Shown piece by piece: positions 1 through 64,000 of a DNA stretch of 64,000 bases. A program made the translations under genes and the position numbers. Every line of letters begins with the position of its first letter. Position 1 is the stretch's first letter. Where the stretch lies: assembly GCF_014352855.1 (NCBI RefSeq), contig NZ_CP060697.1, forward strand, positions 1,818,001 through 1,882,000. Reading direction: 5' to 3'. The stretch is from Sphingomonas sabuli. Lineage in GTDB: Bacteria > Pseudomonadota > Alphaproteobacteria > Sphingomonadales > Sphingomonadaceae. The notes below the pieces were generated by a model. It was given only the letters and a program-made list of their open reading frames with translations. It was not told the origin of the DNA and searched no databases.

Positions 1-749
1 TCACCGGTGCGGCTATACAGGCGGGTCTGGCCGGCGGTGCGGACCATCTGCACCCGGATGCCGTCCCATTTCCATTCAGCGGCGTAATCGTCGAGCGAGA
101 CCGTGCCGTCGTCCAGCGGGTGGGCCAGCATGAACGGGCGGAACACCGGCACGTCCTTGGCGGTCGGCTGCGGCCCGCGTCCTTCGCCCCAGGCGAACAG
201 CTCGGGATAGGGCGCGTCGAGCCCGTGCCACACCTCCTCCACCGCATCGACGTCGAGCTCGAAGGCGTTGGCCAGCGCCTGCTTGGCCAGCCGCGCCGAC
301 ACGCCGATGCGCAAATTGCCCGTCGCCAGCTTGAGCAGGGCGAAGCGGCCCGACGCGTCGAGATGGTCGAGCATCCCGGCCAGCACCTGCGGCGCGCTGG
401 CCCGCCCGGCGCCCGCCAATTGCGTGACCGCATCGGCGATGGACAAGGTGCCGTCGTCGATCTCCGGCTCCCCGTCGGGCGTCGGCCAGAGCAGCGAAAC
501 CGTCTCGGCCAGGTCGCCGACATAGTCGCGGCTCATTCGCAGCAGCACCGGGTCAATTCGCTCTTCGGCAAGGGCGCGAATCGCCGCACCCTTGACCGCC
601 GGGATGCTCAGCGAGCCGGTCAGCGCGGCCAGCGCGATCCCGCGGTCAGGGTCGGGCGTGGCCTTCAGATAATCGCCGATCAATTGCAGCTTGGTGTTGC
701 GCGACCGGGTGTAGACGATGGCGTCGAGCAGCTGGGAAAAGGCGCGCAT
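1..749 (-). CDS. ATP-dependent DNA ligase, cisplatin damage response type (partial, N-terminal part)
   Basis: Seals nicks in DNA using ATP, forming an enzyme-AMP intermediate on a lysine. The visible part is the N-terminal DNA-binding domain of about 210 residues followed by the start of the nucleotidyltransferase domain. The adenylation motif EWKWDGIR is present about 20 residues before the window edge, so the catalytic lysine is intact. The remainder of the protein lies outside the window. The N-terminal sequence fits the ligase family linked to cisplatin resistance, which in many proteobacteria sits with an exonuclease and a DEXH helicase. Here the ATG overlaps the stop of an upstream UvdE-like gene (ATGA), which implies translational coupling of two repair enzymes. 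Confidence 0.88.
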   Translation of the reverse strand, partial: MRAFSQLLDAIVYTRSRNTKLQLIGDYLKATPDPDRGIALAALTGSLSIPAVKGAAIRALAEERIDPVLLRMSRDYVGDLAETVSLLWPTPDGEPEIDDGTLSIADAVTQLAGAGRASAPQVLAGMLDHLDASGRFALLKLATGNLRIGVSARLAKQALANAFELDVDAVEEVWHGLDAPYPELFAWGEGRGPQPTAKDVPVFRPFMLAHPLDDGTVSLDDYAAEWKWDGIRVQMVRTAGQTRLYSRTG

Positions 750-1801
750 CAGGCGTCCGCTCCGGCAAGCGCGCGGACATGGTCGGCCAATTGCGCCGCG
801 GCGAGGTTCTTGGCCTTGGCCTCCACCTCGACGTCAGTCCAGGCCAGGTGCGCGGCGACGAAGTCGTTGACCGCGCCGTTCCACATCATGTCGCTATGCC
901 CGCGCAGCTTCGACGCCTTGTGCCCCGCCGCCGCGAGCGCCGCGAAGTCGGGCAGTCGCAGCGGGTCGTGGCCGGGGATGACCGTTTCGCGGCTGACCGA
1001 GATGTGCGCCAGCGGCCGGACTCCGCGCCAGCTTGCCGCGACGCCGGCGATGCGCGGGTCGCCGGGCAGGATCCACTCGCCCCCGCTCATCACCCAATGG
1101 TGGTGGAAGTCGAGCACGATGGCGACCTCGTCCGCGACGTGAAGCAGATCGTCGAGCCCGAAGCTGGTCTCGTCATTCTCGATCGTCAGCAGGTTCCGCG
1201 CCTGCGCCGACAGGCGGGTCAGCCCGTGGCGGATGCCCTCCACCCCGGCGCCGCGCGCGCCGCCATGGATGTTGACGCTGGCGCCGTGCGGGTGCCAGCC
1301 GCCGGAAAAGCCGAGCATCGCGAAAATCTCGCCATGCTCCTCGATGTCGCGCACCGCATTGTCGAGCGCGGACGAATTGAGCGTCGCCAGGATCGCGTGC
1401 TGGGCGGGATGCATCGACAGGCGCAAGTCGGCCCGTCGCGCGGCCTCGCCCGAGCGCGCCAGCCGCCCGGCGACTTCGGCCCGCAGCCCGGGGGTCCAGA
1501 CGGCCGCCAGCGCCGGGTGAGACCAGCCGATCAGGAAACCCGACTGGATCCGGAACAGACGTTCCAGCCGGGGCAGGGCGCCCATCCGCGCAACCTGCCG
1601 GTCGAGGATGTCGAGATTGTCGCGGATCACCGCGTGCAGCCGCTCCGCGCTGTCTTCCGCCCGCGCGATCGACGCGACCGTCGGCCCGCGAAAGTTCAGC
1701 GGCCGGACCGAATCGGCCTCGCCGTCCGGGTCGACGAACGTGCAGCAGGTGCCGATTCGCGGCGCGTCGGCGCGGGTGTCGGTGGGTGCCGGGCCAGCCA
1801 T
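749..1801 (-). CDS. UvdE/UvsE-like UV damage endonuclease
   Basis: Predicted TIM-barrel endonuclease that nicks DNA 5' of UV photoproducts or other lesions, as known for the UVDE family. The 350-aa protein has UVDE-type motifs in the expected order: RLSMHPAQ, then NIHGGARG, ENDET and DFHHHW, carrying the histidines and acids that bind the metal cluster in the family. The C-terminal part is less familiar to me. Its stop overlaps the start of the ATP-dependent ligase, so excision and sealing activities would be made together. I chose the first ATG at the 3' side of a short gap. Family assignment is by motif reading only; a related xylose-isomerase-like TIM-barrel enzyme is the main alternative. 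Confidence 0.75.
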   Translation of the reverse strand: MAGPAPTDTRADAPRIGTCCTFVDPDGEADSVRPLNFRGPTVASIARAEDSAERLHAVIRDNLDILDRQVARMGALPRLERLFRIQSGFLIGWSHPALAAVWTPGLRAEVAGRLARSGEAARRADLRLSMHPAQHAILATLNSSALDNAVRDIEEHGEIFAMLGFSGGWHPHGASVNIHGGARGAGVEGIRHGLTRLSAQARNLLTIENDETSFGLDDLLHVADEVAIVLDFHHHWVMSGGEWILPGDPRIAGVAASWRGVRPLAHISVSRETVIPGHDPLRLPDFAALAAAGHKASKLRGHSDMMWNGAVNDFVAAHLAWTDVEVEAKAKNLAAAQLADHVRALAGADA

Positions 1802-1854
1802 CGCTTGCCCAACCGCTCAACGCGGCATTGGTTCGCCCGGCGCGGGTGCGGGCT

Positions 1855-2163
1855 TTAGCCCATGCGCAGGGCGAGCGCCGCGAGGATCGCGGTCCGGTCG
1901 CCGGGCGAGCTGCTGTCGAGCGCTTCGCCGACATGCTCCAGTCCGCACTGCGTGGCGACCCGGTGGCCGGGCAGCAGCGCCAGCTGCGACGTGCGGTGCA
2001 TCAGCCCCTCCAGCGCGTCGAGCCCATTGGCGGCGGCGACCTGGCGAATCTCGTCCATCCGGGCGTGCATATCCATCGGGGACAGGCGGGCCGCGCGGCG
2101 GTTGAGGTCGGCGATGCAATCCGCGACTTGCGATCGCACCGTTCCCAGCGTGTCGGCACTCAT
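1855..2163 (-). CDS. conserved hypothetical protein (102 aa)
   Basis: Small, soluble, mostly helical protein that I do not recognise. The chosen ATG (MSADTLG...) is preceded by GGGAG at about 8 bases; a GTG three codons upstream has no such site. There are no membrane segments or metal motifs. It contains one cysteine and several histidines without a recognisable pattern. It lies about 55 bases upstream of the uvdE-like gene on the same strand and is likely co-transcribed with the repair pair, but nothing in its sequence shows a repair role. Confidence 0.6.
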   Translation of the reverse strand: MSADTLGTVRSQVADCIADLNRRAARLSPMDMHARMDEIRQVAAANGLDALEGLMHRTSQLALLPGHRVATQCGLEHVGEALDSSSPGDRTAILAALALRMG

Positions 2164-2325
2164 CAGCGTCACTCCCGTTGAAGCGATCGTCGCCGCAAAG
2201 GGTTAATGGCCGGTCAACGGCCCGCGTCAGCTTGACAAAATGGCGCTCGGCGGTCATGTGCCGGCCCGCGTAAGCGGCACCTCAAGCGTGTCGCTCTTTT
2301 CTTTTTAGATTTGGGACTTTTAGCG

Positions 2326-2493
2326 ATGGCTAAGCCGGCAACCGTCAAGATCAAGCTCGTCAGCAGCGCCGACACCGGCTTCTTCTACGTGACCAAGAAG
2401 AATCCGCGCAACCAGACGGAAAAGATGAGCTTCCGCAAGTATGACCCGATCGCGCGCAAGCACGTCGAGTTCAAGGAAGCTAAGATCAAATAG
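2326..2493 (+). CDS. rpmG: 50S ribosomal protein L33
   Basis: Small protein of the large ribosomal subunit near the E site. The 55-aa product begins [11 protein letters not shown] and contains YVTKKNPR and [14 protein letters not shown], typical of L33 in alphaproteobacteria. No zinc-binding cysteines are present, so this is the zinc-free form. The last 8 bases overlap the 3' end of the convergent divK gene, so no separate terminator can fit between them. Confidence 0.97.
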
Positions 2494-2884
2494 TCTCGGT
2501 CGCCCGCGCGTCCGCAGTTTCTATTCCCAACAGCTCGTTCACTTGGGCGACGAATTTCGCGACCGAAATCGGTTTCGAAACATAGGCCTGCGCGCCAGCG
2601 GACCGGATCCGCTCCTCGTCGGCCGGCGCCGCATAAGCGGTCACCGCCATGATCGGTACGTCCTTCAACCGCCCGTCCCCGCGAATCCCCTGGATCACCT
2701 CAAGACCCGTGACATGCGGCAACTGGATGTCGGTGATGACCAGGTCCGGCGCGAACTCGCGCGCCTGCTCCAGCGCATAGCGCCCGTCGGTCACGGCGCG
2801 CGGTTCGTGGCCATGCGCCGCGAGCAGGTCGCAGAACAGTTTGACGTTCAGCGCATTGTCCTCGACGATCAGGATCTTGGCCAA
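2486..2884 (-). CDS. divK: DivK-type single-domain response regulator
   Basis: Stand-alone receiver domain of the DivJ-PleC-DivK cell-cycle and polarity pathway of alphaproteobacteria. The 132-aa protein begins with the receiver signature KILIVEDN. The phospho-accepting aspartate is in [10 protein letters not shown], and the conserved Thr and Lys follow in AVTAYA and VSKPIS. There is no output domain. I chose a TTG start because GGAG lies 6 bases upstream and the product then begins in the usual DivK way; a GTG five codons further upstream (2899) is the alternative. The DUF3572 gene is divergent, a common arrangement in this group. Confidence 0.9.
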
Positions 2885-2917
2885 CTGTCTCTCCGTCACC
2901 GTCCGACCGCTTAGGCG

Positions 2918-3196
2918 ATGCCCGTGACGACGCCAACCGACGCCGTCTCCTTGGGCCTGATCGCCCTTGCGACCGCCGTTTCCGACGAACGGCGCGCACG
3001 GCGGTTCCTTAACCTGACCGGAATTGGCACAGAAGAGCTTCGCGCCCGGGCGGCCGATCCGGCCATCCTGGCGGCCCTGATCCGCTTCCTGGAGGCGTTC
3101 GAACCGGACCTTGTCGAGGTGGCCGGAGAAATCGGGGTCAAACCGGACGAACTGGTCGCGGCGCGGCGGGCGTTGGAAGAAGCGGAGCAACAATGA
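2918..3196 (+). CDS. DUF3572 family protein
   Basis: A 92-aa helical protein of unknown function. The segment RFLNLTGIGTEELR followed by a C-terminal helix (VKPDELVAARRALEEAE) matches what I know of DUF3572, a family seen mainly in alphaproteobacteria and often adjacent to divK. The gene is transcribed away from divK, and the short gap must hold both promoters. Its stop overlaps the start of the next dehydrogenase (ATGA), so the two are probably translated together. Function is not known and I do not infer one beyond the link to divK. Confidence 0.78.
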   Translation: MPVTTPTDAVSLGLIALATAVSDERRARRFLNLTGIGTEELRARAADPAILAALIRFLEAFEPDLVEVAGEIGVKPDELVAARRALEEAEQQ

Positions 3197-3939
3197 ACAA
3201 GACCATCCTGATCACCGGCGCCACCGCGGGCATTGGCGAGGCCAGTGCCCGGCGCTTCGCGGCGGGCGGCTGGCGCGTGATCGGGACGGGGCGGCGCGGC
3301 GACCGCCTGCGCGCTCTTGCCGACGACCTTGGCGACGCGTTCCTGCCGCTCGAACTCGACATGCGCGACACCGGTGCGCTGGCCGACCTTGGCAAACTGT
3401 CGGCGCCGTGGGGCGACATCGACCTGCTGCTCAACAACGCCGGCCTCGCGCCGCCGACCGATCCCCTGCCGGACACCGACTGGGCACTGATCGAAACCGT
3501 CCTCGACACCAATATCGGCGGGTTGGTGGCAATCACCCGCGCGCTGTTGCCCACGCTGGTCGAACGCCGGGGCGCGATCGTCAATCTGGCGTCGGTCGCG
3601 GCGACTTACCCCTACAAGGGTGGCGCGGTCTACGCGGGGTCGAAGGCGTTCGTTCGCCAATTCTCGCTCGACCTGCGCTGCGACCTTGCCGGCACCGGCG
3701 TCCGCGTGACGTCGATCGAACCTGGCATGGTCGAAACCGAATTCACCATCGTCCGCACCGGCGGCGACAAGGCGGCGTCCGACGCGCTTTATTCGAACAT
3801 GGACCCGATGACCGCCGGCGATATCGCCGAGACCATCTGGTGGGTGGCGACCCTGCCGCCCCATGTGAACATCAACACGCTTGAGCTGATGCCGACGAGC
3901 CAGAGCTTCGCCGGCTTCACCGTGTCCCGCAAAGATTGA
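3193..3939 (+). CDS. SDR family NADP-dependent oxidoreductase (YdfG-like)
   Basis: Classical short-chain dehydrogenase, 248 aa. The nucleotide-binding motif TGATAGIG is at residues 8-15 and NNAG at 81-84. The catalytic set is Ser134, Tyr147 and Lys151 in YAGSK. The C-terminal section (SIEPGMVETEF) is close to YdfG, which oxidises 3-hydroxy acids and serine-like substrates and reduces malonic semialdehyde. A basic GRR after beta-2 favours NADP. It starts inside the DUF3572 stop and is followed at 13 bases by a RidA gene, suggesting a small operon. The physiological substrate cannot be read from the sequence. Confidence 0.88.
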   Translation: MNKTILITGATAGIGEASARRFAAGGWRVIGTGRRGDRLRALADDLGDAFLPLELDMRDTGALADLGKLSAPWGDIDLLLNNAGLAPPTDPLPDTDWALIETVLDTNIGGLVAITRALLPTLVERRGAIVNLASVAATYPYKGGAVYAGSKAFVRQFSLDLRCDLAGTGVRVTSIEPGMVETEFTIVRTGGDKAASDALYSNMDPMTAGDIAETIWWVATLPPHVNINTLELMPTSQSFAGFTVSRKD

Positions 3940-3952
3940 GGAGTTCCGTTTC

Positions 3953-4414
3953 ATGAGCATCGACCAGCGCCTGTCCGAACTTGGCATCACCCTTCCCGAA
4001 GCGGCCGCGCCCGTCGCGTCCTACGTTCCGGCGGTGGAGGCCGGCGGCCTGCTGCACATCAGCGGGCAAATCAGCTTCGCGGAAGACAAGAGCCTGATTA
4101 CCGGCCGGCTTGGCGACGACGTCGACCTCGACGGCGGGATCGCCGCCGCGCGGCGCTGCGGCATCATGCTGCTGGCGCAGATGAAGGCCGCGCTGGGTTC
4201 GCTCGACCGGGTCGAACGGATTGTAAAGCTCGGCGTGTTCGTCAATTCGACGCCCGACTTCACCGACCAGCCAAAGGTCGCCAACGGCGCTTCGGAACTG
4301 ATGCAGCAGGTCTTCGGCGATGCCGGCCGCCATGCGCGCAGCGCCGTCGGCGTGACGGTGCTGCCGCTGGGGGTCGCAGTCGAAGTCGACGCCATCGTCG
4401 CGATCAGGGCCTAG
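3953..4414 (+). CDS. RidA/YjgF family protein (enamine/imine deaminase-like)
   Basis: Member of the RidA superfamily of trimeric proteins that hydrolyse reactive enamine/imine intermediates released by PLP enzymes. At 153 aa it is longer than canonical RidA (about 128 aa) and has the extended N-terminal segment seen in the YjgH/YoaB-like group. GGLLHISGQIS and the late SAVGVTVLPLGVAVEVDAI segment give the fold. The arginine that binds carboxylate substrates in true RidA is not clearly in its usual place, so catalysis is not certain. Good spacing to the SDR gene upstream suggests co-expression. Confidence 0.88.
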   Translation: MSIDQRLSELGITLPEAAAPVASYVPAVEAGGLLHISGQISFAEDKSLITGRLGDDVDLDGGIAAARRCGIMLLAQMKAALGSLDRVERIVKLGVFVNSTPDFTDQPKVANGASELMQQVFGDAGRHARSAVGVTVLPLGVAVEVDAIVAIRA

Positions 4415-4446
4415 CGCCGGGGCCGCACCGACCCCAGATCGGGCGC

Positions 4447-5580
4447 ATGGCCGACCGCGAACCCGACGTGCTGGCCCGGATCGCGCCGGGCGTTGCCGGA
4501 CTGGACCGGTGGGACACGCTCGCCGGTTCCCATCCCTTCGTCTGCCGCGCCTTTCTCGGCGCTCTGGAAACATCGGGCAGCGTCGGTCCCGGCACCGGCT
4601 GGACGCCTGCGCCGATCCTGGTCGAAGACGATCAGGGCGCGCTGGTCGCTGCCGCGCCGGCCTATGTGAAAATGCACAGCCAGGGCGAATATGTGTTCGA
4701 CCACGGCTGGGCGGATGCGCTGGAACGGGCTGGGGGCACCTATTATCCCAAGCTGCAGGTGGCGGTGCCGTTCACGCCGGTGCCTGGCCCGCGCCTGCTC
4801 GGCACCCGCCCGCAACAGGTGCTGGCCGCGCTGGAAGCGGTGGCGGTCCAGAACCAGCTGTCGTCGGTCCACGTCACCTTCTGCGAGGAGGACGATGCCG
4901 CCCAGGCCGAACAGCGCGGCTGGCTCGTCCGCCACGGCGTCCAATATCATTGGTTCAATCGCGGCTATGCCGACTTCGACCACTTCCTCGCCGGCCTCAC
5001 CAGCCGCAAGCGCAAGGCGATCCGCAAGGAACGGGCGGCGGCGCGCGACGGGCTGGAATTCCGGGCCTTGCGCGGCGCCGACATCACCGCCGCCGACTGG
5101 GACAGGATGTGGGCTTTCTACCAGGATACCGGCAGCCGCAAATGGGGCCACCCCTATCTCACCCGCGATTTCTTCGACCGGATCGGCGCGGCGATGGGCG
5201 ACCGGCTCCTGCTGTTCCTCGCCTGCCGCGACGGGCAGCCGATCGCCGGCGCGCTCAACGTCATCGGGCCGGACGCGCTCTACGGCCGCTACTGGGGCTG
5301 CGTTGAAGAGGTGCGCTTCCTGCACTTCGAACTCAGCTATTATCAGGCGATCGACTGGGCCATCGCCAACGGCCTCGGCACGGTACAGGCGGGCGCGCAG
5401 GGCGAACACAAGCTGGCTCGCGGCTACGAACCGGTGGTCACCCGCTCGGTCCATTTCATTCCCAACGCCGGCTTTCGTGATGCGGTCGCCGAATTCCTCG
5501 AACAGGAACGCGCCGCGGTCGACGCGGAGGCCGCGTGGCTGCGCGGCGAATTGCCCTACCGTTCGTCGGATTCGGTGTAG
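4447..5580 (+). CDS. GNAT/FemAB-like acyltransferase, DUF482 family
   Basis: A 377-aa soluble protein with two GNAT-like folds, known as DUF482 or 'peptidogalycan biosynthesis/recognition' family. Typical family segments are SHPFVCRAFLGALE near the N-terminus, a GWADALERAGGTYYPKLQ block, the basic stretch SRKRKAIRKER, and NVIGPDALYGRYWGC in the second half. The family is thought to transfer acyl or aminoacyl groups, but substrates are not established. The last 25 bases overlap the 3' end of the convergent asparaginase gene. It follows the RidA gene after 32 bases. Confidence 0.85.
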   Translation: MADREPDVLARIAPGVAGLDRWDTLAGSHPFVCRAFLGALETSGSVGPGTGWTPAPILVEDDQGALVAAAPAYVKMHSQGEYVFDHGWADALERAGGTYYPKLQVAVPFTPVPGPRLLGTRPQQVLAALEAVAVQNQLSSVHVTFCEEDDAAQAEQRGWLVRHGVQYHWFNRGYADFDHFLAGLTSRKRKAIRKERAAARDGLEFRALRGADITAADWDRMWAFYQDTGSRKWGHPYLTRDFFDRIGAAMGDRLLLFLACRDGQPIAGALNVIGPDALYGRYWGCVEEVRFLHFELSYYQAIDWAIANGLGTVQAGAQGEHKLARGYEPVVTRSVHFIPNAGFRDAVAEFLEQERAAVDAEAAWLRGELPYRSSDSV

Positions 5581-6542
5581 AGCGCGACCGACCGGCCCTC
5601 GGCGCTGGCCTTGCCACGGTACATGCCGGGCGTGTTGAACGAATAGACCATCTCGCCCTTGGGCGTGACGGCGATGACGCCGCCGTCTCCGCCCAGTTGC
5701 TTGACGTCGCTCATCACCGAATCGGCCGCTTCCTGCCCGCTCATCTGCGTCAGCCGCATGCGGGCGCAAATCTCGTGCGCGACGCCCACGCGGATGAAAT
5801 ATTCGCCCCAGCCGGTGGCCGAAACCGCGCAGCCCTTGTCGTCGGCGAAGGTGCCGGCGCCGATGATCGGCGAATCGCCGACCCGGCCCCACCGCTTGCC
5901 GGTCATGCCCCCGGTGGAGGTCGCGGCGGCGACATGACCGCCGGCGTCGAGCGCGACCGCGCCGACCGTGCCATATTTATACTCGATCTCCAGCGCGCTG
6001 ACCTTGCTGGTCTTGAATTGCTCCAGCTGGTCGCGGCGGAACTGGGTGGCGAAATATTCGGGCGGCGCCTGTTCCAGGCCCTTGGCACGCGAAAATTCGT
6101 CGGCGCCCTTGCCGGCCAGGAAGACGTGGTCGCTTTGCTCCATCACCGCCCGCGCGGCGGTGATCGGGTTGCGGGTCGCGGTGGTCCCGGCGACCGCGCC
6201 GGCGGCGCGGGTCTTTCCGTCCATGATCGACGCGTCCATCTCGTTGCGCCCGTCATAGGTGAAGACGGACCCCTTGCCGGCGTTGAAGTTGGGATCGTCC
6301 TCCAGCACCTTGACCGCCGCCTCCACCGCGTCGAGCGCGGCGCCGCCCCCGGCCAGCACCGCCGATCCCGCCTGCAACGCGGCGTCCAGCGCGGCGCGGA
6401 TTTCCCGGTCCTTTTCCGGCGTCAGCCGGGACCGTTCGATGACCCCGGCCCCGCCATGGATGACAAGCTTCCAGCCGGTGGTCGGTTGGGCGGCGGCGGC
6501 GGTGGTCATCAGCAGGGCTCCAATCAGGACGGGCAGACGCAT
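5556..6542 (-). CDS. isoaspartyl peptidase / L-asparaginase (type 2, Ntn-hydrolase), exported
   Basis: Plant-type asparaginase that removes isoaspartyl residues from peptides and hydrolyses L-asparagine. The 328-aa precursor cuts itself between Gly191 and Thr192 (GTVGAVALD), freeing the threonine nucleophile. HGGAG is at residues 29-33, and the TGGMTGKRWGRVGDSP region supplies the substrate-binding site. Residues 1-18 form a clear signal peptide with a likely cleavage site after AAAA, so the enzyme probably acts in the periplasm. It is divergent from the SPFH operon. Confidence 0.93.
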   Translation of the reverse strand: MRLPVLIGALLMTTAAAAQPTTGWKLVIHGGAGVIERSRLTPEKDREIRAALDAALQAGSAVLAGGGAALDAVEAAVKVLEDDPNFNAGKGSVFTYDGRNEMDASIMDGKTRAAGAVAGTTATRNPITAARAVMEQSDHVFLAGKGADEFSRAKGLEQAPPEYFATQFRRDQLEQFKTSKVSALEIEYKYGTVGAVALDAGGHVAAATSTGGMTGKRWGRVGDSPIIGAGTFADDKGCAVSATGWGEYFIRVGVAHEICARMRLTQMSGQEAADSVMSDVKQLGGDGGVIAVTPKGEMVYSFNTPGMYRGKASAEGRSVALYTESDER

Positions 6543-6635
6543 GGGCAATGCTCCCTTCGCCGGCCGCCCTAGCAGATTTGTCGCCGCGGTCGCCACGCGC
6601 CCGGCCGATTTCGATTGACTCGCGCGACCGCGGCT

Positions 6636-6670
6636 AGATATTAATATGATATCAGATAAAACAGGGAGGC
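6636..6670 (+). promoter_or_regulatory. AT-rich promoter/operator region of the SPFH operon
   Basis: A sharply AT-rich patch in GC-rich DNA. It contains the perfect palindrome ATATTAATAT (6638-6647) directly followed by GATATC (6648-6653), then GGAGG before the GTG start of the SPFH gene. It probably holds the promoter of the SPFH operon, and the palindromes could bind a regulator. No regulator is assigned. Confidence 0.4.
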
Positions 6671-6674
6671 TATC

Positions 6675-7577
6675 GTGGCTATTCAACCACCGCTTGAGCT
6701 CAAGGCCAGCACCGAACGGCCGGCCGGAACGGCCAGCGGCTATCCGATGCTGCTGGTGCTCGTCGGGGCGGCCGCATTGTTCGCCTACGGCTTCGCGCGG
6801 ACGGCCAACGATCAATGGGGGCTGTTGACGATCGCCATCTTCCTGATCGCGATTCTCGTGGCGACGTTCGTCGTCTGCGGCTTCTACATGCTGCAACCCA
6901 ACCAGTCGGCGGCGATCACATTGTTCGGCGATTACAAGGGCACCGACCGGTCGACCGGCCTGCGCTGGGTACTGCCGTGGATGATGCGCCCCAAGATCTC
7001 GACCCGGGTGCACAATTTCACGTCCGACCGGATCAAGGTCAACGACCTGCGCGGCAACCCGATCGAAATCGCCGCCAACGTCGTCTGGCGGGTCAGCGAC
7101 ACCGCGCAGGCGATGTTCGACGTCGCCGATTACAAGGACTTCATCGAAGTGCAGATCGAAAGCGCGGTCCGCACGATCGGTTCGAAATATCCCTACGACG
7201 ATATCGAGGACCAGGAAGTGACCCTGCGCGGCGATGCGGAAGTGATCAACGCGGAACTTGAAACGGAGCTTCAGGAACGGGTCGCCCGCGCCGGCATCTC
7301 GATCGACGAATGCCGCATCATGCACCTCGCCTATGCGCAGGAAATCGCGCAGGCGATGCTTCGCCGGCAACAGGCCGAAGCGGTCATCGCGGCGCGTGCG
7401 AAGCTGGTGCTCGGGGCGGTGTCGATGGTCGAAACCGCGCTTCAGCTCCTGTCCGAAAAGGATGTCGTCGACCTCGACGACGAACGCCGGGCGGCGATGG
7501 TTTCGAACCTGATGGTCGTGCTCTGCTCCGAACGCGACACGCAACCCGTCGTCAACGCCGGCACCCTCTACCAATAG
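6675..7577 (+). CDS. SPFH (band 7/stomatin) domain membrane protein
   Basis: A 300-aa membrane scaffold protein. Two membrane segments at about residues 23-41 and 49-71 are followed by an SPFH domain (FYMLQPNQSAAITLFGDYKG onwards) and a helical C-terminal half that would multimerise. Such proteins form membrane microdomains and often assist proteases or stress responses. The start is GTG with GGAGG at good distance. Downstream, within 10 bases, lie a ribbon-helix-helix gene and a small membrane protein gene, giving a three-gene operon. No NfeD-type protease partner is present. Confidence 0.9.
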   Translation: MAIQPPLELKASTERPAGTASGYPMLLVLVGAAALFAYGFARTANDQWGLLTIAIFLIAILVATFVVCGFYMLQPNQSAAITLFGDYKGTDRSTGLRWVLPWMMRPKISTRVHNFTSDRIKVNDLRGNPIEIAANVVWRVSDTAQAMFDVADYKDFIEVQIESAVRTIGSKYPYDDIEDQEVTLRGDAEVINAELETELQERVARAGISIDECRIMHLAYAQEIAQAMLRRQQAEAVIAARAKLVLGAVSMVETALQLLSEKDVVDLDDERRAAMVSNLMVVLCSERDTQPVVNAGTLYQ

Positions 7578-7586
7578 CGCGGACCG

Positions 7587-7787
7587 TTGGCGGACGATCG
7601 CAAGGCCTACCCGTTACGGGTCGACCCGGCCTTATGGTCGGCGGTGGAACGCTGCGCCGCCGCCGACCTGCGCAGCGTCAACGCCGAAGTCGAAATCCTT
7701 ATTCGCGAAGCGCTCGGCGCGCGCGGCGTGAAACTGGCGAAGCCGCAAGCGCGCAAGCGCGGGCGGCCGCCAAAGGCGGAGAGCTGA
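7587..7787 (+). CDS. Arc/ribbon-helix-helix small protein
   Basis: A 66-aa basic protein. KAYPLRVDPALWSAVERCAAA and the following SVNAEVEILIREAL helix look like an Arc/MetJ ribbon-helix-helix fold, with a strand (YPLRV) that would contact DNA and then two helices. The tail (ARKRGRPPKAES) resembles an AT-hook (GRP core) and would add DNA affinity. The start appears to be TTG, 9 bases after the SPFH stop. No toxin gene is adjacent, so I do not call it an antitoxin. It may regulate its own operon at the AT-rich region upstream of the SPFH gene. Confidence 0.68.
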   Translation: MADDRKAYPLRVDPALWSAVERCAAADLRSVNAEVEILIREALGARGVKLAKPQARKRGRPPKAES

Positions 7788-7788
7788 C

Positions 7789-8040
7789 ATGAACGACGGT
7801 CCCGAATGGTTCGCCCCGAAAGCCCTCGGCTTCGGCAGCGGCCGGCCGATAGCCTGGCAGGGCTGGGCGGTCCTTGCCGCCTATCTCGCGATCCTCGCCG
7901 GCCTTGCCCATGCCTATGCCGAACATCTTGCGATCTTCCTGCCGCTAACCGCCTTCGCGACGTTCCTGCTGCTGCTGATTGCGGCAAAGACCACCCGCGG
8001 CGGCTGGAAATGGCGCGGCTGGCCGCGCCGCCGCGATTAA
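7789..8040 (+). CDS. small two-helix membrane protein (83 aa)
   Basis: Unrecognised small protein with two hydrophobic segments (about residues 24-42 and 47-65) and a basic C-terminal tail ending in RRRD. It begins one base after the stop of the ribbon-helix-helix gene and is therefore very likely in the SPFH operon. A role with the SPFH microdomain is possible from position alone. Its stop overlaps by 4 bases the stop of the convergent SLOG/membrane gene. Confidence 0.65.
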   Translation: MNDGPEWFAPKALGFGSGRPIAWQGWAVLAAYLAILAGLAHAYAEHLAIFLPLTAFATFLLLLIAAKTTRGGWKWRGWPRRRD

Positions 8041-9881
8041 CCCACCGACAGGTCGTGCTGCCGGTTGAGCAGCGCCCAGTCGTCCAGGTCGGCGGTCATC
8101 AGCCGGGCAGCCTGTTCGACCAGGTCCGCGGTGCGGCTCAGGTCCGGGCCCTCGATCTCCAGCCGGTCGGCGACCTGCGCCAGGACGATCGCGGTCTGTT
8201 CCGACCGGACGGCGGTCCCGGCATAATCGCCCTGCACGCGAATGCCGAACAGCGCGGTGCCGATGGCCGGCAGGCCGGCCGTGACAATGGTGAACCACTT
8301 GGCATGGTCCAGCGCCCAATGATGGTCGATGAAAATCGCGGCCAGCAACCCGACCAGCGTCAACAGGGTCGTTGCGAAGACCAGCAGGCCGACCACTTCC
8401 AGCCGGTGGTCGAGCTGTTCGACCTGCCGCGCGGCGCGGTGATGATATTCGATCTGCGGCCACAATTCGTGCGCCGCCACCGCCTCGGCGAAGGCCGCGG
8501 ACTGGCTGGCCCGGATGCGGCCGTTGGGAAAGCCGACCGCGCGCCATACCCCGGCCGCATACCAGTCGACCCACCGCCGCGGCACCGGGTTCGCCTGCGT
8601 GCCGGGCGGGTCGGGCGCCGCAATGCCTAATAGCTTCAGGCTGCGCATCGGCCGCAACCGCTCCGCCAGCTGGCGATAATCCAGCCAGCGGCGATGCCAT
8701 TGCTGGCCGGTCCCGATCTTGGTGTTGATCAGGATCGACAGGATGACGACGATCTCCGTCGCCGCAAGATAGGGCTTGAGGTGCGGGAACGGCAGCGCCG
8801 CCAGCGCCAGCAGCACCGCAACCGCGGCCAGCACGAAATTGAACACGTGCCCGCTGCGGTGCGCCTGGGCGAAGTGGCTCGCCAGCGAATCGCTCCACGA
8901 ATACCATTGCTCCAGCGGCGCCAGCGGGTTGGACAGCCCGCTCGGGTCCCAGCAGCCGCTGCAATAGCGCTCCCAATCCTCGCGGATGTAGGCGGCCGAT
9001 ATATCGCCCCGCCACGCCTGCGCGCCGAACCGCGACACGCCGGTCGCGGCCAGCAGCAACGGATATTCCAGTCGCGCCTTCCACCGCCGCATCCGCTCGC
9101 CCTGGAACGTGTCGATGAACGCGCGTTCGTGGGCGTCGGGCGGCGGCGACAGCAGGGCGTTCAGCACTTGCGCGACATGGGCGGTGGTAAAGCTTCGCTC
9201 GACCGGCGTGTCGGTCCGCTGGGTCACGACCGACGGGTCGAATGCGCTCCAGCGCAGGCCGACCGTCTTGTCCGCCCCGACGGGCACATGGACCAGCGGC
9301 GTTCCGCGGGTCAGCGCCAGCTCGACCACTTCGCCGGTGCCGCCGCGGCCGCGCGGGGGATGCCCGTCCCACACCGCCAGCAACAGGTCGCAATGCGCGA
9401 CCGTGGCGCGGCCCGCCATGACGAACGCATCATGCTCGGCCTCAAGGCTGCCGGGCAGTTCCAGGACGCAGGTCGCCTTGCCCAGCAGATCGTCGAACCG
9501 CGCCAGCCCGCTTTCGTGCAAGGTGGTGCGGTAAATGCCGCGCTCGAACGGCAGGATGGCGTGCAGTTCGAAGCCAAGCTCCAGCGCTATTTCCGCGGCG
9601 ATCTGGTCGGCGCCGTCGGCCAGCGGGGACACGAACAGCAGCCGCGGGGCGCAATCGGCGAAATGCGCGGCCTCGCGCCGGTGCAGGTCCAGCGCGCATG
9701 CCTTCACCTCCGCCAGCACCGCTCGAATGCGCTCGACGATCGTCCCCACCTCGCCTTCGGGCAGGGCGGCGATGCGATGGCCGGTCACGCCGATCCCCAG
9801 CACGAACGGCAGGCGCGGCGGCAGCGCTCGCTTGGCAGCCGCCCAGTCGTTCGGCAGCACGGGCGGGGCGGCGACGTTCAA
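8037..9881 (-). CDS. SLOG-like Rossmann domain fused to SLATT-like membrane domain
   Basis: A 614-aa protein, third gene of the TIR operon. Residues 25-200 look like a SLOG/LOG-type nucleotide-binding Rossmann fold: GVTGHR at 31-36, PLADGADQIAAE at 86-97, and the glycine loop GRGGTGEVVE at 178-187, similar to the GGxGTxxE loop of LOG proteins. Two hydrophobic pairs follow (about 346-364 with 371-388, and 496-518 with 529-547). Right after the first pair comes WLDYRQLAE (399-407), a pattern typical of SLATT/DUF4231 membrane domains. Known SLOG domains bind NAD-derived or nucleotide signals, and SLATT domains are predicted membrane-pore effectors. I infer a nucleotide-sensing membrane effector. 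The TTG start lies 7 bases after the previous stop; a GTG at 9860 is the alternative. Confidence 0.72.
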   Translation of the reverse strand: MNVAAPPVLPNDWAAAKRALPPRLPFVLGIGVTGHRIAALPEGEVGTIVERIRAVLAEVKACALDLHRREAAHFADCAPRLLFVSPLADGADQIAAEIALELGFELHAILPFERGIYRTTLHESGLARFDDLLGKATCVLELPGSLEAEHDAFVMAGRATVAHCDLLLAVWDGHPPRGRGGTGEVVELALTRGTPLVHVPVGADKTVGLRWSAFDPSVVTQRTDTPVERSFTTAHVAQVLNALLSPPPDAHERAFIDTFQGERMRRWKARLEYPLLLAATGVSRFGAQAWRGDISAAYIREDWERYCSGCWDPSGLSNPLAPLEQWYSWSDSLASHFAQAHRSGHVFNFVLAAVAVLLALAALPFPHLKPYLAATEIVVILSILINTKIGTGQQWHRRWLDYRQLAERLRPMRSLKLLGIAAPDPPGTQANPVPRRWVDWYAAGVWRAVGFPNGRIRASQSAAFAEAVAAHELWPQIEYHHRAARQVEQLDHRLEVVGLLVFATTLLTLVGLLAAIFIDHHWALDHAKWFTIVTAGLPAIGTALFGIRVQGDYAGTAVRSEQTAIVLAQVADRLEIEGPDLSRTADLVEQAARLMTADLDDWALLNRQHDLSVG

Positions 9882-9888
9882 ACGCGGC

Positions 9889-10272
9889 CTATTTGCTGGC
9901 CACGGTGTGAATGATGATCGGGTCGAACGTCGTTCCGTCGTCGAAATTGAGCCGGTAGTGAATCACGCTCTTGGCGTTGGGCGCCCGCGCCTCGACCTCC
10001 AACCGACGCTTATCGACCTGGGTCTGGCGCACATGGCTGTGGGCCTGCGCCTTGCGCGGCGGGCACTTGCCGGTCCGGGCGCAAAACGGATTGTCCAGAT
10101 CCCAATTGGCCGGCGCATTCTGGTCCAGTTCGAACACCAGGGTGAAGTCCTTGTCGTGGGGCAGGATCAGCGCCTCGTCGACCAGATAGTCGCTGTGGCT
10201 GGCAAGATCGCATTCGACCTCGTCATGGGGCCCCTTGGGCCCCGGCGTGACCTTCAACTGGATCGTCTCCAT
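9889..10272 (-). CDS. unrecognised beta-rich protein of the TIR operon (127 aa)
   Basis: I do not recognise this protein. It is acidic in its N-terminal half, with alternating hydrophobic residues that suggest a beta-sandwich (IQLKVTPG, FTLVFELDQNAP, VIHYRLNFDDG). Two cysteines lie close together in NPFCARTGKCPP. No signal peptide or membrane segment is seen. It sits between the TIR-TPR gene (17-base gap) and the SLOG-membrane gene (7-base gap), so it is part of the same transcript. It could be a sensor, an adaptor or an inhibitor of one of its partners. ATG start with a purine-rich site (GAAGAGG). Confidence 0.65.
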   Translation of the reverse strand: METIQLKVTPGPKGPHDEVECDLASHSDYLVDEALILPHDKDFTLVFELDQNAPANWDLDNPFCARTGKCPPRKAQAHSHVRQTQVDKRRLEVEARAPNAKSVIHYRLNFDDGTTFDPIIIHTVASK

Positions 10273-10289
10273 CGCCTCTTCTCCCCCTG

Positions 10290-12440
10290 TCAGCGCAGCG
10301 GCATCTTCGCCTTGTAACCCATCGCTGCCAACCGCGCATCGCGGCCGGCGGCTTCGCGCGCTTGCCCCAGCCGGTGCAGCAACGCGGCATGTTCGGCCAT
10401 CTCGACGGGCTTCTCGTCAACCTCTTTCGGCAATTGCCGAAGGCCTGCCTGCCACGCGGCCCGGGCGCCGGCGATGTCGCCCGACGTGGTCCGCGCGTCG
10501 CCCAGCAGGCGATGGGCCGTGGCCGCGGCATAGCGATTCTCGACCGGGTCGGTCGATCGCACCGACGCACCGGCCGCGATGGCGCGGTTGGCAAAGTCGG
10601 CGGCCTGGCCCGCATTGCCACCGGACAGCGCGGCCCGCGCCCGCACTTGCCAGCAATCCCGCAAATTGGCCCGCCACGTCTGGACGCTCGCCTCGGTTTG
10701 CAAAAGGCGCGCGGTGGTGGCGCAGCCGGCGGCGATATCGGCGGCGGCCGCGGCGCGGTCGCCGGCCGCCAGCTCGGCATTGGCAAGGTCCAGCTGGGCG
10801 CGCGCGCCCATATATTCCCACAACCGGTTTTCCGGTTCCCGCGACCGCAGCACCGCGCTGTGCTCGACCGCGCCGCGCAACGCGCCGATGCCGCTGGCGC
10901 TGTCGCCCAGCGACAGGTGCGACAGCCCAAGGTAGCGATTGGCCGACATCAGCTGGCGCCGGTACACCACGTCGCCGGTCCGCTGCAGCAACTGTTGAAG
11001 CTCGGCCACCACCCGGGCGCGCAGGGCCAGCGCCTCGGCCAGCTTCCCGCTCGACGCCAGCGCATCGGCCAGCCACGTTTCGGCCTCGGTCGCGGCGACC
11101 CGGAAACCGGTGTTGTCCGGATCGGCGGTGGACAAGGCGCGGATGGTGGCCAGCGCGCGCGTGAATTGGGTGGTCGCCTCGCCGAAGCGCCGCCGTTCGA
11201 ACAGCATCACGCCAAGGTTAAAGTCGGCGCTCTGCTCTTCCATCCGCCACTGCATGTTGCTGGGGTCGATGGCGACCATCCGGTCGGCCAGCCGCTTATA
11301 TTCGCGCATGCCGCCCTCGGCATCGGCCAGCCGGCCCTGCTGGCGCGCGATATCGGCCAGCCAGAAGACGTTCTGCGCGTGGTCGAACAAGCGCTGCGCG
11401 TCGCCGGGATCGCGCTCGACCGCCTCGCCGGTGCCGTCCAGCGCCTCCCGGTACAGCCGCCCCGCCGACGCCAGGTCGCCGCGCACGTACGCCACGTTGG
11501 CCATCAGGCTTAGCGCGCGCGACCGCTGCATCAGCCCGCTGTCCGACAGCTGCGACGTGTCCTGCTTGCGGTAATATTGCAGTACCCGCGCCCCGACCCC
11601 GTCGAGTGCGTCCAGCTTGCCGATCGGTTCCAGCTTTTCCTTCAGGTCGCCAAGCATGAAGCCGACCAGGCTCTCCGCCTCGCGCCGCTCGTCGCGCGCC
11701 GCATCGCGGGCGCTGATCGCGGCGATGGCCAGCGTCCCGGCGACCAGCATTCCCGCAATCGACCCGGCGGCAATCCCGGCCAGCCGCCGCTGGCGGCGCA
11801 AATGGTCGCGCTGGACCAGATCGTCGAGCCCGACGCCAAGGATTCCCGCGACGATCTTCAGGAAACCGATGCGGCGCCCGCCATGGCCTTCGCGCAGGTC
11901 GGCGGCGAGCGGCTCGATCCTGCGCGCGGTCGGCTTGCCGCGCCGGTTGTACCGGGTAAGCAGCGCGGGCGGGAAACATTCCTCGCCCTCGCGCCCGGCG
12001 ATCTCGCTGGCCAGCGGCTCGCCCGCGATCACGGCGGCGATGACGCACCCGTCGGGGTGCAGCCGCTTGAACATGTCGACTTCGGCGTTGGTCCACTTGG
12101 ACCGGGCCGCCGCCGGCGAACAGAGCACGATTAGGCAGCGTGACGCCGCCAGCGCGGCGGTAATCTCGTCGGTCAGGTCGCTGCCCGCGGCCAGTTCGTG
12201 GGCGTCGCGGAAGATCGGCGTCAGGCGGTTCGGGATGACCCCGTTGCCGCCCAGCTTCCCGGCCAGGCCCGCGGGCACGCGAAAGCCCTCCAGCTCGCCG
12301 TGCAGCCAGTCGGCGATGGCGGCGTCCTCGTGGCTGTAGCTGAGGAAGGCGAAATAATGGTGCGCGGCGGGCGCGTGGCCGGCCTTCGCCGGCGCGGCGG
12401 AAGCGCCTTTCCCCTCAAATGGCCGGGTCCATTTGTTCAT
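10290..12440 (-). CDS. TIR domain - transmembrane - TPR repeat protein
   Basis: A 716-aa protein, first gene of a three-gene operon. Residues 28-150 form a TIR domain: [11 protein letters not shown] (box 1) and [11 protein letters not shown] with Glu120, which aligns with the catalytic glutamate of NAD-cleaving TIR domains such as SARM1. One membrane helix is at about 221-243. A conserved [19 protein letters not shown] segment follows, then helical TPR-type repeats from about 300 to the end. I infer an NAD-processing domain facing the cytoplasm, anchored in the membrane, with a large sensing or scaffold domain on the other side of the helix or folded back. The ATG at the divergent border with ispG has only a weak ribosome site. 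Operon partners suggest a signalling or defence role. Confidence 0.85.
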
Positions 12441-12537
12441 CGCTGCCCCGCGAATGTCGGGTCGAAGTCATAGCATCTTTGGCTATTTGCCGCGAATCCG
12501 CCCTCCCGGCTTTGCGGCTGGCCGGCGCAGGCCCTAT

Positions 12538-13683
12538 ATGCGCTCCATGTCTTCGATCCGCCCCTGGCGCGATATCGATCGCCGCGTGTCGCGGCAGATC
12601 ATGGTCGGCTCCGTCCCGGTGGGCGGGGACGCGCCGATCAGCGTCCAGACGATGACCAACACGCCGACCGAGGACGCGGCCGCGACGATCGCCCAGATCC
12701 GCCGCTGCGAAGAGGCCGGCGCGGACATCGTCCGGGTGTCCTGCCCGACCCAGGAAGCGACCGCCGCCCTGCGCGAAATCGTCCGCGAAGCGCGCGTGCC
12801 GATCGTCGCCGACATCCATTTCCACTACAAGCGCGCGCTCGAAGCCGCCGACGCCGGCGCCGCCTGCCTGCGCATCAACCCCGGCAATATCGGCTCGGCG
12901 GAACGGGTCCGCGAAGTCATCGCCGCGGCGCGTGCCAACGGCTGCGCGATCCGCATCGGCGTCAACGCCGGCAGCCTCGAAAAAGACCTGCTCGAAAAAT
13001 ATGGCGAGCCCTGTCCGGAAGCGCTGGTCGAAAGCGCGCTCGACCATATCCGCATTCTCGAGGACCATGGCTTCCAGGACTATAAGGTCGCGGTAAAGGC
13101 CAGCGACGTGTTCCTCGCCGTCGCCGCCTACCAGCAACTGGCCGGCGCGGTCGATTGCCCGCTGCACCTCGGCATCACCGAAGCCGGCGGCCTGATCGGC
13201 GGCACGGTGAAGTCGGCGCTGGGCCTCGGCAACCTGTTGTGGGCCGGCATCGGCGATACGATCCGCGTGTCCCTGTCCGCCGAACCGGAGGAAGAAGTCC
13301 GCGTCGGCTATGAAATCCTCAAGTCGCTGGGCATCCGCAGCCGCGGTGTCCGCGTCGTGTCCTGCCCCAGCTGCGCGCGCCAGGGCTTCGACGTCATCCG
13401 CACCGTCGAAAAGCTTGAGGAGCGGCTGCAGCATATCAAAACGCCGATGTCGCTCAGCGTGCTCGGCTGCGTCGTCAACGGTCCCGGCGAGGCCCGCGAA
13501 ACCGATATCGGCATCACTGGCGGCGGGCAGGGCAAGCATATGGTCTATCTGTCGGGCGTGACCGACCACCACGTGCAGGACGCCGACATGATCGACCACA
13601 TCGTCCGTCTGGTCGAAGCCAAGGCCGCCGAGATCGAGGCCGCCGCCGCAACTCTCGAACCGGCGCTGGACGCCGCCGAGTGA
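12538..13683 (+). CDS. ispG: 4-hydroxy-3-methylbut-2-en-1-yl diphosphate synthase (flavodoxin)
   Basis: Penultimate enzyme of the MEP isoprenoid pathway, converting MEcPP to HMBPP with a [4Fe-4S] cluster. The 381-aa protein shows the TIM-barrel start ([19 protein letters not shown]) and the cluster cysteines in [10 protein letters not shown] and [23 protein letters not shown] near the end is also typical. The ATG at 12538 has AGG six bases upstream; an ATG three codons later (12547) is possible. An overlapping small gene follows. Confidence 0.96.
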
Positions 13684-13958
13684 CCAGGCTGACCGGCGAC
13701 TCCGCGCGGCGGAGCGTCGCCACCGGGGCAACGGCCACCGGCGCGTCCGCCAAGGGGCTAAGCCTCGCCGGTTCGATGGCCGTCGGCGCCGCCGCCTTCG
13801 GTGCGATGGCGGTCGGCGCACTGGCCATCGGACGGTTGTGGATCGGCACGGCGCGAATCCGCAAGCTGCGCATCGACGAGCTTGAGGTCGGATCGATCAA
13901 CGGCGTCCGCAACCCGCGGCCGCCGGGCGCCGACGGCGGTCTCGACGCCGCCGTATAA
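13680..13958 (+). CDS. small alanine/glycine-rich hypothetical protein (92 aa)
   Basis: Unknown protein starting at a GTG that overlaps the ispG stop (GTGA), so translation is coupled to ispG. The central part is a run of small residues with a repeating pattern ([20 protein letters not shown]) that could be a membrane hairpin or a beta-helix-like repeat. It is followed by [13 protein letters not shown], the signature of a family of small proteins I have seen in sphingomonads and that end in short beta repeats. No function can be assigned. Confidence 0.6.
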
Positions 13959-13975
13959 AGCTCTAAGCGCGGCGC

Positions 13976-14872
13976 GTGGACCGCGTCCCCCAACAGCCCC
14001 TGCTGGCCTTCGCCGCCGCCATCGTCGCGGTCGGCTTCCTGTCGGCAATGGATGCGGCGATGAAATCCGTCAGCCTCGACCATGGCGCTCTTTCGGCCCT
14101 TGCGTGGCGCGCCCTGATCGCCGTGCCGGTCGTCGCCTTGCCCTACTTCCTGACCCGGCGGGACAGGCCGACGTCGGCTGCCCTGCGCTATCACTTCATC
14201 CGCGGCGCGCTGATGGTGCCGATGAGCCTGACGTTTTTCTGGGGCCTGAAATTCGTGCCGATGGCGCAGGCGATCGCGCTTGCCTTCATCGCGCCGCTGA
14301 TCGCGCTGATCCTCGCCGGCGTGCTGCTGAAGGAAACGATTGGGCCGCGGATCGTCGCCGGGTCGATCCTTGCCTTTGCCGGCGTGCTGTCGATCCTCGC
14401 CGGCCAGGCCCAGGCGGCGCTTGGCCGCGATGCCTTGTGGGGCAGCCTCGCGATCCTTTTCTCCGCGGTCCTGTACGCGTTCAACATCGTGCTGATGCGG
14501 CGGCAATCGCAAAGCGCCGCGCCGCTTGAAATCGCCTTCTTCTATTTCGCCATCGCCGGGGCGGGCTTCTGGCTGGTCGCTATCCCGCTCGGGCCGCCGT
14601 CATTCCCGGCCAGCTCGGCGGTCGACCTGCTGCTCGCCACGGGCCTGTCCATCCTCGGCATGCTCGGCCTTGCCTGGGCCTACGCTCGGGCCGGGGCGGG
14701 GTATCTATCGGCCAGCGAATATTCCGGCTTCCTGTGGGCGGCGCTGTTCGGCTTTCTCATCTTCGGCGAAATCCCGTCGCCGTGGACGGTGGCCGGCGCC
14801 GCGGCGATCATCGCCGGCTGCTGGGTCGCCGCCCGGCCCGAACGCACGCCGCACCCGATGGAAACCGCTTAG
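13976..14872 (+). CDS. DMT superfamily transporter (EamA repeats)
   Basis: A 298-aa inner-membrane protein with about ten predicted helices in two EamA repeats. AMDAAMKSVS in helix 1 and the second repeat ending in SEYSGFLWAALFGFLIFGE are typical of drug/metabolite exporters of the RhaT/EamA group. The GTG start follows 17 bases after the small gene upstream. Substrate unknown. Its 3' end overlaps by 4 bases the convergent DUF1345 gene. Confidence 0.88.
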   Translation: MDRVPQQPLLAFAAAIVAVGFLSAMDAAMKSVSLDHGALSALAWRALIAVPVVALPYFLTRRDRPTSAALRYHFIRGALMVPMSLTFFWGLKFVPMAQAIALAFIAPLIALILAGVLLKETIGPRIVAGSILAFAGVLSILAGQAQAALGRDALWGSLAILFSAVLYAFNIVLMRRQSQSAAPLEIAFFYFAIAGAGFWLVAIPLGPPSFPASSAVDLLLATGLSILGMLGLAWAYARAGAGYLSASEYSGFLWAALFGFLIFGEIPSPWTVAGAAAIIAGCWVAARPERTPHPMETA

Positions 14873-15513
14873 TTGCCGATCACGCTGATGGTGAAGGCGA
14901 GGATCCCGATGTTGAACACGAACGCAGCAAAGGAATGGACGGTCACCACGCGCCGAATCCGCTCGTTGGTGATTTCCACATCCGACGTCTGGAACGTCAT
15001 CCCCAGCGTGAAGGCGAAATAGACGAAGTCCCAGTATAGCGGCAGCTTGGTCTCCGGAAAGTTCAGCCCGTAACAGCCCTTGGACGGGTGGATGTAGGCG
15101 AGGTGCGCATAATGCAGCGCATAGACGCTGTTGCTGAACAGCCAGGCCAGGACGACCGTGCTCAGGATCAACACCTTGGTCGCCGGCTCCGGCGTTCCGC
15201 CAACCGTCTGCACGCCCATCACCACCAGCAACACGGTGGTGACGATCCCGGTCAGCCCAAGCAGCAGGGTGCGGTTGGCGTCATAGGTCACCGCCAGCTT
15301 CTCGATCTTCAGCGCGCTGCGGATCCGCAGCAGCGGGACGCACGTCGCCAGAAACGCCAACGCGGCCAGATCGAAACCCAGCATCACCGCCTTGGTCAAC
15401 GGCAGGACCTGCGCGGCCAGCGGCGTGGCAAGTGCGATCACCACGCCGAACGCGATGAAGTGCGGCGGCGCAATGCGGTTGCCCCTGGCTTTCCTGGCGG
15501 CCATGGTCGGCAT
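14869..15513 (-). CDS. DUF1345 family membrane protein
   Basis: A 214-aa protein with about five or six membrane helices. The C-terminal signature (YWDFVYFAFTLGMTFQTSDV) followed by RRVVTVHSFAAFVFNIGILA matches DUF1345, predicted integral membrane proteins with possible channel-like folds and no settled function. The ATG lies just before a small hairpin shared with the divergent SMR gene. An internal ATG at residue 4 is possible. Confidence 0.85.
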   Translation of the reverse strand: MPTMAARKARGNRIAPPHFIAFGVVIALATPLAAQVLPLTKAVMLGFDLAALAFLATCVPLLRIRSALKIEKLAVTYDANRTLLLGLTGIVTTVLLVVMGVQTVGGTPEPATKVLILSTVVLAWLFSNSVYALHYAHLAYIHPSKGCYGLNFPETKLPLYWDFVYFAFTLGMTFQTSDVEITNERIRRVVTVHSFAAFVFNIGILAFTISVIGN

Positions 15514-15525
15514 GATTAGCGCAGC

Positions 15526-15539
15526 GGACGGGAGCGTCC
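15526..15539. other. short hairpin GGACG-GGAG-CGTCC before the SMR gene
   Basis: A 5-bp inverted repeat with a four-base loop in the gap between the DUF1345 and SMR genes. It does not fit the ACGR-loop hairpins of guanidine-III (mini-ykkC) riboswitches, so I list it only as a structure. Confidence 0.25.
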
Positions 15540-15552
15540 AGCGGGAGGATAT

Positions 15553-15867
15553 ATGGCCTGGGTGTTGCTGATCCTCGGCGGGCTGTTCGAAGTCGGCTTC
15601 ACCACGTCGCTGCGCTTCGTCGACGGCTTCCGCAACGTGCCCTGGACGATCGCCTTCCTCGCCTCGGTCGCGGTCAGCATGGCCCTGCTCGAATATGCCT
15701 CGCGGACGATCCCGATGGGGACGGCCTATGCGGTGTGGGGCGGGATCGGTGCGGTGGGCACGGTCGTCGTCGGCCTGGCCTGGTTCGGCGAACCGGCCTC
15801 GACCCTGCGCATCCTGCTCATCTTCGTCATCATCGCGGCCATCGCCGGGCTGAAGTTCGCCGCCTGA
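15553..15867 (+). CDS. SMR family efflux protein (SugE/Gdx-like)
   Basis: A 104-aa small multidrug resistance protein with four membrane helices. The essential membrane glutamate is Glu13 (GGLFEVG). The sequence GTAYAVWGGIGAVGTVVVG is the helix-3 packing motif of the family. The SugE/Gdx branch exports guanidinium and some quaternary ammonium ions, and single-gene members work as dual-topology dimers. The ATG has GGGAGG upstream. I see no guanidine riboswitch. Confidence 0.9.
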   Translation: MAWVLLILGGLFEVGFTTSLRFVDGFRNVPWTIAFLASVAVSMALLEYASRTIPMGTAYAVWGGIGAVGTVVVGLAWFGEPASTLRILLIFVIIAAIAGLKFAA

Positions 15868-17151
<1,284 letters not shown>

Positions 17152-17190
17152 TGCCGCGCTTTAGCGAACGGCGCCCATGGCGCAACCGGC

Positions 17191-17541
17191 CTAGGCCTTC
17201 TCCAGCGTGCACTGCAGCGGATGCTGGTTCTCGCGCGCGAAATCGATCACCTGGCTGACCTTGGTTTCGGCCACTTCGTAGGTGAACACGCCGCATACCG
17301 CGACGCCCTGCTGGTGGACCTGCAACATCACGCGAGTCGCGTCCTCGATGCTCATCGAAAAGAACTGCTGGAGGACGAGCACGACGAATTCCATCGGCGT
17401 GTAATCATCGTTGAGCATCAGCACTTTGTAATTGGACGGCTTCTTGGTCTTCGGGCGCGTGCGCGTCGCGACCCCGGTGCCCTCGTCGCCAAGGCCGTCG
17501 CGGCCGGGCCCGTCGCCCATGGTGATCGTGCGCCACTGCAT
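17191..17541 (-). CDS. clpS: ATP-dependent Clp protease adaptor
   Basis: Delivers N-end-rule substrates to ClpAP. The core [19 protein letters not shown] and [19 protein letters not shown] carry the acidic pair and the pocket that bind N-terminal residues. The N-terminus is an unstructured tail. I used the ATG at 17541, preceded by AGGGA at very short spacing; an ATG at 17520 (MGDGPGRDG) has no ribosome site but gives a more usual length. No clpA is adjacent, but one could lie elsewhere. Confidence 0.95.
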
Positions 17542-17600
17542 CGTCCCTAGATATGGCAAGCGCGGAACGCGCCGCAAGGCAAAGGCGCCGGGCGGCAAAG

Positions 17601-17633
17601 AAAAAGGCGGCCGCTCCATAAGAGCGACCGCCT
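17601..17633 (-). terminator. rho-independent terminator of the phasin gene
   Basis: On the minus strand an 11-bp imperfect stem (GGCGGTCGCTC / GAGCGGCCGCC) with loop TTATG is followed by TTTTTC. It lies about 30 bases past the phasin stop and is one of the few clear intrinsic terminators in the window, consistent with strong expression of the phasin. Confidence 0.8.
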
Positions 17634-17662
17634 CGTCGTACCTGACTGGAGGGGAGGAGGTG

Positions 17663-18364
17663 TCAGGCAGCGATCTCGTTGATGCGTTCGACGTTCGCGC
17701 TGGCGCGGTTGGACAGCGGCTGGAAAGCTTCGCCGGCCAGCTTGACCATCGATTCGGCGAAGGTCGAGCTGTCCTGGACCATGCGGTCGAAGGCGCTGCG
17801 CGCGAAGTCGCCCTGCAGCTGCAGCAACTCGGTCGGGCTCTTGGCTTCGGCGAACGAACGGACGGTGTCGGCGGTCTGCTCGACGCTGTCGCGGCTCTTG
17901 GCGGCAACGGTCTGGCCGATCGACTGGACGCCGGTGGCGGCGATGCGGCTGGCTTCGACGAACGCGTCGATGTTGCCGCGGTACATGTCGGCCAGTTCTT
18001 CAGCCGCCTTGCGCGAACGCTTGACGACGTCTTCGCCACGGCCGGAAGCGTCGGTGAACAGCTTCTCGAACGTGTTGGCGCCAGGGATGCCGGCAAAGCC
18101 GGTGAACACGGTGTCGTTGGTCATGTCTTCAATTCCTTGCTTGGCGCGGACCTTCGCGGCCCGGACGGTCTTGACCGTCTTGGCCTTCGCCCGCTTGGTG
18201 GCGGTGCGGCGGGTCTTGCGCGCCTTGGTGGTACGGGTCTTGGCGGCCTTGCTCGCCCCCTTGGCGACCGCGGCGACGGCAGCAACCTGCTTGGTCGCGG
18301 CAGTGGTGGTGGCTTCGACCGCGTCGGTCACGGCTTCGGCGGGGGTAGTAGCTTCGGCAACCAT
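17663..18364 (-). CDS. phasin family protein
   Basis: Granule-coating protein of polyhydroxyalkanoate inclusions. The 233-aa protein has a lysine/alanine/threonine-rich N-terminal part (residues 20-75) resembling the histone-H1-like tail of PhaM/PhaF-type phasins, then a phasin domain of amphipathic helices ([20 protein letters not shown], then [19 protein letters not shown]). The basic tail suggests it may also bind DNA and help share granules between daughter cells. The ATG has AGGAG at 7 bases. Upstream are three copies of a 15-bp repeat, probably operator sites. Function fits with the PhaC gene 6 kb away. Confidence 0.88.
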
Positions 18365-18376
18365 TTTTATCTCCTC

Positions 18377-18439
18377 TTGTGCAGTGCAACATAATTTGTG
18401 CACGGCACCATTTCAAGACCTTTTTTGTGCACCGCAGCA
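18377..18439 (-). promoter_or_regulatory. three direct repeats TTGTGCANNGCANCA upstream of the phasin gene
   Basis: Three copies of a 15-bp sequence in the same orientation: 18377-18391, 18396-18410 and 18425-18439. Each contains the near-palindromic core TGCANNGCA. Starts are 19 and 29 bases apart. The copy nearest the gene lies just upstream of its ribosome site. PhaR repressors of alphaproteobacteria bind TGC/GCA-rich sites at phasin promoters, so these are good candidate PhaR operators. This link is inference; the repeats are seen directly. Confidence 0.65.
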
Positions 18440-18481
18440 GAAGCCCTTGACGACCCGCCGCGACGCGTCGCAAGAGCGGCC

Positions 18482-19126
18482 ATGGACCCCTCCGCCAAGC
18501 GCAGCCGACGCGGCCTCCTGATCGTCCTGTCGTCCCCGTCGGGCGCGGGCAAAACCACCATCTCGCGGATGCTTTTGGGCGCCGACCGCCAGGTCAGCAT
18601 GTCGATCAGCGCGACCACCCGGCCGATGCGCCCCGGCGAGGCCGATAACGTCGACTATAATTTCGTCGACGATGCGCGCTTCGACGCAATGATCGAGGCC
18701 GGCGAATTCGTCGAATGGGCAACCGTCTTCGGGTCTCGCTACGGCACGCCCAAGGCGCCGGTTAAGCAGGCGCTGAAGGAAGGCCGCGACATCCTCTTCG
18801 ACATCGACTGGCAGGGCGCACGCCAGCTCGAACCCGACTTCGGCGAACATCTCGTCACCATCTTCCTGCTGCCCCCGTCGATGACCGAACTGGAACGGCG
18901 CCTGCGCGCCCGCGGCACCGACAGCGACACGGTCATCGCCGACCGCATGCACCGTGCGGCGGACGAGATCAGCCACTGGGCCGAATATGAATATGTGATG
19001 GTCAACGACGACATGGACGCCTGTCTCGACCGGGTCCGCTCGATCGTCGCCGCCGAACGGTCGAAACGCACCAGCCAGCCGGGCCTCGTCGGCTTCGTCC
19101 GCGACCTCATCGGCCCGCAGCACTAG
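18482..19126 (+). CDS. gmk: guanylate kinase
   Basis: Phosphorylates GMP to GDP with ATP. The 214-aa product carries the P-loop SPSGAGKTT (residues 18-26), the GMP-binding SATTRPMRPGE and the FDIDWQGARQL segment. I chose the ATG before DPSAKRSRRGLLIVLSS, which gives the normal length; frames further upstream run through the phasin operator region. The stop overlaps that of the convergent ATP12 gene. Confidence 0.96.
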   Translation: MDPSAKRSRRGLLIVLSSPSGAGKTTISRMLLGADRQVSMSISATTRPMRPGEADNVDYNFVDDARFDAMIEAGEFVEWATVFGSRYGTPKAPVKQALKEGRDILFDIDWQGARQLEPDFGEHLVTIFLLPPSMTELERRLRARGTDSDTVIADRMHRAADEISHWAEYEYVMVNDDMDACLDRVRSIVAAERSKRTSQPGLVGFVRDLIGPQH

Positions 19127-19818
19127 CGGCCGAGCAACTCCACGAACCGGGCCGCGGCCAGGAAGTCGCGGCGTTTCAGGTCCAGTGCCGCGTCCGCTTC
19201 CGCGTCGGCGCCCCACTGCTCGCGCTGCCATTGCTCGTCGACGGTCACCGCCGACCAGGCGTCATCGGCGGCGATCGCGCCCTCGATCACCCCCAAAGCG
19301 ACGACCAGCGACCCGCCGATCGTCACCAGCACCGACAGCGCCGACAGCCGATAGGGGTCGAGCGCGGCGATGGCATGCGCCAGCCGCCGCACCGTCGCTT
19401 CGGGCTGCGGCACGTGGACGATCCCGCACGTCGTTTCGAAATCGACGTCGAACCGCCGCCGTCCCCACGCCAGCAGTGCGTCCCACATCTGGTCCTGCCG
19501 GGCGCGCAATTCGCGCGGCGATTCGGCCCGGTAACACAGCAGGTCGCCCTCGCCATATTTGGCCAGGCCCGCCGCGAACGGCGCGCTGGCCGGCGCCACC
19601 CGGTCGACGGCCGCATTGGCCAGCCCGGTCAGCGGCATGGTGCGCGGATCGACGGTCTCGCCGCTATCGTTCCATTCCGCCGCGATCGCCCGGGCCAGCG
19701 CCGCGCTCGGCACCGCCAGCGCGTGGCGCGCCGGCGTGCGCAGCGGCTTGCCGTCCAGTTCGACCGTCCAGCCGTCGGCCCCCTCGGCAACCGCCGCCTG
19801 CTTCCAGAACCGCTTCAT
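19123..19818 (-). CDS. ATP12 family F1-ATPase assembly chaperone
   Basis: A 231-aa homologue of mitochondrial Atp12, which binds free F1 alpha subunits during assembly of ATP synthase. Family segments are KRFWKQAAV at the start, ELDGKPLRTP, AIAAEWN and CYRAESPRELRARQDQMWDALLAW. The final third carries ALGVIEGAIAADDAWSAVTVDE. The family is restricted to alphaproteobacteria and mitochondria among well-known groups. Start overlaps the stop of the small gene upstream (ATGA), giving a coupled chain of four genes. Confidence 0.93.
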   Translation of the reverse strand: MKRFWKQAAVAEGADGWTVELDGKPLRTPARHALAVPSAALARAIAAEWNDSGETVDPRTMPLTGLANAAVDRVAPASAPFAAGLAKYGEGDLLCYRAESPRELRARQDQMWDALLAWGRRRFDVDFETTCGIVHVPQPEATVRRLAHAIAALDPYRLSALSVLVTIGGSLVVALGVIEGAIAADDAWSAVTVDEQWQREQWGADAEADAALDLKRRDFLAAARFVELLGR

Positions 19819-20042
19819 CGGCCCTCGTCTTCGGCCTTCCATTTCTTCTTCAGCATCATCGGCGCCCCGACCATGTCGATCAGGCCAAGCACGGCGATGA
19901 TCCCGCCGACCACCGGCCAGCCGCCCGGGCGCACCAGGTCGGTCAGCGCGATGGCCAGCCCCGCGGCCACCGTCACCAGCCCGACCAGCCGCGCCCCCAT
20001 GAACAGCAGAAAGCGCTTCTTCCACTTGGCTTCGTCATCCAT
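19815..20042 (-). CDS. small two-helix membrane protein (75 aa)
   Basis: Unknown protein beginning MDDEAKWKKRFLLFMGARL, with hydrophobic segments at about residues 13-30 and 36-55 and a charged tail (KKKWKAEDEGR). It overlaps the HAD gene upstream by 8 bases and the ATP12 gene downstream by 4, so it is certainly translated in the same operon if real. It is common in my memory to see such a short membrane protein between a HAD phosphatase and ATP12 in sphingomonads, but no function is established. Confidence 0.7.
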   Translation of the reverse strand: MDDEAKWKKRFLLFMGARLVGLVTVAAGLAIALTDLVRPGGWPVVGGIIAVLGLIDMVGAPMMLKKKWKAEDEGR

Positions 20043-20700
20043 CGGCGATTTCCCTCGCAATGTCGGCGACTTCGGCGGGCGTCGCGGCAACCGCGTCGGC
20101 GCCCGCCGCGAACAATTCCTCGGCGTCGTGATAGCCCCAGCCGACGCCCACCGCTTTCGCCCCGGCGGCCAGCGCCATGCCCATGTCGAAACTGGTGTCG
20201 CCGACGACGATGGTGGTGGCGCCGGTGGCGCCGGCCTCGCTCATCGCCGCAATGACCATGTCGGGTGCAGGCTTCGACGGGTGACGGTCGCTGGTTTGCA
20301 GGGAAATGAAGCGCGCGTGGATGTCGTGGCTCAACAGGCAATGGCGCAGCCCGCGGTCGGACTTGCCGGTCGCCACCGCCAGCAGCCAGCCGTCATCCTC
20401 CAGCGTGTCGAGCAGCTCCAGGATGCCGTCGTACAACGGCTCCTGCACCCGCCCTTCCTGCCGCGCGGTGAAGAACGACTGCTTGTAGGTTTCGGCGAGC
20501 GCGCTGTGCATCGCCGCATCGGCCTCGGGCAGCAACGCGGCCATCGCCTCGTTCAGGCTCAGCCCGATCACCCGCCGGCTTTCCTGCGGCGGCGGCAGGG
20601 CCAGCCCGTGCCGGTCGAACGCCTCCGCCAGCGCGGCGTAGATCGTCGCCCCGCTGTCGACCAGCGTGCCGTCGCAATCGAAAACCGCCAGGCGGGTCAC
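20035..20700 (-). CDS. HAD family hydrolase (phosphoglycolate phosphatase-like)
   Basis: A 221-aa haloacid dehalogenase-type phosphatase. The four HAD motifs are visible: FDCDGTLVDS (nucleophile Asp and acid), the threonine in AVATGKS, the lysine in SKPAPDM, and GDTSFDM. An alpha-helical cap between motifs I and II places it in the Gph/PGMB subclass acting on small phosphate esters. The GTG start overlaps the stop of the pseudouridine synthase gene (GTGA). Substrate is not certain. Confidence 0.9.
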   Translation of the reverse strand: MTRLAVFDCDGTLVDSGATIYAALAEAFDRHGLALPPPQESRRVIGLSLNEAMAALLPEADAAMHSALAETYKQSFFTARQEGRVQEPLYDGILELLDTLEDDGWLLAVATGKSDRGLRHCLLSHDIHARFISLQTSDRHPSKPAPDMVIAAMSEAGATGATTIVVGDTSFDMGMALAAGAKAVGVGWGYHDAEELFAAGADAVAATPAEVADIAREIADG

Positions 20701-21767
20701 TTGCGGCCGCGGTTGCTGCGCGTGCGCCGTTCGCCGCGGCGGCTGTCGGGCTTGGGCTTGGCCGTGCGCGGCGCGCGTTGCTGGCGCTGCGGCGCGGCGG
20801 CATCGCCGGCGGCGATTTCGAACCCGATCATGTCCAGGCTCTGCGCGAAATGTTCGGGCAGGTCGGCGCGCACGTCGATCTTGCCCTTGGACGGCGAATC
20901 GATCCGCAGCCGCCGCGCATGCAGGTGCAGCTTGCGGCTGATCCCGCCGGTCAGGAACGCGTCCTGCCCGCCATATTTGCCGTCGCCGACGATCGGGTGG
21001 CCGATCGCCATCATGTGCGCCCGCAACTGGTGGGTGCGGCCGGTCAGCGGCTGCAATTCGACCCAGGCGGCGCGGTTGCCGGCGCGGTCGATCACGCGCC
21101 AGCGGGTGCGTGCCGGCTGGCCGTTTGCTTCGTCGATCTGCATCTTCTCGCCGCCGGTGCCCGGCTGCTTGGACAGCGGCGCGTCGATCTGCCCCTCGTC
21201 GCCCGACGGCACGCCGACGACCAGCGCCCAATAGACTTTCTTCGCGGTGCGGCCGGAAAAGCTCTTGGAAAACAGGTTGGCGGTGCGCGCGGTCTTGGCG
21301 ACCAGCAGCGCGCCCGACGTGTCCTTGTCCAGCCGGTGGACCAGCTTGGGCCGGTTGCCGTCGTCGTCCGCCAGCCCGTCGAGCAGGCGGTCGAGATGGT
21401 GGGTGGTCTTGGTCCCGCCCTGCGTCGCCAGCCCCGGCGGCTTGTTGAGGACGAAGCCGTCGGCATCCTCGTAAATCACCATCGACCGGACGTATTCTGT
21501 TTCCTCCGCGGTCAGCGGGTCGCGCCGGGGCTTGTCGCGGCGCGGGCGGCGCTCCTTGTCCGGCTCGACCGGCGGCAGGCGGATTTCCTGCCCGGCGGAT
21601 ATGCGTTCGCCCGGCACCACGCGCTTGCCGTCGACGCGCAGTTGCCCGGTCCGCGCCCAGCGCGACACCAGGTTGAAATTGACGTCCGGCTGGTGCCGCT
21701 TGAACCAGCGGTCGAGGCGGATGCCGTCGTCATCGACGTCGACCCGGAATGTGCGCGTATCGGCCAT
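20697..21767 (-). CDS. RluA-family 23S rRNA pseudouridine synthase (RluC-like)
   Basis: Converts specific uridines of 23S rRNA to pseudouridine. The 356-aa protein has an N-terminal S4 RNA-binding domain (about residues 14-70), then the catalytic domain with HRLDKDTSG at 144-152 (Asp149 is the catalytic residue) and TGRTHQLRAHM. The C-terminal 35 residues are basic and low-complexity (RTAKPKPDSRRGERRTR), likely an RNA-binding tail. RluC is the best guess in the family because of the S4 domain, but RluD is not excluded. Confidence 0.88.
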   Translation of the reverse strand: MADTRTFRVDVDDDGIRLDRWFKRHQPDVNFNLVSRWARTGQLRVDGKRVVPGERISAGQEIRLPPVEPDKERRPRRDKPRRDPLTAEETEYVRSMVIYEDADGFVLNKPPGLATQGGTKTTHHLDRLLDGLADDDGNRPKLVHRLDKDTSGALLVAKTARTANLFSKSFSGRTAKKVYWALVVGVPSGDEGQIDAPLSKQPGTGGEKMQIDEANGQPARTRWRVIDRAGNRAAWVELQPLTGRTHQLRAHMMAIGHPIVGDGKYGGQDAFLTGGISRKLHLHARRLRIDSPSKGKIDVRADLPEHFAQSLDMIGFEIAAGDAAAPQRQQRAPRTAKPKPDSRRGERRTRSNRGRK

Positions 21768-21798
21768 CCACGCCCTCTAGCGATTAAGCCGCCCGAAT

Positions 21799-22167
21799 CT
21801 AACCCGTGCGATCGCGCCAATGTTCGAACGCCTGCTGCTGCAGCCGATGGACCAGCCGTGCCGCTTCGGGACCGGTCCACGGGCCGTCGTGCCCGTGCGC
21901 GATCGCGCCGCCGATCCACCACCCCTGTCCGGGCAGGCCGTCCGACTGGCGCACGACCAGCACCGCCAGCTCCGGTTCGCCGCGCTCGGCCGCATCGTCG
22001 TCGACCGTGGCCAGCACCTTGCACAGGGCCCGCATCTTGGGGCGCGTGAAGGCATGGCCAAGCGCACCGAGCATTTCGGAATAAGTGATCGGCTGGCCCG
22101 CTGCGGCGGATTCGATCAGCAGTCGGCGGACCTCGCCGGGGTCGGCGAGCAGCCCGGCCCGGCTCAT
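21799..22167 (-). CDS. conserved hypothetical protein (122 aa)
   Basis: Soluble protein with QPITYSEMLGALGHAFTRPK, EPELAVLVVRQSDGLPGQGWW and a tryptophan-rich C-terminal helix. I have seen this family in alphaproteobacteria, sometimes mislabelled as a ribose-phosphate pyrophosphokinase, but it has none of that enzyme's motifs. The helix-turn pattern of the first 50 residues and the GQGWW loop vaguely recall alkyltransferase-like proteins. Its ATG overlaps the stop of the DUF4893 lipoprotein (ATGA). Confidence 0.72.
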   Translation of the reverse strand: MSRAGLLADPGEVRRLLIESAAAGQPITYSEMLGALGHAFTRPKMRALCKVLATVDDDAAERGEPELAVLVVRQSDGLPGQGWWIGGAIAHGHDGPWTGPEAARLVHRLQQQAFEHWRDRTG

Positions 22168-22829
22168 TCGGGCTGGTCGGCGACCGGCGTCAGTTCGAAC
22201 ACCTCCAGCTTGGCGCCGCTGCGCGCCCACGGGATCACCAACCGCCAGCGGAACGGGGCGATGCGTTCGAACACGCCCGCCATGTCGCGTTCCGGATCCT
22301 CGCCATAAGCGCGCGATTCCTTGTCGTCGGCCAGGCCCAGGCTGCCCAGGAAGATCATCCGGTTGGGGTCGGCGTCGTCGAACAATTGGCCGACCGGGCG
22401 GCGGCTGCCGGTCTGCTTGACGATCGACAGCGACCCGTCGTCGTCGCTCAGGACGTAACAGAAGAACGGCTTGAACTTCTCGAACGCCGGCGACTTCCTG
22501 TCCGTCTTGCCGATGCTGATCAGCCGGCAATTGTAACTGCCCGGCGTCGGCTGCGGCCGAGGCAGGCGGGCCAGCGGCTTCAACAGCTCGCCTTCGCCGG
22601 CCACGGCGCGGCCGAACCGCGCCCGCGCCTCGTCGATGCCCTGCTGCCATGCCAGCCCGCTGCGGTCGATGCGGCTGCGGTCGCTGGGCGTCGCGGTCTG
22701 CTTCCAGGCATCGCCGGGCTGCGGCTGTTCGACCGTGATGGTCGCCGCCGTCCGCTTCTTGGACGTGGTGTCGCACGCGCCAAGGGTCGCGGCCAATGCC
22801 ATCGCCAAAAGGATCGCCGAAGTGCGCAT
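22164..22829 (-). CDS. DUF4893 domain lipoprotein
   Basis: A 221-aa exported lipoprotein. The signal sequence ends in the lipobox LGAC (Cys at residue 19). The mature part contains DRSRIDRSGLAWQQGIDEAR, YNCRLISIGK and FCYVLSDDDGSLSI, which fit DUF4893, a family common in sphingomonads with no known function. I chose the ATG that gives a normal signal peptide. The region downstream is translationally coupled to the 122-aa gene. Confidence 0.85.
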   Translation of the reverse strand: MRTSAILLAMALAATLGACDTTSKKRTAATITVEQPQPGDAWKQTATPSDRSRIDRSGLAWQQGIDEARARFGRAVAGEGELLKPLARLPRPQPTPGSYNCRLISIGKTDRKSPAFEKFKPFFCYVLSDDDGSLSIVKQTGSRRPVGQLFDDADPNRMIFLGSLGLADDKESRAYGEDPERDMAGVFERIAPFRWRLVIPWARSGAKLEVFELTPVADQPE

Positions 22830-22925
22830 GCCGCGAAGCGTGGCAAAGTGTCGCGTCCGATGCAACCAACGCGCGCTTCACCATGACCTTTCACTTGCGC
22901 TTGGCGACCGCTAGGCGCGCGGCAG

Positions 22926-23849
22926 ATGAACGCGCCCCGCACCCCTTCGGATCAACAGCGCGCGGCGCTTGCCGGCCTGTGGTTCGGGCTCGGCGCCTAC
23001 GGGCTGTGGGGCGTGCTGCCGATCTACTTCAAGGCGCTGGCGGCGGTCGGCCCGGTCGACATCGTGGCCCACCGCGTCGCCTGGTCGGTGCCCTTCCTCG
23101 CGCTCCTGCTGCTGCTGTTCGCGCGAACCGGCGAAGTCCGCGCCGTGCTCCGCCAGCGACGAACGATGGTGTTGCTCGCCGCGTCCGCCTGCCTGATCGC
23201 GGTCAACTGGCTGCTCTACGTTTACGCCGTCACCACCGGCCACATCCTCGCCGGCAGTCTCGGCTATTATCTCAACCCGTTGGTCAACGTCGTCATGGGG
23301 CGTTTCATCCTCAAGGAACGGCTTGGCTGGCTGCAATGGGCGGCGGTGGTCGTCGCGCTGGCGGGCATTTCGGCGCTTGCCTACCAGTCGCTCGGTCAGC
23401 TGTGGATCAGTCTCGCGCTGGCGTTCAGCTTCGCGACCTACGGCCTGCTGCGCAAGATCGCGTCGGTGGAAGCGGTCGCGGGCCTGGCCATCGAAACCAC
23501 GCTGCTGCTGCCGCTGGCCCTGCTGTGGCTGGCGTGGGGCGTGGCCGCCGGCGGTCCGGCGTTCGGGCCGACCCGCACCGACACCATCCTCCTGCTGCTG
23601 GCGGGCGTCGCCACGTCGGTCCCGCTGCTGCTGTTCACCGCCGCGGCCCGGCGGCTTCGCTATTCGACCTTGGGGATGCTGCAATTCATCGCCCCGACGC
23701 TGCAATTCATCATTGCCGTGGCCTTTTACGGCGAAGCCTTCACCGCCGCCCACGCGGTCGCCTTCGGGGCGATCTGGATCGCGCTGATTCTGTACGTGAC
23801 GGCGCTGGTGCGCGACCACCGCTCGGCCAGCGCCGCCCCGTCCGACTAG
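22926..23849 (+). CDS. rarD: EamA family transporter RarD
   Basis: A 307-aa inner-membrane protein with ten helices in two EamA repeats. GLGAYGLWGVLPIYFKAL at the N-terminus, AHRVAWSVPFL and LGYYLNPLVNVVMG are signatures of RarD. The protein was named for chloramphenicol sensitivity effects, but its substrate is not settled. It is divergent from the DUF4893 gene with about 95 bases between start codons. Confidence 0.9.
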   Translation: MNAPRTPSDQQRAALAGLWFGLGAYGLWGVLPIYFKALAAVGPVDIVAHRVAWSVPFLALLLLLFARTGEVRAVLRQRRTMVLLAASACLIAVNWLLYVYAVTTGHILAGSLGYYLNPLVNVVMGRFILKERLGWLQWAAVVVALAGISALAYQSLGQLWISLALAFSFATYGLLRKIASVEAVAGLAIETTLLLPLALLWLAWGVAAGGPAFGPTRTDTILLLLAGVATSVPLLLFTAAARRLRYSTLGMLQFIAPTLQFIIAVAFYGEAFTAAHAVAFGAIWIALILYVTALVRDHRSASAAPSD

Positions 23850-23882
23850 GGAACGCATCGTCGGCGTGCGCATTGGTCGCCC

Positions 23883-24305
23883 ATGACCAGGATTTTCCTC
23901 GCCGCCGCGGCCACCGTGTCGCTGACCGCCTGCGCCGCCGTCCCGCCGCCGACCGTCCCCCCGCCCCCGCCCTGCGCGGTGGCCGGCTCGTCGGACTGGA
24001 ATGCGTGGATCAACAAGATGCCCGGGCCCGGTGCGCGCCCGACGCTGCACGTGACCGGCAAGGTGACCACGCCGACCGGCGGCTACACCGTCGGCTTCGA
24101 CCAGCCGCTGCAGGTCCGCGAAAGCTTCCCGGTCCAGGTCGTCGTCACCCTCCAGGCTGCCCCGCCCGCGGGCGCGGCGACCCAGGCGATCGTCACCCAC
24201 GACGTGCGCGGCCAATGGCCGATGGACGCCGCGGTCGGCTCGGTGGAGGTCCGCTGCGGCACGCAGACGCTGGCGACCATCGCGCCGGTCCCGGAAGCGA
24301 ACTAG
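23883..24305 (+). CDS. putative lipoprotein (140 aa)
   Basis: Unknown exported protein. The N-terminal signal ends in the lipobox LTAC (Cys at 17), followed by a proline-rich linker (PPPTVPPPPPCAV). The rest looks like a small beta-sandwich (THDVRGQWPMDAAVGSVEVR). It may stand at the cell surface or periplasm. No family recognised. It follows rarD by 33 bases and precedes a small membrane protein. Confidence 0.65.
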   Translation: MTRIFLAAAATVSLTACAAVPPPTVPPPPPCAVAGSSDWNAWINKMPGPGARPTLHVTGKVTTPTGGYTVGFDQPLQVRESFPVQVVVTLQAAPPAGAATQAIVTHDVRGQWPMDAAVGSVEVRCGTQTLATIAPVPEAN

Positions 24306-24338
24306 CGCCGGCGCTCCGGCGCGGTTAGGGTCGGGCGC

Positions 24339-24560
24339 ATGCTCAACATCGTCTCGCTCATCATCGGGATCGTCGCGCTCGTCTTCGCGACCATCGCCTT
24401 CCTGCCCCTGCTCGGCTGGGCCAACTGGCTGATCATCCCGCTGGCCATTGTCGGCACGGTCGTCGGCATGGCGTCGCGATCGAACGCGGGGCGCAACCTC
24501 AACCTGTTTGTCATCCTGATCGGCGTCATCCGCCTGTCGCTTGGCGGCGGCATCCTTTGA
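24339..24560 (+). CDS. small membrane protein (73 aa)
   Basis: Short protein made of two or three hydrophobic helices with MASRSNAGRNLNL between them, similar in look to the small DUF-type membrane proteins that end in VIRLSLGGG. Function unknown. The gene is separated from the convergent phaC stop by only 7 bases. Confidence 0.6.
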   Translation: MLNIVSLIIGIVALVFATIAFLPLLGWANWLIIPLAIVGTVVGMASRSNAGRNLNLFVILIGVIRLSLGGGIL

Positions 24561-24567
24561 CCCGGGT

Positions 24568-26334
24568 CTAGCGTTCCTTGACGTACCGTCCCGGTGCGTC
24601 CTCGACCGCTTTCAGCCTGCCTTCGCCGGGAATGCGCGCGCCCTTGGCCACGACCGTTGCCCCGTCCTGCGCCTTCAGCCACCGGGCCCAATCGGGCCAC
24701 CAGCTGCCCTTGTGCTGCTCGGCACCGTCGATGAAATCCGCCAGCGTCCCGCACGGCGTGTCGTTGACCCAGTAACAATATTTCTGGGCCGACGGCGGAT
24801 TGACCACCCCGGCAATATGGCCCGACCCGGCCAGCACGAAGCGATTGTCGCCGGCGAAATGGTCCATGATTTTCCACACGCTTTCGGGCGGCGCGATATG
24901 GTCCTCGCGCCCGGCCTGGATATACGCCGGCGTCTTGACCCGGCTCAGGTCGATCGCGGTGCCGTCGACCGTGATCTCGCCCGCGACCAGCTTGTTCGCC
25001 TTGTACAGGTCCTCAAGATAGGCGCGGTGCCACTTGCCCGGCAGGTTGGTGGTGTCGCTGTTCCACTGCAATAGGTCGAACGGCGGCGGCTCCTCGCCCA
25101 GCAAGTAATTGTTGACCACGTAATTCCAGATCAGGTCGCGGCCGCGCAGCAGGTTGAACGTCGCCGCCATGTAGCGCCCGTCGAGATAGCCTTTTTCAGC
25201 CGTCAGCTGCTCGAGCAGCGCCATCGTCTCCTCGCCCGCAAACAGCTTGAGGTCCCCGGCAAGCGAAAAGTCCACTTGCGCCGTCAGGAAGGTCGCCGAC
25301 TTGACGCGATCCTGCTGCTTGCGGGCGTCGAGCAGCGCCAGTGTCGTCGCCAGCGTGGTGCCGGCAACGCAATAGCCGATGGTGTGCACGCTCTCGACGT
25401 CCAGCAGGTCGCGGATGGTGTCGATCGCGTCGACCTGGCCGCGCAGGACATAATCGTCGAGCGTGATGTCGGCGATCGTCTCGTCGGCCGATTTCCAGCT
25501 GACCATGAACAGCGAGATGCCCTCGTCCACGCACCATTTGACGAAGCTCTTCTCGGGCGTGAGGTCGAGGATGTAGAAACGGTTGATCCACGGCGGGAAG
25601 ATCACCACCGGGGTCTTCAAAACCTTGTCGGTCGTCGGCGTGTACTGGATCAGCTGGTAAAGCGGCGTTTCCTTGACCACCTTGCCGGGCGTCGTGGCCA
25701 GGTTCTTGCCGACTTCGAACACGCCCTGCTTGGTTTGCGTCACCTGGCCCGCGGCAACGTCCTTCAACATGTTGGCCAGGCCCTTGAGCAGGTTCTCGCC
25801 GCGCGTCTCGATGGTCTTCTTCAACACCTGCGGATTGGTCAGCGCGAAGTTGGACGGGCTCATCGCGTCGACGAAGCTCTTGGTCGCGAACTGCAACCGC
25901 GCGCGGCTCTCCTGGTCCAGCCCCTCGACCTCGTCAACCGTGCCCAGCAACCGGTCGGACAGCGCCAGATAGGTCTGGCGAATCTGGTCGAACACCGGGT
26001 TGTCCGACCATTCCGGCGCGGCAAAGCGGCGGTCCCTGGTTTCCGCGCCCGGGGGGTTCAGCCCCATCATCCGGCCCCACGTGTCCAGCCCCTTGGCCCA
26101 CGCTTCGGCGCCGGCGCTCATCATGCTGGTCGGGTCGGCGGGCGCGCCGGGCGGCGCGACGAAGGCGGGCGGAAACGCGCCCCAGGCGGGCGGGCTGGTC
26201 GGCCACGGCGCGCCGGTCTTCAGGCTTTGCGCCCACGCTTCCAGCAACATCTGCTGGGCCCGGCCCATCACCCAGGTCCAATGCTGCCAGTCTTCCAGCG
26301 TCTGCGGTCGGTCGGTGTCGGTCTTGTCGGTCAT
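24568..26334 (-). CDS. phaC: class I poly(R)-hydroxyalkanoic acid synthase
   Basis: Polymerises (R)-3-hydroxyacyl-CoA into polyhydroxyalkanoate at the granule surface. The 588-aa protein begins MTDKTDTDRP and has the variable N-terminal domain (about 1-230) and an alpha/beta-hydrolase catalytic domain. The nucleophile is Cys322 in GYCVAGTTLA, a GxCxA form of the lipase-like box. The aspartate is in AGREDHIAPPESVW and the histidine in GSGHIAGVVNPP. Class I is indicated by length and by the lack of PhaE or PhaR subunits nearby. The phasin gene lies 6 kb away. An inverted repeat GTTGC-N8-GCAAC is about 30 bases upstream of the start. Confidence 0.96.
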   Translation of the reverse strand: MTDKTDTDRPQTLEDWQHWTWVMGRAQQMLLEAWAQSLKTGAPWPTSPPAWGAFPPAFVAPPGAPADPTSMMSAGAEAWAKGLDTWGRMMGLNPPGAETRDRRFAAPEWSDNPVFDQIRQTYLALSDRLLGTVDEVEGLDQESRARLQFATKSFVDAMSPSNFALTNPQVLKKTIETRGENLLKGLANMLKDVAAGQVTQTKQGVFEVGKNLATTPGKVVKETPLYQLIQYTPTTDKVLKTPVVIFPPWINRFYILDLTPEKSFVKWCVDEGISLFMVSWKSADETIADITLDDYVLRGQVDAIDTIRDLLDVESVHTIGYCVAGTTLATTLALLDARKQQDRVKSATFLTAQVDFSLAGDLKLFAGEETMALLEQLTAEKGYLDGRYMAATFNLLRGRDLIWNYVVNNYLLGEEPPPFDLLQWNSDTTNLPGKWHRAYLEDLYKANKLVAGEITVDGTAIDLSRVKTPAYIQAGREDHIAPPESVWKIMDHFAGDNRFVLAGSGHIAGVVNPPSAQKYCYWVNDTPCGTLADFIDGAEQHKGSWWPDWARWLKAQDGATVVAKGARIPGEGRLKAVEDAPGRYVKER

Positions 26335-26362
26335 CGCGCTGCCATAGCTGTCATCGGCCCAA

Positions 26363-26380
26363 GTTGCGAAACCGGGCAAC
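26363..26380. promoter_or_regulatory. inverted repeat GTTGC-N8-GCAAC between phaC and the TRIC gene
   Basis: A perfect 5-bp inverted repeat in the divergent region, about 30 bases upstream of the phaC start. Its TGC/GCA arms loosely resemble sites of PhaR-type repressors, but it is not the 15-bp repeat found before the phasin gene. Weak candidate operator. Confidence 0.3.
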
Positions 26381-26426
26381 GCGCCAATGGATTGCGCCCG
26401 CACTTCGTTCCTCGCACAGGGGGTCA

Positions 26427-27044
26427 ATGGTCGACGCCAGTCCCCTGCCGCCAGCGCTCGTGCTGCTAGATTATTTCGGCATCGCCGTGTTTGCCGTCAC
26501 CGGTGCGCTGCTCGCCGCGGAAAAGAAGCAGACGCTGGTCACCTTTGCCTTCTTCGCCGTCGCCACCGGCGTTGGCGGCGGCACGCTGCGCGACCTGCTG
26601 ATCGGGGCGCCGGTCTTCTGGGTCCACGCCAACGGCGCCTTGCTGATCTGCATCGCTGCCTGCCTTGCGGTATGGTTCGCCAGCCGCCGGCTGGCCAATG
26701 CCGCGCTGGACTGGTTCGACGCCGCCGGGCTCGCCGCTTACGCCACCTACGGCGCGGCCAAGGCGCTGGCCTTCGGCGTTGCCCCCGTACCGGCCTTCGC
26801 CATGGGCGTGCTGACCGCCTGCGCCGGCGGGATCATCCGCGACGTCCTGGCCGGCGAACCCTCGATCCTGATGCGGCCCGAACTGTACGTCACCGCCGCG
26901 GCGCTCTCGTCGGGCCTGTTCGTGCTGCTGTCGCTGATCGGGCTGACCGTTTGGCCCGCTGCGATCGTCGCGGCGGCGGCGGGTTTCGCGCTGCGCGGGC
27001 TGGCCATCGCGCGCGGCTGGTCGTTGCCCGCCTATCGTGACTAG
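26427..27044 (+). CDS. trimeric intracellular cation channel-like protein (UPF0126, YicG type)
   Basis: A 205-aa membrane protein with seven helices formed from two glycine-rich repeats. LDYFGIAVFAVTGALLA and GVGGGTLRDLLIG in the first half are mirrored by AAGLAAYATYGAAKAL and GGIIRDVLAG in the second. Bacterial TRIC homologues conduct monovalent cations. I chose the ATG preceded by AGGGGG. The gene is divergent from phaC and probably co-transcribed with the DUF2721 gene. Confidence 0.92.
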   Translation: MVDASPLPPALVLLDYFGIAVFAVTGALLAAEKKQTLVTFAFFAVATGVGGGTLRDLLIGAPVFWVHANGALLICIAACLAVWFASRRLANAALDWFDAAGLAAYATYGAAKALAFGVAPVPAFAMGVLTACAGGIIRDVLAGEPSILMRPELYVTAAALSSGLFVLLSLIGLTVWPAAIVAAAAGFALRGLAIARGWSLPAYRD

Positions 27045-27053
27045 GGTGGCGCG

Positions 27054-27539
27054 ATGATCCCGATCCCGCCCGCCGACACCCGAGTCGCTGAAATCGCCGA
27101 CATCATCCAGTCGGTGCTGGCGCCGGTGTTCCTGCTCGCCGGTATTGCCGGCTTCCTCAACGTGCTGACCGGCCGCCAGTCGCGGATCGTCGACCGCGCC
27201 CGCGACCTCGAACCCAAATTGCTCCAGTCGCGGGGCAGCGAACATGACCGCTACATTGCCGAATTGCGCACCCTCGACACGCGCATGAAACTGGTCGGCC
27301 GCGCGGTGTGGATGGCGGTGCTGGCCGCGCTGCTGGTGTGCTGCATCGTCGTGCTGCTGTTCGCCGGGTCGGTGGTCAGCGGCCATTTCGGCCGTGCGCT
27401 GGCGGTGCTGTTCATCCTGTGCATGGTGTTCCTCGCGCTCGCCTTCGCCGTCTTCCTGTTCGAAACCCGCATCGCCGCCCGCTCGATGCGCGTGCGCACC
27501 GCGCTGCTCGACCACCAGGCCGAAGACCCGCCCGCCTGA
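27054..27539 (+). CDS. DUF2721 family membrane protein
   Basis: A 161-aa protein with one N-terminal and two C-terminal membrane helices. SVLAPVFLLAGIAGFLNVL and SRIVDRARDLEP, followed by a charged helix and AVLFILCMVFLALAFAVFLFE, match DUF2721. No function is known. It follows the channel gene by 9 bases. Confidence 0.85.
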   Translation: MIPIPPADTRVAEIADIIQSVLAPVFLLAGIAGFLNVLTGRQSRIVDRARDLEPKLLQSRGSEHDRYIAELRTLDTRMKLVGRAVWMAVLAALLVCCIVVLLFAGSVVSGHFGRALAVLFILCMVFLALAFAVFLFETRIAARSMRVRTALLDHQAEDPPA

Positions 27540-27602
27540 CCTCGACAAGCGGCGGGCCGCTGCCTATCGCCCGGGCACCAAACAGGGAGTGTTTCTACCG
27601 TC

Positions 27603-28601
27603 ATGTCGATCGACCAGGTCACCAGCTCGTCCGTTCTCGACCGCGTTCTCGTCCTCGAGATGGTGCGGGTGACCGAAGCCGCGGCCATCGCGGCGGCGAA
27701 ATGGATCGGCCGGGGCGACAATGATTCCGCCGATGCCGCCGCCGTGGAGGCGATGCGCGCCAAGCTCAACCTGCTGCCGATCGACGGTACCGTGGTGATC
27801 GGCGAGGGCGAACGCGACGAAGCGCCGATGCTCTACATCGGCGAACGCGTCGGCTCGGCGCAGGGCGACGGCCCCGGGATCGACATCGCGCTCGATCCGC
27901 TCGAAGGCACGTCGATCACTGCAAAGGCCGGCCCCAACGCGCTCGCCGTGCTTGCGATCGCCGAACATGGCTGCCTGCTCAACGCCCCCGACGTCTACAT
28001 GGACAAGCTGGCGGTCGGGCCCGGCTATCCCGACGGCCTCATCAGCCTCGACCGGTCGCCCGCCGACAACGTTCGCGCCATCGCCGCGCACAAGGGCGTG
28101 GAAGCGAACGAGATCATCGCCTGCGTCCTCGACCGCCCGCGCCACGACGCGATCGTCGCCGAACTGCGCCAGCTTGGCTGCGGCATCAAGCTCATCCCCG
28201 ACGGCGACGTTGCCGGGGTCATCGCCACCGCCGACCCGGACACCGGCATCGACGTCTACATGGGCAGCGGCGGGGCGCCCGAAGGCGTGCTCGCGGCGGC
28301 CGCGCTGCGCTGCGTCGGCGGCCAGATCCAGGGCCGGCTGCTGTTCCGCAACGACGATGAAGTCGGCCGCGCGCGCGGCTGGGGGATCGACGATCTCGAC
28401 CGCATCTACACCACCGCCGACATGGCCCGCGGCGACTGCATCTTCGCCGCCACCGGCGTCACCGACGGCTCGCTGCTCGAAGGCGTGCACAGCCGCAAGG
28501 ATTGCGTGACCACCGAAAGCATCGTCATGCGCGCCAGCTCCGGCACGGTCCGCCGGGTGGCGGCCGAACATTACCGCCACGGCAGCCAGCGCAGCCTCTA
28601 G
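27603..28601 (+). CDS. glpX: class II fructose-1,6-bisphosphatase
   Basis: Gluconeogenic enzyme that removes the C1 phosphate of fructose 1,6-bisphosphate; some relatives also act on sedoheptulose bisphosphate. The 332-aa protein has the metal-binding loops GEGERDEAPMLYIGE and DPLEGTS, and GSGGAPEGVLAAAALRC typical of GlpX. No glycerol genes are adjacent, so the role is probably in central carbon metabolism. The ATG has a GGGAG sequence upstream. Confidence 0.95.
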   Translation: MSIDQVTSSSVLDRVLVLEMVRVTEAAAIAAAKWIGRGDNDSADAAAVEAMRAKLNLLPIDGTVVIGEGERDEAPMLYIGERVGSAQGDGPGIDIALDPLEGTSITAKAGPNALAVLAIAEHGCLLNAPDVYMDKLAVGPGYPDGLISLDRSPADNVRAIAAHKGVEANEIIACVLDRPRHDAIVAELRQLGCGIKLIPDGDVAGVIATADPDTGIDVYMGSGGAPEGVLAAAALRCVGGQIQGRLLFRNDDEVGRARGWGIDDLDRIYTTADMARGDCIFAATGVTDGSLLEGVHSRKDCVTTESIVMRASSGTVRRVAAEHYRHGSQRSL

Positions 28602-28633
28602 ATCGCGCCGCCCGGGCAGCTAAGATCGCGGCG

Positions 28634-29110
28634 GTGAACGACGACGATCCCCTGCTGCCGGTCGAACCCGGATACAGGCATGTCCTGCGGGCACGTTTCC
28701 TCGTGCAATGGGCCGTGCTGTCCATTGGCGCGATCGTGCTGGACCAGACGCTTCTGCCCGGTACCGGCTTTCACGGCCTTCCCAGCACGCTGCTCCCGCT
28801 GCTCGGCCTGCTGACTCTCGTCGTCGTTCCGCAGCGCATCTACCGCCGGCTCGGCTACCGCGTCGGCGCCAGCCTGCTGCAGGTGGTGCGCGGCTGGATG
28901 TTCCACAGCGACACGGTGGTCCCGCTGGTCCGCGTGCAACATATCGACGTGACTCAGGGGCCGATCGAAAAGCTGTTCGATGTCGCGACCCTCGTCGTCC
29001 ACACCGCCGGCACGCACAACAGCATCGTCACCCTGCCGGGCCTCGATCCCGGCCGAGCCGCCGAGATCCGCGACATCATCCGCGACCATGTCCGAACCGA
29101 TTTCGCCTGA
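28634..29110 (+). CDS. PH domain (bPH2) membrane protein, YdbS-like
   Basis: A 158-aa protein with two membrane helices at about 27-45 and 51-67 and a bacterial PH domain (YRVGASLLQVVRG onwards). VVPLVRVQHIDVTQGPIEKLF is the conserved core. The start is GTG. The gene overlaps the next, larger PH-domain gene by 23 bases. The pair corresponds to YdbS/YdbT of Bacillus, known for resistance phenotypes to some bacteriocins, but the mechanism is not settled. Confidence 0.87.
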   Translation: MNDDDPLLPVEPGYRHVLRARFLVQWAVLSIGAIVLDQTLLPGTGFHGLPSTLLPLLGLLTLVVVPQRIYRRLGYRVGASLLQVVRGWMFHSDTVVPLVRVQHIDVTQGPIEKLFDVATLVVHTAGTHNSIVTLPGLDPGRAAEIRDIIRDHVRTDFA

Positions 29111-30632
29111 CGACGCGCCGCCGGAGCGGCTTCACCCCCTGTTCCTGGCCAGCGGAATCGCCGGCAGCCTGCGCCAGCTGGCCGGCGGCTACGTCGCGCT
29201 CGGCTATCTCGCCGTGTCCGGACGGCTCGGCACCGCGCTGGTCATCGCGGCCCTGCTCGTCGTCGTCGGCCTGATCGGGACGTTTCTCTACTGGCGCCGC
29301 TTCGGCTTTCGCGTCGGAGCCGACGAAATCCGCATCGACAGCGGCATCTTCAGCCGTACCCACCGGTCGATCCCGTTCGACCGCATCCAGGACGTCGACA
29401 TCACCCAGGGCGCGATCGCGCGCCTGCTCGGCATCGCCGCGGTGCGCTTCGAAACCGGCGGCGCGTCGGGTGGCGGGCAGGATGACGGCATGCTGCGCGC
29501 GATCCCGATCGATCGGGCGGAGGCCATCCGCCGCATCGTGCGCGGCTACCGGACGCAGGACAGCGCCAGGCCGGCGGTCGAGGCGACGGCGGCCAACGAC
29601 CCGGTGTTCGCGATGGACCTGCCGCGGGTGGGCCTTGCCGGACTGTTCAATTTTTCGCTCGCCATCTTCGCCGGCCTGCTCGGGCTGACACAGACGCTGG
29701 GCGACGTGTTGGGCTTCAACCCGTTCACCGAGATCTTCTGGCGGGACGTGCTGGCGCGAAGCGGGCCGGTGGCCGGCTTCCTCGCCGCGCACCGGGCGGC
29801 GGCGGTCGCCGGCGGGGTCGTCGTCCTGCTGATCGCCGGGGCGCTGACCGGCCTCACCCGTACCGTGCTGCGCGAATTCGGCTTTCGCCTCGACCGGACT
29901 GACACCAGCCTGCGCCGCCGCCGCGGCCTGCTCACCCGGACCGACGTCAGCCTGCCCGTGCGCCGGGTGCAGGCGGCGTTGATCTCGACCGGCCCCATTC
30001 GCGACGCGTTCGGCTGGCGCGTGCTGAAACTGCAGAACCTGGCGCAGGACGAAGGCAGCGGCGACCATGTCGTCGCCCCGCTGGCCAGTGATCCGGAAGT
30101 CGCGGCGATCGTCACCGAGCTTGGCTGGCGGCCACTGCCCGACCGGCCGCGGTGGCACCGCGTTTCCCCCGCCTACATCTGGCAATTGCTGGTGGGCGTG
30201 GTTCCGCTGGCGGCGCTCGCCCTCGTGCTGCTCCTCGTCCTGACCGTCGGCCCGTTGCAGATCGACGCGGCGGCGCGGGAAGGGGTGGCACAATCCCTCC
30301 TGCCGCTGGTCGTCGCGTCGGCGCTGGTCCTGCTGTTCCTCCTCGCCGTCACGCTTTCACGCGTGCTCGGCTGGCGGCGCACCGGCTTCCTGCTCGACGG
30401 CGACAGGCTGCTCGTGCGCACCGGCTGGTGGCGGCGGCAATTGCGCATCCTGCCGCTGGCCAAGATCCAGAGCGTAGAGATCGCCGAAAGCTTTTTCGGC
30501 CGCTGGTTCGGGGTCACCACGCTGATCTTCGGCGTCGCCGGCGGCCGCGGTTTTTCCGCCCACAGCATTCCGGCCGTCCCCCGCCTGCAGGCATTCCACT
30601 TGCGGTCGAGCCTGCTAGATTCGCCGGCATGA
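29088..30632 (+). CDS. PH domain membrane protein with repeated bPH2 domains, YdbT-like
   Basis: A 514-aa protein with at least two or three bPH2 domains, each after a pair of membrane helices. The core is repeated as FDRIQDVDITQGAIARLLG, then VRRVQAALISTGPIRDAFG and LAKIQSVEIAESFFGRWFG, showing three copies of the same fold. It starts inside the end of the smaller PH gene and its stop overlaps the recJ start (ATGA), so the three genes are coupled. Function unknown. Confidence 0.87.
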   Translation: MSEPISPDDAPPERLHPLFLASGIAGSLRQLAGGYVALGYLAVSGRLGTALVIAALLVVVGLIGTFLYWRRFGFRVGADEIRIDSGIFSRTHRSIPFDRIQDVDITQGAIARLLGIAAVRFETGGASGGGQDDGMLRAIPIDRAEAIRRIVRGYRTQDSARPAVEATAANDPVFAMDLPRVGLAGLFNFSLAIFAGLLGLTQTLGDVLGFNPFTEIFWRDVLARSGPVAGFLAAHRAAAVAGGVVVLLIAGALTGLTRTVLREFGFRLDRTDTSLRRRRGLLTRTDVSLPVRRVQAALISTGPIRDAFGWRVLKLQNLAQDEGSGDHVVAPLASDPEVAAIVTELGWRPLPDRPRWHRVSPAYIWQLLVGVVPLAALALVLLLVLTVGPLQIDAAAREGVAQSLLPLVVASALVLLFLLAVTLSRVLGWRRTGFLLDGDRLLVRTGWWRRQLRILPLAKIQSVEIAESFFGRWFGVTTLIFGVAGGRGFSAHSIPAVPRLQAFHLRSSLLDSPA

Positions 30633-32374
30633 ACTTTGCCGCCAATGTCGAACGGTCGGTCACCGGCCAGCCGTGGAAATGGCGCGGGTCCGGCGGCGGG
30701 GACCTAGAATCCCTCGTCGACGGGCTGCTCCTCGGCCGCGGCGTCGACCGCGACGACCTGCCGCGCAACCGCGACCCGCGGATCCGCGATTTCCTGCCCG
30801 ACCCGTCGGCCTTCCGCGACATGGACAAGGCCGCCCGGCGCCTGGCCGACGCGGTCCAGTCGCGCGAAACCGTCGCCATCTTCGGCGACTACGACGTCGA
30901 CGGCGCGACCAGCGCGGCGGTGCTCACCCTGCTGCTTCGACGGCTGGGCAGCGACCCGATGGTCTACATCCCCGACCGGCTGATGGAAGGGTACGGCCCG
31001 TCGGGCGCGGCGCTGGTTGACCTCAAGCAACGCGGCGCCAGCCTGGCCGTCACCGTCGATTGCGGCGCGCAGGCGTTCGATGCGGTGGACGAAGCCAACG
31101 CCGCCGGGCTCGAAGTGATCGTCGTCGACCATCACCAATGCGCCACCGCGCTTCCCGCCGCCTTTGCCCTCGTCAATCCGAACCGGCTGGACGAAGGCGA
31201 ACTGGGCGCCGCGCACGGCCACCTTGCCGCCGTCGGCATGGCCTTCGTCCTCGGCGTCGCCTTGCTGCGCGAATTGCGCGGTCGCGGCTATTTCAAGGAT
31301 CGCGACGAACCCGGGATCCTCGACCTGCTCGACCTCGTCGCGCTCGGCACCGTCGCCGACGTCGCCAAGCTGCGCGGCCTCAACCGCGCCTTCGTCACGC
31401 AGGGCCTCAAGGTGATGGACGGCGGGCAGAATATCGGCCTCGCCGCGCTTGCGCAGGCGGCGCGGCTGGTCAAGGCGCCGTCGTGCCGCGACCTCGGCTT
31501 CGCGCTCGGCCCGCGCATCAATGCCGGCGGCCGGGTCGGCAAGTCCGACCTTGGCGTGCGGCTCCTGACCTCGACCGACGCCGAAGAGGCACGAACCATC
31601 GCCGCCGAGCTCGACCGGCTCAACGAAGAACGGCGCGCGATCGAAATGAGCGTTTGCGAACAGGCCGAGGCGCAGGCCGCGGCCCAGTCCGACGCCCCGG
31701 TGCTGACGGTGATGAACCGGGGTTGGCACCAGGGCGTGATCGGCATCGTCGCCGGCCGCCTGAAGGAACGCTTCGGCCGCCCCGCGATCGTCATTTCGGA
31801 AGGCGACGACGGCATCGGCAAGGGTTCGGGCCGGTCGATCTCCGGAGTCGATCTCGGCGCGGCGGTGCTTGCGGCCAAGGATAACGGCCTGCTGATTGCC
31901 GGCGGCGGCCATGCGATGGCGGCGGGGCTGACCTTGCCCAGCGGCGGGCTCGACGCCTTTCGCGCCTTCCTCAACGACCGGCTGGCGGACGATATCGAAC
32001 GGGCGCGCGACGGCCGCGCCCTGCTGATCGACGCGCTGCTCGCTCCCGGCGGGGTCGCCGGCGACCTGTGCGATTCGCTCGACGTCGCCGGCCCCTATGG
32101 CGCGGGTTGGCCAAGCCCGAAGATCGTCGCCGGTCCGGCGCGATTGCTCCGCACCGGGGTCGTCGGCGAAAACCACGTGCGCGGCATCGCCTGCGGCGAC
32201 GACGGCAAAAGTTTCAAGTGGATCGCCTTTCGCAGCGCCGAAACCGCGCTTGGCCAGGCGCTGCTCAATTCGCCCGGCGACCGCCGCTGGTGGCTGGCCG
32301 GAAGCATCCGCCGCGACGAATGGAATGGCGGCAATGCGGCAGAGATGCACCTCGAAGATGCCGCGGTCGCTTGA
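30629..32374 (+). CDS. recJ: single-stranded-DNA-specific 5'-3' exonuclease
   Basis: Degrades single-stranded DNA in recombination and mismatch repair. The 581-aa protein carries DHH-family motifs: GDYDVDG at residues 86-92 and VVDHHQC with Asp167-His168-His169. GRINAGGRVGKSDLG motif region and the DHHA1 part (GGGHAMAAGLTL) follow. Length is normal. The ATG overlaps the stop of the PH-domain gene. tRNA-Glu follows after about 40 bases. Confidence 0.95.
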   Translation: MNFAANVERSVTGQPWKWRGSGGGDLESLVDGLLLGRGVDRDDLPRNRDPRIRDFLPDPSAFRDMDKAARRLADAVQSRETVAIFGDYDVDGATSAAVLTLLLRRLGSDPMVYIPDRLMEGYGPSGAALVDLKQRGASLAVTVDCGAQAFDAVDEANAAGLEVIVVDHHQCATALPAAFALVNPNRLDEGELGAAHGHLAAVGMAFVLGVALLRELRGRGYFKDRDEPGILDLLDLVALGTVADVAKLRGLNRAFVTQGLKVMDGGQNIGLAALAQAARLVKAPSCRDLGFALGPRINAGGRVGKSDLGVRLLTSTDAEEARTIAAELDRLNEERRAIEMSVCEQAEAQAAAQSDAPVLTVMNRGWHQGVIGIVAGRLKERFGRPAIVISEGDDGIGKGSGRSISGVDLGAAVLAAKDNGLLIAGGGHAMAAGLTLPSGGLDAFRAFLNDRLADDIERARDGRALLIDALLAPGGVAGDLCDSLDVAGPYGAGWPSPKIVAGPARLLRTGVVGENHVRGIACGDDGKSFKWIAFRSAETALGQALLNSPGDRRWWLAGSIRRDEWNGGNAAEMHLEDAAVA

Positions 32375-32413
32375 CCGGCGCGATACGCTCGCCTAACTCG
32401 CCCCCGCTTTTCC

Positions 32414-32488
32414 GGCCCCTTCGTCTAGCGGTTAGGACGCGGCCCTTTCACGGCTGAAACACGGGTTCGATTCCCGTAGGGGTCACCA
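32414..32488 (+). tRNA. tRNA-Glu (anticodon UUC)
   Basis: A 75-nt cloverleaf with encoded CCA. The acceptor stem GGCCCCT pairs with AGGGGTC. The anticodon arm CGGCC-CTTTCAC-GGCTG places TTC in the centre of a 7-nt loop. The T arm has GGTTCGATTCC. No integrase or repeated tRNA end lies nearby, so there is no sign that it served as an attachment site in this window. Confidence 0.97.
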
Positions 32489-32491
32489 ATT

Positions 32492-32516
32492 CTCGACCTG
32501 CCGAGGGCAGGTCGAG
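32492..32516 (+). terminator. perfect 11-bp hairpin after tRNA-Glu
   Basis: CTCGACCTGCC and GGCAGGTCGAG form a perfect stem with loop GAG, starting 4 bases past the CCA of tRNA-Glu. There is no T run directly after it on either strand, so it may act as a processing or rho-assisted stop rather than a classical terminator. It also lies just past the 3' end of the convergent ClpP-like gene. Confidence 0.55.
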
Positions 32517-32541
32517 CAGATTGATGGCATTTTCGGACTTC

Positions 32542-33147
32542 CTACTTCGCCGGAATGTCCTTCGGATCGCGGATCACCTGCGCGACCATCCCGTAATCGA
32601 TCGCTTCCTCGGTGCTCATCCAATGGTTGCGGTGGATGTCCTTGTTGATGCGCTCGACCGGCTGTCCGGTTTCCTCGGCGATGACCTTTACCAGCCGCTC
32701 GCGCATGCGCAGGATTTCCTTGGCCTCGATCTCGATGTCCGCCGCCATGCCGCGCACGCCGCCGGCCGGCTGGTGCAGCATGAACCGCGTGTTGGGCAGG
32801 CAGAACCGGCGGGCCTTCTCGGCGGCCAGGTAGATGTGGGCGCCGGCACTGGCGACCCAGCCGGTGCCGATCATGTTGATCTGCACGTCGTTGCGCACGA
32901 ACCGCACCATGTCGTGGATGGTGTCGCCCGATTCGACGTGGCCGCCGGGCGAATTGATATAGATGTCGATCGGCGCGCTGGAGTCGCGGTCGGCGAGCAG
33001 CAGCAGCCGCGCGCAAATGTCGCGGGCCAGCCGGTCGTGCACTTCGCCGAAGATCAGAACCTTGCGGGTGCGCAGCAGCTCCGCCTCGATCTTTCCGGCG
33101 AAATCGCTGGGGTTCACCTGCGAGTCTTCGGGCATGTCGTCTTGCAT
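32542..33147 (-). CDS. ClpP-like serine protease
   Basis: A 201-aa homologue of the ClpP proteolytic subunit. The catalytic set is present: Ser100 in GWVASAGAHIYLAA, His125 in MLHQPAGG and probably Asp170 in NKDIHRN. INSPGGHVESGDTIHDMVR supplies the head-domain strand. It differs from housekeeping ClpP in the N-terminal loop and in the sequence around the serine. No clpX or clpA is adjacent. It is likely a second ClpP with a special partner. ATG with AGGAG at 6 bases. Confidence 0.85.
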   Translation of the reverse strand: MQDDMPEDSQVNPSDFAGKIEAELLRTRKVLIFGEVHDRLARDICARLLLLADRDSSAPIDIYINSPGGHVESGDTIHDMVRFVRNDVQINMIGTGWVASAGAHIYLAAEKARRFCLPNTRFMLHQPAGGVRGMAADIEIEAKEILRMRERLVKVIAEETGQPVERINKDIHRNHWMSTEEAIDYGMVAQVIRDPKDIPAK

Positions 33148-33227
33148 GGGATCTCCTGGGTTCGCCCCCTGCCTAACACGGGACCGCGGCGCCTCAAGCG
33201 CCGCCCGGCTGAAATGGGATGCGGTCC

Positions 33228-34487
33228 CTACAACCGCAACCAGGCGACGGCGATGCTGCCGGCCAGGACCAGGGTACTGGCCAGCAGGGCCAGCGCCGCG
33301 CTCCACCCGTTGCGGCGCGCATAGGCCAGCGTGACGCCGATCTTCACCGCCATGTTGGCGATGATCGTGCCGCCGATGGCGATGGCCGCCAGTTCCGCCC
33401 CGATCAGGTCGGGGGGTAGGCCGCCGGCGGTGACGATCGACGCATCGACGTCCATCGACCCCATCAGGAACAACAGGATCGCGATCCCCTGTTCGCCGAA
33501 CTGGCCTTGCGCCCAGCGCGCGGCGACGGCGGCGATGGCGATGAACACGACGAAGCCCAACGCCGGAACCAGGGCGATCGGGTTGCCGGGCGGGGCGGGC
33601 GCATCGCTCGGCTCGGCCTGACGGTACAGCCACCATCCGGCGACCCAGGCGACGATCAGCGCGGGGGCCAGCAGGATGACGAACGGCAACAGGATGCGGT
33701 TGGCAAGGATCGCGACCAGCACGATGACCCGCAGGTACATGACCGCGCTGGCCAGCGCGATTCCGGCCGGCTCCGCGCCGCCGCCCTTGGTCTGGCCAAG
33801 CCGCTGGGCCAGCGACTGGGTGACGGCGGTCGAACTGTACGCGCCGCCGATCAACGCGGTGGCGATGGTCCCGTGGCGCGCGCCGAACAGCCGGTTGGCG
33901 ACATAGCCGGCAAAGGAAAAACCCGTGACGATGATCACCACCCACCATAATTTGGTCGGGTTCCACGCGCCGTACGGCCCCATCTCCTCGTTGGGCAGGA
34001 ACGGCAGGACGGCCAGCGCGATGATGCCGTACCGGGCGATGGCGTGGATATCGCGTTCTTCCAGCCGGTCGACGAACTGGTGGATTTCGTCCTTCAGCGC
34101 CAGGATGAAGACCAGTATCGCCGCCGCCGCCCCGGCCAGCCCGACGTTGCCCAATCCGGCCAGGAAAGCGGCGACCACGGTGACCGCAGCGGCCACCGGG
34201 CTGGTCGCGTCGCCGCCGCTGGTCAGTCGCGGGGCATAGGCAATGGCAAGATAGCCGAGCATCGCCAGAAGGATGACCGCGGCGGCGATCGGCTGCGTTT
34301 CGGCGACGACGCCGGCAAGCCCCGCGCCAAGGCCGAGCAGCGAAAAGGTGCGCACTCCGGCGACCCGCTTGCCCTCTTTCTGGCGGCGTAGCTTGAAGCC
34401 GCGTTCCAGCCCGACGAGCAGGCCGATGGCCAGCCCCGTCGCGGCGCCCAGCCCCTGCTGGGCCCAGGGTTCCAGCCCCTCGATCAA
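33228..34487 (-). CDS. MgtC/SapB - DUF4010 membrane protein
   Basis: A 419-aa inner-membrane protein with an N-terminal MgtC/SapB-like part (GLAIGLLVGLERG, VRTFSLLGLGAGL) and a C-terminal DUF4010 part (GGAYSSTAVTQSLAQRLGQ). About twelve helices. MgtC itself lowers F1Fo-ATPase activity and supports growth at low magnesium, but these longer relatives are not characterised. It is separated from the formaldehyde genes by 7 bases and may be co-transcribed. Confidence 0.87.
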   Translation of the reverse strand: MIEGLEPWAQQGLGAATGLAIGLLVGLERGFKLRRQKEGKRVAGVRTFSLLGLGAGLAGVVAETQPIAAAVILLAMLGYLAIAYAPRLTSGGDATSPVAAAVTVVAAFLAGLGNVGLAGAAAAILVFILALKDEIHQFVDRLEERDIHAIARYGIIALAVLPFLPNEEMGPYGAWNPTKLWWVVIIVTGFSFAGYVANRLFGARHGTIATALIGGAYSSTAVTQSLAQRLGQTKGGGAEPAGIALASAVMYLRVIVLVAILANRILLPFVILLAPALIVAWVAGWWLYRQAEPSDAPAPPGNPIALVPALGFVVFIAIAAVAARWAQGQFGEQGIAILLFLMGSMDVDASIVTAGGLPPDLIGAELAAIAIGGTIIANMAVKIGVTLAYARRNGWSAALALLASTLVLAGSIAVAWLRL

Positions 34488-34494
34488 GCGGCGC

Positions 34495-35331
34495 TCACCG
34501 GGCCAGTCTCTCGGCGTGCCAGCGCAGATGGTCGGCCATGAACGTGGAAATGAAATAATAGCTGTGGTCGTACCCCGGCTGCCGGCGCAGCGTCAGCGCG
34601 ATGCCGGCCTCCGCGCACGCACGCTCCAGCAATTCGGGCTTGAGCTCGGTGTCGAGGAAATCGTCCGCGGTGCCGACGTCGACCAGCAGTTCGCCGACGC
34701 GCGCGCCGTCCTCGATCAGAGCCACGGCGTCATGCCGGCGCCAGGCCGCGCGGTCGCCGCCCAGATATCCGCCCAGCGCCTTCTCGCCCCACGGCACCTG
34801 CCCCGGCGCGACGATCGGGGCAAAGGCGGACACGCTCCTGAAGCGGTTAGGATGGCGCAGCGCGACGGTCAGCGCCCCGTGGCCGCCCATCGAATGGCCG
34901 GTGATCGCCTGCCGCTCCATGTCCGCCGGATATTCCGCCGCGACCAGCGCCGGCAGCTCTTCGGTGACGTACGTCCACATGCGGAAATGCTCGGCCCACG
35001 GCGCTTCCGTGGCATCGACGTAAAAGCCCGCGCCCTGCCCGAAATCATACGCCTCGTCGTTGGGCACGCCGTCCCCGCGCGGGCTGGTGTCGGGGGCAAC
35101 AAGGATCAGCCCGTGCTCGGCGCAGGCGGCGCGATATTCGCCCTTTTCGGTCACGTTGGCGTGGGTGCAGGTCAGCCCGGACAGATACCAGACGACCGGC
35201 AGCTTGCCGCCGCCCTCGGCCTGCGGCGGCAGGAAGATCGCGAAGCGCATCGGCGTGCCGGTCGCGCTCGACTGATGCTCGACGACCAGCTGGCGCCCGC
35301 CATGGGCCCGGTTCTCGGCAACGACCTTCAC
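34495..35331 (-). CDS. fghA: S-formylglutathione hydrolase
   Basis: Hydrolyses S-formylglutathione to formate and glutathione, the second step of glutathione-dependent formaldehyde oxidation. The 278-aa alpha/beta hydrolase has the nucleophile Ser147 in GHSMGG, SGLTCTHAN near the oxyanion hole, an aspartate in GTADDFLDT and a histidine in GYDHSYYF. The start is GTG and overlaps the stop of the VOC gene (GTGA). The dehydrogenase of step one lies two genes upstream in the same operon. Confidence 0.95.
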   Translation of the reverse strand: MKVVAENRAHGGRQLVVEHQSSATGTPMRFAIFLPPQAEGGGKLPVVWYLSGLTCTHANVTEKGEYRAACAEHGLILVAPDTSPRGDGVPNDEAYDFGQGAGFYVDATEAPWAEHFRMWTYVTEELPALVAAEYPADMERQAITGHSMGGHGALTVALRHPNRFRSVSAFAPIVAPGQVPWGEKALGGYLGGDRAAWRRHDAVALIEDGARVGELLVDVGTADDFLDTELKPELLERACAEAGIALTLRRQPGYDHSYYFISTFMADHLRWHAERLAR

Positions 35332-35699
35332 TGCTGCGGCCGATGCAGCCCGCACAATTTGTTGCCGTCGGGATCGCGCAGATAGGCCAGGTACAATTTG
35401 CCGAACGCATTCTCGCGATAGCCCGGCGGGTCCTCGCACGGCGTGCCGCCGGCCTCGACCCCGCGCTTGTGCCAGGCGTCGACTTCCTCCGGCGTGTCGA
35501 ACCCGAAACCGATGGTCCCGCCGTTGGCATGGGTCGCCGGCTGGCCGTCGATCGGGCTGGTCAGCATGAACACCGACCCCTTGCGGCCCCAGCTTGCCCG
35601 GCCCTTGTCGTCGGTACGGCCTTCCTTGCCGAACAGGGCGTCGTAGAATTTCTTGGCCTTGGGCAGGTCGTTCGATCCGACCATCACGTGCGAATACAT
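35328..35699 (-). CDS. VOC family protein (glyoxalase/dioxygenase fold), copy 1
   Basis: A 123-aa protein with two beta-alpha-beta-beta-beta modules of the vicinal-oxygen-chelate fold. It begins MYSHVMVGSNDLPKAKKFYD and ends with YLRDPDGNKLCGLHRP. Metal-ligand candidates are His4 and a glutamate or histidine in the second module. It lies between fghA and a second VOC gene and could detoxify aldehyde or glutathione adducts, but the substrate is unknown. Confidence 0.87.
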   Translation of the reverse strand: MYSHVMVGSNDLPKAKKFYDALFGKEGRTDDKGRASWGRKGSVFMLTSPIDGQPATHANGGTIGFGFDTPEEVDAWHKRGVEAGGTPCEDPPGYRENAFGKLYLAYLRDPDGNKLCGLHRPQQ

Positions 35700-35715
35700 G
35701 GGGTTGCTCCTTGGG

Positions 35716-36111
35716 TCATGCGGGGCGGTGGATGGCGCACAGCTTGTTGCCGTCGGGATCGCGGACATAGGCAAGGTGCATCTTGCCCAGGTTGAATTGG
35801 CGCTCGCCGGGCGGGCTCTCGATCGAAGTCCCGCCATGTTCGACCGCGACGTCATGGAAACGCAGCACTTGCTCGGGCGAATTGCATTTGAACCCGATCG
35901 TGGCCCCGTTGGACACGGTCGCCGGCGCGTCGTTGATCGGCCGGGTGATCGCTAGGACGTTGCCGTTGTGGCGATAGAAAAGCCGCTCGTGCCCGCTTGG
36001 CGCGGCGTCGCGAAACGGCTCGCCGGCAAAGCCCAAAGTGCCCAACACCGCGTCGTAGAAGCGCTTGGAAGCGTCGAGGTCGTTACTGCCCAGGACGATG
36101 TGATTGAACAT
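35716..36111 (-). CDS. VOC family protein, copy 2
   Basis: A 131-aa paralogue of its neighbour. It starts MFNHIVLGSNDLDASKRFYD and ends YVRDPDGNKLCAIHRP. The two copies share their ends and differ in the middle, suggesting an old tandem duplication. It begins 13 bases after the class III dehydrogenase gene and is thus within the formaldehyde operon. Confidence 0.87.
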   Translation of the reverse strand: MFNHIVLGSNDLDASKRFYDAVLGTLGFAGEPFRDAAPSGHERLFYRHNGNVLAITRPINDAPATVSNGATIGFKCNSPEQVLRFHDVAVEHGGTSIESPPGERQFNLGKMHLAYVRDPDGNKLCAIHRPA

Positions 36112-36124
36112 CGCGAACCCCTCC

Positions 36125-37237
36125 CTAGTAGATAACGACGCTGCGGATGCTTTCGCCCGCGTGCATCAAATCGAAGCCCCGGTTGATCTCGTCGAGCGTC
36201 AGGACGTGGGTGATCATCGGGTCGATCTGGATCAGCCCGTCCATGTACATGTCGACGATCCCCGGCACGTCGGTGCGGCCCTTGGCGCCGCCGAACGCGG
36301 TGCCGCGCCAGTTGCGCCCGGTGACCAGCTGGAACGGCCGCGTGGCGATTTCCTTGCCCGCCTCCGCGACGCCGATGATGATCGACGTGCCCCAGCCGCG
36401 GTGACAGCATTCCAGCGCGGTGCGCATGACCTCGGTATTGCCGGTCGCGTCGAACGAATAATCCGCGCCGCCGTCGGTCATCTCGACGATCTTGGCGACG
36501 ATGTCCTCGCGGCTCATGCCCTTGGTGTTGAGGAAATCGGTCATGCCGAATTGGCGGCCCCACTCCTCGCGGTCGGGATTGACGTCGATGCCGATGATCC
36601 TGTTCGCGCCCGCCAGCTTGGCGCCCTGGATCACGTTCAGCCCGATGCCGCCAAGCCCGAAGACGACGACATTGTCGCCCGGCTCGACCTTGGCCGTCTT
36701 GGTCACCGCGCCGACGCCGGTGGTCACCCCGCACCCGATGTAGCAACTGGTCTTGAACGGCGCGTCCTCGCGGATCTTCGCCACCGCGATTTCCGGCAGC
36801 ACGGTGAAGTTCGAAAAGGTCGAACAGCCCATGTAGTGGAAGATGGTCTCGCCCTTGTAGCTGAAGCGGCTGGTGCCGTCGGGCATCAGCCCCTTGCCCT
36901 GCGTCGCGCGGATGGCAGTGCACAGGTTCGACTTGCCGGACAGGCAGGTTTTACACTTGCCGCATTCGGGCGTGTACAGCGGAATGACATGGTCGCCCGG
37001 CCTGACGCTGGTCACGCCCGGCCCGACCTCGCGGACGATGCCCGCGCCTTCATGGCCCAGGATCGACGGAAAGATGCCCTCGCTGTCGAACCCGTCGAGC
37101 GTATAGGCGTCGGTGTGGCAGATGCCGGTCGCCTTGATCTCGACCAGCACTTCGCCCGCCTTAGGGCCGTCCAGGTCGACCTCGACGATCTCCAGCGGCT
37201 GCTTGGCTTCGAACGCGACGGCGGCGCGGGTCTTCAT
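36125..37237 (-). CDS. adhC: S-(hydroxymethyl)glutathione dehydrogenase / class III alcohol dehydrogenase
   Basis: Oxidises S-(hydroxymethyl)glutathione, formed from formaldehyde and glutathione, to S-formylglutathione with NAD. The 370-aa zinc enzyme shows catalytic-zinc ligands in [10 protein letters not shown] and GHEGAG. The four structural-zinc cysteines are in [17 protein letters not shown], and [10 protein letters not shown] binds NAD. The TRFQ-type end (IRSVVIY) is typical of class III. The ATG overlaps the glutamine amidotransferase stop (ATGA). Confidence 0.96.
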
Positions 37238-37920
37238 GAATTGGTCTCCTGGAAAAAGCTGCGGATCCACCGCCCGACACGGTCCGTATCGTTGGGCGCG
37301 TCGAGCGAGTGGAGCAAGGCGTCCGGCTCCGGAAAGGCGTCGCTGCGCGCGCGGATCAAGGCCTTGGCATAAGCGGGCGTGAACTCGGGGTGGAACTGGA
37401 AGGATATGGCCGGCCGATCGCGATAGGCCAGCGCCGCGAACGGCGTGAAATTGGATTCGGCGACCACGTCGCTTGCCGGCGGTTGCCGGACCACCTGGTC
37501 CTGGTGCGACGCGGGGATGGCCACGCTGCCCTCGCTTTGCATCCACGGTTCCTGCCGAACGACGCGATAGGTGTGCAGCCCGCTGCTCCACCCCTTGGGC
37601 GACTTGATGACGTCGCCGCCAAGCGCCTGCGCCATCGCCTGGTGGCCGAAACAGATGCCGACCGTCGGCACGCGCTCGGCCGCGCGGATGAATTCGAACA
37701 GCGGCGCGATCCACGGCAACGGGTCGTACACCCCGGCCGGCGACCCGGTGATCATATAGCCCGCGTGCACGTCCGTTTCCGGGAATTCGCCGCGGGTGAC
37801 GTCGAACTTTTCCATCTCGAACCCGTCCCCGACCAGCCGGCCGAACATGTCGGGGTAATCGCCATATTCCTCGGCCAGCGCGCCCGGCGGGCGGCCGGTT
37901 TCCAATACTGCCACTCTCAT
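37234..37920 (-). CDS. class I glutamine amidotransferase-like protein
   Basis: A 228-aa stand-alone GATase domain. The nucleophile is Cys90 in VGICFGHQ, with His177 and Glu179 in FQFHPEF completing the triad. [15 protein letters not shown] fits the GMP-synthase-like GATases of unknown acceptor (YLR126C group). It is translationally coupled to adhC and is the first gene of the formaldehyde operon. What amide-transfer reaction it serves is not known, and it might hydrolyse glutathione-type gamma-glutamyl bonds. Confidence 0.85.
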
Positions 37921-37964
37921 GCGCCCGCCTTGCCACCACAACGGCGTTCGGCCAAGTTGGCGCG

Positions 37965-38729
37965 ATGCAGAAAAGCCTCGAAGGTCGCCATGCGTTGATC
38001 ACCGGCGGGGGCAGCGGGATCGGCGCCGCCGCGGCAGTTGCCCTGGGCAATGCGGGCGCCGGCCTGTCGCTGCTCGGCCGGCGCATGGAGCCGCTGGAAA
38101 AGGTCGCCGCGCAAACCGGCGGCCGGGCGTTCCAGTGCGACGTGACCGCGGACGGCGCAATCGACCGCGCGTTCGCCGAGGCGCGGTCGGCCAACGGGCC
38201 GATCGACATCCTCGTCGTCAATGCCGGGATCGCGGAAAGCGCGCCGTTCCACAAGATGACGCGCGACGCGTGGGACCGGATCATCGGCACCAACCTCACC
38301 GCCGCGTTCGACTGCGCCCGCGCCGGCATCGGCGACCTGCTGCAAAGCGACAACGGGCGGCTGGTGTTCATCGCCTCGGTCGCCAGCATCAAGGGCATTC
38401 CCTACGCCGCCCATTACGGCGCGTCGAAACATGGCCTGCTCGGCCTCTCGCGCAGCCTGGCGGCGGAATATGCGCGGACCAACCTGACCGTGAACGCGAT
38501 CTGCCCGGGCTATGTCGACACGCCGATGACCGACCAGTCGGTCGCGCGCGTGGCGCAGGTCACCGGGCGCGACGAAGCCGCGTCGCGCATCGCGATCAAG
38601 AACATGAATGCCAGCGGCCGGCTGGTCGATCCCGCGGCCATCGCCAACATGATCCTGATGCTGTGCCTGCCGCTTTCGCGCGACATCACCGGCGCCGCGC
38701 TGACCATCGACGGCGGCACCAGCGCGTGA
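37965..38729 (+). CDS. SDR family oxidoreductase (3-hydroxyacyl-CoA dehydrogenase-like)
   Basis: A 254-aa short-chain dehydrogenase. ITGGGSGIG is at residues 12-20, VNAGIAES follows at about 84, the catalytic serine is in [10 protein letters not shown], and YGASK holds Tyr and Lys. The C-terminal [10 protein letters not shown] and TIDGGTSA are typical. It is the first gene of a six-gene operon with beta-oxidation-type enzymes, so it probably oxidises a 3-hydroxyacyl-CoA. The stop overlaps the next start (GTGA). Confidence 0.9.
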
Positions 38730-39535
38730 CCTTCGACGCGGCGACGTTCGCCCCCGCCCATTTCCTGTGGGACTTCGCCGACGGCGTCGCGACGATCACG
38801 CTCAACCGGCCGGAACGCAAGAATCCGCTGACGTTCGAAAGCTATGACGAACTGCGCAACACGTTCCGCGCGCTCGCCGACGCCCCCGACGTCAAGGTCG
38901 TCGTCTTCACCGGCGCTGGCGGCAACTTCTGCTCGGGCGGCGACGTCCACGAAATCATCGGCCCGCTGACCCGCATGGACCGCGACGGCCTGCTCGACTT
39001 CACCCGCATGACCGGCGACCTCGTCCGCGCGATGCGGGCCTGTCCGCAACCCGTCATTGCCGCGGTCGAAGGCATTTGCGCCGGGGCCGGGGCGATCATC
39101 GCCATGGCCAGCGACCTGCGCCTTGCCGCGCCGGACGCGAAAGTCGCTTTCCTGTTCACCCGCGTCGGCCTGTCCGGCGCGGACATGGGCGCCTGCGCCA
39201 TGCTGCCGCGGATCGTCGGCCACGGCCGTGCCGCCGACCTGTTGTACACGGGCCGCAGCCTGCCCGCCGGCGAAGGCCATGCCTGGGGCTTCTGGAACCG
39301 GCTCAGCGACACCGTGCTGGCCGACGCGCAGGCGCTGGCCCGCGACCTCGCCGGCGGGCCGTCGCGGGCGCATTCGGTGACGAAGCGGCAGCTCGATGCC
39401 GAATGGCATGTGTCGATCGACCAGGCGATCGAAATGGAAGCGGTGGCGCAGGCCGACCTCATGCAGACCAGGGATTTCACCCGCGCCTACGAAGCCTTCG
39501 CCGCCCGGCAAAGGCCGGTGTTCCAGGGCGACTGA
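38726..39535 (+). CDS. enoyl-CoA hydratase/isomerase family protein
   Basis: A 269-aa crotonase-fold protein. [14 protein letters not shown] opens the fold. The oxyanion-hole segments are [12 protein letters not shown] and [16 protein letters not shown]. The glutamates used for water activation in classical hydratases are not both obvious, so isomerase or hydrolase activity is possible. The GTG start overlaps the SDR stop. In the operon it would act between the acyl-CoA dehydrogenase and the SDR. Confidence 0.9.
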
Positions 39536-39540
39536 TGGGC

Positions 39541-39641
39541 TGTCCTACACCGCGCCACTTGGGCTACCGGACGGGGATGGCCATTTCGTCATCCGCTGCC
39601 GCCTCGCGCGCGTATGTCAGTGCGACTTTTGCGACTTTTGG
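39541..39641 (+). repeat. dispersed repeat, copy A (101 bp)
   Basis: Fills the gap between the enoyl-CoA hydratase and acyl-CoA dehydrogenase genes. It begins TGTCCTACA-N-CGCG and ends with a block (39619-39641) containing TGCGACTTT twice in tandem. The ends match a second element at 61818-61910 in reverse orientation: 23 identical bases at one end and TGTCCTACA at the other, while the interior differs. It stops 2 bases before the likely GTG start of the next gene. Confidence 0.7.
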
Positions 39642-39643
39642 CC

Positions 39644-40798
39644 GTGGCTGACCGCACCTTCCTGTCGTGGCCGTTCTTCGAATCGCGGCATCGCGACCTC
39701 GCCGATTCGATCGACGCATGGTGCGCAACCAACCTCGACGACGGCGAAGCGTCCGACCCGGCCGAAGCGTGCCGTTCGCTGGTCGCCGACCTGGGCGCCG
39801 CGGGCTTCCTCAAGCTCGCCGTTTCGGACGGCGATTCGCGGCCCGACGTGCGCAGCCTGGCGATCGCCCGCGAAACGCTCGCTCGCCACGGTGCCCTCGC
39901 CGATTTCGCCTTCGCCATGCAGGGGCTGGGTTCGGGCGCGATCTCGCTGTTCGGAACGCTGCAGCAAAAGCGCGACTGGCTGCCGAAGGTCGCGGCGGGC
40001 GACGCCATCGCCGCCTTTGCGATGACCGAACCGGCCAGCGGATCGGACGCGGCCAACCTGCAGATGACCGCCGAACGGATCGGCGACGACTGGGAATTGA
40101 TCGGCGAGAAAACCTATATTTCCAACGGCGGCATCGCCGACTTTTACGTCACCTTCGCGCGCACCGGCGATGAAGACGGCGCGCGCGGCCTGTCGGCCTT
40201 TATCGTCCCCGCCGATTCCGACGGACTCGGCGTCGCGGAACAGATTGAGGTGATCTCGCCGCATCCGTTGGCGCGCCTGCATTACGACAAGGTGCGCGTG
40301 CCCGCCGCGGCGATGATCGGCGAACCGGGCGAAGGCTTTCGCATCGGCATGGAAACCCTGAACCTGTTTCGCGTCACGGTCGGCGCGGCGGCGCTCGGTT
40401 TCGCCCGCCGCGCGCTCGATGAAGCGGTGCGCTTTGCCGGCGACCGCCGGCTCGGCCGCGGGACGCTGGCCGACAATGCGGTGACCAAATCGAAGCTCGG
40501 CGACATGGCGACGCTGGTCGATGCATCGGCGCTGCTTATCTACCGCGCCGCGTGGCAACAGGACGTCGGCGGCCAGGACCACCGCCGCGCCGCGGCAATG
40601 GCGAAACTGCACGCCACCGAAGCCGCGCAGCAGGTGATCGACGCGGCGGTGCAATTGCACGGCGGCGCGGGCGTCACCCGCGGGGTCAAGGTCGAAGAAC
40701 TGTATCGCGACATCCGCGCGCTGCGCATTTACGAAGGCGCCAGCGAAGTGCAGCGGCAGATCATTGCCAAGGATATCTTGCGAGAGGCGGGGCTATGA
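39644..40798 (+). CDS. acyl-CoA dehydrogenase
   Basis: FAD-dependent alpha,beta-desaturase of acyl-CoA thioesters that passes electrons to EtfAB. About 384 aa. FAMTEPASGSDAANLQM binds flavin and substrate. The probable catalytic glutamate is in RIYEGASEVQRQ near the C-terminus, and LHGGAGVTRG follows the flavin-contact pattern. I chose the GTG (VADRTFLSWPFF) as start because the frame upstream to an ATG at 39614 is made of repeat sequence. The next gene overlaps the stop (ATGA). Confidence 0.9.
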   Translation: MADRTFLSWPFFESRHRDLADSIDAWCATNLDDGEASDPAEACRSLVADLGAAGFLKLAVSDGDSRPDVRSLAIARETLARHGALADFAFAMQGLGSGAISLFGTLQQKRDWLPKVAAGDAIAAFAMTEPASGSDAANLQMTAERIGDDWELIGEKTYISNGGIADFYVTFARTGDEDGARGLSAFIVPADSDGLGVAEQIEVISPHPLARLHYDKVRVPAAAMIGEPGEGFRIGMETLNLFRVTVGAAALGFARRALDEAVRFAGDRRLGRGTLADNAVTKSKLGDMATLVDASALLIYRAAWQQDVGGQDHRRAAAMAKLHATEAAQQVIDAAVQLHGGAGVTRGVKVEELYRDIRALRIYEGASEVQRQIIAKDILREAGL

Positions 40799-41187
40799 AG
40801 ATCCTCAAACCGGGCGGTTGGCCGCGGCCCAAGGGCTATGCCAACGGCATCTCCACGTCCGGCCGGCTGATCTTCACCGCCGGGGTGATCGGCTGGGACG
40901 AAAACGAATCCGTCGTCAGCCACGTTTTCGAAAAGCAGTTCGACAAGACGCTCGAAAACATCCTCGCCATCCTGGCCGAAGACGGCGCGCGCGCGGACCA
41001 TATCGTGCGCCTGACCATCTACGTTACCGACAAGGTCGAATATCTTGCCCGCCGCGACGAAATCGCGCCGATCTGGAAGGCGCGCATGGGCGACCATTAT
41101 CCGGCCATCGCGCTGGTCGAGGTAAAAGGCCTGCTCAACAGCGCGGCCAAGGTCGAAATCGAAGCCACGGCGGTGGTGCCCGAATGA
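40795..41187 (+). CDS. RidA family protein, second copy
   Basis: A 130-aa RidA-type protein of the canonical length. GRLIFTAGVIGWDENE and the late YPAIALVEVKGLLNSAAKVEIEATAV set the fold. The arginine expected in the active site of true RidA is not in the usual context. RidA-like proteins are common in anthranilate/2-aminobenzoyl-CoA gene clusters, where they may hydrolyse an enamine intermediate. Both ends overlap neighbouring genes. Confidence 0.9.
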   Translation: MKILKPGGWPRPKGYANGISTSGRLIFTAGVIGWDENESVVSHVFEKQFDKTLENILAILAEDGARADHIVRLTIYVTDKVEYLARRDEIAPIWKARMGDHYPAIALVEVKGLLNSAAKVEIEATAVVPE

Positions 41188-41582
41188 CCGCATCGCGCAC
41201 CGGGGGATGCCTGTGCGGCGCGGTCCGATTCACCGCGGCCGGCGCCCCCTACCGCGTCGGCACGTGCCATTGCCTCGATTGCCGCAAGCATCACGGCGCC
41301 GTCTTCTTCGCCGCCGCGATGTTTCCGCGCGACGCGGTCACCGTCACCGGCGCGACGCGCGCTTACGAAGGCCGGCATTTCTGCCCCGAATGCGGATCGT
41401 CGGTGTTCGGCCTGTACGACGACAGCGAGATTGAAATTAACCTCGGCGCGTTCGACGAGCCCAGCCAGTTCGCCCCGACCTACGAAAGCTGGACGGTGCG
41501 CCGCGAAGACTGGCTTCCGGCGTTTGACGGGACGACGCGCTTCGACGGCAACCGCAGCGGCACCGGGCACTGGCAGGACTGA
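41184..41582 (+). CDS. GFA/CENP-V family zinc protein
   Basis: A 132-aa protein of the glutathione-dependent formaldehyde-activating enzyme family. Zinc cysteines are in GGCLCGAVRF, TCHCLDCRKHHGA and FCPECGSSVFG. Most members have no proven formaldehyde activity. Its presence inside the CoA-ester operon, with overlaps on both sides, suggests a job with a thiol adduct of that pathway. The separate formaldehyde module lies 4 kb away. Confidence 0.9.
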   Translation: MTASRTGGCLCGAVRFTAAGAPYRVGTCHCLDCRKHHGAVFFAAAMFPRDAVTVTGATRAYEGRHFCPECGSSVFGLYDDSEIEINLGAFDEPSQFAPTYESWTVRREDWLPAFDGTTRFDGNRSGTGHWQD

Positions 41583-43168
41583 TGCGCGACCGGTTCGTCG
41601 AACAGCGCCTGCCGCCGCCGGACCAGCTTCCGGAATTCCGTTTCGACCTGCCGGAACTGCGCTATCCCGAACGGCTCAACGCCGCCGCCGAATTGCTCGC
41701 CGGCGGGCAGCCGGATGCGTTGGCCTTCGTCAATGCGCACGGGCGCTGGACGTACCGCGACCTCGACGATTTTTCCGGCCGCATCGCGCGCCTGCTGGTC
41801 GATGAAGACGGGCTCGTCCCGGGCAACCGCGTGTTCCTGCGCGGACCCAATTGCTACACCATGGTCGCCGCGTGGCTCGGCGTGCTCAAGGCTGGCGGAA
41901 TTGCCGTCGCGACCATGTCGCTGCTGCGCGCCGGCGAAATGGCGACCGTCATCGACCGCGCCCAGATTTCGCACGCCATCGTCGATTCGCGCTTCATCGG
42001 CGATTTCCGCGACGCGCAGGACCAGACCCACGCGATCAAGCATGTCGTCCGGTACGACGGCGACTACGGCAAGGGGGAATTGGAAACCCGCACGGCGGGC
42101 CTCGACCCGCTTCCGCCCGCCGACACCGGCCGCGACGATCCGGCGCTGATCGCATTCACCAGCGGGACCACCGGCATTCCGAAGGGCTGCGTCCAGTTTC
42201 ATCGCGACGTGCTCGCGCCGTGCGACAGCTTCGCGCGCCATCTCGTCGGGATGAAACCGGGCGACATCGCGCTGACCTCCGCGCCGCTCGCCTTCACTTT
42301 CGGGCTCGGCGCGGGCGTCCTGTTTCCGCTGCGCGCCGGGGCGGCCTGCGCGACGGTCGAACAGCCAAGCCCGCAGGCGATGCTGGAAGCGATCGCGACG
42401 TTCGGCGTCACGCACCTCGGCACCGCGCCGACCGCCTACAAGGCGATGCTGTCGCAACCCGGCCTTGATGCCGCGCTCAAGTCGCTGCGCTATTGCCTGT
42501 CCGCCGGCGAACACTTGCCCGAAGCGACGTGGCAGGCTTGGCGGGACCGGACCGGGATCGCCATCACCGACGGGATCGGGTCGACCGAACTGATGCACAT
42601 CTTCGTCTCGGCCGCGGGCGACGACATTCGTCCCGGCGCCACCGGCAAGGCCGTGCCCGGCTACGAAGCGGCGGTGCTCGACGACGATGGCCAGCCTGTT
42701 GCGGAGGGCGTCGGCCGGCTCGCGATAAAGGGCCCGACCGGCTGCCGCTATCTCGATGACCCGCGTCAGGCGGACTATGTCAGCGACGGCTGGAACATCA
42801 CCGGCGACACCTACCGCCGCGATGCCGACGGCTATTACTGGTACCTCGCGCGAAGCGACGACATGATCGTCAGCTCGGGCTACAATATCGGCGCTCCGGA
42901 AGTCGAAAACGCGCTGCTTGCCCACCCGGCAGTCGCCGAATGCGCGGTGGTCGGCGCGCCCTGCGCCGAACGCGGGCAAAAGGTGAAGGCGTTCATCGTC
43001 CTCGCCGACTTCGCCGAACCGAGCGAGGAGCTGGCGCAGAAGCTCCAGGATTTCGTCAAGGACCGGATCGCGCCGTACAAATATCCGCGCGCGATCGAAT
43101 TCGTCGATGCCCTGCCCAAGACGGCGACCGGCAAGCTGCGCCGGATGGACCTGCGCACCCCGGACTGA
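41582..43168 (+). CDS. benzoate/2-aminobenzoate-type CoA ligase (AMP-binding)
   Basis: Activates an aromatic acid with ATP and CoA through an acyl-adenylate. The 528-aa protein has the AMP-binding loop TSGTTGIPKGC, the GIGSTEL motif and a C-terminal lid with RSDDMIVSSGYNIGAPEVE and the lysine in KTATGKLRR. Length and the GVTHLGTAPTAYKAM region fit ligases of the benzoate/2-aminobenzoate group. It starts at the last base of the GFA stop. The operon would turn the acyl-CoA into central metabolites, but no ring-attacking oxygenase is present here. Confidence 0.88.
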   Translation: MRDRFVEQRLPPPDQLPEFRFDLPELRYPERLNAAAELLAGGQPDALAFVNAHGRWTYRDLDDFSGRIARLLVDEDGLVPGNRVFLRGPNCYTMVAAWLGVLKAGGIAVATMSLLRAGEMATVIDRAQISHAIVDSRFIGDFRDAQDQTHAIKHVVRYDGDYGKGELETRTAGLDPLPPADTGRDDPALIAFTSGTTGIPKGCVQFHRDVLAPCDSFARHLVGMKPGDIALTSAPLAFTFGLGAGVLFPLRAGAACATVEQPSPQAMLEAIATFGVTHLGTAPTAYKAMLSQPGLDAALKSLRYCLSAGEHLPEATWQAWRDRTGIAITDGIGSTELMHIFVSAAGDDIRPGATGKAVPGYEAAVLDDDGQPVAEGVGRLAIKGPTGCRYLDDPRQADYVSDGWNITGDTYRRDADGYYWYLARSDDMIVSSGYNIGAPEVENALLAHPAVAECAVVGAPCAERGQKVKAFIVLADFAEPSEELAQKLQDFVKDRIAPYKYPRAIEFVDALPKTATGKLRRMDLRTPD

Positions 43169-43192
43169 CGTACCGCCTCAAGCGGCGGACGT
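43168..43192. terminator. imperfect hairpin between two convergent genes
   Basis: ACGT-a-CCGCC and GGCGG-ACGT pair with one bulged base. The structure overlaps the CoA-ligase stop and the stop of the PAS-HTH gene. There is no T run, so its activity as a terminator is uncertain. Confidence 0.3.
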
Positions 43193-43849
43193 ATCCTCGG
43201 GCTCGATGACGCCGACGATGATGTCGTCCTTGCCGATGCACTGGACGTTCTGTTCGGTCAGCACGCGCAGCACCTTGTCGATGCTGCCCCGCCGGGCCGC
43301 GCCGCCACCGTTGCCGCTTTCCAGCCGGTGGATCGTCGATCGCGCGATGCCGGCCTCTTCCGCCAACCGGTCCGCCGACCAGTTGAGCAGCGACCGCGCC
43401 GCCCGCAGCGCCGCCGGGGAAATGTCGCTGAACTTGTCCGCCGGCAGGATCCGCTCCGACCCGCCGGACCGCGATGGCCGCATCGGTCCCGCGATCGCCA
43501 GGATCAGGCCCATCCACTTGGTGGGCTCGCCGTCCGGCCCTGCGACCGGCAGGCCGCGGGCGTTGAACCAGCGGTAGATGCCGTCGGCGCAGCGGACGCG
43601 GTAATCGGTGTTGTAGTGCGAACAATGCGTCACCGCGGTCGACCATGCCGCCCGCACCCGCTCGAGGTCGTCCGGGTGGAGGGCGTCCATCCAGCCGTCG
43701 CCTTCCGCCTCGCTTTCGCTTTGCCCGGTCAGCGCGGACCATTCCGGCACGTTGAGCACATACCCGTCCGCATTGACCACCCACGTCGCGGCCGCGGTCT
43801 CGCGAACGAACCGCCGGATATCGTCACAATCGATCTCACGCCACGGCAT
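43178..43849 (-). CDS. PAS domain - helix-turn-helix (XRE-type) regulator
   Basis: A 223-aa regulator. Residues 8-125 form a PAS domain of the PAS_3 type (YVLNVPEWSALTGQSESE, DALHPDDLERV, YRVRCADGIYRWFNARGLP). Residues 140-195 form a XRE-like HTH (LRAARSLLNWSADRLAEEAG, IARSTIHRLESG). It may sense a small ligand or redox state and bind DNA directly. The gene converges on the CoA-ligase operon and could control it. Two inverted repeats lie just upstream of its ribosome site, consistent with self-regulation. Confidence 0.87.
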   Translation of the reverse strand: MPWREIDCDDIRRFVRETAAATWVVNADGYVLNVPEWSALTGQSESEAEGDGWMDALHPDDLERVRAAWSTAVTHCSHYNTDYRVRCADGIYRWFNARGLPVAGPDGEPTKWMGLILAIAGPMRPSRSGGSERILPADKFSDISPAALRAARSLLNWSADRLAEEAGIARSTIHRLESGNGGGAARRGSIDKVLRVLTEQNVQCIGKDDIIVGVIEPEDTSAA

Positions 43850-43863
43850 TACAGCCCCTTCGC

Positions 43864-43900
43864 CATATGGGCGATATGACGCATTTCGAGACCCAAATGC
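43864..43900. promoter_or_regulatory. two inverted repeats upstream of the PAS-HTH gene
   Basis: CATAT-N5-ATATG (43864-43878) and GCATTT-N8-AAATGC (43881-43900) lie 15-51 bases before the start codon, next to the ribosome site AAGGGG. Spacing suits a dimeric regulator. The surrounding 150 bases are unusually AT-rich and probably contain the promoters for both divergent genes. Confidence 0.45.
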
Positions 43901-44122
43901 AACAGATACGTTCGTTTAGAACAAAAAGACCATTGTAATAGCACAAAATATCCTTTATCGGCACATGGACTCGCATCAAACGCTTCATTTTGCTTCGACC
44001 ATGCCGAGGGCCGACGCGGAAGTGCTGGGTGGAAGCGGCTGATCTGCAAGCCGGCGTTAACGCCAATTCGCAGTGCGTGAAGTGCTTGAAGTTAACCGCT
44101 CGGCCTTTTTTTGGAGACGATC

Positions 44123-44853
44123 ATGGCCAATCGGCTGCTTCGGTTGATGCCGGAGGAAATTCGCAGGGAATTGTACCAGGCGGGCAGCGAGTTCCGGCTC
44201 GGCGTGGGGGAAACCATTCCCTCCGAAAGCCTGGGCGGGACGTTCGTCTTCGTCGTCGATCATGGTGTCGCCAGCAAGTTCGTCCGCTCGGAATGGGGCA
44301 ATTATTCGGAAGTCGGCATGGTCGGGCCGGAAGGGCTGTTCCCGATCTGCGGATTGCTGGAAGTCCCGGCCGCGCCGCACGTGGTAATTTCCCAGATCGG
44401 CGAACTGCGCGGACGGCGCATCCGGACACGCGAATTCCATTCGATCATCAACGAATCGTCCGAAGCGTGCATCCTTGTCCGCAAGTATATCTACGCGTTC
44501 CTGACGCAGATCGCGTCCAACATCATGGCGGCGGAACAGGATACGGTGGAAAAGCGCATCGCGCGCTGGCTGCTGATGTGCCACGCCGGATCGACGGCGA
44601 TGAGATCGCGATCACCCACGACACGCTGGCTCAGATGGCGTTCGCGCAACGGCCGACGGTGACCAACATCCTCAACGCCATGCAGGCGGCCGGCCGGATC
44701 GAATTGTCGCGCGGCAAGATCACCGTGATCGACCGCGACGCGCTGCGCCACACGGCTGCAGGGTCCTACGGATTGCCGGAGGCTTATTGGTGCGCGCAGA
44801 TCGGCCCGTACCGGTTCGGCGCCACTCCTGACGATTCCTCGATCGCGGCCTGA
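44123..44853 (+). pseudogene. Crp/Fnr-family regulator split by a frameshift
   Basis: The first 155 codons encode a cyclic-nucleotide-type sensor domain (ESLGGTFVFVVDHGVASKF) and the long dimer helix (AEQDTVEKRIARWLLMCHA). At about position 44585 the frame changes. The +1 frame then gives the DNA-binding domain (DEIAITHDTLAQMAFAQRP, VTNILNAMQAAGRIEL) and the rest of the protein to the stop at 44853. A single missing base in the run GCCACGCCGG explains it. In frame 1 the product would end after 179 aa at 44662 without a HTH. It could be a real mutation, a sequencing error or a population variant. The ATG has GGAG at 6 bases. It belongs to the Crp-like group with blue-light/HWE kinases as neighbours. 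Confidence 0.8.
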
Positions 44854-44872
44854 TACGGCGGCGCGGCTGGAG

Positions 44873-45991
44873 CTATTGCTCCAGCCGCTTGAGCGGCAGG
44901 GAAACGACGGCCCTGTAGCCGGTATCGGTCCGACCGCCCTCGATGCCGCCGTCCATCAATGCGATCATCCGCTTCATCAGGCTGACGCCCTGTCCGCTCG
45001 ACGGAGCGGTCAGCGGCGCTTCGTCCTTGACGTCGAACCGCTCGGTCCAGTGCAACTCGACCGCGTCGCCGGCGACGCTGGCGTGGGCCTCGACCTCGCC
45101 GCCGCGGCCAAGCGAGCCGTATTTAACGCTGTTGGTGGCCAGCTCGCCGATCACCAGCGCCAGCACCCGGGCCCCCTGTTCGCCCAGCCGCACGTGGTCG
45201 CCGCCGCACTGAACCGCGCCGTTGGACGTATTGAACGCCGCCAGCGTACGGGCGCACAAGTCCTTCAAGGTCATGCTGCCGTCGACATCGAGCAGATGGG
45301 CCTGGACTTCGGCAAGGTGATTGAGCCGGGTGGCGATCTCCAGCCCGAACTGCCGGTGCTCGGGGGCCTCGCGGGTCGCTCCCATCACCAATGCCGCGCC
45401 GATCGCGTGCGCGTTGCGCAGGCGGTGGCGCATTTCCGCGGCGATGGTCTCAAGCTGCTGTTCGCGGCGAAAGCGGTCGGAAATATCGCGCGACGTCGAC
45501 AGGATGCCGGCAACCGCACCATCGCCGCCGCGAATCGGGGAGACCGTGACTTCCCACCAGCGGGGATCGCCTTTCGCTGTCGGGCAAAAGGCTTCGAACC
45601 GGCTTGCCCGGCCGTCGCGGGCCTCGCCAAGCGACTGTTGCACCGCGCCCTGCGATTCCGTCGGCCACAAGCTGTGCCACGGCTGGCCGGCGAAGTCGGC
45701 GAAATCGTCGATCTGCATCGCCTTCTTGCCATTGCAGTTCATGAACTGCAGCGACCCGTCGGTGCCGATCACCTTGATGCAATCGTCGCTCTGGTCGAGC
45801 ATGCTCAACACCACCGATGCCATCGGCAGCCCGGCGAGATCGAAATACTGCAGCGCGCCGGCCTCTTCGTGCTCGGGCGCCCGGCCAACCTGGCACAGCA
45901 TCGGCGGCGTGGTCGCCGTCAAAGCCGGATTTTGCATGATGGGAAGGGTCCTCGTTTCGCGTAACTTAAAATCCGCTGCAATTTCGCGCAT
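44873..45991 (-). CDS. PAS - HWE/HisKA_2 sensor histidine kinase
   Basis: A 372-aa soluble kinase. A PAS domain is at about residues 58-172 (DDCIKVIGTDGSLQFMN, WWEVTVSPIRGGDG, STSRDISDRF). The phospho-accepting region is AAEMRHRLRNAHAIGAAL, with His189. The ATPase domain contains LVIGELATNSVKYGSL and the HWE-type VELHWTER motif. HWE kinases often feed the general stress response of alphaproteobacteria. The start is either 45991 (AAGGA upstream) or 45937 (MQNPALTATTP). No response regulator is adjacent. Confidence 0.88.
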   Translation of the reverse strand: MREIAADFKLRETRTLPIMQNPALTATTPPMLCQVGRAPEHEEAGALQYFDLAGLPMASVVLSMLDQSDDCIKVIGTDGSLQFMNCNGKKAMQIDDFADFAGQPWHSLWPTESQGAVQQSLGEARDGRASRFEAFCPTAKGDPRWWEVTVSPIRGGDGAVAGILSTSRDISDRFRREQQLETIAAEMRHRLRNAHAIGAALVMGATREAPEHRQFGLEIATRLNHLAEVQAHLLDVDGSMTLKDLCARTLAAFNTSNGAVQCGGDHVRLGEQGARVLALVIGELATNSVKYGSLGRGGEVEAHASVAGDAVELHWTERFDVKDEAPLTAPSSGQGVSLMKRMIALMDGGIEGGRTDTGYRAVVSLPLKRLEQ

Positions 45992-46067
45992 TTACGCGAT
46001 CCTTGCACAGATTTGAAGGCGCTTTAGGCCGCGCTGGTTGAACGGCTGCTGTCCGCTCCGCGACGGT

Positions 46068-48077
46068 CTATTCGAATTCCACGATGACCTGGTCGACGGC
46101 GACACTGTCGCCAGCCTTGACAGGCACTGCCTTGACCGTCGCGGCCTTGGGCGCGCGCAGGATGTTTTCCATCTTCATCGCTTCCATCACCGCGACCGGC
46201 TGGCCGGGCTCCACGGTGTCGCCCGTTGCAACGTCGAGCCTGGTGACCAGCCCGGGCATCGGGGCCAGCAGCAGCCGGGACAGGTCCGGCGCGGGCTTTT
46301 CGATCATATGCTGCGACAGGCGCGCGACATGCGGCGGCATCACCTGCACCTCATGCGTCGCGCCATGCGTGTTGATCGACCAGGATCGGCCGTCGCGGAT
46401 CACCTTGACGATGCGCCGGCGCCCGTCGACCGACACCGACAGCAGCCGCTGACCCGGCGACCAGCGCCCGACGATGTCGATGGTGTCGCTGCCGTCGAGC
46501 ACCGCCAGCGTCCCGCCTTCGTAGCGCTCGATCCGCACGCTGTGCTGCTTGCCGTCGACGATCACCACGCGCTCGCTGGCCGGAGTGATCGATGGACCCA
46601 GCTGGCTGTCGATGGCCGCGTTGCGCTCTTCGCCGATGGCGCCGATCATCCCCCCGATCACCGCAATGTCGGACAGCAATTGCGCATCCGCCGGCGCGCC
46701 CGCGAAGCCGTCGGAATATTCCTCGGCGATGAAGTTGGTGGTGATGTCGCCGCTGCGGAAACGCTTGTGCTGCATCAATGCGGACAGGAAATCGACATTG
46801 TCGCCGATACCGTCGAGCTCGAAGCTGTCGAGCGCGGCGATCTGCGCGTCGATCGCGGCCTTGCGGTCGGGGCCCCAGGTGATCAGCTTGGCGACCATCG
46901 GGTCGTAAAACATGCTGATCTCGGAGCCTTCGGTGACGCCGTCGTCCACGCGCACGACGACCTCGTCGGTGCGCGTCGCCGGCGGCTGCGTGTAGCGGGT
47001 CAGCCGCCCCGTCGACGGCAGGAAGCCGCGATATGGGTCCTCGGCATAGACGCGCGTTTCCATCGCCCAGCCGTTGAGCTTCACGTCGTCCTGACCAAAG
47101 CCGAGCTTCTCGCCGGCGGCGACGCGGATCATCTGTTCAACGAGATCAAGTCCGGTCACTTCCTCGGTCACCGGATGCTCGACCTGCAGCCGGGTGTTCA
47201 TTTCGAGGAAATAGAAACTTGTGCCGCTGGTGTCGGCGCCATTGACGATCAGTTCGACCGTACCGGCGGAATAGTATCCGACAGCCTGTGCCAGCGCGAC
47301 GGCCTGTTCGCCCATCGCCTTGCGCATCGCCGGCGTGACGAACGGGGAGGGCGCTTCTTCGACCACCTTCTGGTGGCGACGCTGGATCGAACATTCGCGC
47401 TCGCCGAGGTAGAGCACGGTGCCGTGCTGGTCGCCCAGCACCTGGATTTCGATGTGGCGCGGCTGCTCGATGAATTTCTCGATGAACACGCGGTCGTCGC
47501 CAAAGCTGTTGAGGCCCTCGCGCTTGACGCTGTCGAAGCCTTCGCGGACGTCCTTTTCGCCCCACGCCAGCCGCATGCCCTTGCCGCCGCCGCCGGCAGA
47601 CGCCTTCATCATCACCGGGTAACCGATTTCGCCGGCGATCTTCACCGCCTCGTCGGTGGTGGCGATGTCGCCAAGGTAGCCGGGCACGACATTGACCCCG
47701 GCCTTTTGCGCCAGCTTCTTGGATTCGATCTTGTCGCCCATCGCCGCGATGGCGTTCGGCGGCGGCCCGATGAAGGCGATGTTCTCGGCGGCGAGGGCCT
47801 TGGCGAAGCTCTCGCGCTCCGACAGGAAGCCGTAGCCGGGATGCACCGCCTCCGCGCCCGTCGCCTTGCAGGCGTCGATGATCAGTTCGGCCTTGAGATA
47901 GGATTCGCTTGCAGGGGCCGGCCCCAACCGCACGCTTTCATCCGCCATCTTCACGTGCGGCGCACGGGCGTCGGCGTCGGAATAAACGGCGACGGTCTTG
48001 ATGCCCATACGCTTGGCGGTGCGGATCACCCGGCAGGCGATTTCGCCGCGATTGGCGATCAGGATTTTCTTGAACAT
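46068..48077 (-). CDS. pccA: propionyl-CoA carboxylase alpha subunit (biotin carboxylase and carrier)
   Basis: Carboxylates biotin with ATP and bicarbonate and carries the carboxyl to propionyl-CoA. The 669-aa protein has a biotin carboxylase/ATP-grasp part (MFKKILIANRGEIACRVIRT, ASAGGGGKGMRL, FLEMNTRLQVEHPVTE), a BT domain and a biotinyl domain with AVMEAMKMENI near the end. Its association with the methylmalonyl-CoA mutase in the same direction favours propionyl-CoA over methylcrotonyl-CoA. The beta subunit is not in the window. Confidence 0.93.
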   Translation of the reverse strand: MFKKILIANRGEIACRVIRTAKRMGIKTVAVYSDADARAPHVKMADESVRLGPAPASESYLKAELIIDACKATGAEAVHPGYGFLSERESFAKALAAENIAFIGPPPNAIAAMGDKIESKKLAQKAGVNVVPGYLGDIATTDEAVKIAGEIGYPVMMKASAGGGGKGMRLAWGEKDVREGFDSVKREGLNSFGDDRVFIEKFIEQPRHIEIQVLGDQHGTVLYLGERECSIQRRHQKVVEEAPSPFVTPAMRKAMGEQAVALAQAVGYYSAGTVELIVNGADTSGTSFYFLEMNTRLQVEHPVTEEVTGLDLVEQMIRVAAGEKLGFGQDDVKLNGWAMETRVYAEDPYRGFLPSTGRLTRYTQPPATRTDEVVVRVDDGVTEGSEISMFYDPMVAKLITWGPDRKAAIDAQIAALDSFELDGIGDNVDFLSALMQHKRFRSGDITTNFIAEEYSDGFAGAPADAQLLSDIAVIGGMIGAIGEERNAAIDSQLGPSITPASERVVIVDGKQHSVRIERYEGGTLAVLDGSDTIDIVGRWSPGQRLLSVSVDGRRRIVKVIRDGRSWSINTHGATHEVQVMPPHVARLSQHMIEKPAPDLSRLLLAPMPGLVTRLDVATGDTVEPGQPVAVMEAMKMENILRAPKAATVKAVPVKAGDSVAVDQVIVEFE

Positions 48078-48124
48078 GGACGGAGTGCCTAGCGTCCGCG
48101 GCCTGCGTTGAGAAGCGGCAAGCC

Positions 48125-48532
48125 CTAAGCCGCGCCGTTGTTAAGCTGCGAAAGGAAGGCGCCGATGAAGGCGCCAATTCCGCAGGCGAACAGCATCAGG
48201 ACGATGACCACCATCGCCAGCGCGAAGCCGTTGGACGACTTGTGCACGCGCTGCCGAATTTGCGTCGCGGTAACGCCGGTCATGAACACGAGGCTGAGGA
48301 AGCCGCACAGGCCGACGATCGCGACCGACGCCAGGATCGCGGGCGACACTCGCGTACCGACGCCCTGCGCCAGGCCCAGCATGCCGCCGACCGCCACGAT
48401 GGCCAGCGTGCTCATGTGCTTGAGGAAATCGTACGTCGCCAGGAGCGCTTGCTCGCGCGTATTCATCGGCGACAAGTCTGTGGGATGCGCGTCGACCGCG
48501 ATCTCGATGTCATTGTTCAACGGCTTTGTCAT
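48125..48532 (-). CDS. small membrane protein between mutase and pccA genes (135 aa)
   Basis: Unrecognised protein with four hydrophobic helices from about residue 40 on. It shares with its neighbour the pattern YDFxKxxxTLAxxAxGGxLxLxQ, followed by three further helices, so the two are tandem paralogues. The ATG overlaps the stop of the neighbour (ATGA). It lies in the operon of propionyl-CoA metabolism but has no visible catalytic motif. A role in membrane transport or complex anchoring can only be guessed. Confidence 0.68.
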   Translation of the reverse strand: MTKPLNNDIEIAVDAHPTDLSPMNTREQALLATYDFLKHMSTLAIVAVGGMLGLAQGVGTRVSPAILASVAIVGLCGFLSLVFMTGVTATQIRQRVHKSSNGFALAMVVIVLMLFACGIGAFIGAFLSQLNNGAA

Positions 48533-48891
48533 CGCAGTGCGACCCACAGCATTACGACCAGCCCGCCCGCTCCGGCACCGAGAAATGCAAGCGACCCTTG
48601 AAGCAATTTCTTCGCGGTCGGCCCTTTGTGGTCACTTAAATTGATCGCCGCAATCCGTCCCGCCGCGCTGACCGAAAGGATGCCCGCGACAACGATCATC
48701 GCAATCACCACGGCGACGACGGGAAGCTTGATGGCGCCCGGTCTCGCGGTCTGGGTCAGCGTCAGCACGCCGCCGAACGCCAGCAAAGCCAGCGTCGTCA
48801 GGAACTTGGCGAAATCATATTGCAGCGCCTCGTCGAAGCGCTCGCTTTCGCTCACCGAGCGCGGGTCGACATGGCTGTCGTCGTCGATCAT
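48529..48891 (-). CDS. small membrane protein, paralogue of its downstream neighbour (120 aa)
   Basis: Has an acidic N-terminal 25 residues and four hydrophobic helices beginning at about residue 30 ([18 protein letters not shown]). Its stop overlaps the start of the second copy and its own ATG overlaps the mutase stop, so it is translated together with both. Function unknown. Confidence 0.68.
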
Positions 48892-50972
48892 TCCGCAGCC
48901 CCGTCGAGCGGCGGCTTGTTGTGGCCGAGCAGGCGGAGGACCTCGTCGGCCGCGTCGGCGAGATTGGTGCCGGGGCCGAAGATCGCCTGTACGCCCGCCG
49001 CTCGAAGCGCGGCATAATCCTGCGGCGGAATGACGCCGCCGGCGACGACCTTGATGTCGGGGCGGCCGAGGTCCTTCAGGGCCGCGATCATTTCCGGGAT
49101 GAGGGTGCGATGCCCGGCGGCGAGCGACGATGCGCCGACCACGTCGACATCCTGTTCGACCGCCATTTCTGCCGTCTCGCGCGGGGTTTGGAACAGCGGG
49201 CCGGGGATGACCTCGAAGCCAAGATCAGTGAAGGCCGAGGACACGAGATTGGCGCCGCGGTCATGGCCGTCCTGGCCCATCTTGGCGACAAGGATGCGGG
49301 GCTTTCGCCCGAGCCGGTCGGACACCGCCTCGGTGCCGGCAACGGCTGCCTTCCAGCGGTCGTCGGCGCGCGCCTTGCCGTAAATTCCGCGCACCGGCTG
49401 CGGCACGGTGTCGTACCGGCCGAACGCGCGCTCCAGCGCGTAGGAAATCTCGCCGAGAGTTGCCCGCGCGCGCGCCGCTTCGACCGACAGCGCGAGCAGG
49501 TTGGCATCGCCCTTGGCACCTTCGGTCAATGCGTCGAGCGCGGCGCGCACGCGTTCAGCGTCGCGTTCCGCCTTGACCCGGTCGATGCGCTCGATCTGCG
49601 ATGCTCGGACGCGCGCATTGTCGACTTCCAAAATGTCGATCTCACGGTCCTCGGTCGGCTGGTATTTGTTGACGCCGACGATGACGGTTTCGCCGGTGTC
49701 GACCTTGGCGGCCTTTTCCGCTGCGGCTTCCTCGATGCGCTGTTTGGGCAGGCCCTCGGCAACCGCCCTGGTCATCCCGCCATGCGCCTCGACCTCGTCG
49801 ATCAGCGCCTGCGCCTTCTCCTCCAGTTCGCGGGTCAGCGCCTCCACGTAATAAGACCCGCCAAGCGGGTCGGCGACCGCGGAGACACCGCTCTCCTCGG
49901 CCAGGATAAGCTGCGTGTTGCGGGCGATGCGGGCGCTGAAGTCGGTCGGCAAGGCGATGGCTTCGTCGAAGCTGTTGGTGTGCAGCGACTGGGTCCCGCC
50001 AAGCACCGCGGCAAGCGCCTCGATCGTGGTGCGGATGACGTTGTTGTAGGCGTCCTGCTCGGTCAGGCTGACGCCCGATGTCTGGCAATGCGTGCGCAGC
50101 ATGGTCGACTTGTCGTTGCGCGCGCCGAGATCGCTCATGATCCGGTGCCACAACGTGCGCGCGGCGCGCAGTTTGGCGACCTCCATGAACAAGTTCATGC
50201 CGATGCCGAAGAAGAAGCTCAGGCGCGGCGCGAAATGGTCGATGTCGAGGCCCTTCGACATAGCCGCGCGGACATATTCGCGGCCGTCGGCCAGCGTGTA
50301 GGCCAGCTCCTGCACCGCCGTCGCGCCGGCTTCGTGCATGTGATAGCCGCTGATCGAAATCGAATTGAACCGCGGCATCTGGTTGGCGCAAAATTCGATC
50401 ACGTCGGCGACGATGCGCATCGATGGTTCGGGCGGGTAGATATAGGTGTTGCGGACCGCGAACTCTTTCAGAATGTCGTTCTGGATGGTGCCGTTCAGCT
50501 GCGCGTGATCGACCCCCTGTTCCTCGCCGGCGACGATGTAGAAGGCCATCACCGGCAACACCGCGCCGTTCATCGTCATGCTGACGCTCATGCTGTCGAG
50601 CGGGATGCCGTCGAACAGCAATTTCATATCCTCGACCGTGTCGATGGCGACGCCCGCCATGCCGACGTCGCCGGCAACGCGCGGATTGTCGCTGTCGTAG
50701 CCGCGGTGGGTGGCGAGGTCGAAGGCAACGCTCAGCCCTTTTTGCCCGGCGGCGAGGTTGCGCTGATAAAAGGCGTTGGATTCCTCCGCCGTCGAAAAGC
50801 CGGCGTATTGACGGATGGTCCACGGTCGGCCCGAATACATGGTCGCATAGGGGCCGCGGGTGAAGGGCGCCTCGCCGGGCCGGCCGGGGTCGATTCCGGC
50901 GGCGTCGTCGGGCCCGTATACGACCTTCAGGTCGATGCCTTCGGGCGTGCTTCGGCTGATCTCGTCACTCAT
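48888..50972 (-). CDS. scpA: methylmalonyl-CoA mutase (single-chain, B12-dependent)
   Basis: Rearranges (R)-methylmalonyl-CoA to succinyl-CoA using adenosylcobalamin. The 694-aa protein combines the substrate-binding TIM barrel ([36 protein letters not shown]) with a C-terminal cobalamin-binding domain having DGHDRGAN, the base-off DxHxxG motif, and [15 protein letters not shown]. The single-chain form of this length is homodimeric. Downstream genes are two small membrane proteins and pccA. Confidence 0.96.
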
Positions 50973-51026
50973 CGCGACCCGCCCTAGCAGGCCGCTGCGC
51001 TTTGCGGAATTGGCGGGGGATCGCGC

Positions 51027-52052
51027 CTATTCGGCGGCCTGGATCAAGGCCCCGTCGGTGCCGGTGGCGGCCGCCGTGCCCCAGCCCGGCGCCTCCGCGC
51101 TCGAGAACCAGGCGATCGTCCGGGCCAGGCCATCGCGCACGTCGATCGTCGGCTCCCACCCCAGCAGGTCGCGGGCGCGGCCGATATCCGGCTTGCGCCG
51201 CCGGGGATCGTCCTGCGGCAACGGTCGAAGCACGACGCGCGACGCCGTGCCGGTCATCTCCACCACCAGGTCGACCAGCGCCTTGACCGTCATTTCGTCC
51301 GGGTTGCCAAGGTTGACCGGCACGCCGTCGGCCTTTTCGGACTCCATCAGCTGGAGCAGCCCATCGACGATGTCCTCGACATAGCAGAAGCTGCGCGTCT
51401 GCGACCCGTCGCCATAGATGGTGATGTCGTCGCCGGCGAGCGCCTGGCAGACGACGTTGGATACCACCCGCCCATCGTCCTCGTGCATGCGCGGGCCATA
51501 GGTGTTGAACAGCCGCGCGATGCGCACGTCCGCGCGGCCGGCGCGGCGGAAATCGAACGCCAGCGTTTCGGCGGCGCGCTTGCCCTCGTCGTAGCAGGCC
51601 CGCGGGCCGGTACAGTTGACCCAGCCGCGATAATCCTCGTTCTGCGGGTGCACTTCCGGATCACCATAGACTTCGCTGGTCGAGGTCAGCAGCAGCCGCG
51701 CGCCGACGCTTTCGGCGAGCCGCAGCATGTTGCGGGTGCCGACCACGTTGGTCATCATCGTATGCTCTGGATCTTCCTGGTAATGCGGCGGGGAAGCCGG
51801 GCAGGCAAGATGGTAGATACGGGTGAAGCGCAGTCGTTTGAGTTCGGCCGGAAGCTCGTCGATCACGTCATGCTCGACCAGCCGGAACGCCGGATTGCCC
51901 TCCAGGTGCGCAAGATTGCTGCGCCGGCCCGTGCGGAAACTGTCGACGCACACGACGCGGACGCCATCGGCGATCAACCGGTCGCACAGGTGCGATCCGA
52001 TAAATCCGCCTCCGCCCGTGACGAGCGCAAACCGCTCAGATCCATTCTTCAC
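51027..52052 (-). CDS. NAD-dependent sugar epimerase, UDP-glucuronate decarboxylase-like
   Basis: Extended SDR of 341 aa. VTGGGGFIGSHLCDRLI is the NAD loop, STSEVYGDPEVHPQ holds the serine/threonine, and ACYDEGKRAAE holds Tyr and Lys. The GPRACYDEGKR context and LPQDDPRRRKPDI near the end are typical of UDP-xylose synthases, which convert UDP-glucuronate to UDP-xylose; closely related epimerases cannot be ruled out. The GTG start has AGGAG at 6 bases. It may supply sugars for exopolysaccharide or glycans, but no glycosyltransferase is near. Confidence 0.87.
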   Translation of the reverse strand: MKNGSERFALVTGGGGFIGSHLCDRLIADGVRVVCVDSFRTGRRSNLAHLEGNPAFRLVEHDVIDELPAELKRLRFTRIYHLACPASPPHYQEDPEHTMMTNVVGTRNMLRLAESVGARLLLTSTSEVYGDPEVHPQNEDYRGWVNCTGPRACYDEGKRAAETLAFDFRRAGRADVRIARLFNTYGPRMHEDDGRVVSNVVCQALAGDDITIYGDGSQTRSFCYVEDIVDGLLQLMESEKADGVPVNLGNPDEMTVKALVDLVVEMTGTASRVVLRPLPQDDPRRRKPDIGRARDLLGWEPTIDVRDGLARTIAWFSSAEAPGWGTAAATGTDGALIQAAE

Positions 52053-52249
52053 GCAAGACTCCTGGGCCGTAACCGGCAAGGCACATGCGGCGAGGAAGCC
52101 GCCACTGCAAGAAATCGTTCCATTCAACTGTCGGCGCGGGGCCACTCCAAACGCCGGATTCGCCCGATCGATGACGCCGGATAGGGCGGCAAGGTGATCG
52201 TTTCGGCCGCTAACCGCAATATCGGGCGAGAGATTGCCCTTGGATGACC

Positions 52250-52295
52250 GGACGCAGCCTGCGTCCATGCGACCGATTCTTGCGCTCGGACGCAG
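52250..52295. promoter_or_regulatory. 17-bp palindrome plus an extra half-site
   Basis: Perfect 8-bp inverted repeat with one central base, followed 21 bases later by a third copy of one arm (GGACGCAG). The arrangement of a full site and a half-site is typical of operators read by dimeric regulators. It is about 60-105 bases before the DUF3008 start. No regulator is assigned. Confidence 0.5.
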
Positions 52296-52319
52296 ATGGG
52301 CCGTTGCCGCAAGACGCCC

Positions 52320-52336
52320 GCTAAAGCGTTTTTAGC
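52320..52336 (+). other. hairpin in the 5' leader of the DUF3008 gene
   Basis: Six-base stem GCTAAA / TTTAGC with loop GCGTT, ending 20 bases before the start codon. It could be a promoter palindrome or a structure in the messenger that affects stability or translation. Confidence 0.35.
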
Positions 52337-52355
52337 CGGTGAGAGGAGATTGACC

Positions 52356-52538
52356 ATGCCTGCCAAGTCCAAGGCCCAGCAGAAGGCGGCCGGCGCCGCC
52401 TTGTCGGCCAAGCGGGGCGACACGCCCAAAGGCGAGCTCAAGGGCGCGTCTAAGAGTATGTACGATTCGATGACCGAGAAGGAGCTCGACGACATGGCGT
52501 CGACCAAGCGCAAGGGTAAGCCCGAGCACGTACGCTGA
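52356..52538 (+). CDS. DUF3008 family small protein
   Basis: A 60-aa charged, disordered protein: PAKSKAQQKAAGAALSAKRG at the start and SMYDSMTEKELDDMASTKRK in the second half. This matches DUF3008, short proteins of many proteobacteria often made under stress and of unknown function. The ribosome site GAGAGGAG is strong. The palindromes upstream suggest tight control. Confidence 0.87.
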   Translation: MPAKSKAQQKAAGAALSAKRGDTPKGELKGASKSMYDSMTEKELDDMASTKRKGKPEHVR

Positions 52539-52604
52539 CCGGCGGCGGCCGCTAAACCGGCGCCGACCCCTGTCCCGCGCCGCCTAACATGCTAGGCGGA
52601 CCCG

Positions 52605-53852
52605 ATGCATAACGATGCCAAGGCCATCCGCGCCCGCGAACAGCTCGCCGGGCTGATCCTGATCGGCGCGTCCGCGGTCGCCTTCATCGCGGCCAATACT
52701 GCCCTTGCGCCCGCTTACGACGCCTTGCTGCATCTGCACTTCGGACCGGCGCTGCCGCGTATCGGCGTGCCGTCGCTGCACGATTGGGTGGCGGAAGCGC
52801 TGATGGCGCTGTTCTTCATGCTCGTCGGGCTCGAGGTGAAACGGGAATGGCTGCGCGGACAACTGGCCAGCTCGGACCAGCGCAAGCTGCCGCTGGTCGC
52901 GGCGATCGCCGGCATGGCCATCCCGGCGCTGGTTTTCCTCGCCGTTACGCGGGGCGATCCTGCGCTCCTGTCCGGCTGGGCGATCCCGTCGGCGACCGAC
53001 ATCGCCTTTGCCATTGCCGTCCTCGCCCTGCTTGGCGATCGCGCCAGTCCGCAGATCAAGTTGCTGCTGGTCGCCATCGCCATCGTCGACGACGTCGGGG
53101 CGGTGGTCATCATCGCCTTGTTCTACAGCCAGTCGTTGAGCCTCGCCGCGCTGGCCCTTGCGGCCGCGATCGCGGGTGCGATGATGGCCCTTAACCGGTT
53201 CGGCGTCCGCCGCCTGTGGCCTTATCTGTTGCTGTTCGCGGCCTTGTGGCTGGCGGTGTTGGCCAGCGGCGTTCACGCGACCATCGCCGGTGTCGTAGCC
53301 GCGCTGACCATTCCGCTGGGCGCCCGGGGCGAACATTCGCCACTGCGTCACCTCGAACATGCCATTCATCCCTGGGTGATGTTCGGCGTGATGCCCCTGT
53401 TCGGTTTCGCCAGCGCCGGGGTCGCGATCGACGGCGGGCTGGAGATGTTCCTGGCGCCCTTGCCGCTGGGCGTCGCGGCGGGCCTGTTTCTCGGCAAGCA
53501 GCTTGGCGTGTTCGGCGCGACGTGGTTGGCTGTTCGCGCCGGCTTCTGCAAATTGCCGGCAGGTGCCAGCTGGCAACAGGTCTATGGCGCCGCCTTGCTG
53601 TGCGGCATTGGCTTCACGATGAGCCTGTTCATCGGCGAACTGGCCTTTGCCGACAATGCCGATGCCGCGGCCGCGGCCAAGCTTGGGACGCTCGCCGGGT
53701 CGTTGCTGTCGGCGGTGGTGGGATTCATCGTTTTGCGCCTGTCGCCGCCGCTCCAGTCGGACGAAGGGCGGGAGGAACTCGACGACCTGTTCGCCATGAA
53801 CGAGGAGGAGGATCACCGGCCCCGGGGTTCCCATTCGGCCAGCGATGCGTAA
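52605..53852 (+). CDS. nhaA: Na+/H+ antiporter NhaA
   Basis: Exports sodium in exchange for protons in alkaline or salty conditions. The 415-aa protein has eleven to twelve helices. SATDIAFAIAVLALLG and the aspartate pair in AIVDDVGAVVIIALFYS form the ion site. FFMLVGLEVKREW is near the pH-sensing region. The C-terminal tail is charged. A second antiporter-like gene follows within 10 bases. Confidence 0.95.
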   Translation: MHNDAKAIRAREQLAGLILIGASAVAFIAANTALAPAYDALLHLHFGPALPRIGVPSLHDWVAEALMALFFMLVGLEVKREWLRGQLASSDQRKLPLVAAIAGMAIPALVFLAVTRGDPALLSGWAIPSATDIAFAIAVLALLGDRASPQIKLLLVAIAIVDDVGAVVIIALFYSQSLSLAALALAAAIAGAMMALNRFGVRRLWPYLLLFAALWLAVLASGVHATIAGVVAALTIPLGARGEHSPLRHLEHAIHPWVMFGVMPLFGFASAGVAIDGGLEMFLAPLPLGVAAGLFLGKQLGVFGATWLAVRAGFCKLPAGASWQQVYGAALLCGIGFTMSLFIGELAFADNADAAAAAKLGTLAGSLLSAVVGFIVLRLSPPLQSDEGREELDDLFAMNEEEDHRPRGSHSASDA

Positions 53853-53861
53853 ACGGGCAGG

Positions 53862-55106
53862 ATGCATTCACCGACGGACATGACGACATCGTCGCCGGCG
53901 CTGTTCGGAGCGCCGTTCGAATTCATTCTTTTCGCGCTGATGCTCGCGGGCGTCGCGCTGTTCCACAAGCGCGCTCTTTACGTTGCGCTTGGCGGGCTTG
54001 CCGCGATCCTGCTGTACGAAGGGTTCGTCACCGGCTTTCCGACTGGGTTCGGTCTGGATGCCCTGGGCCGCCACTTCGCGCATGAATGGGTGACGATTTC
54101 CAACCTGCTGTTGTTGCTGATCGGTTTCGAGGTGCTGTCTAACCATTTCGAACGCAGCAACCTGCCCGACCACCTGCCCAACCTGCTGCCCGACGGATGG
54201 ACCGGCGGCCTTGTCCTGCTCGCTATCGTGTTCGTCATGTCCGCCTTCCTCGACAATATCGCGGCGGCGATCCTTGGCGGGGTGATGGCTCGCCACGTGT
54301 ACAAGGGGCGGGTGAGCGTCGGCTTCCTCGCCGCAATCGTCGCGTCGTCCAACGCGGGCGGCGCGGGCAGCGTTATCGGCGACACCACGACTACCATCAT
54401 GTGGCTGCACGGTGTCTCGCCGCTGTCGGTCATTCCCGCCTATATCGCGGCAGTCCCAGCCTTCCTGGTATTTGCGCCGCTCGGCGCCTGGGCGCAGCAT
54501 CGCTATCAGCAGATTCTTGCCCATGACGAACCGGGTCATCCGATGGAATGGCGCCGCGTATGGATCGTGGCGTTCATCCTGCTTGCGGCGGTGGCGGCCA
54601 ACGTTTCGGCCAACATGCTCAGCAGCGATGGCGAGGAAAGCGCCCCGTGGCTGGGGCTGGCGCTGTGGGCGGCGATCCTCGTCACCAGCCTTATCGCCAA
54701 GCCCGACTGGAGCGTGACGAAACCGGCGGCGAAGGGCGCTTTCTTCCTCGTCTCGCTGGTCGCCGCCGCGTCGCTGATGCCGATCGGCGGGCTGCCCGAT
54801 CCGTCGTGGCAGACGTCGTTCGCGCTCGGCGGCCTGTCGTCGGTGTTCGACAATATCCCGTTGACGGTGCTGTCCCTGCGCCAGGGCGGGTACGACTGGG
54901 CGCTACTCGCCTTCGCCGTCGGCTATGGCGGGTCGATGGTGTGGTTCGGATCGTCCGCGGGCGTCGCCATCACCAACGAATATCCCGAGGCCCGTTCGCT
55001 TCGCCGATGGATCGTCGAAGGCTGGTTCGTGCCGCTGGGCTATATCGTCGGCTTCTTCGTTATGCTGCTCATCTGGGGCTGGCAGCCAAGCTTCTCGCGG
55101 CCCTAG
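53862..55106 (+). CDS. ArsB/NhaD-superfamily ion transporter
   Basis: A 414-aa inner-membrane protein with about eleven or twelve helices. VFVMSAFLDNIAAAILGG and SSVFDNIPLTVLSL are two copies of the FxDNxA/P pattern at helix breaks, and SSNAGGAGSVIGDTTTTIMW is the loop typical of the ion transporter superfamily containing NhaD, ArsB and citrate carriers. Position after nhaA favours sodium/proton exchange. An ATG at residue 7 is an alternative start. Confidence 0.88.
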   Translation: MHSPTDMTTSSPALFGAPFEFILFALMLAGVALFHKRALYVALGGLAAILLYEGFVTGFPTGFGLDALGRHFAHEWVTISNLLLLLIGFEVLSNHFERSNLPDHLPNLLPDGWTGGLVLLAIVFVMSAFLDNIAAAILGGVMARHVYKGRVSVGFLAAIVASSNAGGAGSVIGDTTTTIMWLHGVSPLSVIPAYIAAVPAFLVFAPLGAWAQHRYQQILAHDEPGHPMEWRRVWIVAFILLAAVAANVSANMLSSDGEESAPWLGLALWAAILVTSLIAKPDWSVTKPAAKGAFFLVSLVAAASLMPIGGLPDPSWQTSFALGGLSSVFDNIPLTVLSLRQGGYDWALLAFAVGYGGSMVWFGSSAGVAITNEYPEARSLRRWIVEGWFVPLGYIVGFFVMLLIWGWQPSFSRP

Positions 55107-55115
55107 AAAGCGGAA

Positions 55116-56102
55116 ATGCGCTGCTTCTGGGACGACCGCCAACGCGACCATGTGCCGACGGGCGAATTCTTCAACGGCGCCATGCATCCCCCGGCGGAAC
55201 ATGGCGGCCGCATTGACGCCATCCTCGACGCCATCGGGCCGACCGAAGCGCCGGCCGACCTTGGCATGCAGCCCCTGCTACGGGTCCACGGCCGCGATTA
55301 TCTCGAATTCCTGCGCACTGCATATGGCCAGTGGCGCGACGCGGGCCGCGACGGCGACGCCTTCCCCTACACCTTCCCGGTCGTCGGCCGCCGCCACCTG
55401 CGGCTCAACCGCATCGACGCCTTGCTCGGCCAATATAGCTTCGACACGTCCAGCCCGATCGGGCCGGGCACCTGGGACGCGGCGTACTGGAGTGCGCAGA
55501 CCGCACTCGCCGGAGCGGAAGCGATCGCCGGCGGCGACCGTGCCGCCTTCGCATTCTGCCGCCCGCCCGGCCACCATGCCGGGGCCGACTATTTTGGCGG
55601 CTATTCCTACGTGAACAGCGCCGCGGTCGCCGCGTCGCACCTTGCGGCGTCCGGTCGCCGGGTCGCGATCCTGGATGTCGACTATCATCACGGCAACGGC
55701 ACGCAGGACATCTTTGCCGCCCGGCGCGACATCGCGTTCGTGTCGATTCACGCCGATCCGGCGACCGATTACCCGTTCTTCTGGGGTCACGCGGACGAAA
55801 GCCGGGGCAATATCCTTAACCTGCCGCTGCCGCGCGGCACGGACTGGTCGGGCTATCTGCCGGCCCTGGTTCATGCGCTCGACTGGATCGAACGGTTTGC
55901 GGCCGACGCGCTGGTGGTCAGTTACAGCGCCGACACGCACGAAGCCGACCCGATCAGTCACTTCAAGATGAAGACGCAAGACTATACGCCGATGGCGCGG
56001 CGCATCGCCTCGCTCGACCTGCCGACTTTGGTGGTGATGGAAGGCGGCTATGCGGTCGACGCGCTTGGTGCCAATGTCGCCGCGTTTCTCGAAGGCTTTT
56101 GA
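55116..56102 (+). CDS. histone deacetylase-family / acetylpolyamine amidohydrolase
   Basis: Zinc hydrolase of 328 aa that removes acetyl groups from acetylated amines such as polyamines. The active-site histidines are in CRPPGHHAGADYFGGYSY, and metal ligands are in DVDYHHGNGTQDIF and YSADTHEADP. The loop FFWGHADESRGN and the 20-residue insertion near the N-terminus are like bacterial acetylpolyamine aminohydrolases. It follows the antiporter gene by 9 bases. Confidence 0.93.
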   Translation: MRCFWDDRQRDHVPTGEFFNGAMHPPAEHGGRIDAILDAIGPTEAPADLGMQPLLRVHGRDYLEFLRTAYGQWRDAGRDGDAFPYTFPVVGRRHLRLNRIDALLGQYSFDTSSPIGPGTWDAAYWSAQTALAGAEAIAGGDRAAFAFCRPPGHHAGADYFGGYSYVNSAAVAASHLAASGRRVAILDVDYHHGNGTQDIFAARRDIAFVSIHADPATDYPFFWGHADESRGNILNLPLPRGTDWSGYLPALVHALDWIERFAADALVVSYSADTHEADPISHFKMKTQDYTPMARRIASLDLPTLVVMEGGYAVDALGANVAAFLEGF

Positions 56103-56116
56103 TCGGAGATAAGACG

Positions 56117-57439
56117 ATGGTTGCGCGCACCCTGACGACCCTTGCGCTGGCGTTCCTCGTGGGGGCCTGCGCCATCGCTCCGCCCGCAACGCCGGTGGCC
56201 GGACCATTGCCGGTGGAAAGCCTCGATTCGGTCGCGCGCGATTACGCCGTTCTCCAACTGGCGATCGGCGAGAAGGAAGCCGGCTACATCGACGCTTTCT
56301 ACGGGCCGGAGGCGCTAAAGACCGAAGGCAAGGCGCTAGCGGCCGCTTCGAGCCTCGCCCAGCTTTCGACCAGGGCGGACGAATTGTCCTCGCGGATCGC
56401 GGCGATGTCGTTCCTTGCCGGTTCGATCGAGAACCGGCGGGTCGCGATGCTGCTCGCCAACCTGACCGCGGCAAAGACGCGCTTGCGCATGCTTTCGGGT
56501 GAAAAGCTCAGCTTCGACGACGAGGCGGAAGGCCTGTTCGGCGTCCGGCCGCAACTCAAGCCCGCGTCGAGCTTCGACCCCGTCCTTGCCGCGGTCGAGA
56601 AACTGGTCCCCGGCGACGGACCGTTGTGGAAGCGGGTGGACGATTTCCAGGACCGCTTCCTGGTCGCCAACGACAGGCTGAAACCGGTGTTCGATGCCGC
56701 CATCGCCGCCTGCCGGGCACGGACGTTGCAGCATATCGCGCTCCCGCAGGGAGAACGGTTCGACCTCGCTTTCGTCACCGGCAAAAGCTGGGGCGGGTAC
56801 AATTATTACCAGGGCGATTATCACAGCAAGATCGAGATCAACACCGACCTGCCGACCCGCATGTCGCGCGCCGTCGACCTTGGCTGCCACGAAGGGTACC
56901 CGGGCCACCACGTCTACAGCTCGCTGCTCGAACGGAATCTGGTGCGGGGGCGGGGCTGGATAGAGTTCAGCGTTTTCCCGCTATATTCCCCGCAGGCGGT
57001 GATCGCCGAAGGATCGGCCAATTATGGCGTCCGGATGGCCTTTCCCGGCGCCGACCGGGTCGCGTTCGAAACCTCGACGCTCTACCCGCTTGCCGGGCTG
57101 CCGCCGACCGGCGCGACCACTTTCGATCAACTCGGCGAGGCGATGCGCACGCTGCGCGGCGCGACCATGTCGATCCAGCGCGACCTGCTCGACGGCCGGA
57201 TCACCGAGGCGCAGGCAGTTGAACTGCTGCAGAAGTACGGCCTGCAAAGCGAGGCGCGGGCAAGAAAGTCGGTCGAATTCGCCAGGCAGTATCGCAGTTA
57301 CGTGATCAATTACGGGCTGGGCGAGCAACTGGTGGCGGATGCGGTCGAAGCCGAGCCGACCATCGCGGCGCGCTGGAAGAAGTTCGAACAGATCATCGGC
57401 GAACCGACGCTGCCGAGCGACCTCACGCCGCGCAACTGA
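56117..57439 (+). CDS. DUF885 family lipoprotein (predicted metallopeptidase-like)
   Basis: A 440-aa exported lipoprotein with a lipobox LVGAC (Cys at 18). The mature part contains the DUF885 metal-site motif HEGYPGHHVY, preceded by GGYNYYQGDYHSKIEIN. The family resembles peptidases with an HExxxGHH zinc site; substrates are unknown. The ATG has GGAG at 8 bases. The genes nhaA to this one could be one transcript. Confidence 0.87.
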   Translation: MVARTLTTLALAFLVGACAIAPPATPVAGPLPVESLDSVARDYAVLQLAIGEKEAGYIDAFYGPEALKTEGKALAAASSLAQLSTRADELSSRIAAMSFLAGSIENRRVAMLLANLTAAKTRLRMLSGEKLSFDDEAEGLFGVRPQLKPASSFDPVLAAVEKLVPGDGPLWKRVDDFQDRFLVANDRLKPVFDAAIAACRARTLQHIALPQGERFDLAFVTGKSWGGYNYYQGDYHSKIEINTDLPTRMSRAVDLGCHEGYPGHHVYSSLLERNLVRGRGWIEFSVFPLYSPQAVIAEGSANYGVRMAFPGADRVAFETSTLYPLAGLPPTGATTFDQLGEAMRTLRGATMSIQRDLLDGRITEAQAVELLQKYGLQSEARARKSVEFARQYRSYVINYGLGEQLVADAVEAEPTIAARWKKFEQIIGEPTLPSDLTPRN

Positions 57440-57441
57440 GT

Positions 57442-57807
57442 TCAAAGCCGCCCGTCGGTCCGGAAGGCGGCGACGCCGCGCTCGATCAGCCGATCGAGTT
57501 CTGCGAACAGCGCGTCGTCGGCGGTCTTGAAGTTGAAGCAGGACTTGCCCTGCATGCGCTTCAGTAGCGCCGGGTCGACATCGTCTAGTAGGGCGTGGTG
57601 GAAATAGACCGGCATGAGATGGCAGGAGACATAGGCCTTCTTGATCTCCACGCCGCCGAGCCACGTCCGGTACCCGTCCTTGGCCCGCACCTCGTGGGTG
57701 CCGAGCAGGTAAACCCCCGCCTCGTCCTTCAGGACCACGCAGTCGCCTTCGTAGCGTGCGAACAAGGGGCGCAGGCGTTCGAAGATCGTCTGGAAGGCGT
57801 CGCTCAT
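57442..57807 (-). CDS. conserved hypothetical protein (121 aa)
   Basis: Soluble protein of a family common in alphaproteobacteria. The conserved blocks are GVEIKKAYVSCHLMPVYFHH, LKRMQGKSCFNFK and ALFAELDRLIERG. It resembles DUF1801-type small iron-related proteins in length and layout, but I do not see their key residues. Function unknown. It converges on the DUF885 gene with 2 bases between them. Confidence 0.75.
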   Translation of the reverse strand: MSDAFQTIFERLRPLFARYEGDCVVLKDEAGVYLLGTHEVRAKDGYRTWLGGVEIKKAYVSCHLMPVYFHHALLDDVDPALLKRMQGKSCFNFKTADDALFAELDRLIERGVAAFRTDGRL

Positions 57808-57829
57808 GGCTGGGGGTGGGCCAATCGGT

Positions 57830-58849
57830 TCAGGGCGCCTTGGGCAGGCGCGCGTCGGGGTGGATCAGCTCCTGGCTGCGCAGGTCATCCCAGAAGTCGG
57901 CCGGGATCTTCGCCTGCATGCTGTTCCAGTCCGCGTTGATCTGTTCCGCGCTGCGGGCACCGACGACCAGCGCGACGGCGGGCTCGGCGGCGGCGGAGAA
58001 TTGCAGTGCGGCGGTGCGCAGGTCGACGCCGTGGCGGTCGGCCACCGACTGCAGCCGGTCGCGCTTGGCGATGGCGTCGGGCGGCACCTTGTAAGCCTCC
58101 TCGCCGTAGTTGAAGCGCGGGCTGCCGGAAATGAAGCCGGCGTTGAGCGCCGATCCCATGACCAGCGACACGTCCTTTTCCAACACCTTGGGAAACAGCT
58201 CATCGACCGCCTGCGCATGGTCGATCAGCGAATATTGCCGGGCGCACAGGCAGACGTCGGGATCGGCGTCCTCGATCACGCCAAGGATCGCCATCGGCGT
58301 GTTCACGCCGACGCCCCAGGCGCGGATGATGCCTTCGTCGCGCATTTTCGACAGTTCCGGGAACGCGCCCTTGCGGGCGATCCTGTACTGCGCTTCCCAG
58401 TCGTCGTTGGGGAAGAAGGCGAAGTCGGGCGAGAGGTCGTGCACGAAGGCGATGTCGATGTGCGACACGCCCATCCGCTGCAGGCTGTCCTCGATCGACC
58501 GGCGGACGCCGTCGGCGGTATAGTCGATCACCAGATCGTTGGGGGAATCCGACAGCGGGAAGACGTCGGCATGCTTGTTGTCCCGCGACGCGCGGAACAG
58601 CTTTCCGACCTTGGACGACAGCAGGTAACTGTCGCGATTCTGGTTGTGCAGGAAATGGCCGAAGCGCCGTTCGGACAGGCCGAAGCCATACCAGGGCGCG
58701 ACATCGAAATAGCGCACGCCGACCGTCCAGGCGGCTTCCAGCGTTTCCTGCGCATCCTTGTCCGAATGCTTGTCGAATTCGTTGCCGAGCGCGACGCCGC
58801 CCATGCCGAAGCGAAATTCGGGGCGGAAGATCTTCTGGGCGCGGTTCAT
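57830..58849 (-). CDS. aldo/keto reductase
   Basis: A 339-aa TIM-barrel oxidoreductase. The catalytic Tyr is in FDVAPWYGFGLSERRFG, the lysine in SSKVGK and the histidine in DIAFVHDL. GARSAEQINADWN is the NADPH-binding end. Its closest look is to the pyridoxal 4-dehydrogenase/D-threo-aldose dehydrogenase group. It is in the same direction as etfA, 24 bases away. Confidence 0.9.
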   Translation of the reverse strand: MNRAQKIFRPEFRFGMGGVALGNEFDKHSDKDAQETLEAAWTVGVRYFDVAPWYGFGLSERRFGHFLHNQNRDSYLLSSKVGKLFRASRDNKHADVFPLSDSPNDLVIDYTADGVRRSIEDSLQRMGVSHIDIAFVHDLSPDFAFFPNDDWEAQYRIARKGAFPELSKMRDEGIIRAWGVGVNTPMAILGVIEDADPDVCLCARQYSLIDHAQAVDELFPKVLEKDVSLVMGSALNAGFISGSPRFNYGEEAYKVPPDAIAKRDRLQSVADRHGVDLRTAALQFSAAAEPAVALVVGARSAEQINADWNSMQAKIPADFWDDLRSQELIHPDARLPKAP

Positions 58850-58873
58850 GCCGGAAAAACACCCGGCATGGGC

Positions 58874-59803
58874 TTAGAGTTTCTCGGTCAGTTCGGGGAC
58901 GATTTTGAACAGGTCGCCGACCAGGCCGACGTCGGCGACCTGGAAGATGGGGGCGTCTTCGTCCTTGTTGATGGCGACGATGACCTTCGAATCCTTCATG
59001 CCCGCAAGATGCTGGATCGCGCCAGAGATGCCGATCGCGATATAGACCTGCGGGGCGACGATCTTGCCCGTCTGGCCGACCTGGTAATCGTTGGGCGCGT
59101 AGCCCGCGTCGACCGCGGCGCGGCTGGCGCCGACGGCGGCACCCAGCTTGTCGGCGAGCGGGTCGATGAGCGCATGGAACTGCTCGGCCGATCCGAGCGC
59201 GCGGCCGCCCGAGACAATGATCCCGGCGCTGGTCAGCTCGGGCCGGTCGCTTTTCGATTCCTCGACTCCGACGAAGTCGCTGAGGCCGCCCGCACTGCCG
59301 GCGTCGATCGTCTCGACCGTGCCGCTGCCGCCCTCGCGCGCGGCCTTGTCGAAGCCGGTGGCGCGGACGGTGATGACCTTTTTCGAGTCGTTCGACTTGA
59401 CCGTGGCGATGGCGTTGCCGGCGTAGATCGGGCGGGTGAAGGTGTCCGGACCCTCGACCGACAGGATTTCGCTGACCTGCATCACGTCGAGCAGCGCGGC
59501 GACGCGCGGCGCGATATTCTTGCCGAAGGTGGAGGCGGGAGCGAGGAAGGCGTCGTGGTGCCCCATTTGGTCGACCGCGATCGGCGCGACATCCTCGGCC
59601 AGCTGATGCGCAAGGTGCGCGGCGTCCGCGACATGGACCTTGCCGGCGCCGGCAATCTTCGTTGCGGCATCGGCGATCGCGTCGATGCCGGACCCGACGA
59701 CCAGCAGGTGGACCTCGCCAAGCTGAGACGCGGCGGTGACGGCGGCGAGGGTCGAATCCTTGATCTCCGACCCGTCATGTTCGACGAGGACCAGCGTCTT
59801 CAC
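58874..59803 (-). CDS. etfA: electron transfer flavoprotein alpha subunit
   Basis: FAD-binding subunit of the ETF heterodimer, taking electrons from acyl-CoA and other dehydrogenases to ETF-ubiquinone oxidoreductase. The 309-aa protein ends with the FAD-binding domain ([38 protein letters not shown]). The ATG overlaps the etfB stop (ATGA). The acyl-CoA dehydrogenase of this window could be a client. Confidence 0.96.
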
Positions 59804-60549
59804 TTGGCAACTCCCAGCGCTTTGAGTTTGGCGACCAGTTCGTCGACCGACCCGACCTTTTCGCCCGCCTGCCGCTTGGGCGGTTCGGTGACCTTCACCA
59901 CTTCCAGCCGGCGCGCGATATCGACTCCGAAATCGTCGGGCGACTTGGTAGCGAGCGGCTTCGACTTGGCTTTCATGATGTTGGGCAGCGACGCATAGCG
60001 CGGCTCGTTCAGCCGCAGGTCGGTGGTGACAATGGCCGGCAGCTTGAGCTTTTCGGTCTCCAGCCCTCCGTCGACTTCGCGAGTGACGGTAACGGCGCCG
60101 TCGGCGGCTTCGACCTTCGACGCGAACGTGCCCTGGCCCCAGCCGAGCAGGGCGCCGAGCATCTGGCCGGTGGCGTTGTTGTCGTCGTCGATCGCCTGCT
60201 TGCCGAGGATCACCATGTCCGGCTTCTCCTCCTCGGCGATTTTGGCGAGGATTTTGGCGACGCCCAGCGGTTCGACCTCTTCGTCCGTCTGGACGAGGAT
60301 CGCGCGGTCGGCGCCCATGGCGAGCGCGGTGCGCAGCGTTTCCTGCGCCTTGGCCGGGCCGATCGACACCGCGACGATCTCGGTCGCCGTGCCCTTTTCC
60401 TTCAGGCGGATGGCTTCCTCGACGGCGATTTCGTCGAACGGGTTCATGCTCATCTTGACGTTGGCGAGGTCGACCCCGGAGCCGTCCATCTTCACCCGCG
60501 GCTTCACGTTATAGTCGATGACGCGCTTGACCGCGACGAGTAGCTTCAT
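59800..60549 (-). CDS. etfB: electron transfer flavoprotein beta subunit
   Basis: AMP-binding partner of EtfA. The 249-aa protein has [19 protein letters not shown] at the start, [16 protein letters not shown] and [20 protein letters not shown], where AMP binds. It follows sucC by 19 bases and precedes etfA with an overlap. Confidence 0.96.
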
Positions 60550-60568
60550 TGAAATCGCTCCTGAACCT

Positions 60569-61768
60569 TTAGGCCGGCTGCTTCACTTCGGCGACGATCT
60601 TGCGGGCGGCATCGCCCAGATCGTCGGCAGGGATGATGGCAAGGCCGCTGGACGCGAGGATGTCCTTGCCTTCCTTGACGTTGGTCCCTTCGAGCCGAAC
60701 GACCAAGGGCACCTTGATATCCATTTCGCGGGCCGCGGCGACGATGCCTTCGGCGATGATGTCGCAGCGCATGATGCCGCCGAAGATGTTGACGAGGATG
60801 CCCTTCACCGACGGGTCGTTGAGGATGATCTTGAACGCCGCGGTGACCTTTTCCTTCGACGCGCCGCCGCCGACGTCGCAGAAATTGGCCGGTTCCGCGC
60901 CGTTGAGCTTGATGATGTCCATCGTCGCCATGGCGAGGCCCGCGCCGTTGACCATGCAGCCGATGTTGCCGTCGAGCTTGATGTAGGCGAGGTCGAATTT
61001 GGACGCCTCGATCTCCATCGGGTCTTCTTCGGAAAGGTCGCGCAGGTCGGCCAGATCCGCGTGGCGGAACTCGGCATTATTGTCGAAGCCGACCTTGGCA
61101 TCGAGCACCATCAGCTCGCCCTTGTCGGTGACAGCCAGCGGGTTGATTTCGATCTGCGAAGCGTCGGTGCCGACAAAGGCTTCGTAAAGGCTGGCGAGCA
61201 GCTTGCCGCACTGCTTCGCGAGGTCCTTGTCGAGCTGCAGCGTCGCAGCGACCGCGCGGCCGTGGTGCGGCATCAGTCCGGTGGCCGGATCGACGGTGAT
61301 GGTGTGGATCCGGTCGGGCGTTTCGTGCGCGACCTTTTCGATGTCCATGCCGCCTTCGGTCGAGGCGACGATCGCAATGCGGCTCGATTCGCGGTCGACC
61401 AGCAAGGCGAGATAGAATTCGCGCGCGATGTCGACGCCGTCAGTAATATACAGCCGGTTCACTTCCTTGCCGGCCGGGCCGGTCTGGACGGTGACCAGCG
61501 TCTTGCCGAGCATTTCCGCGCTGTGATCGCGAACCTCGTCCAGCGAATGCGCGAGCCGGACGCCGCCCTTGGCGTCCTCGCCCAGTTCCTTGAACTTGCC
61601 CTTGCCGCGGCCGCCGGCGTGGATTTGCGACTTCACCACCCACAGGGGGCCGGGGAGCTGCTTGGCGGCGGCAACCGCTTCCTCGACGCTCATCGCGGCA
61701 TGGCCGGCAGGCACCGGGACGCCATATTTGGCCAGCAGTTCCTTGGCCTGATATTCATGGATGTTCAT
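60569..61768 (-). CDS. sucC: succinate--CoA ligase (ADP-forming) beta subunit
   Basis: Makes succinate and ATP from succinyl-CoA in the TCA cycle, as beta chain of SucCD. The 399-aa protein begins [20 protein letters not shown] and carries the ATP-grasp fold ([10 protein letters not shown]) and [10 protein letters not shown] with the C-terminal succinyl-CoA interface. No sucD is adjacent; etfB follows instead. The upstream region contains the dispersed repeat copy B. Confidence 0.96.
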
Positions 61769-61817
61769 GCCGCCGCCTTAAGCAGATTGCCCCTTGGGTT
61801 GCAAAGCGCCGGTCACT

Positions 61818-61910
61818 CCAAAAGTCGCAAAAGTCGCACTCATTACGCGCATGAGACGGCGATCCCGGTGTTGCTCTTGCAGGCTAGACTTGCCGCCGCG
61901 CTGTAGGACA
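61818..61910 (-). repeat. dispersed repeat, copy B (93 bp)
   Basis: Lies between sucC and dinB, oriented like sucC. Read on the minus strand it begins TGTCCTACA-N-CGCG and ends with the tandem TGCGACTTT pair, matching copy A at 39541-39641. The first 9 and last 23 bases are identical in both; the middle differs in length and sequence. It is 14 bases from the GTG of dinB and about 50 bases from the sucC start. Confidence 0.7.
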
Positions 61911-61923
61911 GGAAAATCGGATC

Positions 61924-63003
61924 GTGTCCGACTCGGCCCCTCCCGCCCGCAAGATCATCCATGTCGACATGGACGCTTTCTATGCGTCGGTGGAGCAGCG
62001 CGACGACCCGGCTTTGCGGGGCAAGCCGCTGGCGGTTGGCGGCGGCCATCGCGGGGTGGTGGCGGCGGCCAGTTACGAGGCGCGCAAGTTCGGGGTGCGA
62101 TCGGCGATGCCGTCGGTGACCGCGCGGCGGCGCTGCCCGGCGCTGCTGTTCGTCAAGCCGCGCTTCGACGTCTATCGCGCGGTGTCGCAGCAGATCCGCG
62201 CGATCTTCGCCGATTACACCGATTTGATCGAGCCGCTGAGCCTGGACGAGGCCTATCTGGACGTGACCGAGGACCGGCGCGGGCTGGGCACGGCGCGGGC
62301 GATTGCCGAAGACATCCGGCGGCGGATCGCGGCGGAAACCGGGCTGACCGCGTCGGCCGGCGTGTCCTACTGCAAGTTCATCGCCAAGCTTGCCTCCGAC
62401 TATCGCAAGCCGGACGGGCTGACCGTGATCCGGCCGGAACAGGGGCCGGACTTCGTCGCCTCGCTACCGGTCGCGCGCTTCCACGGCATCGGCCCGGTGA
62501 CGGCGAAGAAGATGGAATCGCTGGGCATCCATACCGGCGCCGACCTGCGCCGCTGGAGTCTACCCGAGCTGGAGGCGCGATTCGGCAGTTCGGGCAACTG
62601 GTATTGGCGTATCTGCCGCGGCATCGACGAGCGCGAGGTGAAGTCCGACCGGCCGTCCAAGTCGGTCAGCGCGGAACGGACGTTCGACACCGACCTCAGC
62701 GACCCCGCGCAGCTGTGCGCCGAACTGGAACGGGTGGCGGGCTTGGCGTGGGTGCGAATCGAGCGCGCCGAGGTCGGCGGGCGGACGGTTACGCTGAAGG
62801 TGAAATATGGCGATTTCACCCAGATCACGCGGTCGAAGAGCTTTGCCGTGCCGGTGCGCGATCCGGCCATTTTCCTGGCCGCTGGACAAGCGCTGCTGAC
62901 GGCGCTGTTCCCGGTGCCCAGGGGCATTCGCCTGCTGGGACTGGGTTTGCACAACCTGAGCGAGCGATTCGACGAACAGCCGCAGCTCCGACTCGCTTTT
63001 TAG
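61924..63003 (+). CDS. dinB: DNA polymerase IV (Y family)
   Basis: Translesion DNA polymerase. The 359-aa protein has the catalytic DMDAFYASVEQRDDP (first carboxylate) and SLDEAYLDVTE motifs, helix-hairpin-helix GIGPVTAKKM and the little-finger domain. No beta-clamp motif is obvious at the C-terminus (PQLRLAF may serve). The GTG start is close to the dispersed repeat. No LexA box is visible upstream. Confidence 0.94.
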   Translation: MSDSAPPARKIIHVDMDAFYASVEQRDDPALRGKPLAVGGGHRGVVAAASYEARKFGVRSAMPSVTARRRCPALLFVKPRFDVYRAVSQQIRAIFADYTDLIEPLSLDEAYLDVTEDRRGLGTARAIAEDIRRRIAAETGLTASAGVSYCKFIAKLASDYRKPDGLTVIRPEQGPDFVASLPVARFHGIGPVTAKKMESLGIHTGADLRRWSLPELEARFGSSGNWYWRICRGIDEREVKSDRPSKSVSAERTFDTDLSDPAQLCAELERVAGLAWVRIERAEVGGRTVTLKVKYGDFTQITRSKSFAVPVRDPAIFLAAGQALLTALFPVPRGIRLLGLGLHNLSERFDEQPQLRLAF

Positions 63004-63010
63004 GGTCCGT

Positions 63011-63030
63011 TGTGATATAAAATTGTCACA
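63011..63030. promoter_or_regulatory. inverted repeat TGTGA-N10-TCACA upstream of carD
   Basis: A perfect 5-bp inverted repeat starting 8 bases past the dinB stop, with the AT-rich sequence TATAAAATTG between the arms. It resembles Crp/Fnr-type half-sites but with a longer spacer than the usual 6. It may be an operator or promoter element of carD. Confidence 0.3.
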
Positions 63031-63176
63031 CAGGCCGGCGCGCTTCCGTTTCGGCCGTTTAGCAGGAACCTTAAAGGCGGAGAGCCACGACCCATTGTTC
63101 TTAGGGGGCAAGTGTCGTTTGGGGGACGATACGCATGGTGTCGGCTCTGACCGTCGTTGAACGGAAAGGTGTTCGA

Positions 63177-63713
63177 ATGGCAGCCAAGGCTTTGAGCTTC
63201 GACGTTGGCGATTACGTAGTTTACCCCAAGCATGGTGTCGGCCGCGTCGTCGAACTGCAGAGCACGGAAATCGCCGGAACCAGCCTCGATCTCTACGTCC
63301 TTCGTTTCGAGAAGGAAAAGATGACTCTTCGAGTGCCTGTGCTGAAGGCGGATTCGGTCGGCATGCGCAAGCTTTCGTCGGACAAGACGATGAAGGACGC
63401 GCTCGACACGCTCAAGGGCAAGCCGAAGGTGAAGCGCACCATGTGGTCGCGCCGCGCGCAGGAATATGAAGCGAAGATCAATTCGGGCGACCTGACGTCG
63501 ATCGCCGAAGTGGTGCGCGACCTGTTCCGCCCCGACGACGCGCCGGAACAGAGCTATTCCGAACGGCAGATTTTCGAAGCCGCCTCGTCGCGCCTGGCGC
63601 GCGAACTGGGCGCGATGGAACAGACCGACGAAAAGACGGCGCTGGCGAAGATCCTCGAGATCCTCAACAAGGCCGCGGTGATCCATCACAAGCCGAAGGA
63701 AGAAGTCGCCTAA
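63177..63713 (+). CDS. CarD family transcription factor
   Basis: Binds RNA polymerase beta and stabilises open promoter complexes, notably at rRNA genes. The 178-aa protein begins MAAKALSFDVGDYVVYPKHG with the RNA-polymerase-interacting Tudor-like domain (residues 8-65) and a helical DNA-binding C-terminal part (MWSRRAQEYEAKINSGDL). I chose the ATG with AAAGG at 7 bases rather than an in-frame ATG at 63135. A strong terminator follows. Confidence 0.94.
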   Translation: MAAKALSFDVGDYVVYPKHGVGRVVELQSTEIAGTSLDLYVLRFEKEKMTLRVPVLKADSVGMRKLSSDKTMKDALDTLKGKPKVKRTMWSRRAQEYEAKINSGDLTSIAEVVRDLFRPDDAPEQSYSERQIFEAASSRLARELGAMEQTDEKTALAKILEILNKAAVIHHKPKEEVA

Positions 63714-63740
63714 GCCGGCGCTTCCGGACCGAAAGCCAAG

Positions 63741-63770
63741 AGGGCGCGACCGCAAGGCCGCGCCCTTTTT
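63741..63770 (+). terminator. rho-independent terminator of carD
   Basis: AGGGCGCGACC and GGCCGCGCCCT form an 11-base stem with one mismatch and loop GCAA, followed by TTTTT. It starts 27 bases past the carD stop. Confidence 0.88.
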
Positions 63771-63796
63771 CGTGCGCCGCGGAAAAGCGCTTGCCG

Positions 63797-63825
63797 CTAC
63801 AAATGTAACGCGCTACAGATGTAAC
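63797..63825 (+). promoter_or_regulatory. two tandem BlaI/MecI-like operator sites
   Basis: Two direct repeats CTACAAATGTAAC (63797-63809) and CTACAGATGTAAC (63813-63825), starts 16 bases apart. Each has the TACA-N-ATGTA near-palindrome, which is the core of BlaI/MecI/CopY operators. TTGCCG at 63791 and TACAGA 17 bases later could be -35 and -10 boxes overlapping the sites, so a bound repressor would block the promoter. Confidence 0.55.
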
Positions 63826-63860
63826 ACTGTTTGATTCGGATAACACGGATGGAGGATGCG

Positions 63861-64000
63861 ATGCGGAGCACTTTTCTGGTGGCGTTGGGCGTGACGATCG
63901 CGGTGGCCGGCTGCGGCCAGTCGCTTGCGCAGGATGGCGGGCCGACGGTCCAGCGATCCTATCCGGTAGGGCAGTTCCAGCACATCGAGGTGGCCGGGCC
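63861..64000 (+). CDS. GIN domain (DUF2807-like) exported protein, start only
   Basis: Beginning of a protein cut by the window edge. The first 46 codons give MRSTFLVALGVTIAVAGCGQ, a signal sequence with lipobox VAGC, then QRSYPVGQFQHIEVAG. The last segment fits the opening strand of the GIN (putative auto-transporter adhesin head) family, in which phrases like FxxIEVAG are common. The ATG has GGAGG at 5 bases. The operator pair upstream suggests repression by a BlaI-like regulator. Confidence 0.65.
   Translation, partial: MRSTFLVALGVTIAVAGCGQSLAQDGGPTVQRSYPVGQFQHIEVAG

Follow-up and report, generated by a model that had tools for sequence, protein, structure and literature searches.

The closest described relatives of the locus analysed here are TIR-based signalling systems. 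In Thoeris, a ThsB TIR protein is paired with the SIR2-SLOG protein ThsA, and the accessible parts of the published accounts describe a nucleotide signal that passes from the TIR to the SLOG domain (PMC7272460, PMC11204291). Neighbourhoods combining TIR domains with SLATT proteins of two transmembrane helices (2TM) were predicted by the Aravind group, and SLATT beside TIR was proposed to be a membrane effector gated by ADPr derivatives; in the available portions of these papers, such pairs occur in phages and in GTPase-centred systems (PMC9503650, PMC7159879). In the window, the whole 64,000-nucleotide stretch of DNA that was analysed, three adjoining genes probably constitute an undescribed signalling system, perhaps antiviral. 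The genes and their neighbours are as follows.

10290..12440, minus strand: TIR-TM-TPR protein, 716 aa, with a TIR domain (Pfam, residues 32-138) containing Glu120, a transmembrane (TM) segment at about 224-242 and then a TPR array
9889..10272, minus strand: DP-beta protein (MID), 127 aa, a predicted beta-sandwich with a conserved Asp117-Pro118 right before the last strand
8037..9881, minus strand: SLOG-SLATT-SLATT protein, 614 aa, with a Rossmann-like SLOG domain at about 24-245 and four hydrophobic segments
12433..13683, plus strand: ispG (GcpE), one boundary of a conserved insertion site, outside the system
6675..7577, plus strand: SPFH/Band 7 gene, the opposite boundary of that site, outside the system

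The three ORFs are tightly packed, separated by 17 and 7 bp, as the initial annotation had described; where the 614-aa ORF starts, and with it the 7-bp gap, is uncertain because the ORF begins with TTG and the protein database version has 607 aa. The host genome consists of a single contig of 2.5 Mb, and Sphingomonas and Sphingomicrobium account for several of the closest named relatives, which points to a sphingomonad host.

The first gene encodes a membrane-anchored TIR with TPR repeats, as had been read from the sequence. In Pfam, the protein matched PF13676 (TIR_2, 8e-12), PF08937 (ThsB_TIR, 25.9 bits against a cut-off of 21.2) and PF07719 (TPR_2, 28 bits against a cut-off of 27), and its single TM segment begins at residue 224. 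PADLOC returned two partial matches to this protein (2.1e-6 and 2e-5), each spanning approximately 50 residues, and none to the other two proteins. In an alignment of 30 relatives selected by hand, Glu120 was invariant in all 30. Lys and Arg were more numerous in the 20 residues before the TM segment than in the 20 after it in 29 of these 30 proteins and equally numerous in one, with means of 5.2 and 3.2. According to the positive-inside rule, the Lys/Arg-rich flank of a TM segment lies on the cytoplasmic side, so we lean towards a topology with a cytoplasmic TIR and with TPRs on the far side of the inner membrane; the modest difference between the means makes this a lean and no proof.

The third gene was expected to encode a SLOG domain fused to SLATT helices, and both parts were recovered. 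The SLATT region is named by NCBIfam (SLATT_1, 1.3e-12, 47.8 bits against a cut-off of 41) and by a DUF4231 match at 8.4e-8, with hydrophobic segments at residues 346-364, 372-390, 500-518 and 529-547. The N-terminal domain upstream of it is not named by Pfam, PADLOC or NCBIfam. The SLOG profile A2 found nothing below E 0.27 among PDB sequences, and the domain was therefore assigned through its predicted structure, a Rossmann-like SLOG fold with a GGT loop. WDG and GGT motifs are present in 54 of 54 aligned SLOG rows. Alignment A4 was drawn from 37 of the 119 non-self SLOG homologues among the matches listed, together with loci. The SLOG profile was built without L100 and L116, both of which match the profile of the TPR-S proteins described below. 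The TRPM2 channel is another of the closest known systems; the membrane part of the third protein differs from it in consisting of SLATT helices instead of a TRP pore.

Compared with Thoeris, the operon shares a ThsB-type TIR, as the PF08937 match indicates, and differs from it in several ways. In Thoeris, the signal that the TIR makes and SLOG binds is of cADPR type. Its TIR is membrane-bound and carries TPRs, its effector is a tandem SLATT (TPR-S in relatives), and it has the additional DP-beta gene. No SIR2-SLOG or TM-Macro effector was found, Pfam and NCBIfam showing DUF4231/SLATT and neither SIR2 nor Macro, and no Thoeris model in PADLOC matched the operon. With the TIR-SLATT systems the operon shares a putative SLATT membrane effector beside a TIR, whereas the accessible accounts of those systems differ from it in three features of the operon: a SLOG fused to two SLATT units, a TM-TPR TIR and a middle gene. 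The initial claim that no described system has this exact set holds for the sources covered. PADLOC-DB 2.0.0 contains no full match to the three-gene set, NCBIfam gives no equivalog above cut-off for the three proteins, and the set is unnamed in the titles and abstract openings found, a corpus that leaves subscription literature mostly outside. On the other hand, TIR-SLATT neighbourhoods and the prediction of an ADPr-gated SLATT effector were already published (PMC9503650, PMC7159879).

The middle gene was initially annotated as an unrecognised beta-rich protein, in agreement with zero matches in Pfam, PADLOC and NCBIfam and with an all-beta predicted structure. In a model-based comparison, its fold matches SO1698 of Shewanella, which we take to be a member of family DUF1888 that cleaves itself at Asp-Pro, with Lys98 presumably the isopeptide partner. 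A literature text search found no paper on SO1698 or DUF1888, and the mutant titles and chain ends of SO1698 were taken from structure entries. MID has the fold, an Asp-Pro near the C-terminus and, like SO1698, a short C-terminal tail after it; it differs in its 8% identity, in a Lys98 position that is not conserved and in having a TIR receptor gene as its neighbour. Of 65 highly divergent MIDs, 63 retain Asp-Pro, L145 and L184 being the two without it. Asp-Pro is the sole invariant pair across the 46 MIDs of alignment A3, a hand-chosen set in which 41 of these 65 are joined by the window protein and four database proteins, so that both exceptions fall among the 24 outside it. This conservation suggests that the DP-beta protein may process itself.

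A competing reading, to which we give slightly less than even odds, is that the DP-beta protein is a purely structural beta-sandwich adaptor whose Asp-Pro is structural and uncut. The column aligned with Lys98 is Lys in just 2 of 46 MIDs and His in the window protein (by sequence alignment only), the positions aligned beside the SO1698 cut site are variable, and two MIDs do without Asp-Pro altogether. For Asp37 and Ser114 of SO1698, which are needed for cutting, the register of the alignment with the MIDs is uncertain. Additionally, the folds of PixA and MakC/MakD match MID almost as well as SO1698 does, and we know of no self-cleavage in these proteins. However, a retained Asp-Pro in sequences this divergent, its status as the only invariant pair and the SO1698-like tail all speak against an adaptor.

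Over 36 pairs from nine hand-chosen sphingomonad triplets with one MID and unbroken ORFs, mean identity is 27% for MID compared with 51% and 54% for the other two proteins. Since the DP-beta protein is poorly conserved and adjoins the receptor, a role in recognition or arming is suggested. A hydrophobic segment at the start of 5 of 65 MIDs and matches to a crude lipobox pattern in 7 of 65 hint that some may be exported. A fold search of MID against viral proteins returned mostly Ig-like or unnamed proteins, with a best E of 9e-4.

Gene neighbourhoods were surveyed by scanning genome contigs with the TIR alignment, and the best 80 of at least 560 confirmed loci were taken. Seven of these repeat the first set, and two pairs are near-identical. 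They come from sphingomonads, Caulobacter, Maricaulis, Lysobacter, Dokdonella, Rhodanobacter and others. A held-out MID HMM, built solely from the window, database proteins and the first set, placed MID immediately after the TIR gene, and on its strand, in 44 of the 73 non-duplicate loci among these best 80 of at least 560. Among 5794 ORFs this HMM gave 52 matches, 47 of them directly downstream of the TIR on the same strand; the other five also adjoin the TIR (a second copy, three just downstream on the opposite strand and one upstream). Among the 78 loci that extend 700 bp or more downstream, an iterated HMM, which is not independent, recovered MID in 55.

For the third gene, we considered 66 of the best 80 of at least 560 loci, namely those with at least 2.6 kb downstream and with one of each near-identical pair dropped. 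MID is in place in 48 of the 66 and absent in 18, while the third position holds SLOG-SLATT in 15, TPR-S in 23 and neither in 28. The middle gene is thus a more constant partner of the TIR-TM-TPR gene than SLOG-SLATT is (48/66 against 15/66). Among loci without a third gene in place, 6 of 29 have one elsewhere, near-identical loci still being included in this count. The 15 SLOG-SLATT triplets include Sphingomonas, Aurantiacibacter, Lysobacter, Dokdonella and Rhodanobacter, so that the triplet recurs in several alpha- and gammaproteobacterial genera, as had been anticipated for a real system. Neither the constancy of MID beside the TIR nor its fold resemblance had been noticed in the initial annotation.

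The TPR-S proteins were counted with a profile built from 11 of the loci later counted. All 11 of the proteins compared with Pfam match PF20308 at E ≤0.01, 9 of them above cut-off, and 5 of the 11 contain Guanylate_cyc, the class III cyclase domain. With the SLOG profile, 8 of the 11 gave a match (E 9e-9 to 9e-12, computed over a set of 11) and the other three none; SLOG is therefore the part mostly common to both third-gene types. A kept TIR and a kept SLOG receiver with a swapped effector fit the prediction of a nucleotide signal from TIR to SLOG.

The SPFH gene and ispG flank a variable site in a conserved core-genome locus of the genus. Of the 41 genomes that have ispG, 20 were compared at this site, mainly those on long contigs and including four already taken from the order-level survey. 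Six of the 20 sites carry TIR, MID and SLOG, one (G298) carries TIR and MID without SLOG, 13 carry none and no site carries SLOG alone. The six triplets have one or two MIDs each, and two have split ORFs; in G261, one of the 13 without any of the three genes, no other anchor gene was found within 12 kb. The triplet is also present in G000, G120 and G237, which are among other ispG-site genomes mapped separately.

A position near other defence genes, which the initial annotation would have counted in favour of a defence role, was not borne out: none of 10 hand-chosen flanking window ORFs matched PADLOC, and in the genus the site lies in a conserved part of the core genome. On the same 0/10 result, a defence-island reading of the window is not supported. 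A mobile element likewise found no support. None of five pattern matches on viral contigs encodes a TIR relative, and relatives occur in just 3 and 5 of 72,556 plasmid records, so no mobile-island signature is apparent. SLOG matches on viral contigs numbered 28, of which 27 are confined to query residues 4-224 and one (L201) is near full length. A defence role of the operon is plausible.

The same context bears on the possibility of housekeeping envelope-stress signalling with no defence function, in which a periplasmic TPR array and the DP-beta protein would monitor the envelope and TIR-SLOG signalling would tune the membrane potential or the output of the cyclase while leaving the cell alive. 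The fixed chromosomal site among core genes, the flanking ORFs without PADLOC matches, the few plasmid and viral copies, the export hints in MID and the cyclase domains in TPR-S proteins are consistent with it. We nevertheless consider it rather unlikely, given that presence and absence alternate among relatives at a single site (13 of 20 without the genes) and that the middle protein diverges far more than its two partners, both of which look more like conflict.

Among 296 order-level genomes, the TIR protein was found in at least 86, the SLOG protein in at least 63 and both in at least 34. The association of TIR and SLOG exceeds chance, since 14 of the 34 two-gene genomes have a scored pair within 5 kb, the other 20 having none. 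These 14 are not independent, because ten belong to the window's genus and seven of those share one site. Mostly up to three TIR and up to four SLOG candidates were scored per genome, so further pairs may be missed. We mapped 40 SLOG-hit loci (L061-L100) in 40 of the 63 SLOG-positive genomes. A TIR gene of either of two families lies within approximately 4 kb in 30 of them: 13 have TIR-TM-TPR, 17 a second TIR-TPR family and 10 neither. Five of the second-family loci come from one genus and have identical neighbours, and L100 encodes a TPR-S-type protein. A small ion-channel-like gene was observed near SLOG in 12 of the 40 loci, with a PF07885 match at 4.5e-12 in the single copy scanned. A class-level MID search found 1 of 289 genomes and missed the window's own gene; it was regarded as insensitive and left unused. 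That the TIR and DP-beta genes alone form a real pair, with a separate SLOG gene linked by chance, would fit the loci with TIR and MID and no SLOG match in the stretch (L101-L103, L110, L112-L115, L117, L118), G298 and the 20 of 66 loci (best 80 of at least 560) with MID and neither third-gene type in place, but it is improbable when two different architectures with SLOG in common (8 of 11 TPR-S proteins tested) fill the same slot in 38 of those 66 loci and SLOG genes adjoin another TIR family elsewhere.

We give the reading of a three-part TIR-SLOG signalling module a probability of roughly 50%. In such a module, the TIR-TM-TPR protein would be an inner-membrane receptor, its TIR cytoplasmic and its TPRs outside as the charge bias suggests. 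Infection by phage or damage to the envelope, the likeliest triggers, would be sensed through the TPRs together with the fast-changing DP-beta protein. The activated TIR would convert NAD+ into an ADP-ribose-type nucleotide, which the third protein would bind through its SLOG domain; its tandem SLATT helices would then alter membrane permeability, and the cell would stop. In relatives, a TPR-S protein, which in most cases matches SLOG and in roughly half of the proteins tested has a class III cyclase domain, would replace the SLATT effector. A SLOG common to the swapped effectors is what would be expected if SLOG receives the TIR signal.

A bolder version, which we regard as unlikely, is that these genes define a new class of bacterial Toll-like receptor system, with a TM-TIR protein whose TPR sensor lies outside the cytoplasm, a self-cleaving hypervariable Asp-Pro beta-sandwich partner that arms it, and swappable SLOG-fused effectors. 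If true, one NAD-derived signal would be wired to different outputs, a SLATT pore or a nucleotidyl cyclase, across bacteria. In the literature searched here, the operon is the first link found between TIR signalling and a fold with a known member that undergoes cleavage at the same Asp-Pro bond. As a three-part module, the operon would take TIR-SLOG signalling beyond the soluble pairs of Thoeris, to a membrane-bound receptor whose SLOG effectors can be exchanged.

In five loci of another genus (L077, L081–L083 and L088), a TIR-TPR gene of a different family is followed directly by the SLOG-SLATT gene, and this arrangement is a second TIR-SLOG pairing. In the same loci, a gene of approximately 1017–1075 aa lies alongside, and its product may be FAD-binding, as judged by eye from an N-terminal motif.

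A small ion-channel-like gene was also recurrently observed adjoining the SLOG-SLATT gene, in 12 of the 40 mapped SLOG-hit loci (L061–L100). The two genes are convergent in 8 of these 12, and the motif TTLGIGD is present in the copies whose translations were read. Two examples are:
L091, 10210–10668: small ion-channel-like gene, with a PF07885 match in this copy
L080, 8070–8606: small ion-channel-like gene

Additionally, a near full-length SLOG-SLATT relative is encoded on one viral contig, L201 (query residues 32–607, 30% identity).

The variable chromosomal site bounded by ispG and an SPFH gene carries an S1/P1 nuclease gene in L062 and other loci, and both small ORFs that follow the SPFH gene in the window accompany it in several loci of the window's genus:
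L062, 5375–6259: S1/P1 nuclease gene (PF02265, 1e-46)
Window, 7579–8041: two small ORFs after the SPFH gene, one ribbon-helix-helix-like and one a small membrane protein (by eye)

The TIR ORF is split in L233 and L236, and the SLOG ORF is also split in L233; these represent either decayed copies or assembly errors. Another recurrent site of the pair formed by the TIR gene and the middle gene (127-aa protein in the window) is marked by a GMP-synthase-like gene (by eye) just downstream, in genomes including Qipengyuania (L110, L112, L113, L115, L117, L118, L152, L153, L156 and L159).

In other relatives, a TPR-S protein replaces SLOG-SLATT as the third gene of the TIR operon, and in L150, L157, L160, L165 and L188 it contains a class III cyclase domain. 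This combination may constitute a relay from a NAD-derived signal to a cyclic nucleotide.
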